DNA of 64,000 nucleotides, taken from assembly GCA_935421135.1 (NCBI GenBank), contig OW285189.1, forward strand, positions 5,601,072 to 5,665,071, given 5' to 3'. This document shows positions 1 to 64,000 of this stretch, in pieces. Each line of letters starts with the position of its first letter. The stretch's first letter is position 1. Under the pieces are notes generated by a model, which was not told the DNA's origin, did not search any database, and saw only the letters and a program-made list of their open reading frames with translations. This stretch comes from Bugulina stolonifera. Its lineage: Eukaryota; Bryozoa; Gymnolaemata; Cheilostomatida; Bugulidae. Both the position numbers and the translations under genes were made by a program.

Positions 1-907
1 GACGGAATACTTAGTATATCATTGGTGTAGATTATACTATATTCCTACATAATTTATATTCACTACCAGTTGACACAGTAGAGAAAAATCAACACAAAAT
101 TTACTATTTACAATTAACATAGCAATTAGCTAATAATAAATCAGCCTACCTATGAGTATTATAATGCTAATCCACAATAAGAACTGATAGCGAACAAGGG
201 AAATGCAGAACCTAGCAGGATACCTGAATATATACTCAGCGTATGCTATAGACTACTATATTATAAGTATATTAATACAATAGACTAAGAACCTGAAATC
301 CATACAGACACTAATTACAATATTCATATCAGATAATCATATCAATCTACAATCATTGGTTATAGTAAAGCTCACAGCATGTGATTGAGGTATAATTACT
401 CTGGTATACATACGTTATATGATATGACTATGTACAGTGTATATATTATTACGATCTCCCTGGAGGGCATTAGGGGAAGGTTTTATAATTGATATCAACA
501 GGCAGGGTATTGATAGCTTCCACAGCACTGACCCCTACACCCCACTCTCAGTAGAACTGCAGTGGTTCGATTTGGTGAAAGAAACAATTTTTTTTACAAA
601 GAAATAAAGTATTATGATAAAAAAGCTGGATGATTTAGCAGTCATCTTCTCCTGGACACAGTCCCTGACACACTATAGTCTGTAGAATCATATACAGTCA
701 ACTGGAGCGTAGGACAGAATGCAAGAACAGCCCAGAAACAACAATCTAAAGGTATGTAACCAAGTTTCTCAACACGACCAGACGGCGATTGCTGCTAGTA
801 AAGACTCAGTCTAAATACAGTTGATCAGCCAATAAAACATTGTTATCACTTTTGTGATCAAAGATAGTACACTGATAAGATAACTCCAATCACTTATAAC
901 TATTCCA

Positions 908-1042
908 TTGCATGTAAAATTGAGTAGACAACTCCTAATTATTAATACACGACAAGTCTCTTGACACATGGATATATCCCATTTATCAAGAGACTGGTCT
1001 TGTATCAATGATTAGGAGTTGTCTACTCTATTTTACATGCAA
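908..1042. repeat. Inverted-repeat element (MITE-like)
   Basis: A 32-base arm (908-939, TTGCATGTAAAATTGAGTAG...) is repeated inverted at 1011-1042 with about one mismatch. A second inner inverted repeat (ACAAG...TCTTGA against TCAAGAGA...CTTGT) makes the whole unit fold back. No coding capacity. No convincing target duplication seen. Confidence 0.55.
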
Positions 1043-1173
1043 CATATACTATAGCAGGAGCATTAGGAGGTGAGACATCACTGTAGACAGCTGCATATAT
1101 AAGATCTCTACTAGTTCATCAACAAACACCGCAAGTCAACGCAAATTTAAATTTCAAAGACAACAAAGAAGAC

Positions 1174-1225
1174 AAATCTGAAGTGCATATTATTTAGGAG
1201 TTGATATAACATGCACTTCAGATTT
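1174..1225. repeat. Perfect 15-bp hairpin
   Basis: AAATCTGAAGTGCAT at 1174-1188 is repeated exactly inverted at 1211-1225 around a 22-base loop. Function unknown. Confidence 0.5.
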
Positions 1226-1680
1226 ATTAGCAGGAGAGGAAAACTTCCGAGCAGTATGTTAGACTACCTGATAATAAGAGTGTATTAGATGCTAGCTGTA
1301 TGTAAAGCCAGTATGTAAACATCTGAGTGTATGTATATATGAGAATACACATAATGTTAATCAAGTATTTAATGTACATTACTTGTAGCATCATATTACT
1401 ATGTAAATATCATTACCTGCATCTTTTTGAAAATGCCTTCCTGATATCAAAACCCTACAAAACAATATGTAGACAGTGAACTTTAAACAAAACAGTGAAA
1501 AGCGCTGTAGATATGTTGTAGGCCTACACAATATTACACATTTGTATACAAATTATTGCAAATAGATAAACAAGTATTGCTATGCATGCAGGTAAACCAG
1601 GGAGCTGAGAAGTAGGCCTATACTATATAAGTACATGACGTATGACTCACCTCTGCATCTCATTCAGAGGCCCTCCATAG

Positions 1681-2766
1681 CTGTAGACCTGAGTGAGTTG
1701 TACAATAACATATCTGGCCTCAATGTCCATAAACATGGGCTTTTAAGGATTTATAGAAAACACGGTTGATGCTAAAGTGATATAAGGTATCACCACCGTA
1801 TAGACAAGTCATATATTCGAAAATAGTGATATAGACCGAATTTCTATATACATCTAAATCACAAGACTAACTTCTCCTTTAATTGCATTCCTAGCAATAT
1901 ATTAAATTTGGCGATTACCAGGATACTAATAAATGTGTCCAGTTTCACACAGGCTCAACTAATTTCGCAAGCCAATTTTAATTTCTTTAAACAGTGGGAA
2001 TAAAGAAAACTATCCACTCAATGTTAGTATTTGAGTAGAGCAAAGTGATCAAAAATCTTACCACTTTTGTTTACTCATAGGGCAAAAAAACTGAAAGTGC
2101 CCAAATAATGAAATTTAAATTTGACTTTGCAGTAAAATTAATTCAACTTCCTTACATTTTTAACTATAAATAGTCGTCTATCCAAATAGGAATGTGTCTA
2201 ACCTCGGAGCAATAAACTGGCAAATGGTCTTTCAAACAACCCCTTAGAGTATATCCATCTCAGAGAAATGGTGCTAAAGACACACATCTCAATTACATGT
2301 ATGTTGTCATGTGTCTGAAAACTTATGGAAATAACAAGCTCCATCAGCAAAACAAAAATATTACAGAAAACATTGGCAATTTGTACCCATTTGATCATGA
2401 TTTTCCGGCATCATTAAACATTTGAATATTGGCCGAATTGTAATCATTCTGCAAATTAAAAAGGTCATTGCCCCATTACTTCAATCAACTAAATTGCCCA
2501 TTGAGCCATAGTTTGCATGAGCAACAGAAGCTAAGTGGCAGAGCTCACCTTCTACGTCAGGAGTGTGCAAGATTTAAATGTGAAACTTCAGAACTATGGA
2601 TCAGCAGGGCTGCTGTACTAAAGCATACTCGAGTAGACTTATTGTCCAAGTAGATTTTGAGAATGCTTGGTATTACCTGGACTTAGTACTTTCATTTATA
2701 ATAATCGCCACTGCTACTCACTTCTACTTGCCAATCTCTAACAATCATGTATTGATTTTGATGTAG
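1681..2766. other. Stretch without a recognised gene
   Basis: AT-rich DNA. An open stretch at 2468-2653 (+) gives 61 residues rich in Leu, Arg, Ser and His. It has no family resemblance and no clear splice context, so it was not called. Nothing else recognisable. Confidence 0.4.
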
Positions 2767-3808
2767 GGACAGTGGATGAAAGTCCGCTGTTTAGATTTCT
2801 GGCTAGCAGCCAATTTAGGCCTTTTGCCTATGCTGTAACTAACCTTACTGGGTGCTGTAATAAGTAAGCTACAGCTCATAAAGCATAACACTATACTATA
2901 TTTTGTTTAATATCATGATTTCATTTGCAGTTTCATTAATATATTGTGTTAAAAACAACCCCCTCAGCTGACATTATTGCACATGACATGCGTTTACAAC
3001 CACACTTCTATAGGTACTCTTGCACTTTCACTTACTACATGGTGATTTATACTTGGACTTTTACTCAATGGGAAAAGATTTCTGTGCGTACACTTCTACC
3101 TGACTTATCGCTTTACTTGTATTTGCGAGCAAGCTAACCATTGCATCATCTGTGCATTATTGAGTGAACGAGTTGCTTATAACATGGTAGGCTACTAAAT
3201 TAGGGCTGGATTTAGTAGGCCTACTACTAATGTACAAATATGTCCCTAGCTACACAACATATAGCCAAACATTCTGAGATGAACAGGTAGAGGAGGCCTC
3301 GAGCTAAAACTACAAATGTTTGTCAAAATCTGGTTCATATTTCTGAGGAAAATACGTTGTTGAGTAAGCTTATTAGCCACATTCACATTCACTGCTACAA
3401 TTATGACAATATAATGTCTCTTAGAAATGTGATGAAACCATACAAACAATTATCAATAAGTTAACTCTACTGTGTCTAAATAAAAAGCAATGAAATATTC
3501 ACATGGTCTGATCTAATGGCATAAGCGTGATGATCAATCATCATCAATGATGTGATAGTCATAGCCACTGTAGTATGACACATAAACAAAGTGTTAGTGT
3601 ACTCAGTCATAGTGATAGCAATAGTTAGTCACTATAACTAAGACTGATACTGACTAGATTTAACTTATCTAATTTATGACTACACAGCGAATGCAATTTC
3701 ACATACCCATGGCAATAGCATAGCTAGGGCCTATAACTATGTAGCCTATATACTTTTACTTTATATAGTTAGTACAAATATAAAAAGTATAGCATATCTA
3801 TGTAAACC

Positions 3809-3858
3809 TTTATTAAATGTACATTATTATTATATTAAATAATAATAATTATAATTAT

Positions 3859-3889
<31 letters not shown>

Positions 3890-3945
3890 AAAAATATATT
3901 TATTTTTTTAATTTTATTTTATTTTATCAATTAGTTAGTAATTAC
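3809..3945. repeat. AT-rich (ATT)n simple sequence
   Basis: Runs of ATT/AAT trinucleotides followed by T-rich and TTTTA repeats. No other content seen. Confidence 0.7.
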
Positions 3946-4248
3946 TAATTACCACCATGATCAAATGCCTGTAATTAACGACTATTGCACTAGCACAAAA
4001 AATATAAAGGATAAAAGGTGGCAGCAAAAACAGTAATCCAAATTACCTGCTAAAACCAACTGAATAGGCAAAAACCTTTCCTTGTGATATTTTCCTAGGA
4101 TTTTTTAGTTAATTTGCAAATCAGTTACCATACAGGAAACGGAAATAAATGCTGCGGGGCAGTCGTGCCAGGGCGAGTACATTAGCATTATTTCCATGTC
4201 GTTGATTTCATAGACAACCTCTTTGGCGCATAACAGATTGCCACATTA

Positions 4249-4393
4249 GGTTGAGGCATAGAGGTAACACCCCATAGAGCAGGAACTCAAAAATTTTGCG
4301 CTATTAAACGCTGATTGGTCACTTGATGCCAGTTTTCCCCACGGGCGGCCATGATGCGATGGGGATTTCGTCCGTTTGTTTACATTAGTTACC
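4249..4393 (+). repeat. Diverged dispersed repeat, copy 1 of an inverted pair
   Basis: Shares GGTTGAGG, TAGAGCAGGAACTC, CGGCCATGATG and TTTGTTTACATTAGTTACC, in the same order, with the reverse complement of 7174-7295. Probably two old copies of one element in opposite orientation about 2.9 kb apart. No open frame. Confidence 0.5.
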
Positions 4394-7173
4394 ATTACAA
4401 TTATATATAAAACATAAAACTTTTCAACGCTGTTATTTACAGATACTATTTGTGTAAAATGTTTTGAATTTATATTTAAACTGTTTAGTAACATCTCTGC
4501 TTTTTCACAATAATATTGATTTTAAAAATTTCTTTGTAAAATAGGACTTTACAGAGAAATAAGAATGAATGTTCACTCGACCAAATAATACTAGTAACCG
4601 ACTAGCGCGGCAGCGTATATCAGTAGAAAGTCTGTGAATGCGTTGATTGGTTAACCAAAATAAAGCCGCATGTTATTGGGTATTAAAATCTCTAATCGCT
4701 AACATGATAGGCTTATTGTACACAATTATCTACCCATAAAGGACTTTCAATAGCACGCGGACAATTCTGTTTATTTCAAGAAATGAGCATGGAGCTAGTT
4801 GTACTAATGGCATTCCTGGAACAATAGTTATACAATCTCATATAGTTAACATTGGTGTAATTGCAAGAGTATACTTTGGGTTTCTTTGGACTAACAGTGT
4901 GGTTAGTAGGAATACAGTACGGTTGCTGTGAGTTGGAACTGGAAAGACAATGAAATAAATTCAATTCTTATTTATTAGTAGTTATTTATTCTATTATAAT
5001 TATAATAATAATTATTGTTGTTGTAAAATTAAAAATTTACTCCATAATAAATAGTATAATAATTTTAATTAGCCCAGAAGTTATAGCAAGTATCATTGTT
5101 TAAAATTAAGAAGCACATTCATTTGTCTAGTAATAGTGGAATCTCTCGGTACTGTTATTGATTGATTGATTGAGGCTGAGTTAAATTAACTTTGCTCACT
5201 CCACTGTCACTGCTGTACCTATAGTAATGGTAATAGGCTACTACTACGTAGTAAATATAGTAATACTATCAGGTGAAGTTGTGACTCACTAGCAATTTAT
5301 TACAATAGTCACAGATCAAAAACACTACACTCACTCATCAGATCAGTGACTATACCTACTAACTATTATTTTAATAATTCAGGTGATTTCCATAGACTAT
5401 TAATCAACATGAACATGTTTATCATTGAATTGATTATATTTATATAATTATTTTATAATATTAATATTTGTGATTGTAAATTAATTTTTTGGTGATAATA
5501 AGTGTAATAGGCCTATTATGATTATGATTATTGTAATTGTGCTATAGGCCTATCAGCATTACTTTGAATGTTAGTATAGGCTAACTTTATATTGCTAGGA
5601 AGTTTATTTAAGAAATCTATAAACTATGACTTTGTTTTGCAGATGTGAACTTTCCTTTGTCCATTCCTGTCTATAGTTTGATTCCGAGGCTTTGTAGTAT
5701 CTAATTGCATAGCGCAGTTAATAGCCTAAATACATTATAATCAAAGATCTACACCAGCTTAGCATAATCTTAGAATGGTTTCAAGCTAAACTATAACTGA
5801 AAGGAAAGATGATATGGAAGGAAAAATCTAAATTTATTAGGGCTGTTAATTAGTCATTAAACATTATAATGTAGAACATTGAATAGTCTTATGCAAGTTT
5901 ATAGGCCTACGTCATTTATTAATTTCTTAGTAACAGTTTGTTTAACCACAACTTTCCTAGCCTTTCTACCTGCAATAGAATAGGTGCAGGTTGAGTTGTA
6001 GCATTGATTTTTTTATCTATAGGTTGAAGATTAAAGTGAAATCTGGATACCAGGATGCACATTGCCACAACTCTATGTGTGGCGCTCATCCATCATACCC
6101 ATCAAGTAGGTTATGATTATGAACTCTTTTCCTGGGACTCGTGCACACAAACTGTAACAACTGCTTTCCAATTAGAAATGGGTTTCACGGTTAAAATGAG
6201 ATGCTTGATTTAATTAAGGCTTGTTATTTTGTATATATGTGTGAGAATGTACTTGGTAGATTTCTGTCGTCTATTATAGAGCTGTTATGGATTTAATTCA
6301 TAGGTAACATCCAGAGTGATCAACTATATCAACATATATGTCTTATCAAAATCGTACTTTATTTTACTCTGATATAATGTGATGCCAATTTGGCAAGAAT
6401 CATGTAACTACTAATAGCTGTACTGTTATGGTAGGACAGTAGGCATTGAACATGTTTCATGTGTGGTAAGCGTGAAGCATTTATTTATCTGGTATCAATT
6501 TCCTAATATAGGTCTACTAGACAGAATATTGATTTGTGCTGATGCTGTGAATTTTGAAGAGTTGGCTGATCTTATTCCTAAGAATGGCAAGGAGTGACTT
6601 CTAAATATTGAATAAGAGTTCTTATGCTATTTTTATTCAGTAAATATTTAAAATAGATTTGGTCAAAATATTGGCATTTATACTCCATGTTATGAATTGG
6701 TTTTGTCTGTCTACATAAAGGTTTTTATTTGTAATATGCAACTTCTGCAAATCTGTTCTACATATAGAAATACACCTATTAGTATTTATACTCTATCAAT
6801 CATGTGATACCAGGATAATCCATAGGACGTAGGACAATTAACAACTACAGTAGCTTTAGCTGTATTCTAATTTGAGGTAAAAGTGTTACTTAATGCTACA
6901 GCTGTTAAGTAAAGTAATCTTGCCTACTGAAAGCCAAAATAACTAGAACTAGGAGCTGTGTAATAATAATTTTGTGACGTACTAATATACTAATGTACAA
7001 TATTTGCAATTACCACGCAGTTACTATCAAAGTTACAAAATATGATAAATATAATAATTATGTTGGTCTGAAATAATTGGAAAATATGAGTGCAACAAAA
7101 AATTATAGATAATTGGTAGCAAAAACAAATTTGGACTACTAACTAAATGACTAACTAATCATAGCAGCGCGTG

Positions 7174-7295
7174 GGTAACTAATGTAAACAAACGGTAACT
7201 ACCCCAACACATCATGGCCGCCAGGAATGAAAAGTGGCATCACAAAATTTACGGGAGTTCCTGCTCTAGGGGAGATAACTCTATGGGTTGAGGTA
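7174..7295 (-). repeat. Diverged dispersed repeat, copy 2 of an inverted pair
   Basis: Reverse-complement partner of 4249-4393, with blocks GGTAACTAATGTAAACAAAC, CATCATGGCCG, GAGTTCCTGCTCTA and GGGTTGAGGTA. The intervening sequence is not conserved. Confidence 0.5.
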
Positions 7296-7790
7296 TTCTA
7301 AGTCAATTGAGTGCAAGAAGATTGAGTCAAATTTTCGATTGCTCAGCTGTGATCGAATGTGAATGTCACAAGTTTTAGTTTCGATTCAGTTGCTATTCAC
7401 TGTGAAAGCTTTTCTACACTCACACTGGCCATTGCTCTACTTTATTAGTCGCGTGAGTTGGTAACAAGTTACAACGCCGATACAATTTCGTTTGAAGGTG
7501 AAATAGACGTTTACTCAATAGTCAATTTTTATTATAATTTTAATTTAATTTACTACCTATTCTATTGGCTATTCGCTATTGACAGCACAGGAGTGGTATT
7601 GTCTAAACAGCTGTAATTAATTGCCAATTGGTTTGGTATTTATTGTATTGCTACTTCGTATTTATTAGCTTTAGCTTAGTTTTAAGTTTAAATTAAAGAA
7701 ATTAGTTTCGATGAAACAGTTTTTATTAGGCATAAAGCTGTGCTGGGATGCCTCAGAGGTAAATCCTTGTATTATGTATGAATATTATAT

Positions 7791-8297
7791 ATGCCACGGA
7801 TAAAGGTAAATACAATTTGTAAGGTAATTTTAAATGAACCTTTCAAATTTGTCACTAAAAATAAAAAATGCAACCTGCAAACACGTTTTTGGAGCAGTTT
7901 TATTTTGGAAAATATACACTGTGACATCACAGTGATATTCTACAGTAGATGGCAACTAGAAACCTCATTTCACATGTCCAATAACAACGCTCGTAACCGA
8001 AGCAAAATTGGGCACAGTGATTGGATAATAAAGCCTATTGTTTATCTTATCGTAAAACAGTAATTACTAATTTCTATATTCTATTTATGTACAGGTTTAC
8101 ACTATTTATTGGAGTTGTGAAAGGAGGTTTCTAATTGCCATCTCCTGCAGAATAATCCACTTCTGATTGGACAGTGGATGTTTTTAAAAATTGCTCTAAA
8201 AACGTGTTTGCATGTTGTATTTTTTATTTTTAGTGACAAATTTGAAATGTTCATATAAAATTACCTTATAAATTGTATTTAGCTGTATTCGTGGCAT
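7791..8297. mobile_element. Fold-back element with about 175-bp inverted arms
   Basis: Left arm from ATGCCACG at 7791 to about 7966; right arm from about 8122 to CGTGGCAT at 8297. Matching blocks include TTTGTCACTAAAAATAAAAAATG and its inverted partner, and the AACACG/CGTGTT block. The arms have drifted by scattered substitutions and small indels. The 90-codon open frame on the left arm is a by-product of the repeat. No target duplication found. Confidence 0.55.
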
Positions 8298-8449
8298 GAA
8301 TAGTTTAATAATATGCCAACGGGCTAGGTTTGATCTTGTCTTTATATTACTTTAAGCCGTACCCTAATGTCATAACAAAAATAATTATCTAAAATACCAC
8401 ATTATCACACTGACAATTTTACAAAGCACAAAATATTTATATTAGAACA

Positions 8450-8550
8450 CTTATAATTAACATTTACAATTAACACTTACATGTACAATTAACACTTACA
8501 ATTAACACTTAGGTCTACAATTACACTTACAATTAATACTTACGAGTACT
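8450..8550. repeat. Degenerate tandem repeat of ACTTACAATTAAC
   Basis: About seven imperfect copies of a 12-14 base unit (ACTTACAATTAAC and variants). Confidence 0.6.
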
Positions 8551-9063
8551 GGAGGTTTTATCCTCAGCGAAATAATAAAGATACAATTTGAACTATCGTG
8601 ATAAAATAACCAAGGTTCTGTCCAGCCATACAAGTTGCTGGTCTAATGGTAAATCTATTCTCTCTTTATCCACACTACCATAGCTACCATAGATAGCCAT
8701 ATTACACATATATATACATGTATATACAAAAAGCTATTATTCCTTATACCATCACAAAACCTAAAACATAAAACATCCCAATACAAAAACAATAATTTAG
8801 ATCATTATTAGAAATATTGATTTATTGTTTTATTGAACAATGAGATAATAGGCATATTCGGATATTGCACCGTGCAAGCTTATAAATAGCAATCTGCTGC
8901 AATAACAATGTATTTTATTCAATAATATAGCGCTAGCTATAACGCTAGGTTAGGCGTGCCTGGTAATAGTATTTATCAATAAACAAGGGAAGCCCCTTCA
9001 AATCAAGCATTAGTCACGCCTGAACGCTCAAGTTGTGTTCGGATATTTAAACCAGTCCAAATA

Positions 9064-9643
9064 CAGTGGAACTTGGATAACTCAGACTTCAGCGGACTAG
9101 CAAAAATGGTCTGAGTTATAAGAAGTTTGAGTTATGTGATCATATATAATGACAATATAATTTCTGCACAGTCACTTAGGAATACATGTATAGGCCTAAT
9201 AAAAGGATGATAACTGATAAATAAAAGATGAAAGGATCATGTAGGCCTTACAGCACAGGCATAAGAGTTGTGAATGTGGAATTATTTAGTAAACAATTCT
9301 GTAACAGTTTATTACTCCGTTAGCTTACACTGGAATAATTGACAATGTCTGCTTGCTTGTCCAAGTGTTTAGCATAATTAGCTCAGCTAGGCCATCATAG
9401 GTTTAAAAATAGCCATTGCAGTAGCCCAGAAGCTATAGGACATAATAATTTTATGGGTGGCTGCTTTATAATCCAGTAGTTTATTACTATTCAGAACCTG
9501 GCTTGCAAGAAATTGTTCGAGTTAGAGCATAAAGTCTGAGTTATCTAAAGCCAATTATCATTGCCCAGGCTGGGACCTTGTGGGGGAGGCTGAGTTATCC
9601 AATTATCTGAGTTATGCGAGGCCGAGTTATCCAAGTTCCACTG
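9064..9643. mobile_element. Non-autonomous Tc1/mariner/pogo-like DNA transposon
   Basis: The 580-bp element starts CAGTGGAACTTGGATAACTC and ends with its inverted copy GAGTTATCCAAGTTCCACTG. TA lies on each side (9062-9063 and 9644-9645), as expected for TA target duplication. Several subterminal copies of GAGTTAT occur inside both ends. There is no transposase frame, so it would depend on another element for movement. The family assignment rests on terminus and target site only. Confidence 0.65.
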
Positions 9644-9929
9644 TACGTCTAATTTATTATTTTGTTGTATGATTATTTATGTATAATTAGGCCTATTATT
9701 ATACTGTATTATTTTAATTAAATATATATTAAATAATATATTTCCTTGCATAAAAACACCATAGGCCCCATATAAAAATGGCCAAGCCCCACCCCCCCCC
9801 CCCCCTCCTCCACACTCCATAGGCCTATATAGTAAAGTGGCCACAATGCAAAGGGTGCTTTGTGTGCAGTTCAGTTGGCACAGTGCGTGTACTGTGTACT
9901 GCTCACCAGTGAAGCTTCTTTTTATAAGG

Positions 9930-10070
9930 TTGCTGTGCTGGTGTGGTAATATGTTCTCTTCACTGTGCTAGGCAATTAGATCCTGTAGAGGCCCCGAGTT
10001 CAAACCTCAGTAAGGGACTGGCATTTTCATGGATGTGAAGCTGGTCTCTGGCTACTCAAAAAATAAATTC
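9930..10070 (+). repeat. Degenerate tRNA-derived SINE relic
   Basis: A box-A-like GTGCTGGTGTGGTAATA is followed about 60 bases later by a box-B-like GAGTTCAAACCTC. No clover-leaf can be paired, so it is a relic rather than a tRNA gene. A run of about 18 C lies upstream, near 9790-9806. Confidence 0.35.
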
Positions 10071-11389
10071 CTTGCATAAAAACATTGATATTTATGTTCG
10101 TATTATAATTATAGGATGAAATTACAGTATTATGATTGTTTATAAAGTATAATTAAAATAAAAATATTAAATTTAAATTACAATAGTGGGTATAGTTTAG
10201 TATGCCTCTTAGTATAATAATAATTAAAAAAATATCATTACATCATTATTATCAAGGCTATTATTAATCAAGTGATTGTCAAAGCGAACATTAATGAATT
10301 ATAATTAATTAAGCCCACAGCTAATCTAAGTGCTGTAGTGAATTAGCTACAACTGTTATTAGTGTACAAGGCGTACATTTTTTGCAGCATTTGTACTTGT
10401 AATTTGCAATTAGAACTGTACTTGTACACTACATGTTCTTGGTGATTTGTGCTTGTCCTCTACTTGTACTTGCTCTCAGTGTGAAAAATTACTTGTAGCC
10501 TACTTGGCTCAATTTTCAGAACAACATCTCTGCCAAATACATAATAGAAATTATTTGGTTATTATGATTATAACCTCTGATGCTGGTCATACGCATTCAG
10601 GAGTAGATAACTCCTAGATGCCATGATTTGCCCACCCCTAATTTAGGTCCTCTGGCATTGGACTACTAACTATCCAGGCCTATCCTGCTTAACTAAATCT
10701 GTAATTGTCACATTTTTCATTAGGCTAATTATTCTCCGAATTTAGTGAGGGTCTGTCAATGGCACACTCACCTTGGTTTTTGTTTCAGTAGGATCTGATG
10801 AATATTGCCTTATCTATGGCTCAAATTAAAATGTAAGCGTATTTGTAATTAATGTCCAGCCCTACCCTTAGATCTTGTAAGGGCTATAAACTACCCATAT
10901 TTTTGAAGAGTTGTAATAATCAATCGAGGAGACAATATATCTTTTTATTGAAATGGTTTTGCTTTGATGATTGCCTGAAGTAAACGATAGATTTTCGTCT
11001 GGTTTTATCACAGACTAGAGAGTAACATTCTTTTGGGGTTTTAGTTCCATTTGGCAGCGAGTTCCTAATTCGTGTAATAGGCCTATAAAATGACCTTGTA
11101 TTTTACTCTGATGGAATTTGTCAACATTAGGCTCTTGGTGAGTCTATGACCTATAATTATGGCATAAGGCATAAGATTTTTTGCTGGTTTTTCAAAAAAA
11201 ACCGGAATGATACTGAAGTTCTCTTTGCCCCTCGGTTTAATTCGGTTTTTTCAAATCAAGAAACAAACAAATCAAACCAAAAGTTTAATACTCAATTTTT
11301 GGGAGTTGTCACACTCCGCCTTTGACTGCAATGGCGGCCATTTTTTATTTTGTTTAGTGAATCACCATTATTATACTGATTATTTATAA
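10071..11389. other. Stretch without a recognised gene
   Basis: AT-rich DNA. A short open frame at 11207-11389 is low-complexity and not supported. Nothing recognised. Confidence 0.4.
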
Positions 11390-11628
11390 CAGGGGTTCCC
11401 AACTTGGGGTACATTTCAGAAATCTAGGGGTACAATGCAAGTTGTCAACTTGATACATATTTGACAGTGATTTTCAGTTACAGACTATGAATTATCATTA
11501 TCTATTATTGAACTGAACATCAACTGGCTCATTGATGCAAATGAAGTTGAGCTATACCAGTGTAAAGACCATAAAACAGTGCAATCTGTGAAAGTTACAT
11601 TAGGCTAAAAAAAGGTTGGGAGCCCCTG
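11390..11628. mobile_element. Non-autonomous hAT element with 8-bp target duplication
   Basis: Starts CAGGGGTTCCCAACTTGGGG and ends AGGTTGGGAGCCCCTG, an imperfect inverted pair typical of hAT (Charlie-type) termini. The flanks carry a perfect 8-base direct repeat, ATTTATAA (11382-11389 and 11629-11636), the size hAT insertion makes. The 239-bp body has no open frame. Confidence 0.8.
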
Positions 11629-12146
11629 ATTTATAAAAATATGTAAGTATAACTCCTAGAATTGAGTAAAACTACAATAAATCATCACTGGGTGACAATA
11701 GTGGCTGCAGCTAAGTCTGTATGGCAAAGATGACATCGAATTATAAAGATTGAAAGAGGCATAACATGAATTCAAGTGTAAGCGACACCACCCACTAATG
11801 GATCAGGCGCAGTTTGAATTTTAAAATTGAATCGTACCGTACTGTTGCATTCGGTTTCAGTTTGCATTTTTTAACTTTTGGGACTTTTGAACCGAAAAAG
11901 GAATAACTGAATGATACCGAAACACCGTGCAGTACTACTATACGGTGTTGCCCTACCATGTGAAGACTTAAGACTGCAGATGCTTAAAGCACTAGGCCTA
12001 CACACTGCTTACTGAACTACTTTTATGCAGTTGCAGACCGTAAGGTTGGCAACACATAACTCATGGTGTTGAAGAATTATGCTATATTATTGTTTAGTAG
12101 AGAGGAAGGCCAATTACTCTATCTACTATATTGTTACTCCAAGTAA

Positions 12147-15100
12147 ATGTATCCAAGAGGACGTGGTGGCTGGTCTGCGAGAGGAAGAGGCGGTCGACGT
12201 CCAAAGTATGTATTCACACCTTTTCCAAGTTACATTGTATGGTGTAAGCTATATACACATTTTTGTCTGTAGAAGTCAAGGTCGAGTATGTAAGCACCTA
12301 CGTGTCAATCTGTAGGTCTCTATATAAGCTGTGTATAAATGCTCGTTCAAGTTAGAATGCAAGTACGAATGATTGTGAGTGCAAGACCAAACTTGAGCCT
12401 TGCACATAATTCATGTGTTGCAGTGAATTAAGGGCTACTCTGTGCCGTTATGACCATGACCTATGTAACTTGAGCTTGCTCTCGAGATAACCACTACTGC
12501 ATAAATTTTAATTTTGTTCACCATGATTGTATAGTTTCTTTGAAAAGAAACGTACAATTCATGTGCATTTTAAAAGCTGTAGTCAAAGTTTGCAATTCTG
12601 TAGCAATTTTGGGTATCATTTTGTTAAAATTTCTGATTTTGACTTAGTTATAACCTAGATCATGGAAACCCATGTCCCACTGAATGAGCATCAAGACTAA
12701 TTCAAATTTTGTAAGAGAAAGAATACCTGTCAGTATTCCTTCAATCCGACTTTGTTTTCGAAATTGTAGTTTATGTTTATTTTTAGATAGCACTGCATGA
12801 TGTATACTGATTGAGTAGCTGGAATGGTGATATCTTGTCATGACTGTAGCTTACTGTTTTATTTTACCTACGGTGTAGCTTACTGTTTTATTTTACCTAC
12901 GGTGTAGTTTACTGTTTTACTATTAGCTATAATGAATACAAATAACAAAGTATCAATCTGATTGTAGTTCGGTTGAAGATGTCCGTAACAAACTCATAGC
13001 TTCTCGTAGAAATGTAACTGATGCTCGTAGTGTTATAAGACAGCATGTTGTTGAAAAGGTTGGTGACCTGAGGGCGATGTTAAAACCAAAACGAGGACTC
13101 TTTACTCGAGGAAGAGGTCAAAGGTTGGTTAGATTATTCTATAGAGCACCTGTTTTAGCATAGGTGCCCACACACCAGTGTCAGCATTGATCTCTGAAAG
13201 CTAATATTTTGTTCAGACTTTATAGAAGTGTTACATATAGGAAGAGTTGCCGTAGATGCCGACATGGACTTTAAGGTTTATAACTTTATTATATTTGTTG
13301 TGGTTTTTTGTAAGATAGATTAGTAGTGCTCATTATTTTCTGTTTTACAAATTCAATAATGATGAAAGATTGCATAAGGCGTTGTTTTTCATTGAGCTGA
13401 GTTTCTAATCTGGTATTATAGGGGAAGACCAGCGGGTAGTAGACCGATGGGCAATGGTGCACCATATAACCCAAAACCTAAACTGGTCTACGCTGAAGAT
13501 TTAAACACCAAGATAAGTAATAGAGGAAAACCACAATCACAGGTATATCTAGCATGATAGCAGGCACATCTAGTACGATAACAGATACATCTAGTACGAT
13601 AACAGGTACATCTAGTATAATACCAGGTACATCTAGTATGATACCAGGTACATCTAGTATGATACCAGGTATATCTAGTATAATATCAGGTATATCTAGT
13701 ATAATACCAGGCACATCTAGTATGATACCAGGTATATCTAGTATAATACCAGGTAAATCTAGTATAATACCAGGTATATCTAGTATAATACCAGGCACAT
13801 ATAGTATAATACCAGGTATATCTAGTATAATACCAGGTATATCTAGTATAATACCAGGTAAATCTAGTATAATACCAGGTATATCTAGTATAATACCAGG
13901 TATATCTAGATTCTAGTATAATACCAGGTAAATCTAGTATAATAGCAGGTATATCTAGTATAATACCAGGTATATCTAGTATAATACCAGGTATATCTAG
14001 TATAATACCAGGTAAATCTAGTATAATACCAGGTATATCTAGTATAATACCAGGTATATCTAGTATAATACCAGGTATATCTAGTATAGTACCAGGTAAA
14101 TCTACTTAGTATGACACCAGGTATAATAGTGATACATCAGGTACATCTATATGTAAAACTAGTTACCAGTCTTCGGCACCTGAGGAATGTTTCTGTCAAG
14201 AGTCGATATGTGATTGGCTGTTCTAATGTAAACTGATTGGCTGTGTTACTGTAAGCTTACAAGTGTATGTTCTAGTCGGTGATGTATTATTATCTAGGCA
14301 GATGGGGTAACCGTAACCATATCGAGGCGCAGAGGAAGGTCCATCGAAGCTTCTGAGACTGTACAACCCACTGGTATTCCTGCACACATGAGGAGACAAC
14401 CCTCTCCTCCCCCACCCAGAGTAGTTGGCAACAAGCCAGCTCATAAACCTGTCGGCCCGCAGGGATACAACCGACAGCAGGTACACGGTGCTGTATATGC
14501 AGGAGGTGGTAATCAATATCCACCACTAAGACACACACGCAGGTCATTCTCACCACCACCACCTGCTTTTGGTAGACCTCAGAGTTATATCACATCTCCT
14601 GTTAAAAGGTCGGCACCATCCGTAGTACCTGCTGATTACGATGATTGGGTGCCGCGAAAAACGGGCAGATATGCCGAACATAGATCTAGATCTCGATCTC
14701 CTCTCCACCCACACGACAGACGATCACCCTACCTTTACTATGATAATGGGAGGTCAGGATTCAGGGCTGCATCTCCAGAGCCATATAGAAGACCATCGGA
14801 TGACTGGGATAAGCCTCATTCACCTGTACCTTATGGATACGGGGCCTCTCCTTCACCCAGGTATTTAGCTGATGGGTGATGTAATTGTACTTATTCTATA
14901 AAATACGTGTGGTAGTATAATAATTTGCATGCACATGCAGTAATTTGGAGTTATGCATTAAAATGTTGATCTAAAGATTTCAGACTTGGGGAATACTCAT
15001 TTATGGGCTTACCAATGAAATAGTTACTGGAATATATGCAAAAAGTAATGTACAAGTGCCGATTCCATCTTTGAATCTGTTATAAATTAAACTTTTCTCT

Positions 15101-18100
15101 ATGGTTAAAAATATTGAGGGTAAATGTATTAAAGGGTTGGATCTGATAAACGCCATCATCCTTGGATACGTGTTTGTAACTTGCTGTGTGTCTTTTAGGG
15201 GTTTTCAGGATGATGATAGAAACAACCCGTTTGCTGCTCGTCCGTCGGGTCTGCGTATGGACAGAGTTCCTATTAACTCAGGTCACAGCTACAAGGTCAG
15301 TTAGTCAGTCAGTCAGCCACTCAGTCACTATTCACATGTCTCAGTACCTTTACATGTTGCCATATATGGGGAGATAACAATTCGTTAAATAATATTAGTA
15401 GAGCTGACTATCAGACCTCTTAGTCCCACCTCATGGTCATTCCAGCTTGTTGGACTGGGGATTTCCAGTGTACATATTACAGTGTATGTGCACTCATGCC
15501 TTATTTACTAAATCAATGTAAGCACTGTAACTACTGCAGATTGTCCTCCTCTGTGAATGATGATATCTTGTCTTATAGCGAGAAATGGACACCTATGCTA
15601 GAGACCCACAACCCAATCGTACCATTGTGAATAAACCAACTCCTCCCAGGCCGATGTCTTATACTGTTAAGGTCACTAGTCTCTCTCATGATGTGTCCGA
15701 AGAAGACGTGGTGGTATGTGTCCTACTTTCTCTTTCTATCAGTGATTTTCTATGCTTCGTATTTTGCTTCATAGTTAGCTTCGTATATAAAATACGAAGG
15801 GTGGATTTGGCGAAAAATACGTATTTCCTGACGTTCGTAGGAGCAAGCTCCTTCGAGCGGGAGGCGTATTTCCGAAAATACGTTGGGATTTTTATTGCTT
15901 CATAGGATGGAAGTATTATTCTTCGAATTTGAGCTGGCTAATGTACAACTACTAGTTAGTAGTACACTATCTTTGGCTAGCGCAATAGTCTTTACGCTTG
16001 TATAACATTACATCATGCTATGACGTCAGTTTGGCTGTGCACTCCTTGTTGCGATTGAATTCACATCAGACAACGCGTAGCTATTGTTAACTCCTAAGGT
16101 TATTGTACTATGATGTCATAGGCAGGAAAACTTAAACGTGTCTGCCACAAAACAGTTGAGCAAAATACGAAGTATCGAATTAGACCGGAATGGAGCTTCG
16201 TAGGGTGAAACAACTCCCTTCAAAGAAAAATACGAAGCATGGAATATCACTGTATGAGATACACTTCTTATTATGTGATTTAATTTCTTTTTTCTCATGT
16301 TTCTTTCTCTCAATGAAATGGGTAGTCAGTTTGGTAAGAATTATGGTACAAACACACTGACTGTATCTAGTGGATGTATTTTGAACAGACGTGTGGTACT
16401 TAGTGCAGATGGAAAGCTGGGCGATTTTCTGGCCAACAAATCAGTATAATGTCTGGTAATGCACTGCTAGTAGGAAACCAAATGTGAGGCCAAAACCTTA
16501 AATTTTAAAGAGACATGTTAACATGAGCTTTCCTACCAGTACTCCAAATATTTAAGGTGCTGTTATTTGTTATTGGTGCATTAATGTGGCGTGTCACTTA
16601 TTCAACCTACAGGAGTTATTTAGTGATATTGGTGAGCTCGTATCCGCAAAGTTAATCAGCAAAGGTCATGCAGAGGTCACATTTGTACATAAGAAAGATG
16701 CTAAAACAGCCATAGAGAAATACGACAGAAGAGAGCTAGATGGTATCCCTATGAATCTTAAACTAATAGAGAAACCACTGCCGGCTGCAAGGTGAGATAC
16801 CTACATACATGTACACTCATATAATCACCTAATGGTATAGCAGGCTGAACTATTCGGTTTTGTTGTACAGTAAACTGCCAGAAAGGTGCTCTACAGGCTT
16901 TCTGGACAGTACTTACTCTGGAAGTGGAATGTACCAGACTTGTGAACAGTATTTTGTAAACCAATCCAATATATGCATGGTGTGACATATCCAGCACTAT
17001 TAGTCAATCCCGAGATTCTTACTAACTAATATTATTTTATTATTATTTGGATGCTGGTATCGAAAAGAGTATTTGTTACACTTTATTGGTTTTACCTGTT
17101 TTCTATTATTCTCTAGAGTTAAGAGTCTCTACTTTAATAGAATTCATACAAATTTTAATTGTAGATCATCAAAAAAGCGTTAACATTACTATGGTTAGTA
17201 TGACATTGTAATGATATGGTACATGTATATCACTATTCAACTCACCCTATTTCCATGCTTTGCATAGATTCACTAACATTCCATGCTCTGGATAGATGTT
17301 GTTATGCTCTCTGGCATTAAGCTTCCTTGCTTATCGTTATCATTTAGCATAAACCTATTTATTCAACTTCAAATTAATGTACAATGTAGCATTTACTTTC
17401 TAAGCCGCACATGTTGCAGATTAATGGATATATCTGGCACCATGTTACATTCAGTGTTACATTGTATGTGGGGTAACCATGGTACTTGTCAGCCATTCTA
17501 TACTTAGTGTTGGGTAGAAGTGGGGACAGCAGATCTTATGATTTCCTTGTGAGGTGACTTCAATAAATTTTGTAGTAGTTTGTAAGGGAAAGTTAGTAAT
17601 AGTATGCATTCATGAAAATATAGAAACACACCTAGCTATGTTACCCCAAATCCACATATACTAATTAGGTCAGTCAGTATACTCTGTATACTAATTAGGT
17701 CAGTCAGTATACTAATTATGTCAGTCAGCATACTAATTAGGTCAGTCAGTATACTATTTAGGTCAGTCGGTATACCCATTAGGGCAGTCAGTATATTATT
17801 TACATCAGTCAGTATGTTATTTACGTCAGTCAGTATACTAATATCCCCAGTCTTGCGTTACTGTCAGACTTTTACTTTGACTTTATGTAATATCAGTTTG
17901 CCTTTTAGTTGCTGTCTTTCCCCAAACCCAGTGTTACCACGACAGTTTATAACCAGATGTTTGGTAAAATTATCATTCACTAGTTGTTGTTTTCAGTAAT
18001 ATTGGGTTTATGGGATTCCCAGTCATTATTGATCGCATTCATTGAATGAAGCTTTACTAAACATCCAGTTTTGAGCTGGCATTTTCACCTCAGGCTACCA

Positions 18101-18632
18101 CCAAGTACCTGCTACCACCAAGTACCTGCTACTACCCAGTACCTGCTACCACCCAGTACCTGCTACCACCCAGTACCTGGTATCACCCAGTGCCTGGTAC
18201 CACTAATTCCAGTATTTCACTTCCCCACTATACTAAGTTAGAGATGCTTATTATTTTCCTCAAAATACTAGTTTACAATGTATGGGTCACTTATCTCCCA
18301 TTTGATGGTGTTGGTTGGTAAACGGTGGTGGGCAAATACTAATGTTTGTACAGACTACTGCTACCAGCCTACTACTACTACTGCTACTGCTACTACTACT
18401 GCCACTACTACTACTACTACTGCCACTACTACTACTACTACTGCCACTACTACTAATACTGCCACTACTACTACTACTGTCACTACTACTAATACTGCCA
18501 CTACTACTAATACTGCCACTACTACTAATACTGCCACTACTACTAATACTGCCACTACTACTAATACTGCCACTACTACTAATACTGCCGCTACTACTAA
18601 TACTGCCGCTACCACTACCACTACCACTACCA

Positions 18633-18708
<76 letters not shown>

Positions 18709-18878
18709 ATTGGTTGTATGTGGCCAATAACTATTTATTCCACTGTGTTTCTTGTAGTAGCTCAAGTAAAGGTAGGAAACTATTGACACCAGCCCAGCCT
18801 GACAGAGGTAGATCGGTATCAGCTCGGTCAGCTAAAGGGGTCTCTAGAAGAGAAGGGAGAAGGAATGTACATAAATGA
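12147..18878 (+). CDS. POLDIP3: POLDIP3/SKAR-like RNA-binding mRNA-export adaptor
   Basis: Eight coding exons join in frame to 476 codons: 12147-12205, 12968-13123, 13422-13542, 14298-14860, 15199-15295, 15579-15713, 16613-16791, 18758-18878. The N-terminus is Arg/Gly-rich (residues 4-18). Next come helices of the DAR type (VEDVRNKL, VTDARSVI, VGDLRAML), the hallmark of POLDIP3. A long Pro/Ser/Arg-rich middle includes an RSRSRSP run. The RRM (about 359-437) contains EEDVVELF, GHAEVTFVHKKDA and RELDGIPM, closely matching the POLDIP3 RRM, and the tail is basic. In animals POLDIP3 links the exon-junction complex, TREX and S6K1 to spliced-mRNA export and translation; a nuclear role is inferred here. 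AATAAA lies at 19048. The start is the first Met in the frame and is followed directly by the RG-rich block. ALYREF is the main alternative, but the DAR repeats argue against it. Confidence 0.82.
12845..12920. repeat. 29-bp tandem repeat in POLDIP3 intron 1
   Basis: About 2.5 copies of GTAGCTTACTGTTTTATTTT-ACCTACGGT, ending about 50 bases before the exon 2 acceptor. Confidence 0.75.
13543..14112 (+). repeat. 21-bp minisatellite starting at the POLDIP3 intron 3 donor
   Basis: About 27 copies of a unit close to CAGGTATATCTAGTATAATAC. The first copy begins inside the exon 3 splice junction: the exon ends CACAG and the intron starts GTATATCTAG. Almost every later copy again reads CCAG|GTATATCT, so the array is a series of donor-like sequences. 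Long open frames on both strands here are artefacts of the repeat. Confidence 0.9.
17640..17845. repeat. 22-bp minisatellite in POLDIP3 intron 7
   Basis: About nine imperfect copies of ATACTAATTAGGTCAGTCAGT. No relation to the nearby exons seen. Confidence 0.75.
18090..18208. repeat. 17-bp minisatellite in POLDIP3 intron 7
   Basis: About seven copies of GCTACCACCCAGTACCT with small substitutions. Confidence 0.8.
18358..18710. repeat. (ACT)n microsatellite in POLDIP3 intron 7
   Basis: A 350-base CTA/ACT array, partly organised as an 18-base higher-order unit (CCACTACTACTAATACTG) and ending in a nearly pure (CTA)n run just before the last exon. Poly-Thr, poly-Ser, poly-Leu and poly-Val frames across it are not genes. 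Confidence 0.9.
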
Positions 18879-19682
18879 ACTCCCTTGTATCTGTACAGAT
18901 AGACAATTTGTATAAATCTATGCTATGCAATATATATATTATGTCAATCATTGATTTTATGGGTACTTTGGCAAAATGTATAAAATTATATGAAATGCCT
19001 ATGAGTTGTGTTTAAAAAAAAATCATTCATTAGAATCCATTGATTGAAATAAAGTTTTAATAATATTATATTCCTACAAACTCCAAGGCTTTGTTGTGTT
19101 CTATTTGAAGAAGTACAGAGTCTACTGCTATTTCAATGTTTACTATATTTTATGTTTGCGCCACTTCTGGCCCTATATACTGGTTTATGTCTATATCAGA
19201 GTCTTTTATGGAAAAATTTCATCTCCTCAATTAGTTCAAATATTTCAATAGTTCTGCAATGCAATTTCATCTATTCCTGTGTTTACAACATAAAAGAAAA
19301 CTAAATTCAACTAAATCGGCAAAACACCAACTTGCAGCACATTTGTCTTAATGATGTGCTTTCCTTGAGCATTTTATTTGGTTGGTTTACCATTCTGTGC
19401 ATCTGCCTCCCTTTCTAGAAACAGTTGGTAGCCTAGTGTAACCCTGTAGAGGCATAGATTGATATTTGAGACCAAAAAAATAAAAATTGGACAACACATT
19501 CTGGGGAAACAATTCGAGGCAATTGTTGTTCAGCCAAGTTTCCTGAAAGTGAAACAGAAACTTTGAAACAATTCCAGTTCTCAGTTTTAGCACAGTTTCT
19601 CTAGTTTATTGAGAGACCTTTCACTTTAGTCATGTCCTGCATCACTAATAATGTATGTATGCAGGTCATGTGGGACACTAAC

Positions 19683-19817
19683 ATGGGCACTAATAAGCAA
19701 TTGAACATAATTAGAAGTTGTCCTCTCCCAATTTATCTTCTAAAACCGAGGAAGCTAAATTGAGAGAGGACCACTTTTAATTACAAAATGTATGTTCAAT
19801 AGTTTCTTAGTGCCCAT
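19683..19817. mobile_element. Palindromic MITE, copy 1, with 10-bp target duplication
   Basis: 135 bp, nearly one long inverted repeat. Starts ATGGGCACTAATAAGCAATTG and ends in the inverted CTTAGTGCCCAT; the core is AAGTTGTCCTCTC. The flanks GGACACTAAC (19673-19682) and GGACACTAAG (19818-19827) match at 9 of 10 bases. A target duplication of this size points to the Mutator superfamily. Same family as 44477-44609. Confidence 0.75.
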
Positions 19818-19827
19818 GGACACTAAG

Positions 19828-20690
19828 CTATTGATTAGCATAAGTGGTCTTCAGGCTTACCAAGTCTCCCTGATTCTGCAGGAGACTCCCTGATTTTCAA
19901 CTCAAAATTTGGTACCCCACCCCACCCCACCCGGAGTGGACACCCCACCCAAATGCTAAATCTCCCTGCTTTTCATCAGTGAAACTTGGCAAGCCTGGTG
20001 GTCTTCCCTTTTGTAATAGACCAAAATAAGTTTTCAGCTCATATTTATACCAGTAAACATGCTTGCCTAGTCTCCCTATTTAGCGGTAATACTCCAGGTT
20101 TTACAGTCCCCTTCCCCTTGTTTTAAACTCTTTTTCCTCCATGTATTCACTTTTTGTTGATAGGTGACAGTTTTGTTTCGAGTCAACTACATGTAAACAT
20201 CATTGTCTATTTATCAGCTATTAATTCAAAGAGCCCTCCAACTCTTGCAAACCCAATAACCCAATATACTTGTATACAGTCATGTAGATTGTCAGAAAGC
20301 AGGAAACTCACTTTTCGGAGTAACTTTGGCAAGTTGCATTTTCTCCAGGAAGCATAATGAAGAAAGACCAGAAGCACTGAACCCTCCCTCCCCTGGGTCC
20401 ACTGGACAGGTTGACCACTTTACCCTCCTACTGCTCAAATTATTGTACATCTTGCTACTCCAGCAATCAGCATCCATGTCGTACTCAGCTAGTATAACAA
20501 CAAAGACTAATTAGTAATTCATCAATCATAGTTGCAACATTGTCAGTCCCTTGTTACATTTCATGGACTAATCCAAGCTAAAGCAACATTGACCCCAATG
20601 GCAGCCTTTACTTAGAAATGAAAAATTCCAAGGCCCTATAACAGTGCCACAGATCAAAGAATAATATACACTAAAAGAATGTATGTGTTT
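19828..20690. other. Convergent intergenic stretch between POLDIP3 and TOM40
   Basis: No gene seen. Contains a C-rich (CCCAC)n stretch near 19915-19935. A possible TOM40 polyadenylation signal on the minus strand (AATAAA, plus-strand TTTATT) lies at 20696-20701. Confidence 0.45.
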
Positions 20691-21227
20691 TCAAGTTTAT
20701 TAGAATTAAGGCAATAGATTGTACAGACAGAAAAACACCTATCAGACGCTAATACACGGTAATACAAATCATAATATATTGTATGTATAATGGAAGGTTT
20801 TAGATCTACCAGTCAAAAACCTATTGCACGTCAGCTTCCTGTAGCAACAACTAGGGTCAGAGGTCCTACTGGACTACAAGTGACTGGATCCTATTAATAT
20901 TAGCAAATTAAATATTACTAAACACACACTAATACTAGCTGCATTTACATAATGTCTGTTTGTCCTCAATAGAAGACTAAAATAATATTGTAAATGCGGT
21001 CCATCAACATTAATCATAGCCATGAGAAGGTTCCTTCTTATTACACTGGAATGTACTCAGGGGTACACGCCATAGATACTATTATTTTCTAGTATAATAG
21101 ATCATAATATATACAGAATATCTGTCACGTGGATATTCTTTGTTCCTGAAGGTAATAAGCAGTTCATCTGTTAGTACTTCATGATATTATACATCAGAGA
21201 ACTGGCAGCATAGTTGATTAGAGAAAT

Positions 21228-23595
21228 CTAGCCGGTGGACAGACCAATGCCAGCGATGTACTGAGCCTTCTTCTGGTTACCTTGGCAACTGAGAGTCAAG
21301 GTCATTGGCAGAGGAGTCATTTTCTTCTCTATTGTAGTAGCTATGTTCAGGTTGCTGTCAATGGAGGCTGAAACAGGATATGACATCATGTTACCAGATA
21401 ACAGCTACTAGATAACTATTATAACGATTCGATTCGTACTATAAAGAGTTTCGAGCAATATCATATACATCATACATCTTGAGTACCTAGTAAGAGTGAG
21501 AAAGTAAAGATAATGAACAACAATAGTGATGGATGGACAGTTAGTTACCTTTGACGGTGCACTCAGCATTGGGAATCTCGAAGGCATAAGCAAGGGTAGC
21601 AGAGCATTCACCTACAGCACCTCGTCCTTCCAGTTCCACTCCTACAGCCTGGTGCTCATTTAGCTTGTGGTGGTAGGAGGCGTGTACTGACATTTCTAAA
21701 GGTGATACCTGTGCAGCAGCACTCCATCTTTCAGCTGTAATAACATATCAATAGTAGTATAAGCACAGTTTGGGAGAGTAAATGCTAAATCTGGATGTGG
21801 CCTACTAAACAGTCGTGTAGCATTATGGCTTGCATGATAGAGCTGGGGCCAAACTCAAGTTATTAATATATAGTTTCAAGTAACTCTGAATCCCTCCGGC
21901 AGTTGCTATCAAGTGCTGCCTGTAGTCAAGCGCAAACAATGCACCATGTCACAACAGACTGACACACAGGTAGCCTATACAGAAATGGACTCACCATTAT
22001 ATTTAGCTACGAGACCTCCAGACATCTGACTAACGACCTGACCAACAGCTGGGTGCATTCCTCTCTGATACAGAGTCTCCAGTCCTAGGGCTAAGTTTGG
22101 CTTGACAGCATAAAGAAAGTGGCCTATGTATATTCCTACAGAAGACGGATCACAGTCATTGTCTACTGATAGTGACAATGGATATAAATGACATGAATAC
22201 TTGTAATTGGTAGCATGAGTGGGGTGAGCAGAGAACACAAAGTGACCTACCAGTCTGGGCCAGGAAGTCTGGGTTGGCAGCAGTTAGAGACAGAGTAGCC
22301 TTTGGACCACGATAATCTGTTCCAAATTCCATAGCAGCAAACTCACCATTCTGGTGCTGCAAATAGAAATTGCATGTACATGCATATTGTAGCCCAAGAA
22401 GCATATACCATAATACAAACCATGCAGAGGTAATATATGATGCATGTTGACATCAAACTAGATAGGGAAGCCGACAGTTAAGAAAGCAGAGATATACGGT
22501 ATGGGTTGAATATTGCATAATATTATGTGATGCAATATACATGTAGTTATAGTTACCTGGGCTACAAATCGAGAGCGTGTACTCCGAGTGAACGCATAAA
22601 GACACTGGGCAGTGAGATTTCCTGAGGGATCCATTTCTCCAGTAAGAATAGGGAATGTCTACAACATACAAATAGATAAAACTTCACCAACTAGCCTCAG
22701 ACATTGATCTAGTGCATAATACTACTTAGCCCATGATTTATCAATACCTAGTAAACTTTACATATATAGGCCTATTGCTTCAACTGGAAACCACAACATA
22801 GAAATACTAATACATAGAAACTAATGGAAACAAGGGCACAGGAAATATACATATGGATGTCTTCTCTTAGTGTAGATATATACCTAATAACAGTACATTA
22901 ACATTAGGGAGTTGTAACCTCGTCATTAGTAAGATGTGCTCATATCAGAGAAACTCGGACTCACCTCTGTCTGGGAGAGCTGTTTGGTCCCAGCATAGGT
23001 AGCACCAAACTTGTATCCGGAGGGCTGCATTGCAGCAAGAGTAAAATTATGGCTCACTTGGAAATGGTGGCTAAGGCCCTTGTTGAAAGTAGCACGGATT
23101 CCATCAAATGGAGTAGGGAGAAGCTCTAAACAAAGGAAACACAAGATGTCAATAACTCCTACACCAACAACATTGTTTCATACTATAGTAATTGAGTATA
23201 CTATACAAGCTATATTATACATGTAGGGCCTACAGAATTAAACTTAAAAGTTAGTAAAATATGCAATGCAGTGAGAACTTGCCTTTGACTTTGTGGAGAT
23301 CATTCCATGTGCCAGGAAAGCTAGGCAAGGATGAAGTGATGGTCCTAGGATCTTCTACTGGAGATGATTGAGAAGCTGAAGAACTTGGTGTCATAGAGGG
23401 AGCGTCACCAGCTGCGCCAGCATCTGATGCGCCACTGTGGCTCAAAGAGGAGACATCCGTATTGCCGGAACCTCCAAATGCACTTTGTAGGGAGCTTAGC
23501 AAACCTTTACTACTGTCTTGCTCTGAGGCTTTAATCGTAAATGATGGCAAGCTTGCCGTCTTCTTAGACGGCTCTGATGAAGACCTGTTACCCAT
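21228..23595 (-). CDS. TOMM40: Mitochondrial import channel TOM40
   Basis: Seven exons, 5' to 3': 23283-23595, 22965-23125, 22557-22658, 22251-22356, 21995-22135, 21549-21734, 21228-21367; 382 codons plus stop. Tom40 is the beta-barrel pore of the TOM complex in the mitochondrial outer membrane and lets precursor proteins through. The first about 90 residues are Ser/Ala/Gly-rich and poorly conserved, as is usual. The barrel follows, with ATFNKGLSHHFQVSHNFTL, FGATYAGTKQLSQTE, TGEMDPSGNLTAQ, ASYHHKLNEHQAVGVELEG and the C-terminal strand YIAGIGLSTG (a terminal beta-signal). Length is close to the animal norm (about 360). Intron 1 has a GC donor. An acceptor-like TTTCAG upstream (near 23690) suggests a 5'-UTR intron. 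Confidence 0.93.
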
Positions 23596-23599
23596 AGTT

Positions 23600-25380
23600 C
23601 TGTGAACTTGGCAACAGTGCTATCGTCTATTTTTACTATTCTGTCCCGAGATATGTTCCCTTTCTATAGGAAATCTGAAATAAACAATACACACGATACT
23701 ATTCAGACTCAAGAATTCAAAAATGATAAAAAGGAAAAAATATGTTTCTAATCAACGAGTTCCCACGTCTTTACCTCTTCTGAGGGTCTCAGTGCGAAAA
23801 TTCAATTCAAAAAATACATAACAAAAGCAGCGTGAACATGAAACACATCATAAGATAAGTAGTTAATAAAATGAAAACGAATTATTATAATTATATTAAT
23901 ATTATTGCAATTTTTATGTAATTTTAATGTTAAATGTAAATGTAGGCCTATTATTTATTAGCCATCGTGATCGTGAAGGTGATGGTCATATTGTATTCCT
24001 ACAAACATAAACTTCTATTATTAATTATAATTATTATCATTGTGCATGCGTCCTTAATCCCTCATTTTGATTGTTAGCTTAACTCAAGAACGCTGGGCAA
24101 ATACCGCGCGATGCAAATGCAAAGTTTCATTTACCTACCTCGAACAGACGTTTCCGTGACCAGAGTCAATTTTAATTTAACCAATGTCTTCTCACGGTGA
24201 GAATATAGGTACTCAGTTGGAGAATATACTGGTGTGATAATATCGCTTCAGTGGTATTAGAAGTATTCGTTAACTACGCAGAATTCATGAGCAAAGAATT
24301 GCAACAAGATTCCAAGAAGTTCACAACAATAAGAAACCATTCAGTTACGTTCAACAATACCCGGCATTGCGCACATGGATGTAGCTCGAATCTTTACCGC
24401 CACGCCTATCTTTGTAGGGCGTCACAGCATGACCCCCTGTGTTATTTTCTAATTGGTTCTATGGCTATACAATTATTTAGATTTGAGATGTTTCTTCCTT
24501 TGCCAATTATTAAGATGTGATCAAACGCGGAGATCAATGTAACCAAGGCTCCTTTATGTTGGATTTTTCGAGGCCTTTAAAAACATACGTACTGCTAGAC
24601 AAAACAGGCAAACAAGTAATGCAGCGATTGCAATGCTAACTCATCTTACCAATTTCCGTTGTGAAATATCGGCAAAAAGTTGGCATAAAATCAACTGTAG
24701 CAGAGTTAGCTCTGTGTGATTATCGACCACATATTATGTTGTTGATTAAATACAAATCATGATGAGAAAGACATGTATAAAGTAATTATATGTGTATACC
24801 CAGGCTTTATTTTATCGATTGTCTTATGTGTTACAGGGGGTAACTTTCCTGAAAAAGTTGAGGCGGCCAAAATTGGACAGGCTAACAGTAGCGGTGTGGG
24901 AGGGTGTGTGCGGGATGGGGGCAGAAGGAGGGTGGGGCACCTCCCACAAGAAACTTTTTGAAAATTCACACAAAAACAGCCATTTTGATGCATATTTGAT
25001 GCATATTTGAGCTATACGTGATGGTACAAAAGTACAAAATGTTGCATAGTAATCTGCAAATAGTAAACTTCAAATTAGTATACTGCAAAATAGTGTTTCT
25101 CTGTTTGGCTTGGCCATGACGTACCATTGTAGTCCTTTACATCATTACATGACTTAGGCCCAAAAATGTGCACACATTAATAAGAGGGGAAATAGTGCAA
25201 ATTTAGTTGATGGATAGAGATGGAGAGTGGTATTCTAGGGTTCGCAAACCCTGAAGAACAGTGTTCGAAGTGGAACAAATGAGGTGGGTGGGCACACTGT
25301 GCATGCAATCTTAGGGCATTTCCTATTGCTGAATACAGAATTCCACATGCAGTGATCCTATCTTACAGATGAGATTAGTA
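23600..25380. other. TOM40 upstream region and intergenic DNA
   Basis: Probably holds the TOM40 promoter and 5' leader. Short open frames at 24251-24520 and on both strands around 24760-25010 have no family resemblance. No other feature seen. Confidence 0.4.
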
Positions 25381-25434
25381 TTGTCATTGTGTAGCTAACA
25401 AATTGAGTGAAGTACTAAAATGAAAAAAATTGTC

Positions 25435-25515
25435 CCTCAGTGGGATTCGAACTCGTGTTTCTATGCATGAAGACCAAGCACTCTACCAATTACGCTATAG
25501 AATCAGCAGTGGCTT
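25435..25515 (-). repeat. tRNA-like pseudogene or SINE head
   Basis: On the minus strand a box-A-like TAGCGTAATTGGTAGAGTG is followed by a box-B ACGAGTTCGAATCCC at tRNA spacing. The acceptor ends do not pair and the T stem has mismatches, so it is not an intact tRNA gene. Confidence 0.35.
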
Positions 25516-25799
25516 CACGCGAAAATTAGCCATCAATATAATGATACACATAGTAGCATCATTTTCATTAGAGTATGTTTATATCATGTGGGGCACGGTA
25601 ACTATACCTTCTGATATTAGCTTAATTTTTTCTTCTTTTAACAAAAAGTTCAGGCGGCTAGGGCCGCCTGAGCCGCCTAGATAGGTACGGCCATGTGTTA
25701 TTCTTTAAATAGTATAAGCAAGGAGTGTAGACCTGTATTATGATTATCATTGAGTATAAGCAAGGAGTATAGACCTGTATTATGATTATCATTGAGGAT

Positions 25800-25872
25800 A
25801 ACTAATAATTATAATTATTAATAATTGTTAATAATTATAATAATTATTATAATTATAATTATTAATTATACT
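25800..25872. repeat. (AAT/ATT)n simple sequence
   Basis: About 70 bases of AATAATTATAATTATT-type repeats. Just upstream, TATAAGCAAGGAGT..TAGACC..TGATTATCATTGAG occurs twice in tandem (about 25706-25800). Confidence 0.7.
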
Positions 25873-25984
25873 CACTCGTCGTTGATAGAACATTATATTG
25901 TCATATATTGTGCAAGTTGAATGCCTCATTACTAACAGTGTGCTACAGTGAAAGGTCAATACTATAGCATATTGCTGATTTACT

Positions 25985-26600
25985 TTTACTCGGGATCGCC
26001 AATTCTTATATCTCGGATCGTTCGAGGGAGGAAACTATTATGGTATACATTAGTTGTGGCAGAAATTGGTGTTAGTTCGCCTCTGGCTGCAGATCTAGTT
26101 GTAATGCTGTATGTGAGTGGCTTTCAACAATTTCATCGTAGCTAGAGGATAGTTTATTGTGGCTCTCTTCATCTTGGAGAATTTTGTGAAGTAATCTTAC
26201 TCGATGGTTTCGTCTCCTACACTCGAGGGGTACTAGTCCAAGAGATCTTTGGCTGCAGTGACACTTTCACGTCCCTTTAAATTACTGATGAAGCGAACTG
26301 CTTTACACTGAATTCTTTCTATGTATTCAATGGTCTGCTTACTTGTTGGATCCCACACGGTGTCTGCATACTCCAGGATCGGTCTACACAAACTAGTGTA
26401 TGCAAGTAATCGACTTTTGGTCGGTGCACAGTGTAGAGTATGTTTGATAGCTCCCAGTATCCTGCTTGCTTTGACTATTTTTTGAGCGATGTGTTGATCA
26501 AACTTCAGATCCTGTTGTAGGGTTATCCCAAGATAACGAGTTTTATCAGTCCAAGGAATCATAGTAGTCCCTAGTCTGTATGTTGGTAGTTGCTCACTGA
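25985..26600 (-). pseudogene. Non-LTR retrotransposon reverse-transcriptase C-terminal relic, copy 1
   Basis: Minus-strand 26233-26562 reads TRYLGITLQQDLKFDQHIAQ, then KASRILGAIKHTL, YTSLCRPILEYADTVWDP and IEYIERIQCKAVRFI. This is the thumb/connection region found at the end of jockey/CR1-type reverse transcriptases. The frame breaks near 26235. Further C-terminal sequence (LGLVPLECRRRNHRVRLLHK) continues in another frame to about 26090, where a stop follows. No catalytic domain or endonuclease is present, so this is a 5'-truncated dead copy. Confidence 0.7.
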
Positions 26601-26989
26601 CATTATAGTAAATTCAAATTGAAATTGAAATAAATTCAAATCTAATTTAAAATTAAGTTGTATTGCAAAAGTTGTATTTACAAAACCATGACAAGCATAA
26701 CATTAACATATTACACTAACTATATTTAGCTAGATTTTCACTGGTCCAGTTGTGAGTTGAATTCTAAATTGTCATTGTCTTGTGCCAACTGAATTGACTA
26801 GAAAGGCCAAATTAAATTCAAACTTAAATTAAACTGTAATATGCTTGAATACCTTTGAGAACAACAGAGAGCACTATTGAACAATAAATGTTAAAGAAGT
26901 GCCTCTTTTGAATAGAACAGTGTGCAGTATGATAAGGATTGTACCAGTGGTATCAGAAACTCCGATTTCATATTTTATTTTAACAGTTT

Positions 26990-27500
26990 GTCTATTTGTG
27001 TATTTGTACATATCTCCAGTAGCTTTTGGTAGAAAGCGGCTGTGGGATGATGCGTACACAGATCAAAGTTCTCCTCCAGCAGCAGATCTGGTAGTCATAG
27101 TTACATTTCTGTGATCTGCATAATCTCATCATACATTGCCAATGGAATTTTTATCAAGAGTGTTTGTCGATGTCTCATGCTTCGATCTGCAAGAGATTGA
27201 AAACCTCATTTAAATTCACCCTTGGTGATCCCCTTGCATTCTCTGACTTCACTTACAAATCTAATTTCATGGCCCTGTACCATTTCTATCAAGTCAATGT
27301 CTTTATTGAGTGAAGGATCCAACGCAATATCTGTGTATTTTAGTACAGAACAACAAGGCAAACGGGTTTTCCGGGCATGATGCAAGGTATGCTTTATAGT
27401 ACATATTACCTTAGATGCTTTCTTTCCTTTACTAGCACTATATGCTGATTCGATGTTAAGTCAGCATGCATTGTTGCTCCTAATAGCTTGGTGTTGCTGA
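26990..27500 (-). pseudogene. Non-LTR reverse-transcriptase relic, copy 2
   Basis: A second, more decayed copy of the relic at 25985-26600. Minus-strand fragments read LKYTDIALDPSLNKDIDLIE and HEIRFVSEVRECKGITK, aligning with LEYADTVWDP..IEYIERIQ..AVRFISNLKGRESVT of copy 1. The nucleotide block GTTCTCCTCCAGCAGCAGAT matches GTTCGCCTCTGGCTGCAGAT there. Same orientation, about 1 kb apart. Confidence 0.5.
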
Positions 27501-27580
27501 TCTAATCTACAGAAGATGTTCTAAGTTTGTATCGAGGTTTGGAATTCTGGTTAGTAGTGTTATATTACAGTAGAGACTAG

Positions 27581-27683
27581 GAATAAGAATAATAACATAA
27601 AATAATAGTTTTACTTTATTATTCTTATTCAAAGACTGACAGTTATTTTCTGCCAATAGGCAGAAAATAACTGTCAGTCTTTG
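27581..27683. repeat. Two abutting perfect hairpins
   Basis: GAATAAGAATAATAA (27581-27595) pairs exactly with TTATTATTCTTATTC (27616-27630). Immediately after it a 25-base arm (27630-27654, CAAAGACTGACAGTTATTTT...) pairs exactly with 27659-27683 around the 4-base loop AATA. No coding content. Confidence 0.7.
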
Positions 27684-28323
27684 AATTTTACAATATATAG
27701 GGTGGAGTTGTCTTCCATTGGCTGAACTGATGGAAATTTGGACGGTGCAACACCAATTGCGTTAAAAAGCACTAGTCTACACTGTTATTTAGATGACCAA
27801 ACACATTTGCAACAGCTGGTTGTGCCAATGGCAACTGCATCCAAATCTATCTTGTCCTAGTTATTATGAGGGACATCCGCAGACGTTGTAGCCACAGACC
27901 CAGCCATTGTAGTTTCATCTGCAGTTGAACAAGGAATTTCGGACTCCAATTTTTTTGCAGCAGTGTGATTGAATGGCAAGTTGAAGTTTTCAGGTCATGT
28001 GTATATTGCATCAATGTTAGTTTGGATTAGTGTAGCATCAGCATTGATAGAAGCACATTGGTATGGTAAGGTGTCTTCAGCATAGAGACTGACATGGCAT
28101 TTGACTACACATAGTCAATCATTGATGTAGCTGTATGAGGAATAAGACTGGTCCGAGTACAGCCCCCTATTGAACATCAAAGGTTACTGTTAATTGTGAT
28201 GAAGGGCATGGCATCCACAAATAACAATTTATTTTCTCTCTGACAAATACAAATAGTTATAATTGATTAGTTTAATAGTAACTATAGTAGGCATTTAATG
28301 ACAAAGACTCAATGAAGATATAT

Positions 28324-29046
28324 TGTAATGGTTTTTGGGTTTTGGTACTGTCGTCCTAAGACGACTCCAGAGTCCAAAATGAAGTGCCTATGAGTGGTGC
28401 TAGGCCTTCTCATTACATGAAAGATTAACAGGTACTAGTAGTCCAAGGACTACCAAAGACGACCCATATGATCCCGAGTCAATGCTGGTTTGCTATACTG
28501 AGAAAGAGAGTGATCCGACCTAGTAGGAAGTTCGGGTTGCAAGGTCGAAGACCCTAACAACTAGAATTACCTATCTACGAAGTGAAAGTCTCTATATATA
28601 AGTATAGAAGTGTCTTTATTGAGATCCAAGCATGAACGGAGACAACAATTCGAAAAACAATGCCCTTTATATAGTAATAGAACTTCCAGAGGAAGTTCCG
28701 GTAAAAAGGCCGACGTAGTGTCGTAAAAAGACGACGTAGGGTCGCCCGGAAATTGCGCAACAACATGGCGGCCGGAAGCCCGAGGGCCAACCCAAAGTAG
28801 GTCGGGTTTGACAAAAGATGTTTAAAATCATCTAGATCATATGCAAAATCAATATCAGGTATTTCTGAGAGGTCGGGCCTCTTTACATGGGTATAAAAAG
28901 GGTATAATGACTCAGTAATGCATATAAAAAGTGTACAGGTAACATTCAACTACATAGACAATGGGTCCAAGTAGATATAATGCAAGGGTAGGTACAATGT
29001 ATATAGTTAGTGTCATGTAGTCGGCAGGCTGTGCGTGACCACTACA
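28324..29046 (-). mobile_element. Probable solo LTR, minus orientation
   Basis: A 723-bp block, more GC-rich than its surroundings. On the minus strand it starts TGTAGTGGTCACGCACAGCC and ends CCATTACA, the TG...CA termini of an LTR, with short inverted ends. ATAT flanks both sides (28320-28323 and 29047-29050), a possible 4-bp target duplication. In the LTR direction, AATAAAG and a TATATATAG motif lie near the middle. The 124-codon frame inside (28575-28949) matches nothing I know. No internal retroviral-type genes are present. The AT-rich flanks make the target duplication weak evidence. Confidence 0.55.
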
Positions 29047-29462
29047 ATATTATAGTAAATGTTTTTTATGTGGCACAGCGTGACCAATTATTAGCCATGG
29101 CCCGAATTTTTCGTGATAAAGTTTACCTTCCAGTTCTTATAGGTACGGCAACCTGCTGCTAACCCACATACATGCACATCTTAATCTAATCTTTATCTAC
29201 ACTGTACATGTCATGAGAACGTACTAGAAGCCACATATTTAATAATCGCTGTTGACATATACCCTCCTCCTTTTCCCCATGGATAGATTGAGCTACATTT
29301 TTATTTCCACCACAAGATTTTACTCTGGATATAGTCTGAATTGCAACGCATCTGAATTGAGGATGCTTACCCTGTGTGGTTAGACTCGAGTTGAACCATC
29401 TTAAATAGAAGGTGCTAGCTGATACATTTTCTATAGTTCTTAAATCATTCTTGTTTTTGTAG

Positions 29463-32400
29463 ATGAGATTATCGCTGTGTATATTCCATCCACAAGTATT
29501 GAAACATCAAACTTCTAAGCGATCATTGCTCTCTGTTCAGTGCTGTAGAAGAACCATGTCAACATATTCTAAAGATATGAGGCTAGACAAGTGGTACAAA
29601 ACGTTGCCATTATGTTTTGGTATACACAGTAGAAATGTGGAAATAGTGAAAGAACCTTGCACAATGTATGAAAGAATAATAGTAAGTATACTGCAGACTA
29701 ATTTAAATGGATAGAATTAAATAAATGCAATGTGAAGATGGTAAACTGCACTTATCTGTACAATACTCCAGAGCTTCGTGCTTCAGTTGTAGCCTACAAC
29801 TTTACTAATGATTGCAGAAGCACGAAACTCTGGAGTATTGTACAGATAGGTGCAGTTTACCATATTAACATAGCATTTATTTAGTCCTATCTATTTAAAT
29901 TAGGCTAATTTTAGCTCCGCTGTAATGTAATTATTTATATATAGTGTAGAACACTATATTTAATGTCTACATCTTACATTTACACAAAACACTTGTGAGT
30001 AAAACTAGAGTAAGTGTGCTGTATGTATTCGGAGTATCCAGAAATGTTGTACAGAATATTGTAGTGGAACTTGTAAATGATGCTTCCTTCTTCCTGTACA
30101 AAAATTTTTTCAACTTCTCAGAATATTTTCTGAATATATGTTTATGTTTCTGAGTAAAGAATCGCTGACTCGAAATCTTTGTGCCGTTATGTTTCGCATT
30201 GTTATCAACTTTTAGGAAAATATAAAATTATCTAAAACAAGGATTGGTATGGCATCACTATATCTCGGCAATGGCAAACTGGAAATGGCATTGGTATCAC
30301 ATCTCAAAGAGGCTCTTGAATCAAACAGTGATCTCAAAACGCACGTGTTATTAGACTTTACTAGAGGGTCACGTGGGGAGAACAACTCCCGGACTATGCT
30401 ACTACCTTGTCTACAGAGATACGCTGACCGAATGACCCTTTCCCTTTATCACACTCCTAACCTTAGAGGAATCATGAAGAGATTTCTACCTGACAGGTTT
30501 AATGAGCTACTTGGACTTCAGCATATGAAGGCATATATATTCGATGACACTTTAATACTCAGCGGGTACGTATAGCACTTCCTGTTTGCATGTCACTTTC
30601 TGTTTAATATATTGTCACATGCTGAGGAATTGTGGGTGTAGCTGGCTTATTAGGCAACTCCTAGAACTAAGTCTACGCTTCCAATCTGGTCGGCTCCAAC
30701 GATGGAAAATTTATTGTATTTACACAGAATCATGATAATGATGTTTGGGTTTAACGTATATAAGTACTGCATACTTTAGGGCCAACCTCAGCAACGACTA
30801 TTTCACTAATCGGCAAGACAGATGTATTGTTATCAAGGATAGCCCTAAACTCTGTGACTATTTCTACTCACTTATTGAGACGGTATCAGGCTTCTCGTAC
30901 CAGGTGGATGGTAAGAATGAGGCTGCCCTTAACCACTCATGTGTAGGAAACCCAACAGAAAGTAAGTCTGTGTGATGATGTTGTACAAGTCTATTATATT
31001 ATACCAGGGCAACTATGGCTGATGATATACATGTAGTTATTATATTGGTAGGGAATCTGTTATCAATATGAAACTAGAATATTTCGGATTATATTCATCA
31101 ATTGGTCACGCATTATACAAGTATAATCACCAGCGGGCAGCTCTCATCACAATGGTCAGTATTATGGCATATTGAGTGTAAGTCTTCTTGTTGAACTTCT
31201 TGTCTATCAATGATGATTGAGTGCAGTTAGGAATGAAATCCTAATCTATTGCAGATTCCGAGACAACAAGATTTGTAGACCATGCTACCTCCAAAGTACA
31301 AGAGTTTATATCAGCGAATAGCCAGGGTACTGTAGACTGTAGTGCAGATGTTGATACATGGGTCTACCCCCTCATACAGATGGGTTCCTTCAATATCAGG
31401 CAGGATGAAGAGGCTATGAGAGACTTTCTATCATCGGACAGTCCGTCTAGTAGTACATACCTCTCTACGGCATACTTCAATCCGTCTGCTGAGTATATAG
31501 ACCTTATAACTACACAGTGTAAAGGGGAATATCATCTACTGACTGCTTCACCACAGGTTGGTATTGGTATCATTTGAATGTTAATGATATGGTATTACTA
31601 TTATGTGCGTGTCAGGTGTGATAATATGTATGTGTTTATAGCGTGTTGTTCAACTGTATGGATAGTGTGTGTGGTGTGTGTACGCTTAATAGTTGTTCAT
31701 ACATGTACATCAGTTTCCCATCCTTTGTAGCTATTACCATTGTAGATATTATTATTTTTCCCACTGTCTAACATGTATAGTATATGAAAAGTAGAGAGTC
31801 CATGACTAAGCAACTGAGTTACAGGGTTGATAACTTCCCATGTCATGTGATCTCAGCATTGTTTACTGACTTTCGATAGGCTAATGGGTTCTTAAATGCC
31901 AAGGGAATTGCTGGTTATATACCGATGGGGTACAGATGGCATGAGAAACTATTTCTCAGTGGTATTAGTAAACATGCTCAAGATGAGAGAGTGAAGCTTT
32001 ATGAATACACAAGGAAGAACTGGACCTTCCATTCCAAGGGATTATGGTATTACCCGAATAAGTCAGCGCTGCCGTCCATGACTATCATCGGTTCCTCTAA
32101 CTTTGGTAAGCGCTTTAACATATCTGTGCCATTACTCTTACAATGTAGTTTAGTTTGCTATGCTGATACTGTTCTGTATTAGGCACTAAAAGTAGCAAAG
32201 TATTATGTGAACAGCAAAGCTTTACGATTTGTTAGTTGTGAACAGGAATAAGGATTTTTATTATTCTATAAATTACTCATGTTTGACCTCATGTGTGAGT
32301 ATGCCTTGTTTAGACCAGAAGTCAGGTCTTTGTTAGTTGCCTGTGCAACTCATTTTAAGATCCTATGTTATTGATGTGAATGAACTCGTTGTTGCTGATA

Positions 32401-32685
32401 GCATGTTTTTTCTCATGACTCCACTATTATTCTTGTGTCTACTCCTCCCTCACCTGACTCATCATATTATTATGTTTCTTAGGCTACAGGTCTGTGAACT
32501 TAGACTTAGAGACTCAAATAGTTCTTCATACAGACAACCCAGAGCTACAGCGTAGTCTACACACAGAGAAGGAACAGCTGTATTCTCGCTCTCAACTCGT
32601 AGATGGTGAAACCTTGTCAGCTAAGGATGAAAATATGCCACTATGGACAAGATTAGTCGCCATATTTGGTCGATACTATTTTTAA
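29463..32685 (+). CDS. PGS1: Mitochondrial phosphatidylglycerophosphate synthase PGS1
   Basis: Six exons: 29463-29681, 30216-30565, 30780-30961, 31255-31556, 31880-32105, 32483-32685; 493 codons plus stop. The enzyme joins CDP-diacylglycerol and glycerol-3-phosphate to make phosphatidylglycerophosphate, the committed step of cardiolipin synthesis, in mitochondria. It belongs to the phospholipase D superfamily. The first motif is HMKAYIFDD (His176, Lys178, Asp183), followed by LSGANLSNDYFTNRQDR. The second is FHSKGLWYY (His402, Lys404), followed by IIGSSNFGYRSV. Both fit the animal family, including the lack of the usual Asp in the second motif. The N-terminus is basic with almost no acidic residues over about 35 residues, fitting a mitochondrial presequence. 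The ATG follows an acceptor-like TTTGTAG, so a non-coding 5' exon is likely. AATAAA at 32711. Confidence 0.93.
29697..29906. mobile_element. Long inverted repeat in PGS1 intron 1
   Basis: Arms of about 88 bp (29697-29784 and 29818-29906) pair with roughly 90% identity. The inner 47 bases, starting ATGGTAAACTGCACTTATCT, have only about three mismatches. The outer parts share CTAATTTAAAT and TAAATAAATGC. The element lies just 15 bases inside the intron donor. It is probably a MITE; a transcript would form a long hairpin. Confidence 0.65.
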
Positions 32686-32716
32686 TGTGTGAAGTTATAA
32701 TACATATTATAATAAA

Positions 32717-34416
32717 GAATCACTAATCATAATATTGTATTTGCTTGATTCAACAGTTACAAAATCTAGAATTGATTCAAATTGACTCAGAAGAAGTGAA
32801 AGGCTGCATAGCATGGTGGTAGGGCTCAAGGTTTTGCTCAATGTGTAGCCTATACTGCCTATTTGTCTAGTATTGAGTATACTAGTACACAACATCTTTG
32901 TGATTGTATACATTACTTAGTCACTATGATATGTGTACACATATACAGTATATACAGCATGCACCCTATACTACATGTATATCAGATTTTTTAAATTTTT
33001 TAAAATGCAGCTGTTATCACTTTGGTGTCAGCTATCTTTTCTCTTGGTTCAGGTACATACCAAGTTTCAATTTTGGTTAAACACTTTGTCTCCTATATGC
33101 TATAAGTGTCAAGTGACCGTTGGATTAGTTCAGTTGCGCCTAGTGCTCGGATTTAATGAGATATTCGATAATTAAAACTGCCTATGTAAGGTAGCAAAGC
33201 TACATGAAAGTGGTAAACCGATTATGATTGGTATTATCTGAGAGTTGTCCTCCTTATAATCACTGGTATTGGACAGACAACTCTTAACAGAAAATTTAGT
33301 AACATGCGAGATTATTGTACTCGTTACAATAATGCCAATAAGCCTGCACGGAAAGATCGCATCAATTTGCCACCCGGTAGACTTTATGATCACTGGCTAT
33401 TCTTTGGTTCGTGTTGCCTGGCGATGGCAAACTGAGCCTATTTCCAGTGTTTCAGAACAGCAAACTTGAAGTCAGCAGAATACCATTATTCAATTACACT
33501 CACCGCCTCAGATAAAACTAATTCGCTAAAAGTGAGTAACTAACAAGTGTACAAATGTATACATGCTGTACTTCCAAAACAAAAATGGGATTGCTGTTTG
33601 TGTAAGGAAAAAACATGACTACGTTATAATATTATAAATTATAGAAGTAAAACGCTATTCTATCTTCATTCATAGTAAAAATTAGTAAGGGAGTATCAGT
33701 ATACTTTTCTGTGGTAAACATTTAAAATATTTAAATTTATTTAGTTATTTTCATTAGAATATTGTGTGAAAGATTATGATGTACGACTTTTTGTATATAC
33801 ATGTAGATAAGAAGAGTGAGGTAACATACAAGATATTTGGTATTGATACTATTCCATACATAATTAAATATTCATTTTTTTCTCTTCTCCCTTTCTTGAT
33901 GTATGGCTTCTTTTGTTCTTCTTTTTGCAAAAGTTTTCAATATGAAAAACAAAAACATGATACTGATATTTATTACATGTACACTATGTTATATTGCACA
34001 TTAAATAAAGTTATAATGTATATATATAATTACATAATATGCAATTACATATAATTACTACTACCTCAATGATGCATCTTATCTTTTTATTATTGAAAAT
34101 TAATTTTATTTTATTTATGTAAGTTATGTAGAAAGGTTTATGTAAAGTATGCAGATTTAGATGGTATGACTGATTGACCTGACCAATTAATATACTTTAT
34201 ATAAAAACCATAAAGTACATAAAATGAAGGAGTAAAAGAAATACTTACTGTCTATATCTTAATAACAGCACATCTCAGCATACAGGCTGATAGAACTAAC
34301 TACATGATCGAACATTGTTCTCACCATTGCATTATAAAATAATTTCACGGTTAAATAGAATGCAGTAATTCACCTAGATACACGGCTGCTATATGATACA
34401 GGTTGTTTGAGTAATC
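32717..34416. other. Intergenic stretch between PGS1 and IQCH
   Basis: AT-rich, no gene recognised. Short open frames (for example 33776-34054) are low-complexity. The end presumably contains the IQCH promoter, but I see no distinctive element. Confidence 0.45.
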
Positions 34417-37400
34417 ATGTCATCAGAGAACATTCTCTCTGAAGGAGGGAAGGACATAACAGGAGTGAATCCTCATCAAGTAGGAGACATTCTTATCAAG
34501 GTAAGCTGATACAGAAATATTATTCCGATTGGTGGGAAATGGCCAACTTACCATCACCATGAATCTTATTCACATATCATTTTAATCCGTCATTTGATTG
34601 GTTGGATCTACATGTTTGACTTCCACTGTATAATATTGTCCAAAAGTAAAATATTCTTACTGTTTTATTTATAATGCATTTCACGACCAGTCTATTAAAT
34701 TTTAGATGTATATTTTGAATAGGTCCATGAAGATCTTCTGCATATTAAAGAGCAGTTAGTGAGCAGTGGTCAGTCTGACATCTCTATCATCCAGAGTGCT
34801 ATTGAGAAAACTGAGTCCAGCATAAAGGTATGTCTGTTATTTGCAGTTGGTGTGTCATATAATATATATGTCTCAAACCAGGTCTATATTTTGATATATA
34901 TTTTTCTCTGTTTGTTTTTATATCAGCATATTATTTTTTATTGAAATTTGAACTCAAATACATCTTGAGAGTGAGAATTATCCTCTCACGCTCTGAAGCT
35001 CGTATATTGCACATGCAATAGTCTCTCATTAACTAAGAGTTTACTTTACAGCAACAAACAGCCAATGTGCTCAATGTCATTAACAATCAAGTCAAGTCTT
35101 TGCCTTCACTTCAAGAACAGGCAACCTCAGGATTAGGAGTAATCAGTGAGCCATCATGGGAAGCACAAGTATCACAGGGGGTGCTGGCTGGCAGTGGTTC
35201 TTCAATGGTGCCCCGACTAAGGGACAGGTTAGCAGTATCTCAATGGTGTATTATAGGCTAAAATATTCTCAACCCACAAATTGAAGTTGTTTACTGATTC
35301 TCTTTAGAGAGAAATTTGTGAAAGACATCGATCAAAACAACAAAGTCAAAAATCCAAGTGTCCACTCATACTGTTTAACAACTGATATGCTGAAAGCATT
35401 ATACTTTTTCTTCACTTTCATCTCTTTTACAGCCATCATTTCTTATAATGTAGAAGCTATGTTAAACACGATCTAAGAAAAGTTCATGTACTTTCACACT
35501 TCTAGTTTTTGAGTATTGTAGAACTTTCTACTCTTATAAATGAGATGAAAAACTCCTATTAACCTACACTATTGCCTGCTACTATTTGTTGTTATAATAG
35601 TATAGTTCCTGCAAGATGATGCCACCATCCTACAGTCGTATACACCAGTACATTTAAGAGATATGCTATAATGCATTATGTATGCAGTCATAATTTTCAA
35701 ATTTTAGACCAAGCAACTTGTCTAGCAGAAACAAAAACCAATACAGTTTTACACCAGCAGAAAAACATAAACTAAAGATGGCGCAGAAATCTATATTTAA
35801 CCCACAGAATGAGCTAACTCGTCAGACAATGAATGACAGCTACGGACTGCAACTACCTTTGATAAATGACCCAACTCATCGGAAAGTGAGTGAGGAAGTG
35901 TAATTGTATAGTTTTACATAGTAACTTTATGCATGTATATATTGTTATAGGCTAGACTAACAGGCATGGTGAATAACTGCTATGCTGCTATAATTATAGA
36001 ACTACACTGTTTTATAAGCCTTTTTCGTCAACTCATCTATTATATCTGCTTACAGAAAGCCGTACCACAAAGGCTTGTGTTAGGATCAAACGTTGAGCCT
36101 CTCGCAGCTTTGCCTGCTGCAAACAGGAAGGATCCACAGTTGGCTCCGCCTGCAATCACAGAGGAAGACGCTCGCCATGGGATACTGAGTCTTCTGGAGA
36201 GAGGACTGATTCCTCCTGGAGCTGAACTCTCTTTCCAACCCTCTCCAGTTAAACACAAACTCGCTCAGATATACTCAGCTGAAGACAAAAAACAAGAAAC
36301 TTTGGCCATCGCTGGTTGGTATTACTAGTTAGTACAATCATGTAGATTTAATATCACGAGTTAATAATTAGTGTAACTAGTTATAGTTAGTATTACTTGG
36401 GAGTAGTCAGTATTACTAGTTGTTAGTTAGTATTACTCGTTAGTAGATTTAATATCACTAGTTGGTAGTTAGTATTACTCGCTACTAATCAGTATTACTA
36501 CATGTAGTTAGTAGATTTAATATTAGTAGTGAAAGTGGCTTGTGTTACTAGTTAGTCAAGGTTCAGAGGTATACAGTAGTGATTGTATATATTATACATG
36601 TAGATGGCTCATCATACAACTTGGCAAGTGTGAAGCTGGATGCTAGTGTAAAAGCCAACAGTAACTCTGTGCACGGTAGTTCAATTGCTGACGTAGAACA
36701 GAACGTAGCTCAACGGACTTCTTCAATTACAAAAGACATGCAGATGAAGCAGAAGAGCATTCACATGCCCAGGACAAGCGTGCCCCAGAAGACACTTGAA
36801 CTGCAGATACAGCCAGGGGTAATACTTTGTAGTTTATATCTCTCGTTTCTATGTTCATGTGCAAACCTTCATGTCATATGGTACCTACATTACCTGTACG
36901 GCTGTAGATAAGGATATAAAATACGTTCACCTCAGTTCTTGAGTCTGCCATGGGTCAAGTCGAATGTATCTTGTAAATACTCGTTCTTCCATTGATAATT
37001 GACATTCTTATGCTGCAATGAGGTCTAGTTAAAACTCACATGTACACCAATGATGGTTCATTTACTAAAGTAATCTCATATGTAAGCTATCATATCTTGC
37101 TATTCATTCCTAGCTGGAGAGTCGAGAGAGCATGACTCCATGTCTACCTGCTATAGATAACTCGGCAGGTTTACTTATGCTCGAATTCTTTAACAAGGTA
37201 TTACAGAAACTGCGTAAACACATGTGGATATCTTTCAACACAACAGTTGTTTAGGCACCTGATTGGGTTATATTTCATAGCTGAACACTTAGTTGTAGGC
37301 ATCCATGTCCACTCTTATGTTTATGATTTATCTACATCACATATATTCTTTCTTAAGTTGCCTCTGTTTCACATTTCTCTGCGCATTTTTCAGAAGCGCA

Positions 37401-40400
37401 ATTTGCAAACCACTCAGTTTACTTACCGTACAGTGGCACATGTTGTGGCTGATGTATTGGGTCATAAGAGTAGTCTTGAAGTTGATCACATAGAGGATGA
37501 AATGCCAGTCTATAATCTACCATACGCTCCTCAAGTTGAAACTCATGATAAATCTACCCTCACTGACCGACGTCAGAGCAACAGAGTCTCTGCCGATTCA
37601 CACCAAACTAGTCGACTCTCAGCTTCTATCACTCACAACATGCCTTCTCATCCACCATCATCTAATCAGCTCTCAACAGTAACTATATAGTATTACATAT
37701 CTAGTGACTGACCTAACTATTCTTCATTTTACCTTCTTTATTTCTTCTCCGATGACTAACTTAACCAATATTATTTGGCACCATGATGTATTGAAATCGT
37801 TGTTCACGTTTAGCAAATTAGATTCAATTTTAATACATTGCAAGTGCAGAGATGCTATGATATATGATTTCTGCCATTTTCAGTGACTATGTAAAGAGAA
37901 ATAGTCGACTAACTATTAGAGGTTGCGATCATTCCGCATTACAATCACGTACTGACAGTCAAATAGGAGTCTTATGTTTTGGATTTGTCACACCTAGCTT
38001 TTGCCAAAATATTTCCTGAAGCATAAGATTATGCATTTCAGTTTAGCACATCGTTTATTCTTGTGTGGTAATTGGTATGACTTCGTCAATCCGTTATATC
38101 TGTGTTTCCACAGCCTCCACCTGCAACACCTAACGTGATTTCAGTGGACTATAAAGCTGTTCAGCACCGATTCCCAATACAACATGGCCGCACCAAAGAC
38201 TCTACCAATGAGTATATGGCATTTAGACAGCATTACTGCTTATCATGGGGTCCAATAGTCACCACTCTGCAACGGCTGGAGAAGCTACTAAAGGATTATG
38301 CAGTGCCCATAGCATTTGTTAATGGGGATAAGCTAGCAGACCTGGCCTTGGAGTTTGATATGGAAATACAGCCAAATATAGATGAACTTTTGACGACCTT
38401 GGTGAACCATGAAGATGTAGAAACACTAATAAAAACACCCGTAAGTTTATCCAATATTCATCTTGGTGAATGAATATTAACAAATGCGGTAATAAATATG
38501 GAGAAGAGATCGATGAAAATGATCTTTGATTAAACAGCTTTATTATTATCATTGTAGGGTCAGCGATTTAAAGGGCAGAATGGAGAGCATCATGCTGCAA
38601 CGCGTATTCAGGCTGAGTACCGGAGGTACAAGCAACGGAAGGCATATTTGGAATATCGGCACAGGAAGTGGGCGGCTGGAGTTATTGCCCTTACATGGGT
38701 GATGAATGTCAAAATGGCTACCATGAAACGACAACTTAAAGTCACCAGAAAGAGGGAAGTAGACCACTTTAAGGAAAGAGCGCAGGTAATTTACAAACCG
38801 TTACCTGCGGGAAGATTGCCGTTTTGAGGATTAGTTGGTATTTGGTTGACATATACATGTAGTGTCATAATTATAAGCCATCTAGTCATGTAGCGCTCTG
38901 AATCACAACTATAAAAAATCGAATTAGTTTCTTTTGAATTTTAATTAACACTATGCTGAAAATAAAAATACTAACAAACCAATAGTTTCCCAGCTACTCC
39001 ATGTTTCCATTGCATAAAAATACATAAAATAACTTATGTGTTGTGACTAACTTAAAACAACTGTCTTTTGGTATCATATAAACTGTACAGTTCAACATTA
39101 TAGGAACTGTCATTGTCGTGGCACAGAATCAAGAGAAGCAGACGTGTTGTCATTCATGTACCATCTTTAGGATATGCTCAAAGGGTACGGGACACAATCA
39201 AGGAGTTTGGTACTCTACAGAATGCACAGATGTCTCGACTTTGTGATATAAAAGGTACTAATAAACCTATTATACCTGAAGAGCTCCCATCATTGTAACA
39301 TATCTTTATAAGATAGTGTTATAGTTTATTCTTATACAACGTGTGTCAATATTTGAAAAGTGCGCACTTTCTTAGAGCAAGAACTGGGAAAATAATGAGC
39401 ATACTGCTTGCGTCAGATTTCTATCTCAACCCGTATATCTATAGGCCGAGTGTGGTTACATCTCAACACGTATGTTTTTAGACCCTAACGTTGATGTAAT
39501 CTACGTCTCACCAGTCCCTGTAAATGACGAATGTATGCAGTATTATGCCAAACTACTGGCCCTTAAATCAGCTGTTGACTCTGGCAATGTTGAGGACCAG
39601 AGAGAAGTCAATGAGCGTTACAAGATTGTCGTTCCAGAAGCAATCAAAAGCTTCCCAGTGAGTTGTACATATTCATTACCTAGTTTTTAAATATGACTTT
39701 CTAATGTGACTACATAAGCATGAGCCAGTAGTACCTATCTCATACTACATTGTGTTCTAGACGCATACGATGTGCCTCAGCACCCACCTTAAATACAGTC
39801 CTAAAGCTTTGAAGAGAATTCGTGCTCTGATACATGGTAGGGAAGCATACATGGTGACCGGCATGCCTCATGAGGATGACCTTTCTGTAGCCGAGTTTTT
39901 AAATGTTCCAATTCTTGGGCCTGAACCGGACGTCGCACATTTATACTCTACCAAATCAGGCTCGAAACGTATCTTCCAAAGGTTGGCATCTTATTCGCTA
40001 GTAGTAAAATAAGTTATACAGTTGTACATCCATGGTAAAGGTATATTTTATACTAAACAAGTATATGCTAAACAAGTACATGTATATAAAATATGTTATA
40101 TTCTATTATTTAAATTTTGTATATTCATATTTAGTGCCAATGTAAAGATACCGGCAGGTGAATATGATATCTACACATTCCCTCAACTGCATGACTCGCT
40201 CGCTCAGCTCATCACAGATAACCTGGATGTAAGAACATGGCTGTTTAAGATGGATCATGAGTTTGATGGTGAGTGGCATAGTTTTCTCTGGTTTTACAAT
40301 CTAGTAATAGTAATAATCTAACTGTCTCACCTTACGACTGGGAGCAGCCGTGGCCTAGTGGTATAGACTCTGGACTTCCATGTAGGAATCCCAGGTTCGA

Positions 40401-43400
40401 TTCCCATAAGGGTTGTTGGTAGTGTTAGGAAGAGTATCCAGCCAGAATTGCTCCCGTGCCTCATATAAACTTTGGCATTGGTGAAGTGCCTTCTCCACCC
40501 AAAATTAGAAAAAATGCAGATCTCTTTAGATCATTGCTTTCTTACCTGAGATTGATAGCAGGAAGTTAAATTGGTAAGTAGGTAAGTATCTTACCCTATA
40601 ACTGTACATCACTATTGGATCACAGCAGTATGAGCGTTGGCGTAGCAGCAATTATAAAATGTTCAACAATCATCCAATACATTTTGCAACAATTGCGGGG
40701 ATGACAACTTCTTATCCCCTTGCATACATGTTTGTGCACATACTTTGATGTCTAGTTCATATAGAGTCACTATTACAGGCCGAGGGACAGCGTACTGTCA
40801 CGTTGCAGACCATCTGCGCTGCTATATGTGGGCAAGGAAAGAGTGTGAGAGATATGGTGACAAGTGGAGTAAGAAGTGGGCCCAGGAGCCTGTATTTACT
40901 AAAATACACAGCGAGCTGCCAAGCATACTGGAGAACCACTGCATAACTGTCAATAGCAGTATCTACAGTTCATGGAAACAGTTCCTATCAGCTTTCCTGT
41001 CGAGAGGTTAGCAGACAGAAAAGAAATACTTTTTTTAAAAAAATATAGTTCTCGTTATACTTTGTTTCAATTGGAGCATATTACTGAAATTGAGTCTTTA
41101 TAGTGTGTATTTATTTTGGGCACCAGAATTAGTTGTAAATGTGGAATGGAACATGCTGCCACATTACAAGGCACATGTAATTACATGTACCAGACGCATA
41201 CTTATCACAGTGGATAAGAGGGGATAACTCTCTAGATGTAATGTATACAGTTACGTGAACACATTACATAGTCTTAGACACTGTTATAGACTGAGTCATT
41301 GCTATGATGTACATGTATATTATAGGGGGTGTTGTTGAAGCCACCCCTCCCAGTGACTCCGTGACCTGTCTCACAGTTGACATGCTTATTGAACCAGACG
41401 GTCAGATCAACATTGTGTCCTCAGGTGACCAGATTCATGCTGAAAGTCCTTACAGGTAATCGCAGAGTTCCTACAGGAAATAGCGATGTGGCCACATTCA
41501 TATACGATGTACTTACAGTTATGGGAGCTAGAACAGACCTCCTCGTTATTTTCTATTCTCGATTTACTAGCGTATGTTTACAATAGTTGCTGTTTCGCAA
41601 GGTAACTTGTATATCTTAAAATATGGGTGAAGGGTCTACTGTAAATGATTGCTTATGCTGATACAATATGAATAACCTGGTAGTGGACTAGACAATCTTA
41701 GATCAGTTTAATAAACTTGCTACCTCTAGCTCACCAATGCAGCCTTTGGGATTTCCACCGTAACCTAAAGCACCAATAGAAAAACACTCTTTGACATTAA
41801 TGGTAGTAGTTAAAGGTTAAGTAAAGTAGCTATAAATCTTCACAGAATCCTACTAGCTGATATTATACATTGTATATTCTACTAGCTGATATTATACATT
41901 GTATATTCTACTAGGTGATATTATACATTGTATATTCTACTAGGTGATATTATACATTGTATATTCTACTAGGTGATATTATACATTGTATATTCTACTA
42001 GCTGATATTATACATTGTATATTCTACTAGCTGATATTATACATTGTATATTCTACTAGCTGATATTATACATTGTATATTCTACTAGCTGATATTATAC
42101 ATTGTATATTCTACTAGCTGATATTATACATTGTATATTCTACTAGCTGACATTATACATTGTATATTCTACTAGCTGACATTATACATTGTATATTCTA
42201 CTAGCTGATATTATACATTGTATATTCTACTAGCTGATATTATACATTGTATATTCTACTAGCTGATATTATACATTGTATATTCTACTAGCTGATATTA
42301 TACATTGTATATTCTACTAGCTGATATTATACATTGTATATTCTACTAGCTGATATTATACATTGTATATTCTACTAGCTGATATTATACATTGTATATT
42401 CTACTAGCTGATATTATACATTGTATATTCTACTAGCTGATATTATACATTGTATATTCTACTAGGTGATATTATACATTGTATATTCTACTAGCTGATA
42501 TTATACATTGTATATTCTACTAGCTGATATTATACATTGTATATTCTACTAGCTGATATTATACATTGTATATTCTACTAGGTGATATTATACATTGTAT
42601 ATTCTACTAGGTGATATTATACATTGTATATTCTACTAGCTGATATTATACATTGTATATTCTACTAGCTGATATTATACATTGTATATTCTACTAGCTG
42701 ATATTATACATTGTATATTCTACTAGCTGATATTATACATTGTATATTCTACTAGCTGATATTATACATTGTATATTCTACTAGCTGATATTATACATTG
42801 TATATTGTTGTTACAGATGCTGGGGTCTGTCTACCCCACAATGCTCAGTAGAACCTGAAGATCTTAACACATCGTGTAAACTAATAGCCAATGCTTGCAA
42901 GAGTAGAGGAATCGTAGGATACTTCGCTATTGATTTTGTCACTTACATCGACTCCCGGACTGTAAGTGTAGTTATTGCATAGCTACATGTTCATGTATCT
43001 GAAGTTAGTTGCTTTTGATTAATCGATCTGTTATAAGGATCATCTACGCTAGCGACCATTTGTTCATTTTCATGCTGGTGTTTTCAGTCCCCTCTGACAT
43101 GATGGAGCCCTATTGTAACAGCAACTTCAATTATAGAAATTAAAAAGAGCTGTCATTGATAACAGCTCTTTTTGATTTCTATAATATTAGCTGGATTTTA
43201 ATCGAAGCCACCAATGGACTGGCACTATGCCTAGTTTGTGGAGCCAGGTCACAAACAATGGAGTCGGTCTGACGAAGCTCACTGCCTCTAGTGTAGCTGA
43301 GCCTTTACTAGATTGGTTCAGTATCTTTGACATAGTTTGCAAAATGTTTTTCTCCAAGAAAAAATGTAAGTACAATGTACATGTATATACCGGAAAGCTG

Positions 43401-45046
43401 GTGTAATGTGAAAGTATGAACTACTTCAGGGAAACCAGGAGTACTGGGCTGTAGACCTGAACCTACACTACAACGACAGCATGGCGATGAACTGTCTGGT
43501 AGATTTCATGTCTAATGGAGTGTTCAGCCCTAAGGACCACATCTATAACATTACGCCACTAATACAAGAGAGCAGACGACATCGCAGAAGACGCCATCAG
43601 TCTGTGGAGGACGAGGTCAGTCATGTGACCATTTGTTTGTTATGAGTATGTTATGCGTTGAGGTTTATTCCACTTCCAGTATGCCATTAATGTAAATGTC
43701 ATGACTCTGTGCTTTGAGTTATGGACTCTGACTATGACCACCACGAATCTGTATTTCGTGAAAAGAAGACAAGATTGTGTATACATTTCTTCAGGCTGCT
43801 ACGTCAAATATTCAGTTAATAATCTCGCAAATTATAAGTGGACATTTGCATTCAATTGGTAGTGTGTAGTTTGTATTGTGAGCAAACTGTAGTCAAATAT
43901 TCAGACTAATAATGTGTGGGCTACTCTCTTATTCCAGCTACCTCCAACTGCCGACAGATATGCTGTCTACAGTTGTAAACTACTACATTCAAACTTGACT
44001 GTCGTCCACTACAGTGTCTTCTTCCAGATGTGCAGAGCTCATGGTATCGGATTTGATGTTAAGGTTGGTATATTATCTAATCATGACATCGTGTGAATTG
44101 ATGGACTTAAGGGGTGGTTATACTAGAGACTGGAGGTTCTGAAGAGCTTGATTCTGTGTATGCTTGGTTAGTGCAGAACACAACAGTTCGACCCCCCTGC
44201 TTTCTCTGTTTTCCTATCTATTGGCTGTATAGTAGCTTACGAATATTACATCTTGCAGTCATATTTGGTACAGAAGTCGCCAAGCTAACACAGTTTCAGA
44301 CAAAACATACTTTATAAAACGTATTGTGTAGACACTATAAGGCATAGTACCCAAATATACATGTATATATATCTTAGTTCCCATATGCTTGACAGGAAAA
44401 GCAGGGCACTATATTTACGTTGATTGACAGTTTCAACAGAGAAAATCTGGGAATGCTGTAAGTAATCATATTTACCATGGGCACTAGTAAGCTATTGATC
44501 ATAATTGGAAGTTGTCCTCTCCCAATTTCTCTTCCTCTTCTGTGGAATAAAGAAGAGAAATTGGAAAAGGACAACTTCCAATTATGATCAATAGCTTACT
44601 AGTGCCCATCATATTTACCCTCTAATGTTTACTGTGGTACATAAGGATACCTGGTTATAAATAGGTCAGTATCACATGTACACCTATGTAGTGCTGAACA
44701 GTATTATACATGTGCTAACTGTTTACAGGACCATTGGGGATAACCTACAAGGAGCCTTGGCTACGTTTGCACGTAACATGTCATGCATACACCAGGAGAT
44801 CTCTGCTCCCAACATGCAAGGCGTAACAAATTTCAAGGTAACTTCGTATAATGTTACATGACATGCATGTGTATACACACTATTATCTTGCGCTGTTTCA
44901 TATATTATACACTGTACTGTGTATTTTTATACTGTTGCGTGTACACGCTGTCTATTTTACTCTCCCAGAATGCAATAGAGGATATTGAGAATATACTGGG
45001 TACTACAATACAGAATGCTAATGAAGTGGATGAAGAGGAGGAATAG
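34417..45046 (+). CDS. IQCH: IQ-motif-containing protein H
   Basis: Twenty-two exons: 34417-34500, 34723-34827, 35052-35227, 35708-35885, 36056-36314, 36604-36818, 37114-37197, 37394-37678, 38114-38440, 38558-38785, 39104-39254, 39482-39657, 39761-39981, 40135-40268, 40779-41006, 41326-41455, 42817-42961, 43430-43615, 43938-44063, 44396-44457, 44729-44837, 44969-45046; 1,228 codons plus stop, somewhat longer than the human protein (about 1,030). The IQ motif (calmodulin binding) is at about 584-602, [18 protein letters not shown]. Family blocks follow: [20 protein letters not shown], [66 protein letters not shown]. Exon 12 starts at GACCCTAACG; the upstream acceptor at 39444 would break the frame. 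In mammals IQCH is a sperm/ciliary protein; the same role here is inference. AATAAA at 45288. Confidence 0.9.
36315..36565. repeat. Degenerate minisatellite from the IQCH intron 5 donor
   Basis: About 12 imperfect copies of TTAGTATTACTAGTTAGTAG. The first copy starts within the donor itself (exon ...GCTG|GTTGGTATTACTAGTTAGT). Confidence 0.6.
40337..40588 (+). mobile_element. tRNA-derived SINE with Meta-like central domain
   Basis: Lies in IQCH intron 14. The tRNA-like head has box A (CAGCCGTGGCCTAGTGGTAT) and box B (CCAGGTTCGATTCCC) at tRNA spacing. The body TTAGGAAGAGTATCCAGCCAG...GCATTGGTGAAGTGCC resembles the conserved core of the metazoan MetaSINE group. The 3' end is a short repeat, TTGGTAAGTAGGTAAGTA. 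Same strand as the host gene. The core assignment is from memory of the motif, not from an alignment. Confidence 0.65.
41846..42806. repeat. 29-bp minisatellite filling IQCH intron 16
   Basis: About 33 copies of CTAGCTGATATTATACATTG-TATATTCTA with very few variants (CTAGGTGAT, CTGACATT). The array ends in TATATTGTTGTTACAG, the acceptor of exon 17, so the last unit supplies the sequence upstream of the splice site. High homogeneity suggests recent expansion. Confidence 0.95.
43131..43184. repeat. 23-bp hairpin in IQCH intron 17
   Basis: TTATAGAAATTAAAAAGAGC.. at 43131-43153 pairs with 43162-43184 with one mismatch; the loop is 8 bases. It lies six bases upstream of an acceptor-like TATTAG. 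Confidence 0.55.
43191..43365 (+). other. Exon-like segment in IQCH intron 17, not in the main model
   Basis: Bounded by TAATATTAG and AAAT|GTAAGT, fully open (starts [20 protein letters not shown]). Its 175 bases are not a multiple of three, and its end phase does not match exon 18. The IQCH family runs straight from ...TYIDSRT to [10 protein letters not shown] without it. It could be an alternative frame-breaking exon or chance. The opposite strand is also open. Confidence 0.25.
44477..44609. mobile_element. Palindromic MITE, copy 2, with perfect 10-bp target duplication
   Basis: 133 bp in IQCH intron 20. Starts ATGGGCACTAGTAAGCTATT and ends with its exact inverse; the arms pair over more than 50 bases. 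CATATTTACC flanks both sides (44467-44476 and 44610-44619). Arms and core (GGAAGTTGTCCTCTCCCAAT) match copy 1 at 19683-19817. Confidence 0.85.
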
Positions 45047-45333
45047 AGGATATTGCCAAACATCGAACAGGAAACTCCACCATTAATCGGCAGCGAGCTC
45101 CGAGGTTTAGTGAATACAAACTATACAACAGCTCAAACTATGAACACTACTACTTAGTTATTAGGTTGTACTATGCTATGGTATACAGTGTTTAGTTTTA
45201 CTTTGCAGAGCAGCACTAGCTATACTCACTGAATATTTATTACAATGTTTATATGCCTAGGTCTACTGTATATGATTATAATATTATAATAAAACAATAT
45301 ACTGTAGTACACAAGTCAGACAAGAAAATGCGT

Positions 45334-45625
45334 CATGGTGTTCTTCGAAAATAGCAATCTACAGATATGCATGTACATTAACCTCTTGCATACACTCCAC
45401 TGACCTCTCCAGTTGTTGCTGCCCCCTAATTCTCTAGCTACCAACTACAAACTGCTATTCAGATACACATTTATTTTACCATGGTGTTCTTCGAAAATAG
45501 CAATCTACAGATATGCATGTACATTGACCTCTTGCATACACTCCACTGACCTCTCCAGTTGTTGCTGCCCCCTAATTCTCTAGCTACCAACTACAAACTG
45601 CTATTCAGATACACATTTATCTTAC
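45334..45625. repeat. Recent 146-bp tandem duplication
   Basis: 45334-45479 and 45480-45625 are direct copies differing at about two positions (ATTAACC/ATTGACC and TTTTACC/TCTTACC). They start CATGGTGTTCTTCGAAAATA and lie between the convergent 3' ends of IQCH and the mucin gene. Confidence 0.9.
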
Positions 45626-45690
45626 CATGGCTACTAAGTGCTATGCTTACTCTAGTACTTATTTATGGAACCACAATCATATACCATCAT

Positions 45691-45757
45691 GATTGTAATG
45701 TGAAGTTGTCCTCTTTCAATTTTAACTACCAGGAGAGGACAACTTAGAATTATAATC
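45691..45757. mobile_element. Degenerate fragment of the palindromic MITE family
   Basis: GATTGTAATGTGAAGTTGTC (45691 onward) and the inverted GAGAGGACAACTTAGAATTA share the AAGTTGTCCTCT core of the copies at 19683 and 44477. The outer ATGGGCAC termini are missing. Confidence 0.45.
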
Positions 45758-46327
45758 AAAACAAAAACTTTCTCAATATACATGCACATGGTTCTGGGAA
45801 TATATCATCATAAATTATTTTATTATATTTTATGTAAGTAAGCTATATATAACAATAATGTATTAATACATACTATAATTTATATCAAACACTATAAAAA
45901 TGCAAAAACTAATATTTTATACCAAGAAGATTTGCTATAGCACATTGTAGATAACAAGACATATATGTTGTAGTGTAGACAATCATGGTAAGTGTTACTG
46001 CTCCCCTAGATGTCCCCAAATACAACTACGAAACACAAATGCTACACTGTCTACTATCTGCATGTGTGCTACACGCATGTATTATTGTTACTACTGTGTT
46101 ATGATCATAGAAATACATGTAATAATATAGTAACTAACTAAAGTGTGTGGATACCCTGCCGGTGTAAGATATTTATAGATTCGACAATGTCATTCCTCCA
46201 TGTTCAAAGAGCATATCATGAGATAAGAGACTACATTTATACATGTACAAGATTATCATGCATACCATAGGAACACAGGCTACATTACTGTTTAGCTATT
46301 AAATACTATGAGTGTGGACTGGAGAGA

Positions 46328-47170
46328 TCAAGCTGATACGTGACTTTTAGTGGATCTTTCTTCACTTTGATTTTCTAATGTATCTATTTGAGCCCTATAT
46401 CCTGTCTGCAACAAGAGACATAATGTACATTATAATGAGTTATATTTTAGAGCCGCGCCCTTACTCTCAGCCTGTTGTGGCTTTCCACTATCTGAGCACT
46501 CTAAACACATGATGAACGTTACTAATGAAAACAAACTACATCAAGGGGGGGGGGGGGGTGAGCAAACTACCCGACTGATGGGTCCACCTTCAAATTATGT
46601 TTATTTTGAATCTGATATAAAACAGAATTATAGTGAGATAATTAGACTTATCTTCTCTTGAAATAATCTTCTATTAGTTTGTCATGAGAAACCTCGCTGT
46701 TTTGTTAATTAGCTTGCAGATAGTGTTATGTGTCTAAGGACCACTGGAGTTTACAAGAAGTCAAATGAGGCTTTAGAGATGCATTTTTCTCACATTTGAG
46801 TTGTATATACGGTTAGAAACAGTCTTGCCCAATCTCAATCATTTGTTGTGTATCGACATTTTGTAGCATAAAATAATTTCAAAATCGAAATTAGTTTGAA
46901 CTGGGCGTGCTCCATGATTTAAAATATTTTGATAGAAAATAATGCTTCGACAAAGGACCACTAAAGATAATTGTGAAGTCGAAACTTACAAACACTAATT
47001 GCTATTAGAAGACTAACACATTACATGATTGTACTATAGTGGAACTATTAACTTACTTTTCGCCTCCTTAGTGATATGAATATTGTTAGAGTAGCAGCTA
47101 AGGTAACGCATACTACCAGACCGACTGAGGTAAAGACAGCTACGTAGTTGACGGGCAGATTTTCATTGCT
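46328..47170 (-). CDS. Transmembrane helix and cytoplasmic tail exons of the mucin
   Basis: Exon 47057-47170 encodes SNENLPVNY, then a hydrophobic stretch of about 24 residues (VAVFTSVGLVVCVTLAATLT..), then SLRRRK, a basic stop-transfer sequence. Exon 46328-46405 encodes TGYRAQIDTLENQSEERSTK and SHVSA, then stop. The tail of 31 residues from SLRRRK onward has no kinase, ITAM or PDZ-binding motif I recognise. A minus-strand AATAAA lies at about 45819-45824. Confidence 0.85.
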
Positions 47171-50100
47171 CTGTAAAATATACAATCATAAAGTATATTA
47201 TAACTAAGTACATGCATGGTAATCCTAACCGATTAATACGCCCAAATCATGCAGGAGCAGACGATATAGAAACCAACATGCATACATGGACATGTAAGGC
47301 AGCATGCGGATTGATAACTAGACAGCTGGATATGCAAGAGCTGGTATTCTTCAGTAGAAATAGTAACAAATGATAAGCTGACTAATATGAAGTAGAAAAT
47401 AGTGGTACGATTCCGGCATCCTGAGGTTGCTATTATTCATCATTCCAGTGGCTGGTTTATTACTGGTCGAACACCACAAGGTGTCTCCGTATTCCATTGA
47501 TTAAGTCAGTTAGGTTCAAGCTATGCTGGTGATTTAAGGATACTTCTAATCAATTGTTTACTATGAGAACAATTTGAATTCAAGTCTGTTTAACAAAACG
47601 TCAAATGTTGAATGTTATGTGTATGTGTAGTAAATGTATATGGGTGCATGGTGTACATTACATCAACAACTCTCTCACTTCATCCGTCCCTTACCTTTCC
47701 ATCTTCTGAAGGAGATTCACTCCTGTACTTTTCTAACAGCTTCTTGAGCTTGTTATGGTTCTCTGACATGGAGATGTCCCTTCTACGTCTTGCCGAAGTC
47801 TGAGTTGTATCTAACATACACTGCTTGCACGTGATTGGACAGATCTCTCTGCCGACACGATCATTACAGATTACAGGTGTACACAATTCATCATCAGGTG
47901 TGCTAGGACACGGCACACAGTCGGCCTTCACCTCCAGCACCAGACTACAAGCGTAGCACATTATCCGAATTAGTAGGCGAATACAGATGCTATGACTCAC
48001 TCATAACCTACACACCTGCAGGTTTCCTGCCTTATAGTTATAGCTGTTACATTACACTGGTACGATGTACTGTGGGTATTACTGCATACTGGTACATTGT
48101 ATCACATTGCAATGGTTACTGCCATAAACATCTATTGCATTATGGATATCACTGCTTATAGGGACATCAGATGCATTATGGGTATTGTTACACACTGGTA
48201 GCTAAGGTATTACATGACATACATAGATTTTGGCTCTGGTCGCACTCCCAACACCCGTATAATTTTGCTACTGCCGTCCTTCCTGTCTATGAACACGTCA
48301 AACCTGATCTCATCAATATAGCCAACAGGGTGAGCTCTATTTGGATCCTGCTCTATCACAGTCACAAAGATACTGAAGTTCTAAAAGACAACAACAAAGA
48401 CAGTGTAAACACTGTGCACTGATTTGTCTGTCCATTCACCACTAGGTCATATCTATTCAGACGTATTTCTATGAGGCAGTTAAACAAGAGGAGCTATGAG
48501 AACTTTACGCCTCTAATAGCCGTCCGCCATAAAGCAACATTAAGACGTGTGGCTCATAGGAATGTTTGGCCTCACCGTGTGCATAATATCTAATTTGAAC
48601 AACAGCAGTATTTTTGAAAGACCAATATTCTTTCGGACTTTGTTGCATATTCACAAACTCCATATACTGTACCAGAGAAACTGGCTGCTCTATGAAGATA
48701 TCAGTTGTGTGTCTGCGTGGTTTTTATACGAAATAGAAGTATTCTTTACTACATAAATAACTACAGATAGCTTATAATCATGTGTTACTATAAATAGCAT
48801 ACAGCAATGTGTTACGATAAATAACTTACCGTCCAGTTATAATCAGTGACAGTGATGACGATTGGATTCTCCCAACCAGATACATTAAACAAGGGGAAGT
48901 CAATTTCTGTTCCCTCTCCCACAAGAGGAGTATAGAAGTTGTAGTACGAGCAATCTCTGCAAAAAGAATATTCATAAACCAACAGTAGCTAACAGCAACA
49001 ATTCCTTATGACTCTTTGCTCCCATTTTAAACAACAAAAGTTGACATAAACTCTTATTTTACTACAGCTTGTTTTATTCCGTGGCAATACTTGTAGTGTG
49101 CTCTTAAGCAAATATTTATCATCTAATGGAGACATCGCTAAAATTGGTGAAGAAACCAGAATGTAACCTGTGCATATCAAAACTGTGCTTAGCAGTGAGG
49201 CTACATAGCTAATAGCCATCCCAATGGCTTTTACTAGTTCATACGGATAGTTGGCATGCAGCCAACTTGTACTGAGACTAAAAAGTACAAACTAGACAAG
49301 GATGATATCACTCATCCCATGTGTCGGGCTGAGAGCTTCAGCCTTGAAGACAATCAAATTCGATACATGAAAACCACTAAATAGTTGAGCTGCTTGTGTG
49401 CACATATAATATAGTAGTAACAGCAACATATCTTACTTCTGTCCACTGCTAAGTGGTCCGATACAAATATCAAATGCGATGTCACATTGGTCATTAGGAT
49501 CACCAGACTCTCGGACATCACATCGTCTTCCTACAGCCGTGATGTCTGTTGGGTTGGTAAAGTTAACAAATGTAATCTCCAGGCCAGTGAGCATCGTGTC
49601 TGTACAAGGCTGTTCAGTGGTAGTTGTAGGAGTCGTTGTGGTGGGCGTCGTAGTTGTAGTTGTTGGTGTAGTGGTTGTAGTTGGTGTAGTAGTTGTGGTA
49701 GTGGTCGTTGTTGTAGTTGATGTACTTGGTGTTGTGGACGGTGCCTCTGTTGTGGTGCGCACCACACAATCACTGTATACCTCCAGTACCAGCCTGAAAT
49801 CGTATGTTGGCTTAGCAATGACCAAGACACCATCAAGTAAAAATTTGACTGCCTACTAGACCTACAAACCACAAATTAATATAAATATAATACAAGTGCG
49901 AGTGAGGGAAGCACTCACTCTGTTTTCTCTGGTATCTTCCTGAGACCCTCCTCTACATAGAGACGAGTTGAACCATCACGGCTGTAATTGTAGTAGTCAA
50001 AGATAAACTCGTCTATGACATCTAGCGGAATAAACTGCTGATTGTCAGTCTTCTCGTCTAAATCGATGACTCTGATGTAGATATTGACTCCCTGCAAGTA

Positions 50101-53100
50101 GATTACTGGTATCAAGTATCTGCAACCACTACTACTACCTTGTACTGCAACTACCGCAACTACCGCTACTACCGCTACCACTACTACTACTACTACTACT
50201 ATTACTACTACCACTACTACTACTACTACTACTACCACTACTACTACTACTGATAATACCATCACTGCTACTACCAGTTGGACAACTACTGCTGCCTTTT
50301 GCACTATTTAAAATATACGCTATGTATTACTACATCCCGGTGGCATTTAACATTTGCCCGCATAAAGTATTAGCTAATCACTATTGGGTGTTGCAGTCAA
50401 CAGTAGATACACATGAGCAATATTGGAATTCCAAACTTGTAACTGACAAGCTAAATTAAAATACTAATAATTGCTTGACAACAATTGCCAATTCGAACGC
50501 ATAAATTGTGATGCAAATCACTACCAAAATTTCAGTGCGGTTAAAAGTGAGATATTGTGCACATTGAGCTACTAACTGCTGTTGGTAAGGAGTCAATGTA
50601 GATGACAATAGGATTAGTCTGATTTCCAACTGTGTCATTGAAGGAATAGATGGTGGCTTCTGCTACCTCCCCTGTCAGCATAGAACTGTACTCACAGGCT
50701 CTGAAATCAACATTCACACAATTTATTACAACCAGTGTTAGTTCTCATGAAATAATATCATCCAACATTAAAATGCACTCTAAAAAGTGTGTGAGGGTTA
50801 CCAACAAACAGTTGCAGGCACACATTGTACACAATGTAGTGGAACAACAAATACGATATCTCCTGCATACAATACGAAGAGATATACCAATTCTAGAAAT
50901 TGCTATCTTGTACGAGCTGGTTTTTCAGATGTAAAAACGTATAATTTTAACTGAAATTAGTTCAGGTATGGGCATCAAGGTCTGGAATAGTAGAATAAGA
51001 CTTAGACTTACATAGAGTTGAGATTGCTGACACACACTTCAAATTGTAGGTCACAGTAATCATCTGGGGCTGCTCCGGGGAAATCTCTGTCACATAGAGG
51101 ACCCGTGGCTTTCACATCAAACGGATTGGAGAAGTTGACAAACTTTATTTTCAATTCAGTCGGCATGTCTTCAGTGCAGCGCAATGTTGTCGTAGTTGGT
51201 GTTGTCGTGGTTGGTGTTGTGGTGGTGGTAGTAGTTGGGGTGGTAGTTGTAGTAGTTGGGGTTGTGGTGGTAGTTGTTGGTGTTGTAGTTGTGGTGGTAG
51301 GAGTTGTAGTTGTAGTAGTTGGTGTTGTAGTAGTTGTTGGTGTTGTGGTGGTAGTTGTTGGTGTTGTGGTGGTAGTTGTTGGTGTTGTGGTGGTAGTTGT
51401 TGGTGTTGTTGTAGTAGTTGTTGGTGTTGTGGTGGTAGTTGTTGGTGTTGTAGTGGTAGTTGTTGGTGTTGTGGTGGTAGTTGTTGGTGTTGTGGTGGTA
51501 GTTGTTGGTGTTGTGGTGGTAGTTGTTGGTGTTGTGGTGGTAGTTGTTGGTGTTGTGGTGGTAGTTGTTGGTGTTGTGGTGGTAGTTGTTGGTGTTGTGG
51601 TGGTAGTTGTTGGTGTTGTGGTGGTAGTTGTTGGTGTTGTTGTGGTAGTTGTTGGTGTTGTGGTGGTAGTTGTTGGGGTGGTAGTGGTAGTTGTTGGTGT
51701 TGTGGTTGTTGTGATAGGTTTTGGACACAATATATCCATTGTCAAATCCAATCTACAAGACATGGTCATTAAATTATGTTTCACATTTCAACAAAGCACA
51801 GTATAACTTTGTACAACATTCTGTTGTGTTATTACTTCATTACTTTAAAAATGGCTCCAACTATATGCACCTCTACCTGATATCGGCAATACCATGTAAC
51901 AAATTATACCACGTCCTGATACTGAATTACTACTCGACTATGTACCACGATTACTACATGTATATGAATTGGACATAGCATTATTACCGAGTTGTCCGGA
52001 AAAGAACAGCTCGACTTCCTGTTAGACTGAGATCTTCAGCTGGCCAGCTAGGCGCAGTTGTGTAGTCAAAGTTAAATTTGTCTACGAGGTTATACGTGAC
52101 TTGTCCACCGGCATCATCCTTATCCAACACATCAACCTTGACATTTACTCCCTGTGTTAATGAACAAAACGGCACTGTTATGACAGAAGGTTAGAATGGT
52201 TGTTAACCAAAAGATTAGCAGCACTATAAACATTATCCAATCAAAAGCTATATAATAACGTCCAGGATAGCATAACTAATATTATAATACTTATTTAAAC
52301 TGAAAGCTTACCGCAAATGTTTCGGTGCCGAGGTAAATGGAGAGAGGGTTTGGCAAACCGCCAATATTATCTCCAAACTGCACCGATATGTCCTTAATGA
52401 TAACCTCTGTTATACCATTGAAATAGTCGCATTGGCTGAAACACCAAACATTGAAACAAACATAAACACATGTACTGTGTAACAACACTTAGAAACACTA
52501 TATAAAGGCACAACACTCGCCTGAATTGCGTAACAGACACAGGTGTGCGCGCACACACACATACTTATCTATATGTATGTACATTTATAAGTATAAATAC
52601 AGTGTACATATAAATGAGATAAATCGCCAGTTTATCTGTTGCACACGTAGTAAACATAACATGACCAACACAATGCCATATCTACTGTACTACTATGCAT
52701 ACATCAACTAAAACACAAGATTACACACACGGACACATGATATCTACTGCAGCTATTACAGGCAACACTACACACAGTACCACACCTACTACTATACATA
52801 ACATAATACAGTACAATACCTGCTGCCTATCTTGGATATACATATAGCCAGCACAATGTCACAGGAGCCTCCATTAGCATCACAGTCATTGCCAAGGAAG
52901 TCAACGTCATATGGGTTAGAGAAAAGATTGAGAGTCATGTTCATCTCGGTGTAGCCTGTGGCCAGTGAACAGGATGGTGGTTCTTGGGGGCAACTCACCT
53001 CTAACCCAAACTCAAATCTTCAAAGTAATGTAGGAACACAGGTGAATATTAATATAATATGGTATTAGATTTGATGTCATACTTATTAAACGGAGACTGG

Positions 53101-56100
53101 AATACCAAACAAACAGCTTAGAGAACGTATATACATGTACATGTACATATATAGTAACACTCGGTTTCACACACCTTACAAAACAACAATTTGATGTTTA
53201 AAAGATGTACAAACAAACATACTGTGTAGGCATATCGCTGCGTTGTCCTATTTCTGTAAAGTTCTGCAAAGACTTTCCAGGATAATCGTCGTAGCTGAAG
53301 GTAAACTCGTCAACCAGGTCGTATGTGATGAAACCATTTCCTGTAGTGTCAGGATCATAGTCCCAGGCGTTGACAGCGAAATTCACTCCCTGAAAGTATT
53401 AGAAGAATGATTCATAGTTATAACTGCTACCAGTGAGTCACGTGTCAGATTGCTTTTAGCCAAATTGCACACAGCTGAAATTTCAGACATTGTTGATGTA
53501 TGCTGTAACGCATTTCTAAATATGATATTGTTTGACTTACATTGAATTTATCATATCCCAAATTGACGACATAGGGGTTGTTGAATCCCAGTGTATCGTT
53601 GGTGAACACTATTGAGTTTACGTTGTGCACGATGCTTGTTGTAATTGTTAGAAACTCACAATCGCTAAAAAGTAAAACGAAAATACAACGTAACATTAAA
53701 GCCAATCGTACTGTTTGATTGCCGTGAGCCAATAATGAATGAGTACACACAAGGGGAGATAAGACTTTACACGTCATCACGCAGTCAGCACTATGATGTA
53801 ATACAGCCGATGACTCTCCGGGGATACACCAATCGGCCATCTCACACCATGTTACATGCCATCACACTATGTTACATGCCATCACACTATGTTATACTCT
53901 GTCACATTATGTCAAGCTATGCCACACCATTTCACACTTTGTCGCACAAGGTCACACCACGTGTCGACTACCATACCTGTTGCCTAGACGACTGACACAG
54001 ATCTCCAACATGAGGTCACAGTAGTCAGATGGGTTTCCATCACATAACCTTCCAGTTGACTTGAGATTAGACGGGTTATCGTATCTGTAGAAGTATATGG
54101 AGGCAGTGGTGTATCCTTTCTGTAACGGGCACACTGGTGGTGCTGTTGTAGGAGTAGTGGTTGGTGTTGTAGTGGTTGTTGTTGGTGTGGTAGTGGTTGT
54201 AGTAGGTGTTGTGGTGGTGGTGGTAGGTGTGGTTGTAGTAGTTGTATTAGGTACGGTTGTAGTTGGGACATCACCTACAACAAATACAGCACTATTATAC
54301 CTACACCACTTAATCCCCAGAAAATTGGAATCTTAGTATTTTCAGCGTCCGATTAAGGAAATGACTTCTTATTTCATAACTAACGTCGATTAAGGTCAGT
54401 GAAGGACAGTCAACATACCAACACAGAGTCCACATCGTTTAGGGCACAACGTCTCAGCATTAGTTCCACAGAAAGCATCAGTACATATGCCTTGATCTAA
54501 TACTAGACAAGGTGGCAGTCGTCTGCATGGTGCTGGCGTGGTGGTAGTAGTAGTTGTAGGTTTAGTAGGGATACATATGCCACATAAGTGGGGACACACT
54601 CGTCTCTTGTACATGGAGAAACAGTGAGATAGCTCGCACAGCAGCTACAGTAACATATATTACATATACATATACATATATATGGTGCATGCAACAATAC
54701 ATTACCATATGATGATGCTCTAAAAGTGGTGGAGCAGCTGGGAAAATAAGTACATGCATATATACACGAATCATACTAGAGTCAATACATTATGTACATT
54801 AATACTCTACATCAAACCTCTGTAATATTATGACAAAGTTTAGCTAGATGAATTGTATTTAAATTAATAGACACTCATTACACTAAGTTCCAGGAGTTAC
54901 ATAGGATACAATGATTAGGTCACAGGAAGTAACGATTCACAGGGACAAAGAAAGGGCCAACTGCATACCTCGTCTTCCTTCCCACAGCCTAGTAACTTGT
55001 CTGCAGGGATCTGTGTTGGGTAGCACTTTGTAATGCAAACATCTGGTGCTTTTGTAGTGACAGCAACTGTCGTTGTACACAATGGCAACGTTGTGGTAGG
55101 AGTAGTTGTTGTGGTGGTTGGAGTAGTAGTTGTTGTGGTTGGTGTTGTGGTGGTTGTAGTTGGAGTGGTTGTTGTAGTTGTGGGTGTGGTAGTTGTTGTG
55201 GTGGTTGGCGTTGTGGTGGTGGTTGTAGGAGTTGTTGTAGTAGTCGTGGGTGTTGTGGTGGTTGTAGTTGGTGTTGTTGTTGTGGTTGGCGTAGTTGTTG
55301 TGGTTGGTGTGATGGTTGAGGGAGGTGTAGTGGTCCACCTGGTAGTCTTTCGTAGAACAGTACTATATGTTATAGGAGAGGGACAACCAGCTTGGAAAGC
55401 CACCGACAAACTGTAATCATATGGAAATCAGTTCATAGTTTTACAGCTCAATGCTAACAGACAAACAGACATGTGACAAGAGAAACAGAGTATAGAACAT
55501 CTGTGTAAAGTGCAATATAGTGTAAAGCGTAATATATAGTATGAAGTATATGTAACAGGACTTAGTAAATATTAGAGTATACAATGTAGGACAACTCTTG
55601 GTTACTTACAATGATTTGGGTGGATTTCTAACTCCGGGTACGACCTTGACAAGTGGCTCCGCACCAGCGACTTCAGTGAAGTTGAAATTAAACTCATCCA
55701 CGAGATCATATGGTACAGTTTGCACCTCAGTGTCTCTATCCCACACCGTAATGTACACGTTCAAGCCCTGCCAGATAAAGCAATACTTCTTATTATTATA
55801 AATTATATTTGCAATGCCCTTCACTGTTCTTAGCTTACTTATCCAGCTATGTAGGTATCCAAATATATTTGTCAGCTATTTTCACATGCATAGTAAGTAC
55901 ATGTCGAGTATACTTGCAGAGTAAGTACGTATGTACTTGCAGAGTAAGTACGTATATACTTGCAGAGTAAGTACGTATATACTTGCAGAGTAAGTACGTA
56001 TATACTTGCAGAGTAAGTACGTGTAGAGTAAGTATACTTGTATATGTGCAGACTAAGCACATACATGTACATATTATGTAAGTCATAATATCAGGCATAC

Positions 56101-59100
56101 CTTCAGTTCATCTATGCCCAGATCCACCAAGACAGGGTTTGGTAAACCACCAAATGTCAGTCCAAAATTTAACATAGTGGTCTCAGCCACAGTTCCAGTA
56201 ATACGATTCAGATAGTAACAATCTCTACAATGTACGGACATTGTGTTTGTACACTATATAAGCCTGAGGTGGCTAATAACAACAGTAGATGGTTATTGTG
56301 CGTGCAATGGAGTTAATGCCCTATTTTGTTACCGCAAGTAAACAGCGAAACCTACCTTGTCCCAATAGGGCTGACACAGATTTCAAACACGAGATCACAG
56401 TTATCCGGTCTACCATTAACGATACCTCCGGTATCACACAAGATGCCTGTAGACTTGAAGTCTGACGGGTTGGTATAGTTGAGGAAACTGATAGCAAATA
56501 CTGTGTAGCCAGAAGTGTGAGGGCAGAGCGGAGGTGGTGAAGTAACTACCGCAGGAGTACTTGGTTTCGTAGTTGTTGGTTTAGGAGGTGGAGTTGTTGG
56601 TGCAGGAGTCAACTTTGGTGTAGTCAATGCTTTTGTGAAAGGAGTTGGACAAGGGGCCTCCAACCGCAGTGTTAGCCTACAATAATAACACGCATGTGAC
56701 AATGTTTTAGGGAAGAAGTTGAAAATAGCTTACAATCAAAGTGAATTCGTGCATATGACGGCGGGGGGGGGGGGGACAATGCTCTTATACATACATGGAG
56801 TCTCTGCAGCTGGGTCTGTCCCCTTTGACTGATACGACTTGAGCTGGCATTCCTTGGGTAGTAACAAAGTCAAACTTGAATGTATCAATCAGCTCATAGG
56901 GGTAAAACACATCATCATCCATATCATATATAGACACTTTGATAGTTGCACCCTACAATAGTTAAACATCAAGTACATATAAGCAAGGGAGTCTCACCGC
57001 AGTTTTTATCTAATTAGGCAAACAGAGAAATAAACACGTAATACAGTATATCTCATAGTTGTAAGATCTGCAACCCACAGAAAACTGAGAAAATACTTAA
57101 ATTTTAATTAGTTCGGATGTAGCTAACACCAGCTTCACAAAGAAAGATAATTACCACCAAGTATTGAAAACTCTCTAAAAAGTTATCAGAAGACAAAGCA
57201 ATATTCTCACAGCCATATTATATTTGTTAGAATTGCCACGTAGAGATAGTATTACGTTGTACCTTGAACTGGGCAACTCCAAGTGGGAAAACCAGTGGGT
57301 TGTTTATATTTGTGTCGATAAACTGTCCAAAGTTAACACGTATATCTCTAGCTACAACGTCTGTAACGCTCTGGTAGAGAGAGCAGTCGCTGGAAGTAAT
57401 AATTTTACACACAATTAAAATGTAATAAGGACAAGACTCAACAGAATTCCACTCACTTTCAAAGTGAATTGAGTGACATGACACTAATTGGCTGCTTGTC
57501 AAAAGTTAGATATAATACTTACCTAGCGCCGAGATTGCTAATGCAGATGTCTAGCACGATGTCACAGTAGTCGTTGACCCCACCAGCGCTGACGTCACAT
57601 CTGCTGCAACCGTACTTGGCATCTGCTAGGTTCTCATATGAGACAAATCCGACTGTGAACTGGTTGAAGCCTGTGGTCACACCACCACACAGCACTGGAG
57701 GTTGGGTGGTAGCAACAGTAGTGGTTGGAGAGGGAGTGTTAACTGTACAACTTGGGGATACAGTTAGCTGCAATCTATAACATCACATGGCACAATAGCA
57801 GAGAGCTCCAGAAATATTTTGCACACACAAAGCCACATATCCAACACCAGCCACCAGAATTTACTATTACAGTGTAGTATAGGAAGTCACATCAATGATA
57901 GCTGCGAATTTTTCATGGCTACTTGAAATTACGTCGTGCTCCAGCATTATCCAAGTTAGTATACCTAGTTAGTATACCTAGTTAGTATACCTAGTTAGTA
58001 TACCTAGTTAGTATACCTAGTTAGTATACCTAGTTAGTATACCTAGTTAGTATACCTAGTTAGTATACCTAGTTAGTATACCTAGTTAGTATACCTAGTG
58101 CTGGGGGAGTTGACTCTATCTCCTCTGATAGTTACAGATCTCGCCTCACCATCTACTGGACGAATCAGATTAAAGTCAAGTATGTCCACTCTTTCATATG
58201 GAACCAGCATACTTCCTGCCTTCTCATGCCAGATTTCGAAATGCAAGTTTGCTCCCTAACAGCATGTAGAGTATACAATATACAGTATATAATACGGATG
58301 GGCAGAAACTCGTGAAACTTTGTGATTTTATCCACGAGGTACTACCTTTAAATTATCATTGCAAACGATTTTGTTATTTTCATTGTGATTAGTCAGTTCT
58401 GATAACGTTTGTAAAGATCAATGTTGGTGCTGTTGGTGCTGTTGTTGCGGATAGGCGAGTAAACGTGTGACCTACCTGCCAGTTGTTGGTATTTGTGGCA
58501 ATGAAAAGAGGATTATTATTCCCGTCAAACTGGGTAGAGAAAGTGATAGTATCTGACTGACTAAGCCTACCGGTAGTTATCTGTTTGTATGAGCAGTCGC
58601 TACAACATAAAGACATCTTATTATATATGTACAATGGCTGAGCTTTGTGACAACACATTGTCATGAAGTGGAAAACCCATTAATCTTATTTCATGGGTAT
58701 GTGAAATAAGTTGCAGTGGTAAAAAAATTTTAGACGCCCTTGGTTTTGCGATGGAACTGATGCAGAAGCTATCAATGTATTTATTTTGAGTAATACCCAA
58801 TCTATTTGCTCAAACACATGACTGGCTATCAAAATGTCTTTACTATTACATTTAGCATAGAGTCAATCTCATGTAGCAGCCAACATGAATAGATTGATAA
58901 ATAATTCCAGCGACTTATTTACCGAAACTACTAGCCTACCAAAAACGTACTTGCTCAATCTATCCACATTGATAGTGATAGTGTATTACTACACACTGAT
59001 AGTTATAGTATAATATTGCTAATACTAACTTTTTATTCAAAGGACTTATACAGATATCTAAGACCAAATTACATCCAGCGCCAGTTTGGCTACATGATGC

Positions 59101-62100
59101 TCCACTGAGTAAAGTGTTTGTAGGGTTGTAAAACTCCTTGAGCTCTAAATTGAATGTCCTAAAATAAATTATAACATAATACCATTAGAGATCAAAGCAA
59201 ACCGATAGATGTGGTGAAAATGAATTGAGATTGTAATATAAGATGTGGTATCTATAACAAACTACATGTAATTCACATGAAGTCTTACCATTCAGTCTGT
59301 GTAGCGGCACATCGTACAAATGGAGGTGGTACAGTACAATTGGTGGGCGACTTTGTGGTGGGTCGAGTTGTAGTGCTTTTAGTGCACGGGGCAGTTGTTG
59401 TGGTTGTAGTGGTAGTTGTACTTGTAGTAGCGACAGTACTTGTTGGTTGTGCAATGGACGATGGAGAACTAGTGGTGATTGGAGTAGGGCAGTTTGCTCT
59501 TATAGCGAGAGTGAGGCTGCAGACGTATGAATATAAAACATGAACAACACAGTTAAATGAATGTAAATACATCATCATTCTTTCATGAAATGAACAGCAG
59601 TAGACCGAGTCAACAGAATGGATGATCAACAATAAACACGAGTCAGCACTGCAAGTTGATAGTGTGTGAACCGATGAGGTAGTAGTATAACTCAGTGGCA
59701 TAAGCGAACAGTAGAAATATTGATAGTGTTATTAAGTACGTAACATTTAGAAGTAAGTGGTGTGAGTTACTTGAAGTAAAAACAATGTCATGAATCAATA
59801 GCATAAATTACTAATAAAATTGGTAGACTGAATTTGAGGCCAGCTACAGAAATAAAAGAACTCACGTAGATTTTGGAGGGGCTCGAACGCCGGGAATGGT
59901 TATGATTCTTGGGTTAGCACCGGGTGTCTCATTAAAATCAAACAGGAATTCATCCACCAAGTCAATTGGAATGTTAGTATCTTCTCCGTCATCTCTATCC
60001 CACATAGATATGTAGACATTAACACCCTGTAACCAAGCATATACAACCATAGAGAGCGCAAATAAGAAACACAAATAAATACAAATTTATAACGAGATGC
60101 ACACTTTAACATTGACTACTGTGAAAGATAGACACAGTCTCATAGCAGTAACCTATTAATATCAAAAGTATAGCATATATACCTCAAAAGTATCTCTTCC
60201 TAAATCAACCTCAAGTGGGTTCTTCCATCCATCTATGGTGCCTCCGAACTGCAGAACTGTTGTTTGACCAAGCACTCCAGTCTGTTTCTCAGCATACTTG
60301 CAATCACTATGTAAACAACATAAGCATGTTACGTAAGTAATAAGCTAATTCTAAAAGCCTAAAATAATTTAATAAAAAGAAGGTATTTAAATATTTTTAA
60401 TCTTGAGAAACCTTACCCTGATCCTATTTTGCTGACACAAATCTCCATTGCGAGGTCACACTTTGTACCGTCTTCGTCGCATGGCACGTTAGTAGACTTG
60501 GTATCGTTAGGGTTACTGTATCGGATGAAATCTATGTGTAAGGTTGTGTAGCCAGTTCGTAGTTGACATGGCATGGGTTTGGTCGTTGTACCTAAAACCG
60601 GTAATCAACAGTGTACAGTGCAAAGTCAGTATGTGAAGTTGTATGACTGAACATATACACTTTTTGCATCGGAAGAAATTGTACCTTTGTATGTCATTGT
60701 GTAGGATCAAACCTGAGAAGAGAGCACAAGTACATGTAGATACATGTAGGTCACAGATATAGTCTCTAGGCATTAGTATTAATAATGTTTACTTACCAGC
60801 TGTGGTAGTTGTTGTTGAACTTGTAAATAATGTGGTAGTAGTAGGCGTTGTAGAGGTTGTGGTGGGCTGAGTGGTTGTTGTAGTTGTTGTCGGCGTTGTA
60901 GATACAGTAGATGTAGTACAAAGACCACATAACTTTGGACAATATATTTTCCGCCTGTCATCATTACAGTGCTTAGGTATACACAGGTTGTCGTCTGGCT
61001 TGGAGCAATCGTGAGTGGTTGGTGCAATAAAAACTTCTGTACAGGAAAGAGTACAGTATGGTGTAGTTGTGGGTTTGGGTGGCGTGGTGGTTGTAGGTGT
61101 GGTAGACTCTGTCGTAGTGGGTGTAGTAGTAGTTGTTGGTACAGTTGTTGTCGTGGTTGTAGATGTAGTAGTTGGTGTGGTTGTTGTAGTGGTAGGGGTG
61201 GTGGTTGTAGTAGTGGGTGTAGTAGTAGTGGTTGGTGTTGTGGTGGTAGTTGGGGTGGTGGTAGTAGTAGGTGCTGTAGATGTGGTGGTGGGTGTTGTAG
61301 TGGTAGTAGTAGGTGTAGTGGACTCTGTGGTGGCTGGTGTAGTTGATGGAGTAGATGCTGTACTAACTGTTACTGGTATAGGACAACCAGCCTGCAGTCC
61401 TAGACAAATCCTAAACAATTAAAAAGATTGATATTATCATATTTTTAATTCCATTACATTTTCAACAAAGAGTGCTGCGCGGACATTATACCATCATTTC
61501 ATATTTAATTTTTGTTGAGATGACTGCTCCATGTAATTTCACGAGAGTCTTCTCTCGTCAATACTGTCAGTTACATTTCCACCCTAAGTTCACTAACTAG
61601 AGCAATGGCACAACTTTTGCTTTTAGGTAAACAAAGCAATGTCATAGCTCTCCAAGTACAGATTAGTCTCTTGAAGTTAAATATCTGCACACACATCATC
61701 TGCATATGACTCATGTACGTAATCTGTAACATACTCTGACATACCTTGACTTGGGGTCAGTCCTGATTCCTCTGTAGCAAGACCTGGATAGAAAGCCTGC
61801 AGGCTTCATGTAGTCTATGTCAAACTCATCCACCTGATCGAAAGGAACGAACAGGTTCTCTCTGTCACTGTCCCACACAGTAATGAGGATGTTCACACCC
61901 TGTAAATACAAACACATGCCACTTTAAGGAATGCTAAGCCGAGTCAATTTAAAATAATAGATGCAGGAAAGCAGTTAAAACTTGGACTTAAAAGAGAACA
62001 CATACTTTTCAGTGTTAGGTAGGAGTAGAATCAAAATGCGCTGCCTGTTTTAATTTGTTACTTTAGACTACCGCTTCGAATAAGAAGTTAATACTGATAC

Positions 62101-63900
62101 ACCAACAGTGTTTGCAGTGAAACTATTGAAACAATGCTTCAAATTTCAAATCCTCGGTCAAAAAAACCTATGCCAAGCAAAAACTCAGCTCATTTTGGTT
62201 GATTTTTAAAAAGCTGAATATATCGGCCAATTTACATCATACTTACATGTATATATATATATGTACGTGTACACAGAGGTATCCCCATTGTAGTTGATAT
62301 GCATTATCCCTACATGCATATGTACAGAGGCAATTAGTTAGTACATGTATTCAACTACATTTTTGTATATATATGTGATCAAATGAAACAGCTAACACGT
62401 AATCTCTCCAATATGCAATGAACTCTTACCTTCCACTCATTCTGTGAGAGATCAATGAGGAGCGGGTTAAGTCTGTCACCAACAAAGTAATCGAAAGTCA
62501 CATTTGTAGACGATGACTCCACAACACTGGTGAGTGTCCTCATGTATTCACAGTCTCTATTAAGCCATATGACATACACAAGTATAGTATACACATAGCA
62601 TACAATACATATAACATAGAATACATGGGAATAGAGAATAGTGCTGGCATATTCTGCAGTACAGATAACAGACCATGACTAATCTAAGTCCAGTCAAGTA
62701 CCCACAGCTCGTACAGTACACACAATGCACATTCTGTGTACTTCACGAGCTGTGGGCAATTAAAACTTGCAGGTTGACAATTCACACCTACCTTTGACCC
62801 AGTTTGCTGACACAGATCTCAAAAACTAGGTCACAGTAATCAGTCGGAAATCCTTGCTTATTCAAGTCACACCTGACTCCTGTGGCCTTGAGGTCTTGTG
62901 GGTTGAAGTAAGACTCAAACCTCAGTGCAAACCTGGTATATCCACTAATATTCCGACATGGAACGAATGTTGTAGTCGTTGGAGTGGTTGTTGGTGTTGT
63001 AGTGGTTGTCGTGGGAGTGGTAGTGGTTGTTGTGGGTGTTGTGGTGGTGGTAGGTGTTGTAGTTGTAGTAGTTGGCGTAGTTGTTGTAGTAGTTGGTGTT
63101 GTGGTGGTTGTAGTGGGAGTGGTAGTAGTTGTAGTTGGTGTTGTAGTGGTTGTTGTTGGAGTGGTAGTTGTGGTGGTTGGTGTAGTAGTTGTTGTGGTAG
63201 TAGTAGTGGGTATGGTGGTTGTAGTGGTGGGTGTAGTAGTTGTAGTTGTTGGCGTTGTAGTCGTGGTAGTTGGAGTTGTAGTTGTTGTGGTTGGGGTGGT
63301 TGTAGTTGTAGTAGTTGTTGATATTGTAGTGGTGGTAGTGACTATTGTTGGGGCTGGGGTTGTTGATGATGTTGTTGGTGCTACAGTTGTTGCCTCAGGA
63401 CATCGAACACGTGGTAAGAACTGCAACCTGTAAAAAATGTACCACTGTGAGAACTCGCACTGACTAATGCCTTCACTGGCCGAGTGCAATCAGATAAAAG
63501 TTATAATGGTCAAGATTATACCACAACACTCTCCTATCTCCTATGACATGAATGCAAAAACATCGAAAATCATATACATGTACATGTACATGATCAAATC
63601 TTCAAAGAACTGGATTAATACGACTTGTTAGAACACTTTCAACTTAACATGTAATCATTCAAGTTTGCTCAGATAGTATGTACGTAGATTAACACATTGA
63701 GGAAAAAGTAAATAATGATTCATGCTTATATATAGGACATACTTGGTTGGGGACTTTGGCCTGGTACCGGTCATTGTAACAGGTCTACCAGCACTGCCGG
63801 GAACATCAAGGAAAACATAGTTAAACTCGTCCACCATGTCATACTTGAGGAACCGGTTCTCTGGGTCAAAGTCCCATATGGTGACATAAATGTGTACTCC
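46328..63900 (-). CDS. Giant membrane mucin with tandem MNNL-like C2 domains and ShK domains (5' partial)
   Basis: Thirty-five exons join in one frame to 2,598 codons plus stop; the start lies beyond 64,000. Nine complete and one partial copy of a domain of about 150 residues repeat (exons listed in the module entries). Each runs F-x-L/I..NP..CD...DYCDLVFEICVS, DCxY, NPL.I.L, GVNVYITVWDRD, DLVDEF, PPKS, L.L.A.CP. This order of strands and cysteines matches the MNNL domain at the N-terminus of Delta/Jagged ligands, where CD.YFKVCL, PC.F, YTLLVEAWDS and YQIRVTC stand at the same places. Thr/Pro linkers typical of O-glycosylated mucins separate most copies, and four ShK six-cysteine domains are interspersed. 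The C-terminus has ARRRRD (furin-like), a helix (VAVFTSVGLVVCVTLAATLT) and the tail from SLRRRK to KSHVSA. No DSL or EGF domain seen. A cell-surface adhesion, matrix or signalling role is inferred; substrate and partner are unknown. Confidence 0.85.
46545..46558. repeat. Poly-G run
   Basis: About 14 consecutive G in the last intron of the mucin gene. A similar run of about 13 lies at 56763-56775. Confidence 0.85.
47695..47944 (-). CDS. ShK domain 4 and furin-like stem of the mucin
   Basis: Begins LVLEVKADCVPC. The ShK-type cysteines are spaced C-2-C-8-C-4-C-8-C-3-C-2-C (ends CPITCKQC). It continues TSARRRRDISM, a consensus proprotein-convertase site, and a charged stem (NKLKKLLEKYRSESPSEDGK) before the membrane. 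Confidence 0.83.
48223..49793 (-). CDS. MNNL module 10
   Basis: Exons a 49437-49793, b 48830-48956, c 48223-48380. Thr/Pro linker of about 45 residues, then LEITFVNFTNPTDITAVG, CDIAFDICIGPLSSGQ, DCSYYNFYTPLVG, NFSIFVTVIEQDPNRAH, YIDEIRFDVFI and RPEPKS. It is the membrane-proximal MNNL copy and leads directly into ShK domain 4. Confidence 0.83.
49919..51752 (-). CDS. MNNL module 9 with the longest mucin linker
   Basis: Exons a 51012-51752, b 50577-50700, c 49919-50091. Exon a carries about 24 copies of a seven-residue unit (TTTTTTP), encoded by a 21-base minisatellite at about 51185-51715. Each unit offers many O-glycosylation sites. The domain follows with LKIKFVNFSNPFDVKA, DYCDLQFEVCVSNLNS, ACEYSSMLTGEVA (Ala replaces Asp), GVNIYIRVIDLDEK and DVIDEFIFDYY. 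The long Val-rich and Asn/His-rich frames on other strands and frames are artefacts of this repeat. Confidence 0.85.
50135..50295. repeat. (ACT)n microsatellite in a mucin-gene intron
   Basis: Interrupted ACT/CTA repeats between exons b and c of module 9, unrelated in frame to the coding Thr repeats. Confidence 0.8.
51988..53017 (-). CDS. MNNL module 8, without mucin linker
   Basis: Exons a 52820-53017, b 52312-52435, c 51988-52151. Only about ten residues (CPQEPPSCSLATG) separate it from module 7, so the two domains are directly coupled. Landmarks: TEMNMTLNLFSNPYDVDFLG, CDIVLAICISKIGS, QCDYFNGITEVI (Gln replaces the usual Asp), GVNVKVDVLDKDDAGG and NLVDKFNFDY. Confidence 0.82.
53223..55410 (-). 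CDS. ShK domains 2 and 3 plus MNNL module 7
   Basis: Exons 54969-55410, 54419-54644, 53977-54274, 53541-53664, 53223-53389. The first opens SVAFQAGCPSPIT, has a Thr-rich linker, and ends with the first half of an ShK domain (three cysteines, ..GKEDE). The second exon completes that domain (..CPHLCGIC) and adds a third ShK (..CPKRCGLCV). The third carries another Thr linker and GYTTASIYFYRYDNPSNLKS. Landmarks of the rest: DCEFLTITTSIV, GVNFAVNAWDYDPDTTG and DLVDEFTFSYDDYPG. Confidence 0.82.
55610..56676 (-). CDS. MNNL module 6
   Basis: Exons a 56356-56676, b 56101-56224, c 55610-55767. The linker is Pro/Thr/Lys-rich (TTPPPKPTTTKPSTP) rather than poly-Thr. The domain shows GYTVFAISFLNYTNPSDFKS, NCDLVFEICVSPIGT, DCYYLNRITGTV, GLNVYITVWDRDTEVQT and DLVDEFNFNF. 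Confidence 0.85.
55906..56040. repeat. 23-bp minisatellite in a mucin-gene intron
   Basis: About five copies of GAGTAAGTACGTATATACTTGCA between exons b and c of module 6. Not adjacent to either splice site. Confidence 0.85.
56795..57774 (-). CDS. MNNL module 5
   Basis: Exons a 57523-57774, b 57263-57389, c 56795-56952. The linker is short (about 20 residues, PSPTTTVATTQPPV). The domain shows TGFNQFTVGFVSYENLADA, DYCDIVLDICISNLG, DCSLYQSVTDVVARDI, GATIKVSIYDMDDDVF and ELIDTFKFDF. Exon a has two extra cysteines (YGCSRCDV). Confidence 0.82.
57954..58098. repeat. 13-bp minisatellite at the donor of a mucin-gene intron
   Basis: About 11 copies of AGTTAGTATACCT. On the transcribed (minus) strand the exon ends CACTAG and the intron starts GTATACTAACTAGGTATACT. 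Each unit therefore repeats the donor-like TAG|GTATAC and the branch-site consensus TACTAAC. Confidence 0.95.
58095..59516 (-). CDS. MNNL module 4
   Basis: Exons 59289-59516 (linker), 59030-59158, 58476-58599, 58095-58255. An extra intron splits the domain just after QTEW. This is the most diverged copy: TFNLELKEFYNPTNTLLSG, CNLVLDICISPLN, DCSYKQITTGRL, and GANLHFEIWHEKAG in place of the usual VWDRD. The donor of its last exon opens a minisatellite. Confidence 0.75.
59866..61410 (-). CDS. MNNL module 3 preceded by ShK domain 1
   Basis: Exons 60797-61410, 60417-60591, 60183-60306, 59866-60026. The first carries two Thr-rich stretches around a complete ShK domain with cysteine spacing C-3-C-11-C-7-C-4-C-8-C-3-C-2-C (ends CPKLCGLC). 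The MNNL domain is split one exon more than usual, at AG|TTKPMP. Landmarks: GYTTLHIDFIRYSNP, GVNVYISMWDRDDGED and DLVDEFLFDFNETPG. Confidence 0.85.
61745..63427 (-). CDS. MNNL module 2 with long mucin linker
   Basis: Exons a 62792-63427, b 62430-62556, c 61745-61899. Exon a begins LQFLPRVRCPEATT, closing module 1. It then has about 120 residues of TTTTTTP-type repeats followed by GYTRFALRFESYFNPQDLKA and DYCDLVFEICVSKLGQ. Exon b starts DCEYMRTLTSVV; exon c has GVNILITVWDSDRENLF and VDEFDIDY. Confidence 0.85.
62701..62756. repeat. Hairpin in a mucin-gene intron
   Basis: CCCACAGCTCGTACAGTACA (62701 onward) pairs with the inverted TGTACTTCACGAGCTGTGGG with two mismatches over about 26 bases. 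It sits between exons a and b of module 2. Confidence 0.6.
63743..63900 (-). CDS. MNNL module 1, last exon only
   Basis: Exon type c (phase 0 in, 2 out). Carries GVHIYVTIWDFDPENRF, MVDEFNYVFLDVPG and RPKSPT. The first two exons of this module should lie just beyond the window. Confidence 0.8.
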
Positions 63901-64000
63901 CTAAAACACATGACACAATGGTAACATAATTTATTCAGATTCTACTCCAAAGCAATTAACTGAGTTACAAACGAATCGGGTGTAATAATTAATATATGAA

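What the first reader, a model, noticed from the sequence alone, without database searches (positions are those of the whole stretch)
46328..63900. Membrane mucin with at least ten tandem MNNL-like domains and no DSL or EGF
The MNNL domain is known as a single N-terminal C2-type domain of Notch ligands, followed by DSL and EGF repeats. Here the same cysteine and strand pattern (CD..VFEICV, DCxY, GVNVYITVWD, final CP) repeats nine full times plus one partial. Thr/Pro mucin linkers and ShK domains separate the copies, and a transmembrane helix follows. I know of no described family with this architecture. It could be a multivalent lipid- or glycan-binding surface coat, an adhesion molecule, or an ancestral relative of Notch ligands.
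Basis: partly seen in the sequence, partly recalled or inferred. Interest (0 to 1): 0.88.

Follow-up and report, generated by a model that had tools for sequence, protein, structure and literature searches.

The report
Bryozoan Notch-ligand relative, sixteen MNNL modules
A bryozoan (moss animal) appears to carry a giant cell-surface protein built mainly from sixteen copies of the front domain of Notch ligands, three of them still followed by the Notch-ligand hallmark DSL domain, strung on mucin-like spacers; it looks like a rebuilt Notch-ligand gene, not an ancestor of one.

Summary
Real, and larger than reported. The window is chromosome 3 of the bryozoan Bugulina stolonifera, not a sponge. 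The minus-strand gene runs upstream out of the window: a 64-exon model, 4,518 aa, one open frame from signal peptide through a transmembrane helix to a short tail (no transcript support). Homology to MNNL is supported: 11 of 16 modules hit Pfam MNNL at E<=10 (best 3.7e-7), and the module profile's best two PDB matches are Jagged-1 and Delta-like. 'No DSL' is wrong: three DSL domains over Pfam's cut-off follow modules 1, 2 and 6, all upstream of the window. 'No EGF' holds for this gene. A second tandem gene and an MNNL-DSL-EGF gene lie on the same chromosome; the latter shares the four exon boundaries compared, so the array looks derived from a Delta-type gene. Most likely working (inferred): multivalent Ca2+-dependent membrane-binding adhesion or coat protein, probably not an ordinary Notch activator. 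New variant of a known kind.

The parts
46328..63900 (-). In-window part of the gene: 35 of 64 model exons (M7 exon C, M8-M16, tail). The gene continues upstream beyond base 64000 to an ATG at C3:5680491, with M1-M6, exons A and B of M7 and three DSL domains (DSL1 C3:5678394-5678273 + next exon from 5677961; DSL2 C3:5675463-5675339 + next exon from 5674866; DSL3 C3:5666730-5666606 + next exon from 5666416)
   Evidence: Gene model, on window + L002-L004; 4,518-aa frame without internal stop; DSL scores
63743..63900 (-). Module M7, exon C (partial module in window)
61745..63427 (-). Module M8 with its mucin spacer (exons 63427-62792, 62556-62430, 61899-61745)
   Evidence: Pfam MNNL 23.3 bits, cut-off 22.5
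59866..61410 (-). Mucin spacer with ShK-like cassette, then module M9
58095..59516 (-). Spacer and module M10 (lacks both Ca2+-ligand Asp)
56795..57774 (-). Spacer and module M11
55610..56676 (-). Spacer and module M12
53223..55410 (-). Mucin spacer with two ShK-like cassettes, then module M13
51988..53017 (-). Module M14 (short spacer)
49919..51752 (-). Mucin spacer (21-base repeat x 24.7 at 51195-51706) and module M15
48223..49793 (-). Mucin spacer and module M16
47695..47944 (-). Last strand of M16, ShK-like cassette and RRRR (furin-type) motif, residue 4424
47057..47170 (-). Transmembrane exon (helix about residues 4465-4489)
   Evidence: hydropathy
46328..46405 (-). Cytoplasmic tail exon and stop

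Best explanation
A giant single-pass membrane glycoprotein of the DSL (Delta/Jagged) lineage in a bryozoan. SHOWN by sequence: signal-peptide-like start, 16 MNNL/C2-type modules, DSL after modules 1, 2 and 6, Thr/Pro spacers, six-Cys cassettes, RRRR motif, TM, about 28-residue tail, no EGF. INFERRED origin: internal multiplication of the three MNNL exons of a Delta-type gene like the one at C3:24.3 Mb, with loss of the EGF repeats and of most DSL units, and spacers grown in the 5' part of exon A. INFERRED working: stiff O-glycosylated spacers hold many C2 modules away from the cell; each binds Ca2+ between its loops and, through it, phospholipid or glycolipid head groups, weakly alone and strongly together. 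It therefore works as a multivalent, Ca2+-dependent adhesion or surface-coat molecule toward other membranes (neighbouring cells, symbionts or microbes) and may be released at the RRRR motif. The DSL domains are probably relics or modulators rather than ordinary Notch activators. Odds as I judge them: homology to MNNL-DSL ligands 0.95; derived rather than ancestral 0.9; membrane-binding adhesion or coat as main role 0.5.
For: Homology: best two PDB sequences for the 16-module profile are Jagged-1 (E 1.8e-4) and Delta-like (0.012), next synaptotagmin C2 0.9 and an Arg-tRNA synthetase 1.8; with paralogue modules added, Jagged-1 2.4e-4 and two Delta-like sequences 8.7e-4 and 1.1e-3; Pfam MNNL hit by 11 of 16 modules; profile-profile match to two ligands of the same genome, probability 96.4%, E 1.3e-9; three DSL domains over the Pfam cut-off, each directly after a module. 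Derivation: the MNNL-DSL-EGF gene at C3:24.3 Mb has its introns at the four places compared with the same phases (A|B 2, B|C 0, C|DSL 2, inside DSL 1, read by eye) and the same shortened DSL loop; the strong C5 ligand shares only B|C. Ca2+ site: the two side-chain ligands in Jagged-1, Asp72 and Asp140 (PMC3888931, passages), map to columns with Asp in 14 of 16 and 13 of 16 modules (mapped through the alignment). [quoted passage not shown] Mucin: 1,451 of 4,518 residues in Thr/Pro/Ser-rich stretches.
Against: No structure, transcript, binding or expression data. Modules M1, M10 and M16 lack or change the Asp140 position, M6 and M10 have Asn for Asp72, and M1 aligns poorly. DSL domains have been kept in both tandem genes, which argues for some use of them. 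Two of three tested paralogue modules give no Pfam MNNL hit, and 5 of 16 modules of this gene give none. Three protein searches found no relatives, so conservation beyond this genome is untested. The splice sites were chosen by hand to be GT-AG and in phase.
Confidence: 0.5

Rival explanations
1. Notch modulator: the MNNL-DSL units bind the bryozoan Notch receptor, and the protein acts as a cis-inhibitor, decoy or clustered ligand.
For: Three DSL domains kept; DSL also kept in the paralogue (28.7 and 22.6 bits); a Notch receptor with LNR and NOD domains is present. DLL3, a ligand that inhibits in cis, is a precedent (PMC4391858, abstract start only).
Against: All three DSL domains are 3 or more residues short in the loop that holds Phe207 of Jagged-1, which is needed for Notch-1 binding (PMC3888931, passages); 13 of 16 modules have no DSL; no EGF repeats, which in known ligands also help binding (PMC4810162, passages); the tail is about 28 residues. 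But the EGF-bearing Delta gene at C3:24.3 Mb has the same short loop, so the loop alone does not settle it.
Confidence: 0.2
2. Shed mucus or cuticle-surface protein: the ectodomain is cut at RRRR and forms a lipid- or microbe-binding gel.
For: One RRRR motif between the last module and the TM; a third of the protein is mucin-like; ShK-like cassettes and VNTR-like spacers.
Against: A TM and tail are kept; no known gel-forming domain (such as VWD) was hit in the pieces scanned.
Confidence: 0.2
3. Allorecognition or self/non-self surface protein of a colonial animal, made variable by its repeats.
For: Colonial host (PMC10213821); repeat-rich spacers; modules differ from each other (17-47% identity to M8); a paralogue exists.
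Against: No population data; no sign here of high polymorphism. Inference only.
Confidence: 0.07
4. Pseudogene, mis-assembly or a run of several genes.
For: No RNA evidence used; gene models of such repeats are error-prone; stop-free frames in Thr/Pro repeats mean little.
Against: One frame of 4,518 codons without internal stop over 64 exons, long-read assembly (PMC10213821), module cysteines kept, a paralogue with the same exon scheme. Only a 230-base gap separates the exons before M2, leaving no visible room for a gene end and a new start there.
Confidence: 0.05

Closest known systems
Delta/Jagged DSL ligands (e.g. Jagged-1, Delta-like)
   Same: Signal peptide, MNNL (C2) then DSL, TM; Cys pattern, Ca2+-ligand Asp positions, one intron boundary shared with the strong C5 ligand and four with the C3:24.3 Mb Delta
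   Different: 16 MNNL instead of one, 3 DSL instead of one, no EGF, mucin spacers and six-Cys cassettes, shortened DSL loop, very short tail
AmqDelta4 of the sponge Amphimedon (PMC3482393, passages)
   Same: MNNL and DSL with no EGF repeats
   Different: One MNNL and one DSL, no mucin array, a sponge
Unusual Nematostella DSL genes (PMC2770060, passages)
   Same: [quoted passage not shown] the authors allowed for mis-assembly
   Different: There the DSL is multiplied; here it is the MNNL
Multi-C2 membrane proteins (synaptotagmin type; synaptotagmin is the next PDB match)
   Same: C2 sandwich family and Asp-rich loop; several C2 modules in one chain
   Different: Those C2 domains are cytosolic; here they are extracellular and disulphide-rich (location recalled)
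Membrane mucins
   Same: Long Thr/Pro tandem repeats, one TM, short tail
   Different: No SEA domain found in the pieces scanned; globular modules between the repeats

Membership tests
DSL-ligand family (Delta by the definition in PMC5356439: SP, MNNL, DSL, at least 9 EGF, TM, ICD) | MNNL domain | tested here: met
   M8 23.3 bits over the cut-off 22.5; 11 of 16 modules hit at E<=10, best 3.7e-7; PDB best matches Jagged-1 and Delta-like. 5 of 16 modules gave no hit.
DSL-ligand family | DSL domain right after MNNL | tested here: met
   Three, at 30.3, 29.7, 28.7 bits, cut-off 24.2; 3 of 16 modules have one
DSL-ligand family (Delta) | EGF repeats | tested here: not met
   None in the pieces scanned or by pattern in the whole protein. 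By that paper's definition it is not a Delta; not filed as one
DSL-ligand family | Signal peptide and single TM | tested here: met
   Hydropathy only: windows within residues 1-26 and 4459-4491; no dedicated predictor
DSL-ligand family | Notch-binding loop of DSL (Phe207 in Jagged-1) | tested here: not met
   Loop 3 or more residues shorter in DSL1-3; DSL1 keeps a Phe nearby, so for DSL1 this is not certain
DSL-ligand family | Binds and activates Notch | not testable with these tools
   Needs a binding or reporter assay
Jagged | VWC domain | tested here: not met
   No VWC hit in the pieces scanned
C2 domain, Ca2+-dependent | Asp72 and Asp140 Ca2+ ligands | tested here: met
   14 of 16 and 13 of 16
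C2 domain | C2 fold | not tested
   Structure prediction not called: its stated rule does not take exon-joined proteins
Membrane mucin | Long Thr/Ser/Pro-rich repeats with TM | tested here: met
   1,451 of 4,518 residues; 1,194 Thr
Membrane mucin | SEA domain | tested here: not met
   No SEA hit, domain X after DSL1 included (only MA3, E 0.098)
ShK domain | Pfam ShK profile | tested here: inconclusive
   Six cassettes by pattern; one of five pieces hits ShK at E 0.31

The most novel reading that the evidence does not exclude
A lineage of DSL-family proteins has left Notch signalling and become an extracellular poly-C2 surface-recognition system: mucin-spaced arrays of Ca2+/lipid-binding MNNL modules that read membranes of other cells or microbes, with a few DSL units kept as a link to (or brake on) Notch.
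Probability: 0.25. Interest if true: 0.82.

Novelty: new variant of a known kind. Interest (0 to 1): 0.62.

Why it matters
MNNL is treated as the single N-terminal cap of Notch ligands. Here it is the repeated unit, mostly without DSL and wholly without EGF, in a bilaterian that also has an ordinary ligand and receptor. That offers a natural test of what the C2 domain does on its own: whether its lipid binding, known as an aid to Notch activation, can be the main function.

Tried and rejected
Rejected: sponge or cnidarian origin (assembly fits Bugulina stolonifera); 'no DSL'; ancestral relative of Notch ligands (ordinary ligand, Notch receptor and a same-exon Delta in the same genome); ordinary Delta (no EGF). 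Led nowhere: three searches of the protein collection (8,000 candidates scored, none at E<=0.01; 433 candidates, none; 197 candidates, none at E<=0.1). These do not show absence elsewhere: how many animal proteins that collection holds is unknown, and length limits apply. The six-frame Pfam MNNL search of the own genome found only the C5 ligand, probably because the modules are split over three exons. Module tree: modules of the two tandem genes interleave (9 changes needed, shuffled mean 8.2; M9 with P2 supported 96/85), but only 2 of 25 inner branches are well supported and long branches meet, so the order of duplications is not resolved. Domain X after DSL1 (residues about 194-317): no family. 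tRNA scans of L023 (0 genes) and L024 (1) did not help with the organism. L025 (Notch receptor region) and L026 were fetched but not examined. Rows dropped: M1, P4, P8 and P9 were left out of alignment A2 (22 of 26 modules); two split exon-A hits were counted as one module, and two weak hits (E 0.097, 0.34) were disregarded.
Full report
WHERE IT IS. The window lies at C3:5,601,072-5,665,071 of an unnamed 234,951,659-base genome in 27 contigs. Contig lengths (C3 26,372,398; C5 20,271,823; C11 14,312,582) equal the published sizes of chromosomes 3, 5 and 11 of Bugulina stolonifera tzBugStol2.1 (26.37, 20.27, 14.31 Mb; N50 20,271,823; PMC10213821, part 1 of 2 read). Contig C27 is 14,440 bases, and its first 10,000 bases read like animal mitochondrial genes (nad6, nad3, nad2, cox2, cob and others, named by eye); the paper gives 14.4 kb. 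The published assembly counts 30 scaffolds against 27 contigs here; I take the difference to be small scaffolds. So the host is a bryozoan.

THE GENE. Module exons run off the window's right end, so I fetched 30 kb upstream. The model has 64 exons from an ATG at 79420 (window numbering carried on; C3:5,680,491) to the stop ending at 46328, 63 of 63 introns GT-AG, median intron 310 bases, 4,518 aa without internal stop. Splice sites were chosen by eye from the listing, then placed by a script that asked for GT-AG and for phases 2/0/2, so these two counts describe the model and are not independent proof. What is independent is that such sites exist at the matching place in every module, and that paralogous genes show the same scheme.

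THE MODULES. Each of 16 modules is made of exons A (with the spacer in front of it, sometimes on a separate exon), B and C. They share six invariant columns (C26, C38, C45, C54, D118, C155 in M8 numbering) and are 17-47% identical to M8. Pfam MNNL: M8 23.3 bits (cut-off 22.5); 11 of 16 modules hit at E<=10, best 3.7e-7; 5 of 16 do not; seven other families each hit one module, best E 0.0016. A profile of the 16 modules against 177,635 PDB sequences gives four matches at E<=10: Jagged-1 1.8e-4, Delta-like 0.012, synaptotagmin-1 0.9, arginyl-tRNA synthetase 1.8. With 22 modules (15 of this gene, 7 of the paralogue) it gives twelve: Jagged-1 2.4e-4, two Delta-like sequences 8.7e-4 and 1.1e-3, then synaptotagmin-1 0.15 and weaker ones. 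Profile-profile comparison with the two other ligands of this genome: probability 96.4%, E 1.3e-9, over 85 columns.

DSL IS PRESENT. Directly after M1, M2 and M6 the chain goes on into DSL domains, as in Notch ligands: 30.3, 29.7 and 28.7 bits against a cut-off of 24.2 when the closing exon is included; with differently cut pieces they fell just under it (23.2, 21.5, 21.5). In the six-frame genome search two of the three exons passed and one did not (26.5, 24.5 and 22.4 bits).

OTHER PARTS. Signal-peptide-like start and one TM by hydropathy, 28 N-glycosylation sequons, 1,451 residues in Thr/Pro/Ser-rich stretches, six six-Cys cassettes, one RRRR motif at residue 4424. EGF: none. A stretch of about 120 residues after DSL1 has no family.

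RELATIVES IN THE SAME GENOME. (a) A second tandem gene, plus strand, C3:22.950-22.970 Mb: ten modules by exon profiles (exon A and C for all ten, one of the C hits partial; exon B found for seven), DSL after the first and fourth (28.7 and 22.6 bits; the second is cut short and below the cut-off), ShK-like cassettes, then a probable single EGF (hand-joined; EGF_Teneurin 25.5 bits over its cut-off 24.3, EGF_DL_JAG 26.8 just under its cut-off 27) and a TM by eye. One of three of its modules tested hits Pfam MNNL (27.6 bits). (b) An MNNL-DSL-EGF gene at C3:24.3 Mb (MNNL 30.8, DSL 28.5 bits, several EGF). (c) A strong ligand at C5:18.97 Mb (MNNL 126.2 bits on hand-joined exons, 101.7 on one exon; DSL 69 bits; EGF-like frames). 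(d) A Notch receptor: three LNR and a 68-bit NOD match at C11:13,174,206-13,175,139. Searching with module M12, all 45 matches fall in the two tandem loci (a lower bound by the tool's own note); searching with DSL plus cassette, 7 of 8 matches fall in the three C3 loci and one weak match with stops on C9.

ORIGIN. The gene in (b) has introns at the four places compared, with the same phases as the array: A|B 2, B|C 0, C|DSL 2, inside DSL 1 (read by eye; one automatic lookup returned nothing and that boundary was read). The C5 ligand shares B|C, phase 0, but has A and B in one exon. The DSL loop that holds Phe207 in Jagged-1 is shortened in all three DSL domains here, in both of the paralogue and in (b), but not in the C5 ligand. 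I conclude that the arrays come from a Delta-type gene like (b) by multiplication of its MNNL exons. The tree does not resolve the order.

HOW IT MAY WORK. [quoted passage not shown] Those two positions hold Asp in 14 of 16 and 13 of 16 modules, and both are nearly invariant in the 22-module set. Hence the proposal: a multivalent, Ca2+-dependent membrane-binding protein on mucin stalks. The DSL units lack the normal Notch-binding loop, most modules lack DSL, and EGF repeats are absent, so ordinary Notch activation is unlikely; a Notch-modulating role is the main rival. None of this was measured.

WHAT IS KNOWN. Seen as passages: AmqDelta4 lacks EGF (PMC3482393; also PMC5684314, PMC10970066); Nematostella has DSL-only genes with 1 to 11 repeats and one MNNL plus 3 DSL gene (PMC2770060); lophotrochozoan 'Delta-like' and 'DSL-like' proteins of uncertain origin are mentioned (PMC5356439, PMC8166818); choanoflagellate MNNL+DSL (PMC6040629); others PMC4810162, PMC11843878, PMC4335385. 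No tandem MNNL array appeared in the listings and passages from ten searches of the open-access library (MNNL with ShK: 0 papers; 'MNLL' with DSL: 9 papers); subscription papers and preprints are not in that library.

VERDICT. Observation partly confirmed, interpretation partly supported; a new variant of the DSL-ligand kind, interest 0.62.

Noticed in passing
57954-58099: A perfect 13-base minisatellite (11.2 copies, 100% matches) begins at the splice donor of module M10 exon C; on the coding strand each unit reads AGGTATACTAACT, so each copy repeats a donor-like AG|GTATAC and a TACTAAC branch-point-like motif.
   Followed up: partly
55909-56022: A 23-base repeat (5.0 copies, 97% matches) in the M12 B-C intron.
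   Followed up: no
51195-51706: 21-base repeat, 24.7 copies, coding the PTTTTTT spacer of M15; likely to vary in number between individuals (inference).
   Followed up: no
L014-L016 (C3:22950392-22969565, +): Second tandem MNNL gene with 10 modules, two DSL, ShK-like cassettes and a probable single EGF before its TM.
   Followed up: partly
L018/L019 (C3:24317382 onward, +): MNNL-DSL-EGF gene with the array's exon scheme and the same short DSL loop.
   Followed up: partly
L003 (C3:5677961-5677136), upstream of the window: Stretch of about 120 residues between DSL1 and module M2 with no family match; it reads loosely like a SEA-type domain by eye only.
   Followed up: partly
L011 (C7:6324056): DSL match at the cut-off (24.2 bits) inside an EGF-rich frame, probably a multiple-EGF protein rather than a ligand.
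   Followed up: no
50128-50274: Long trinucleotide (ACT)n run in the intron before module M15 exon C.
   Followed up: no
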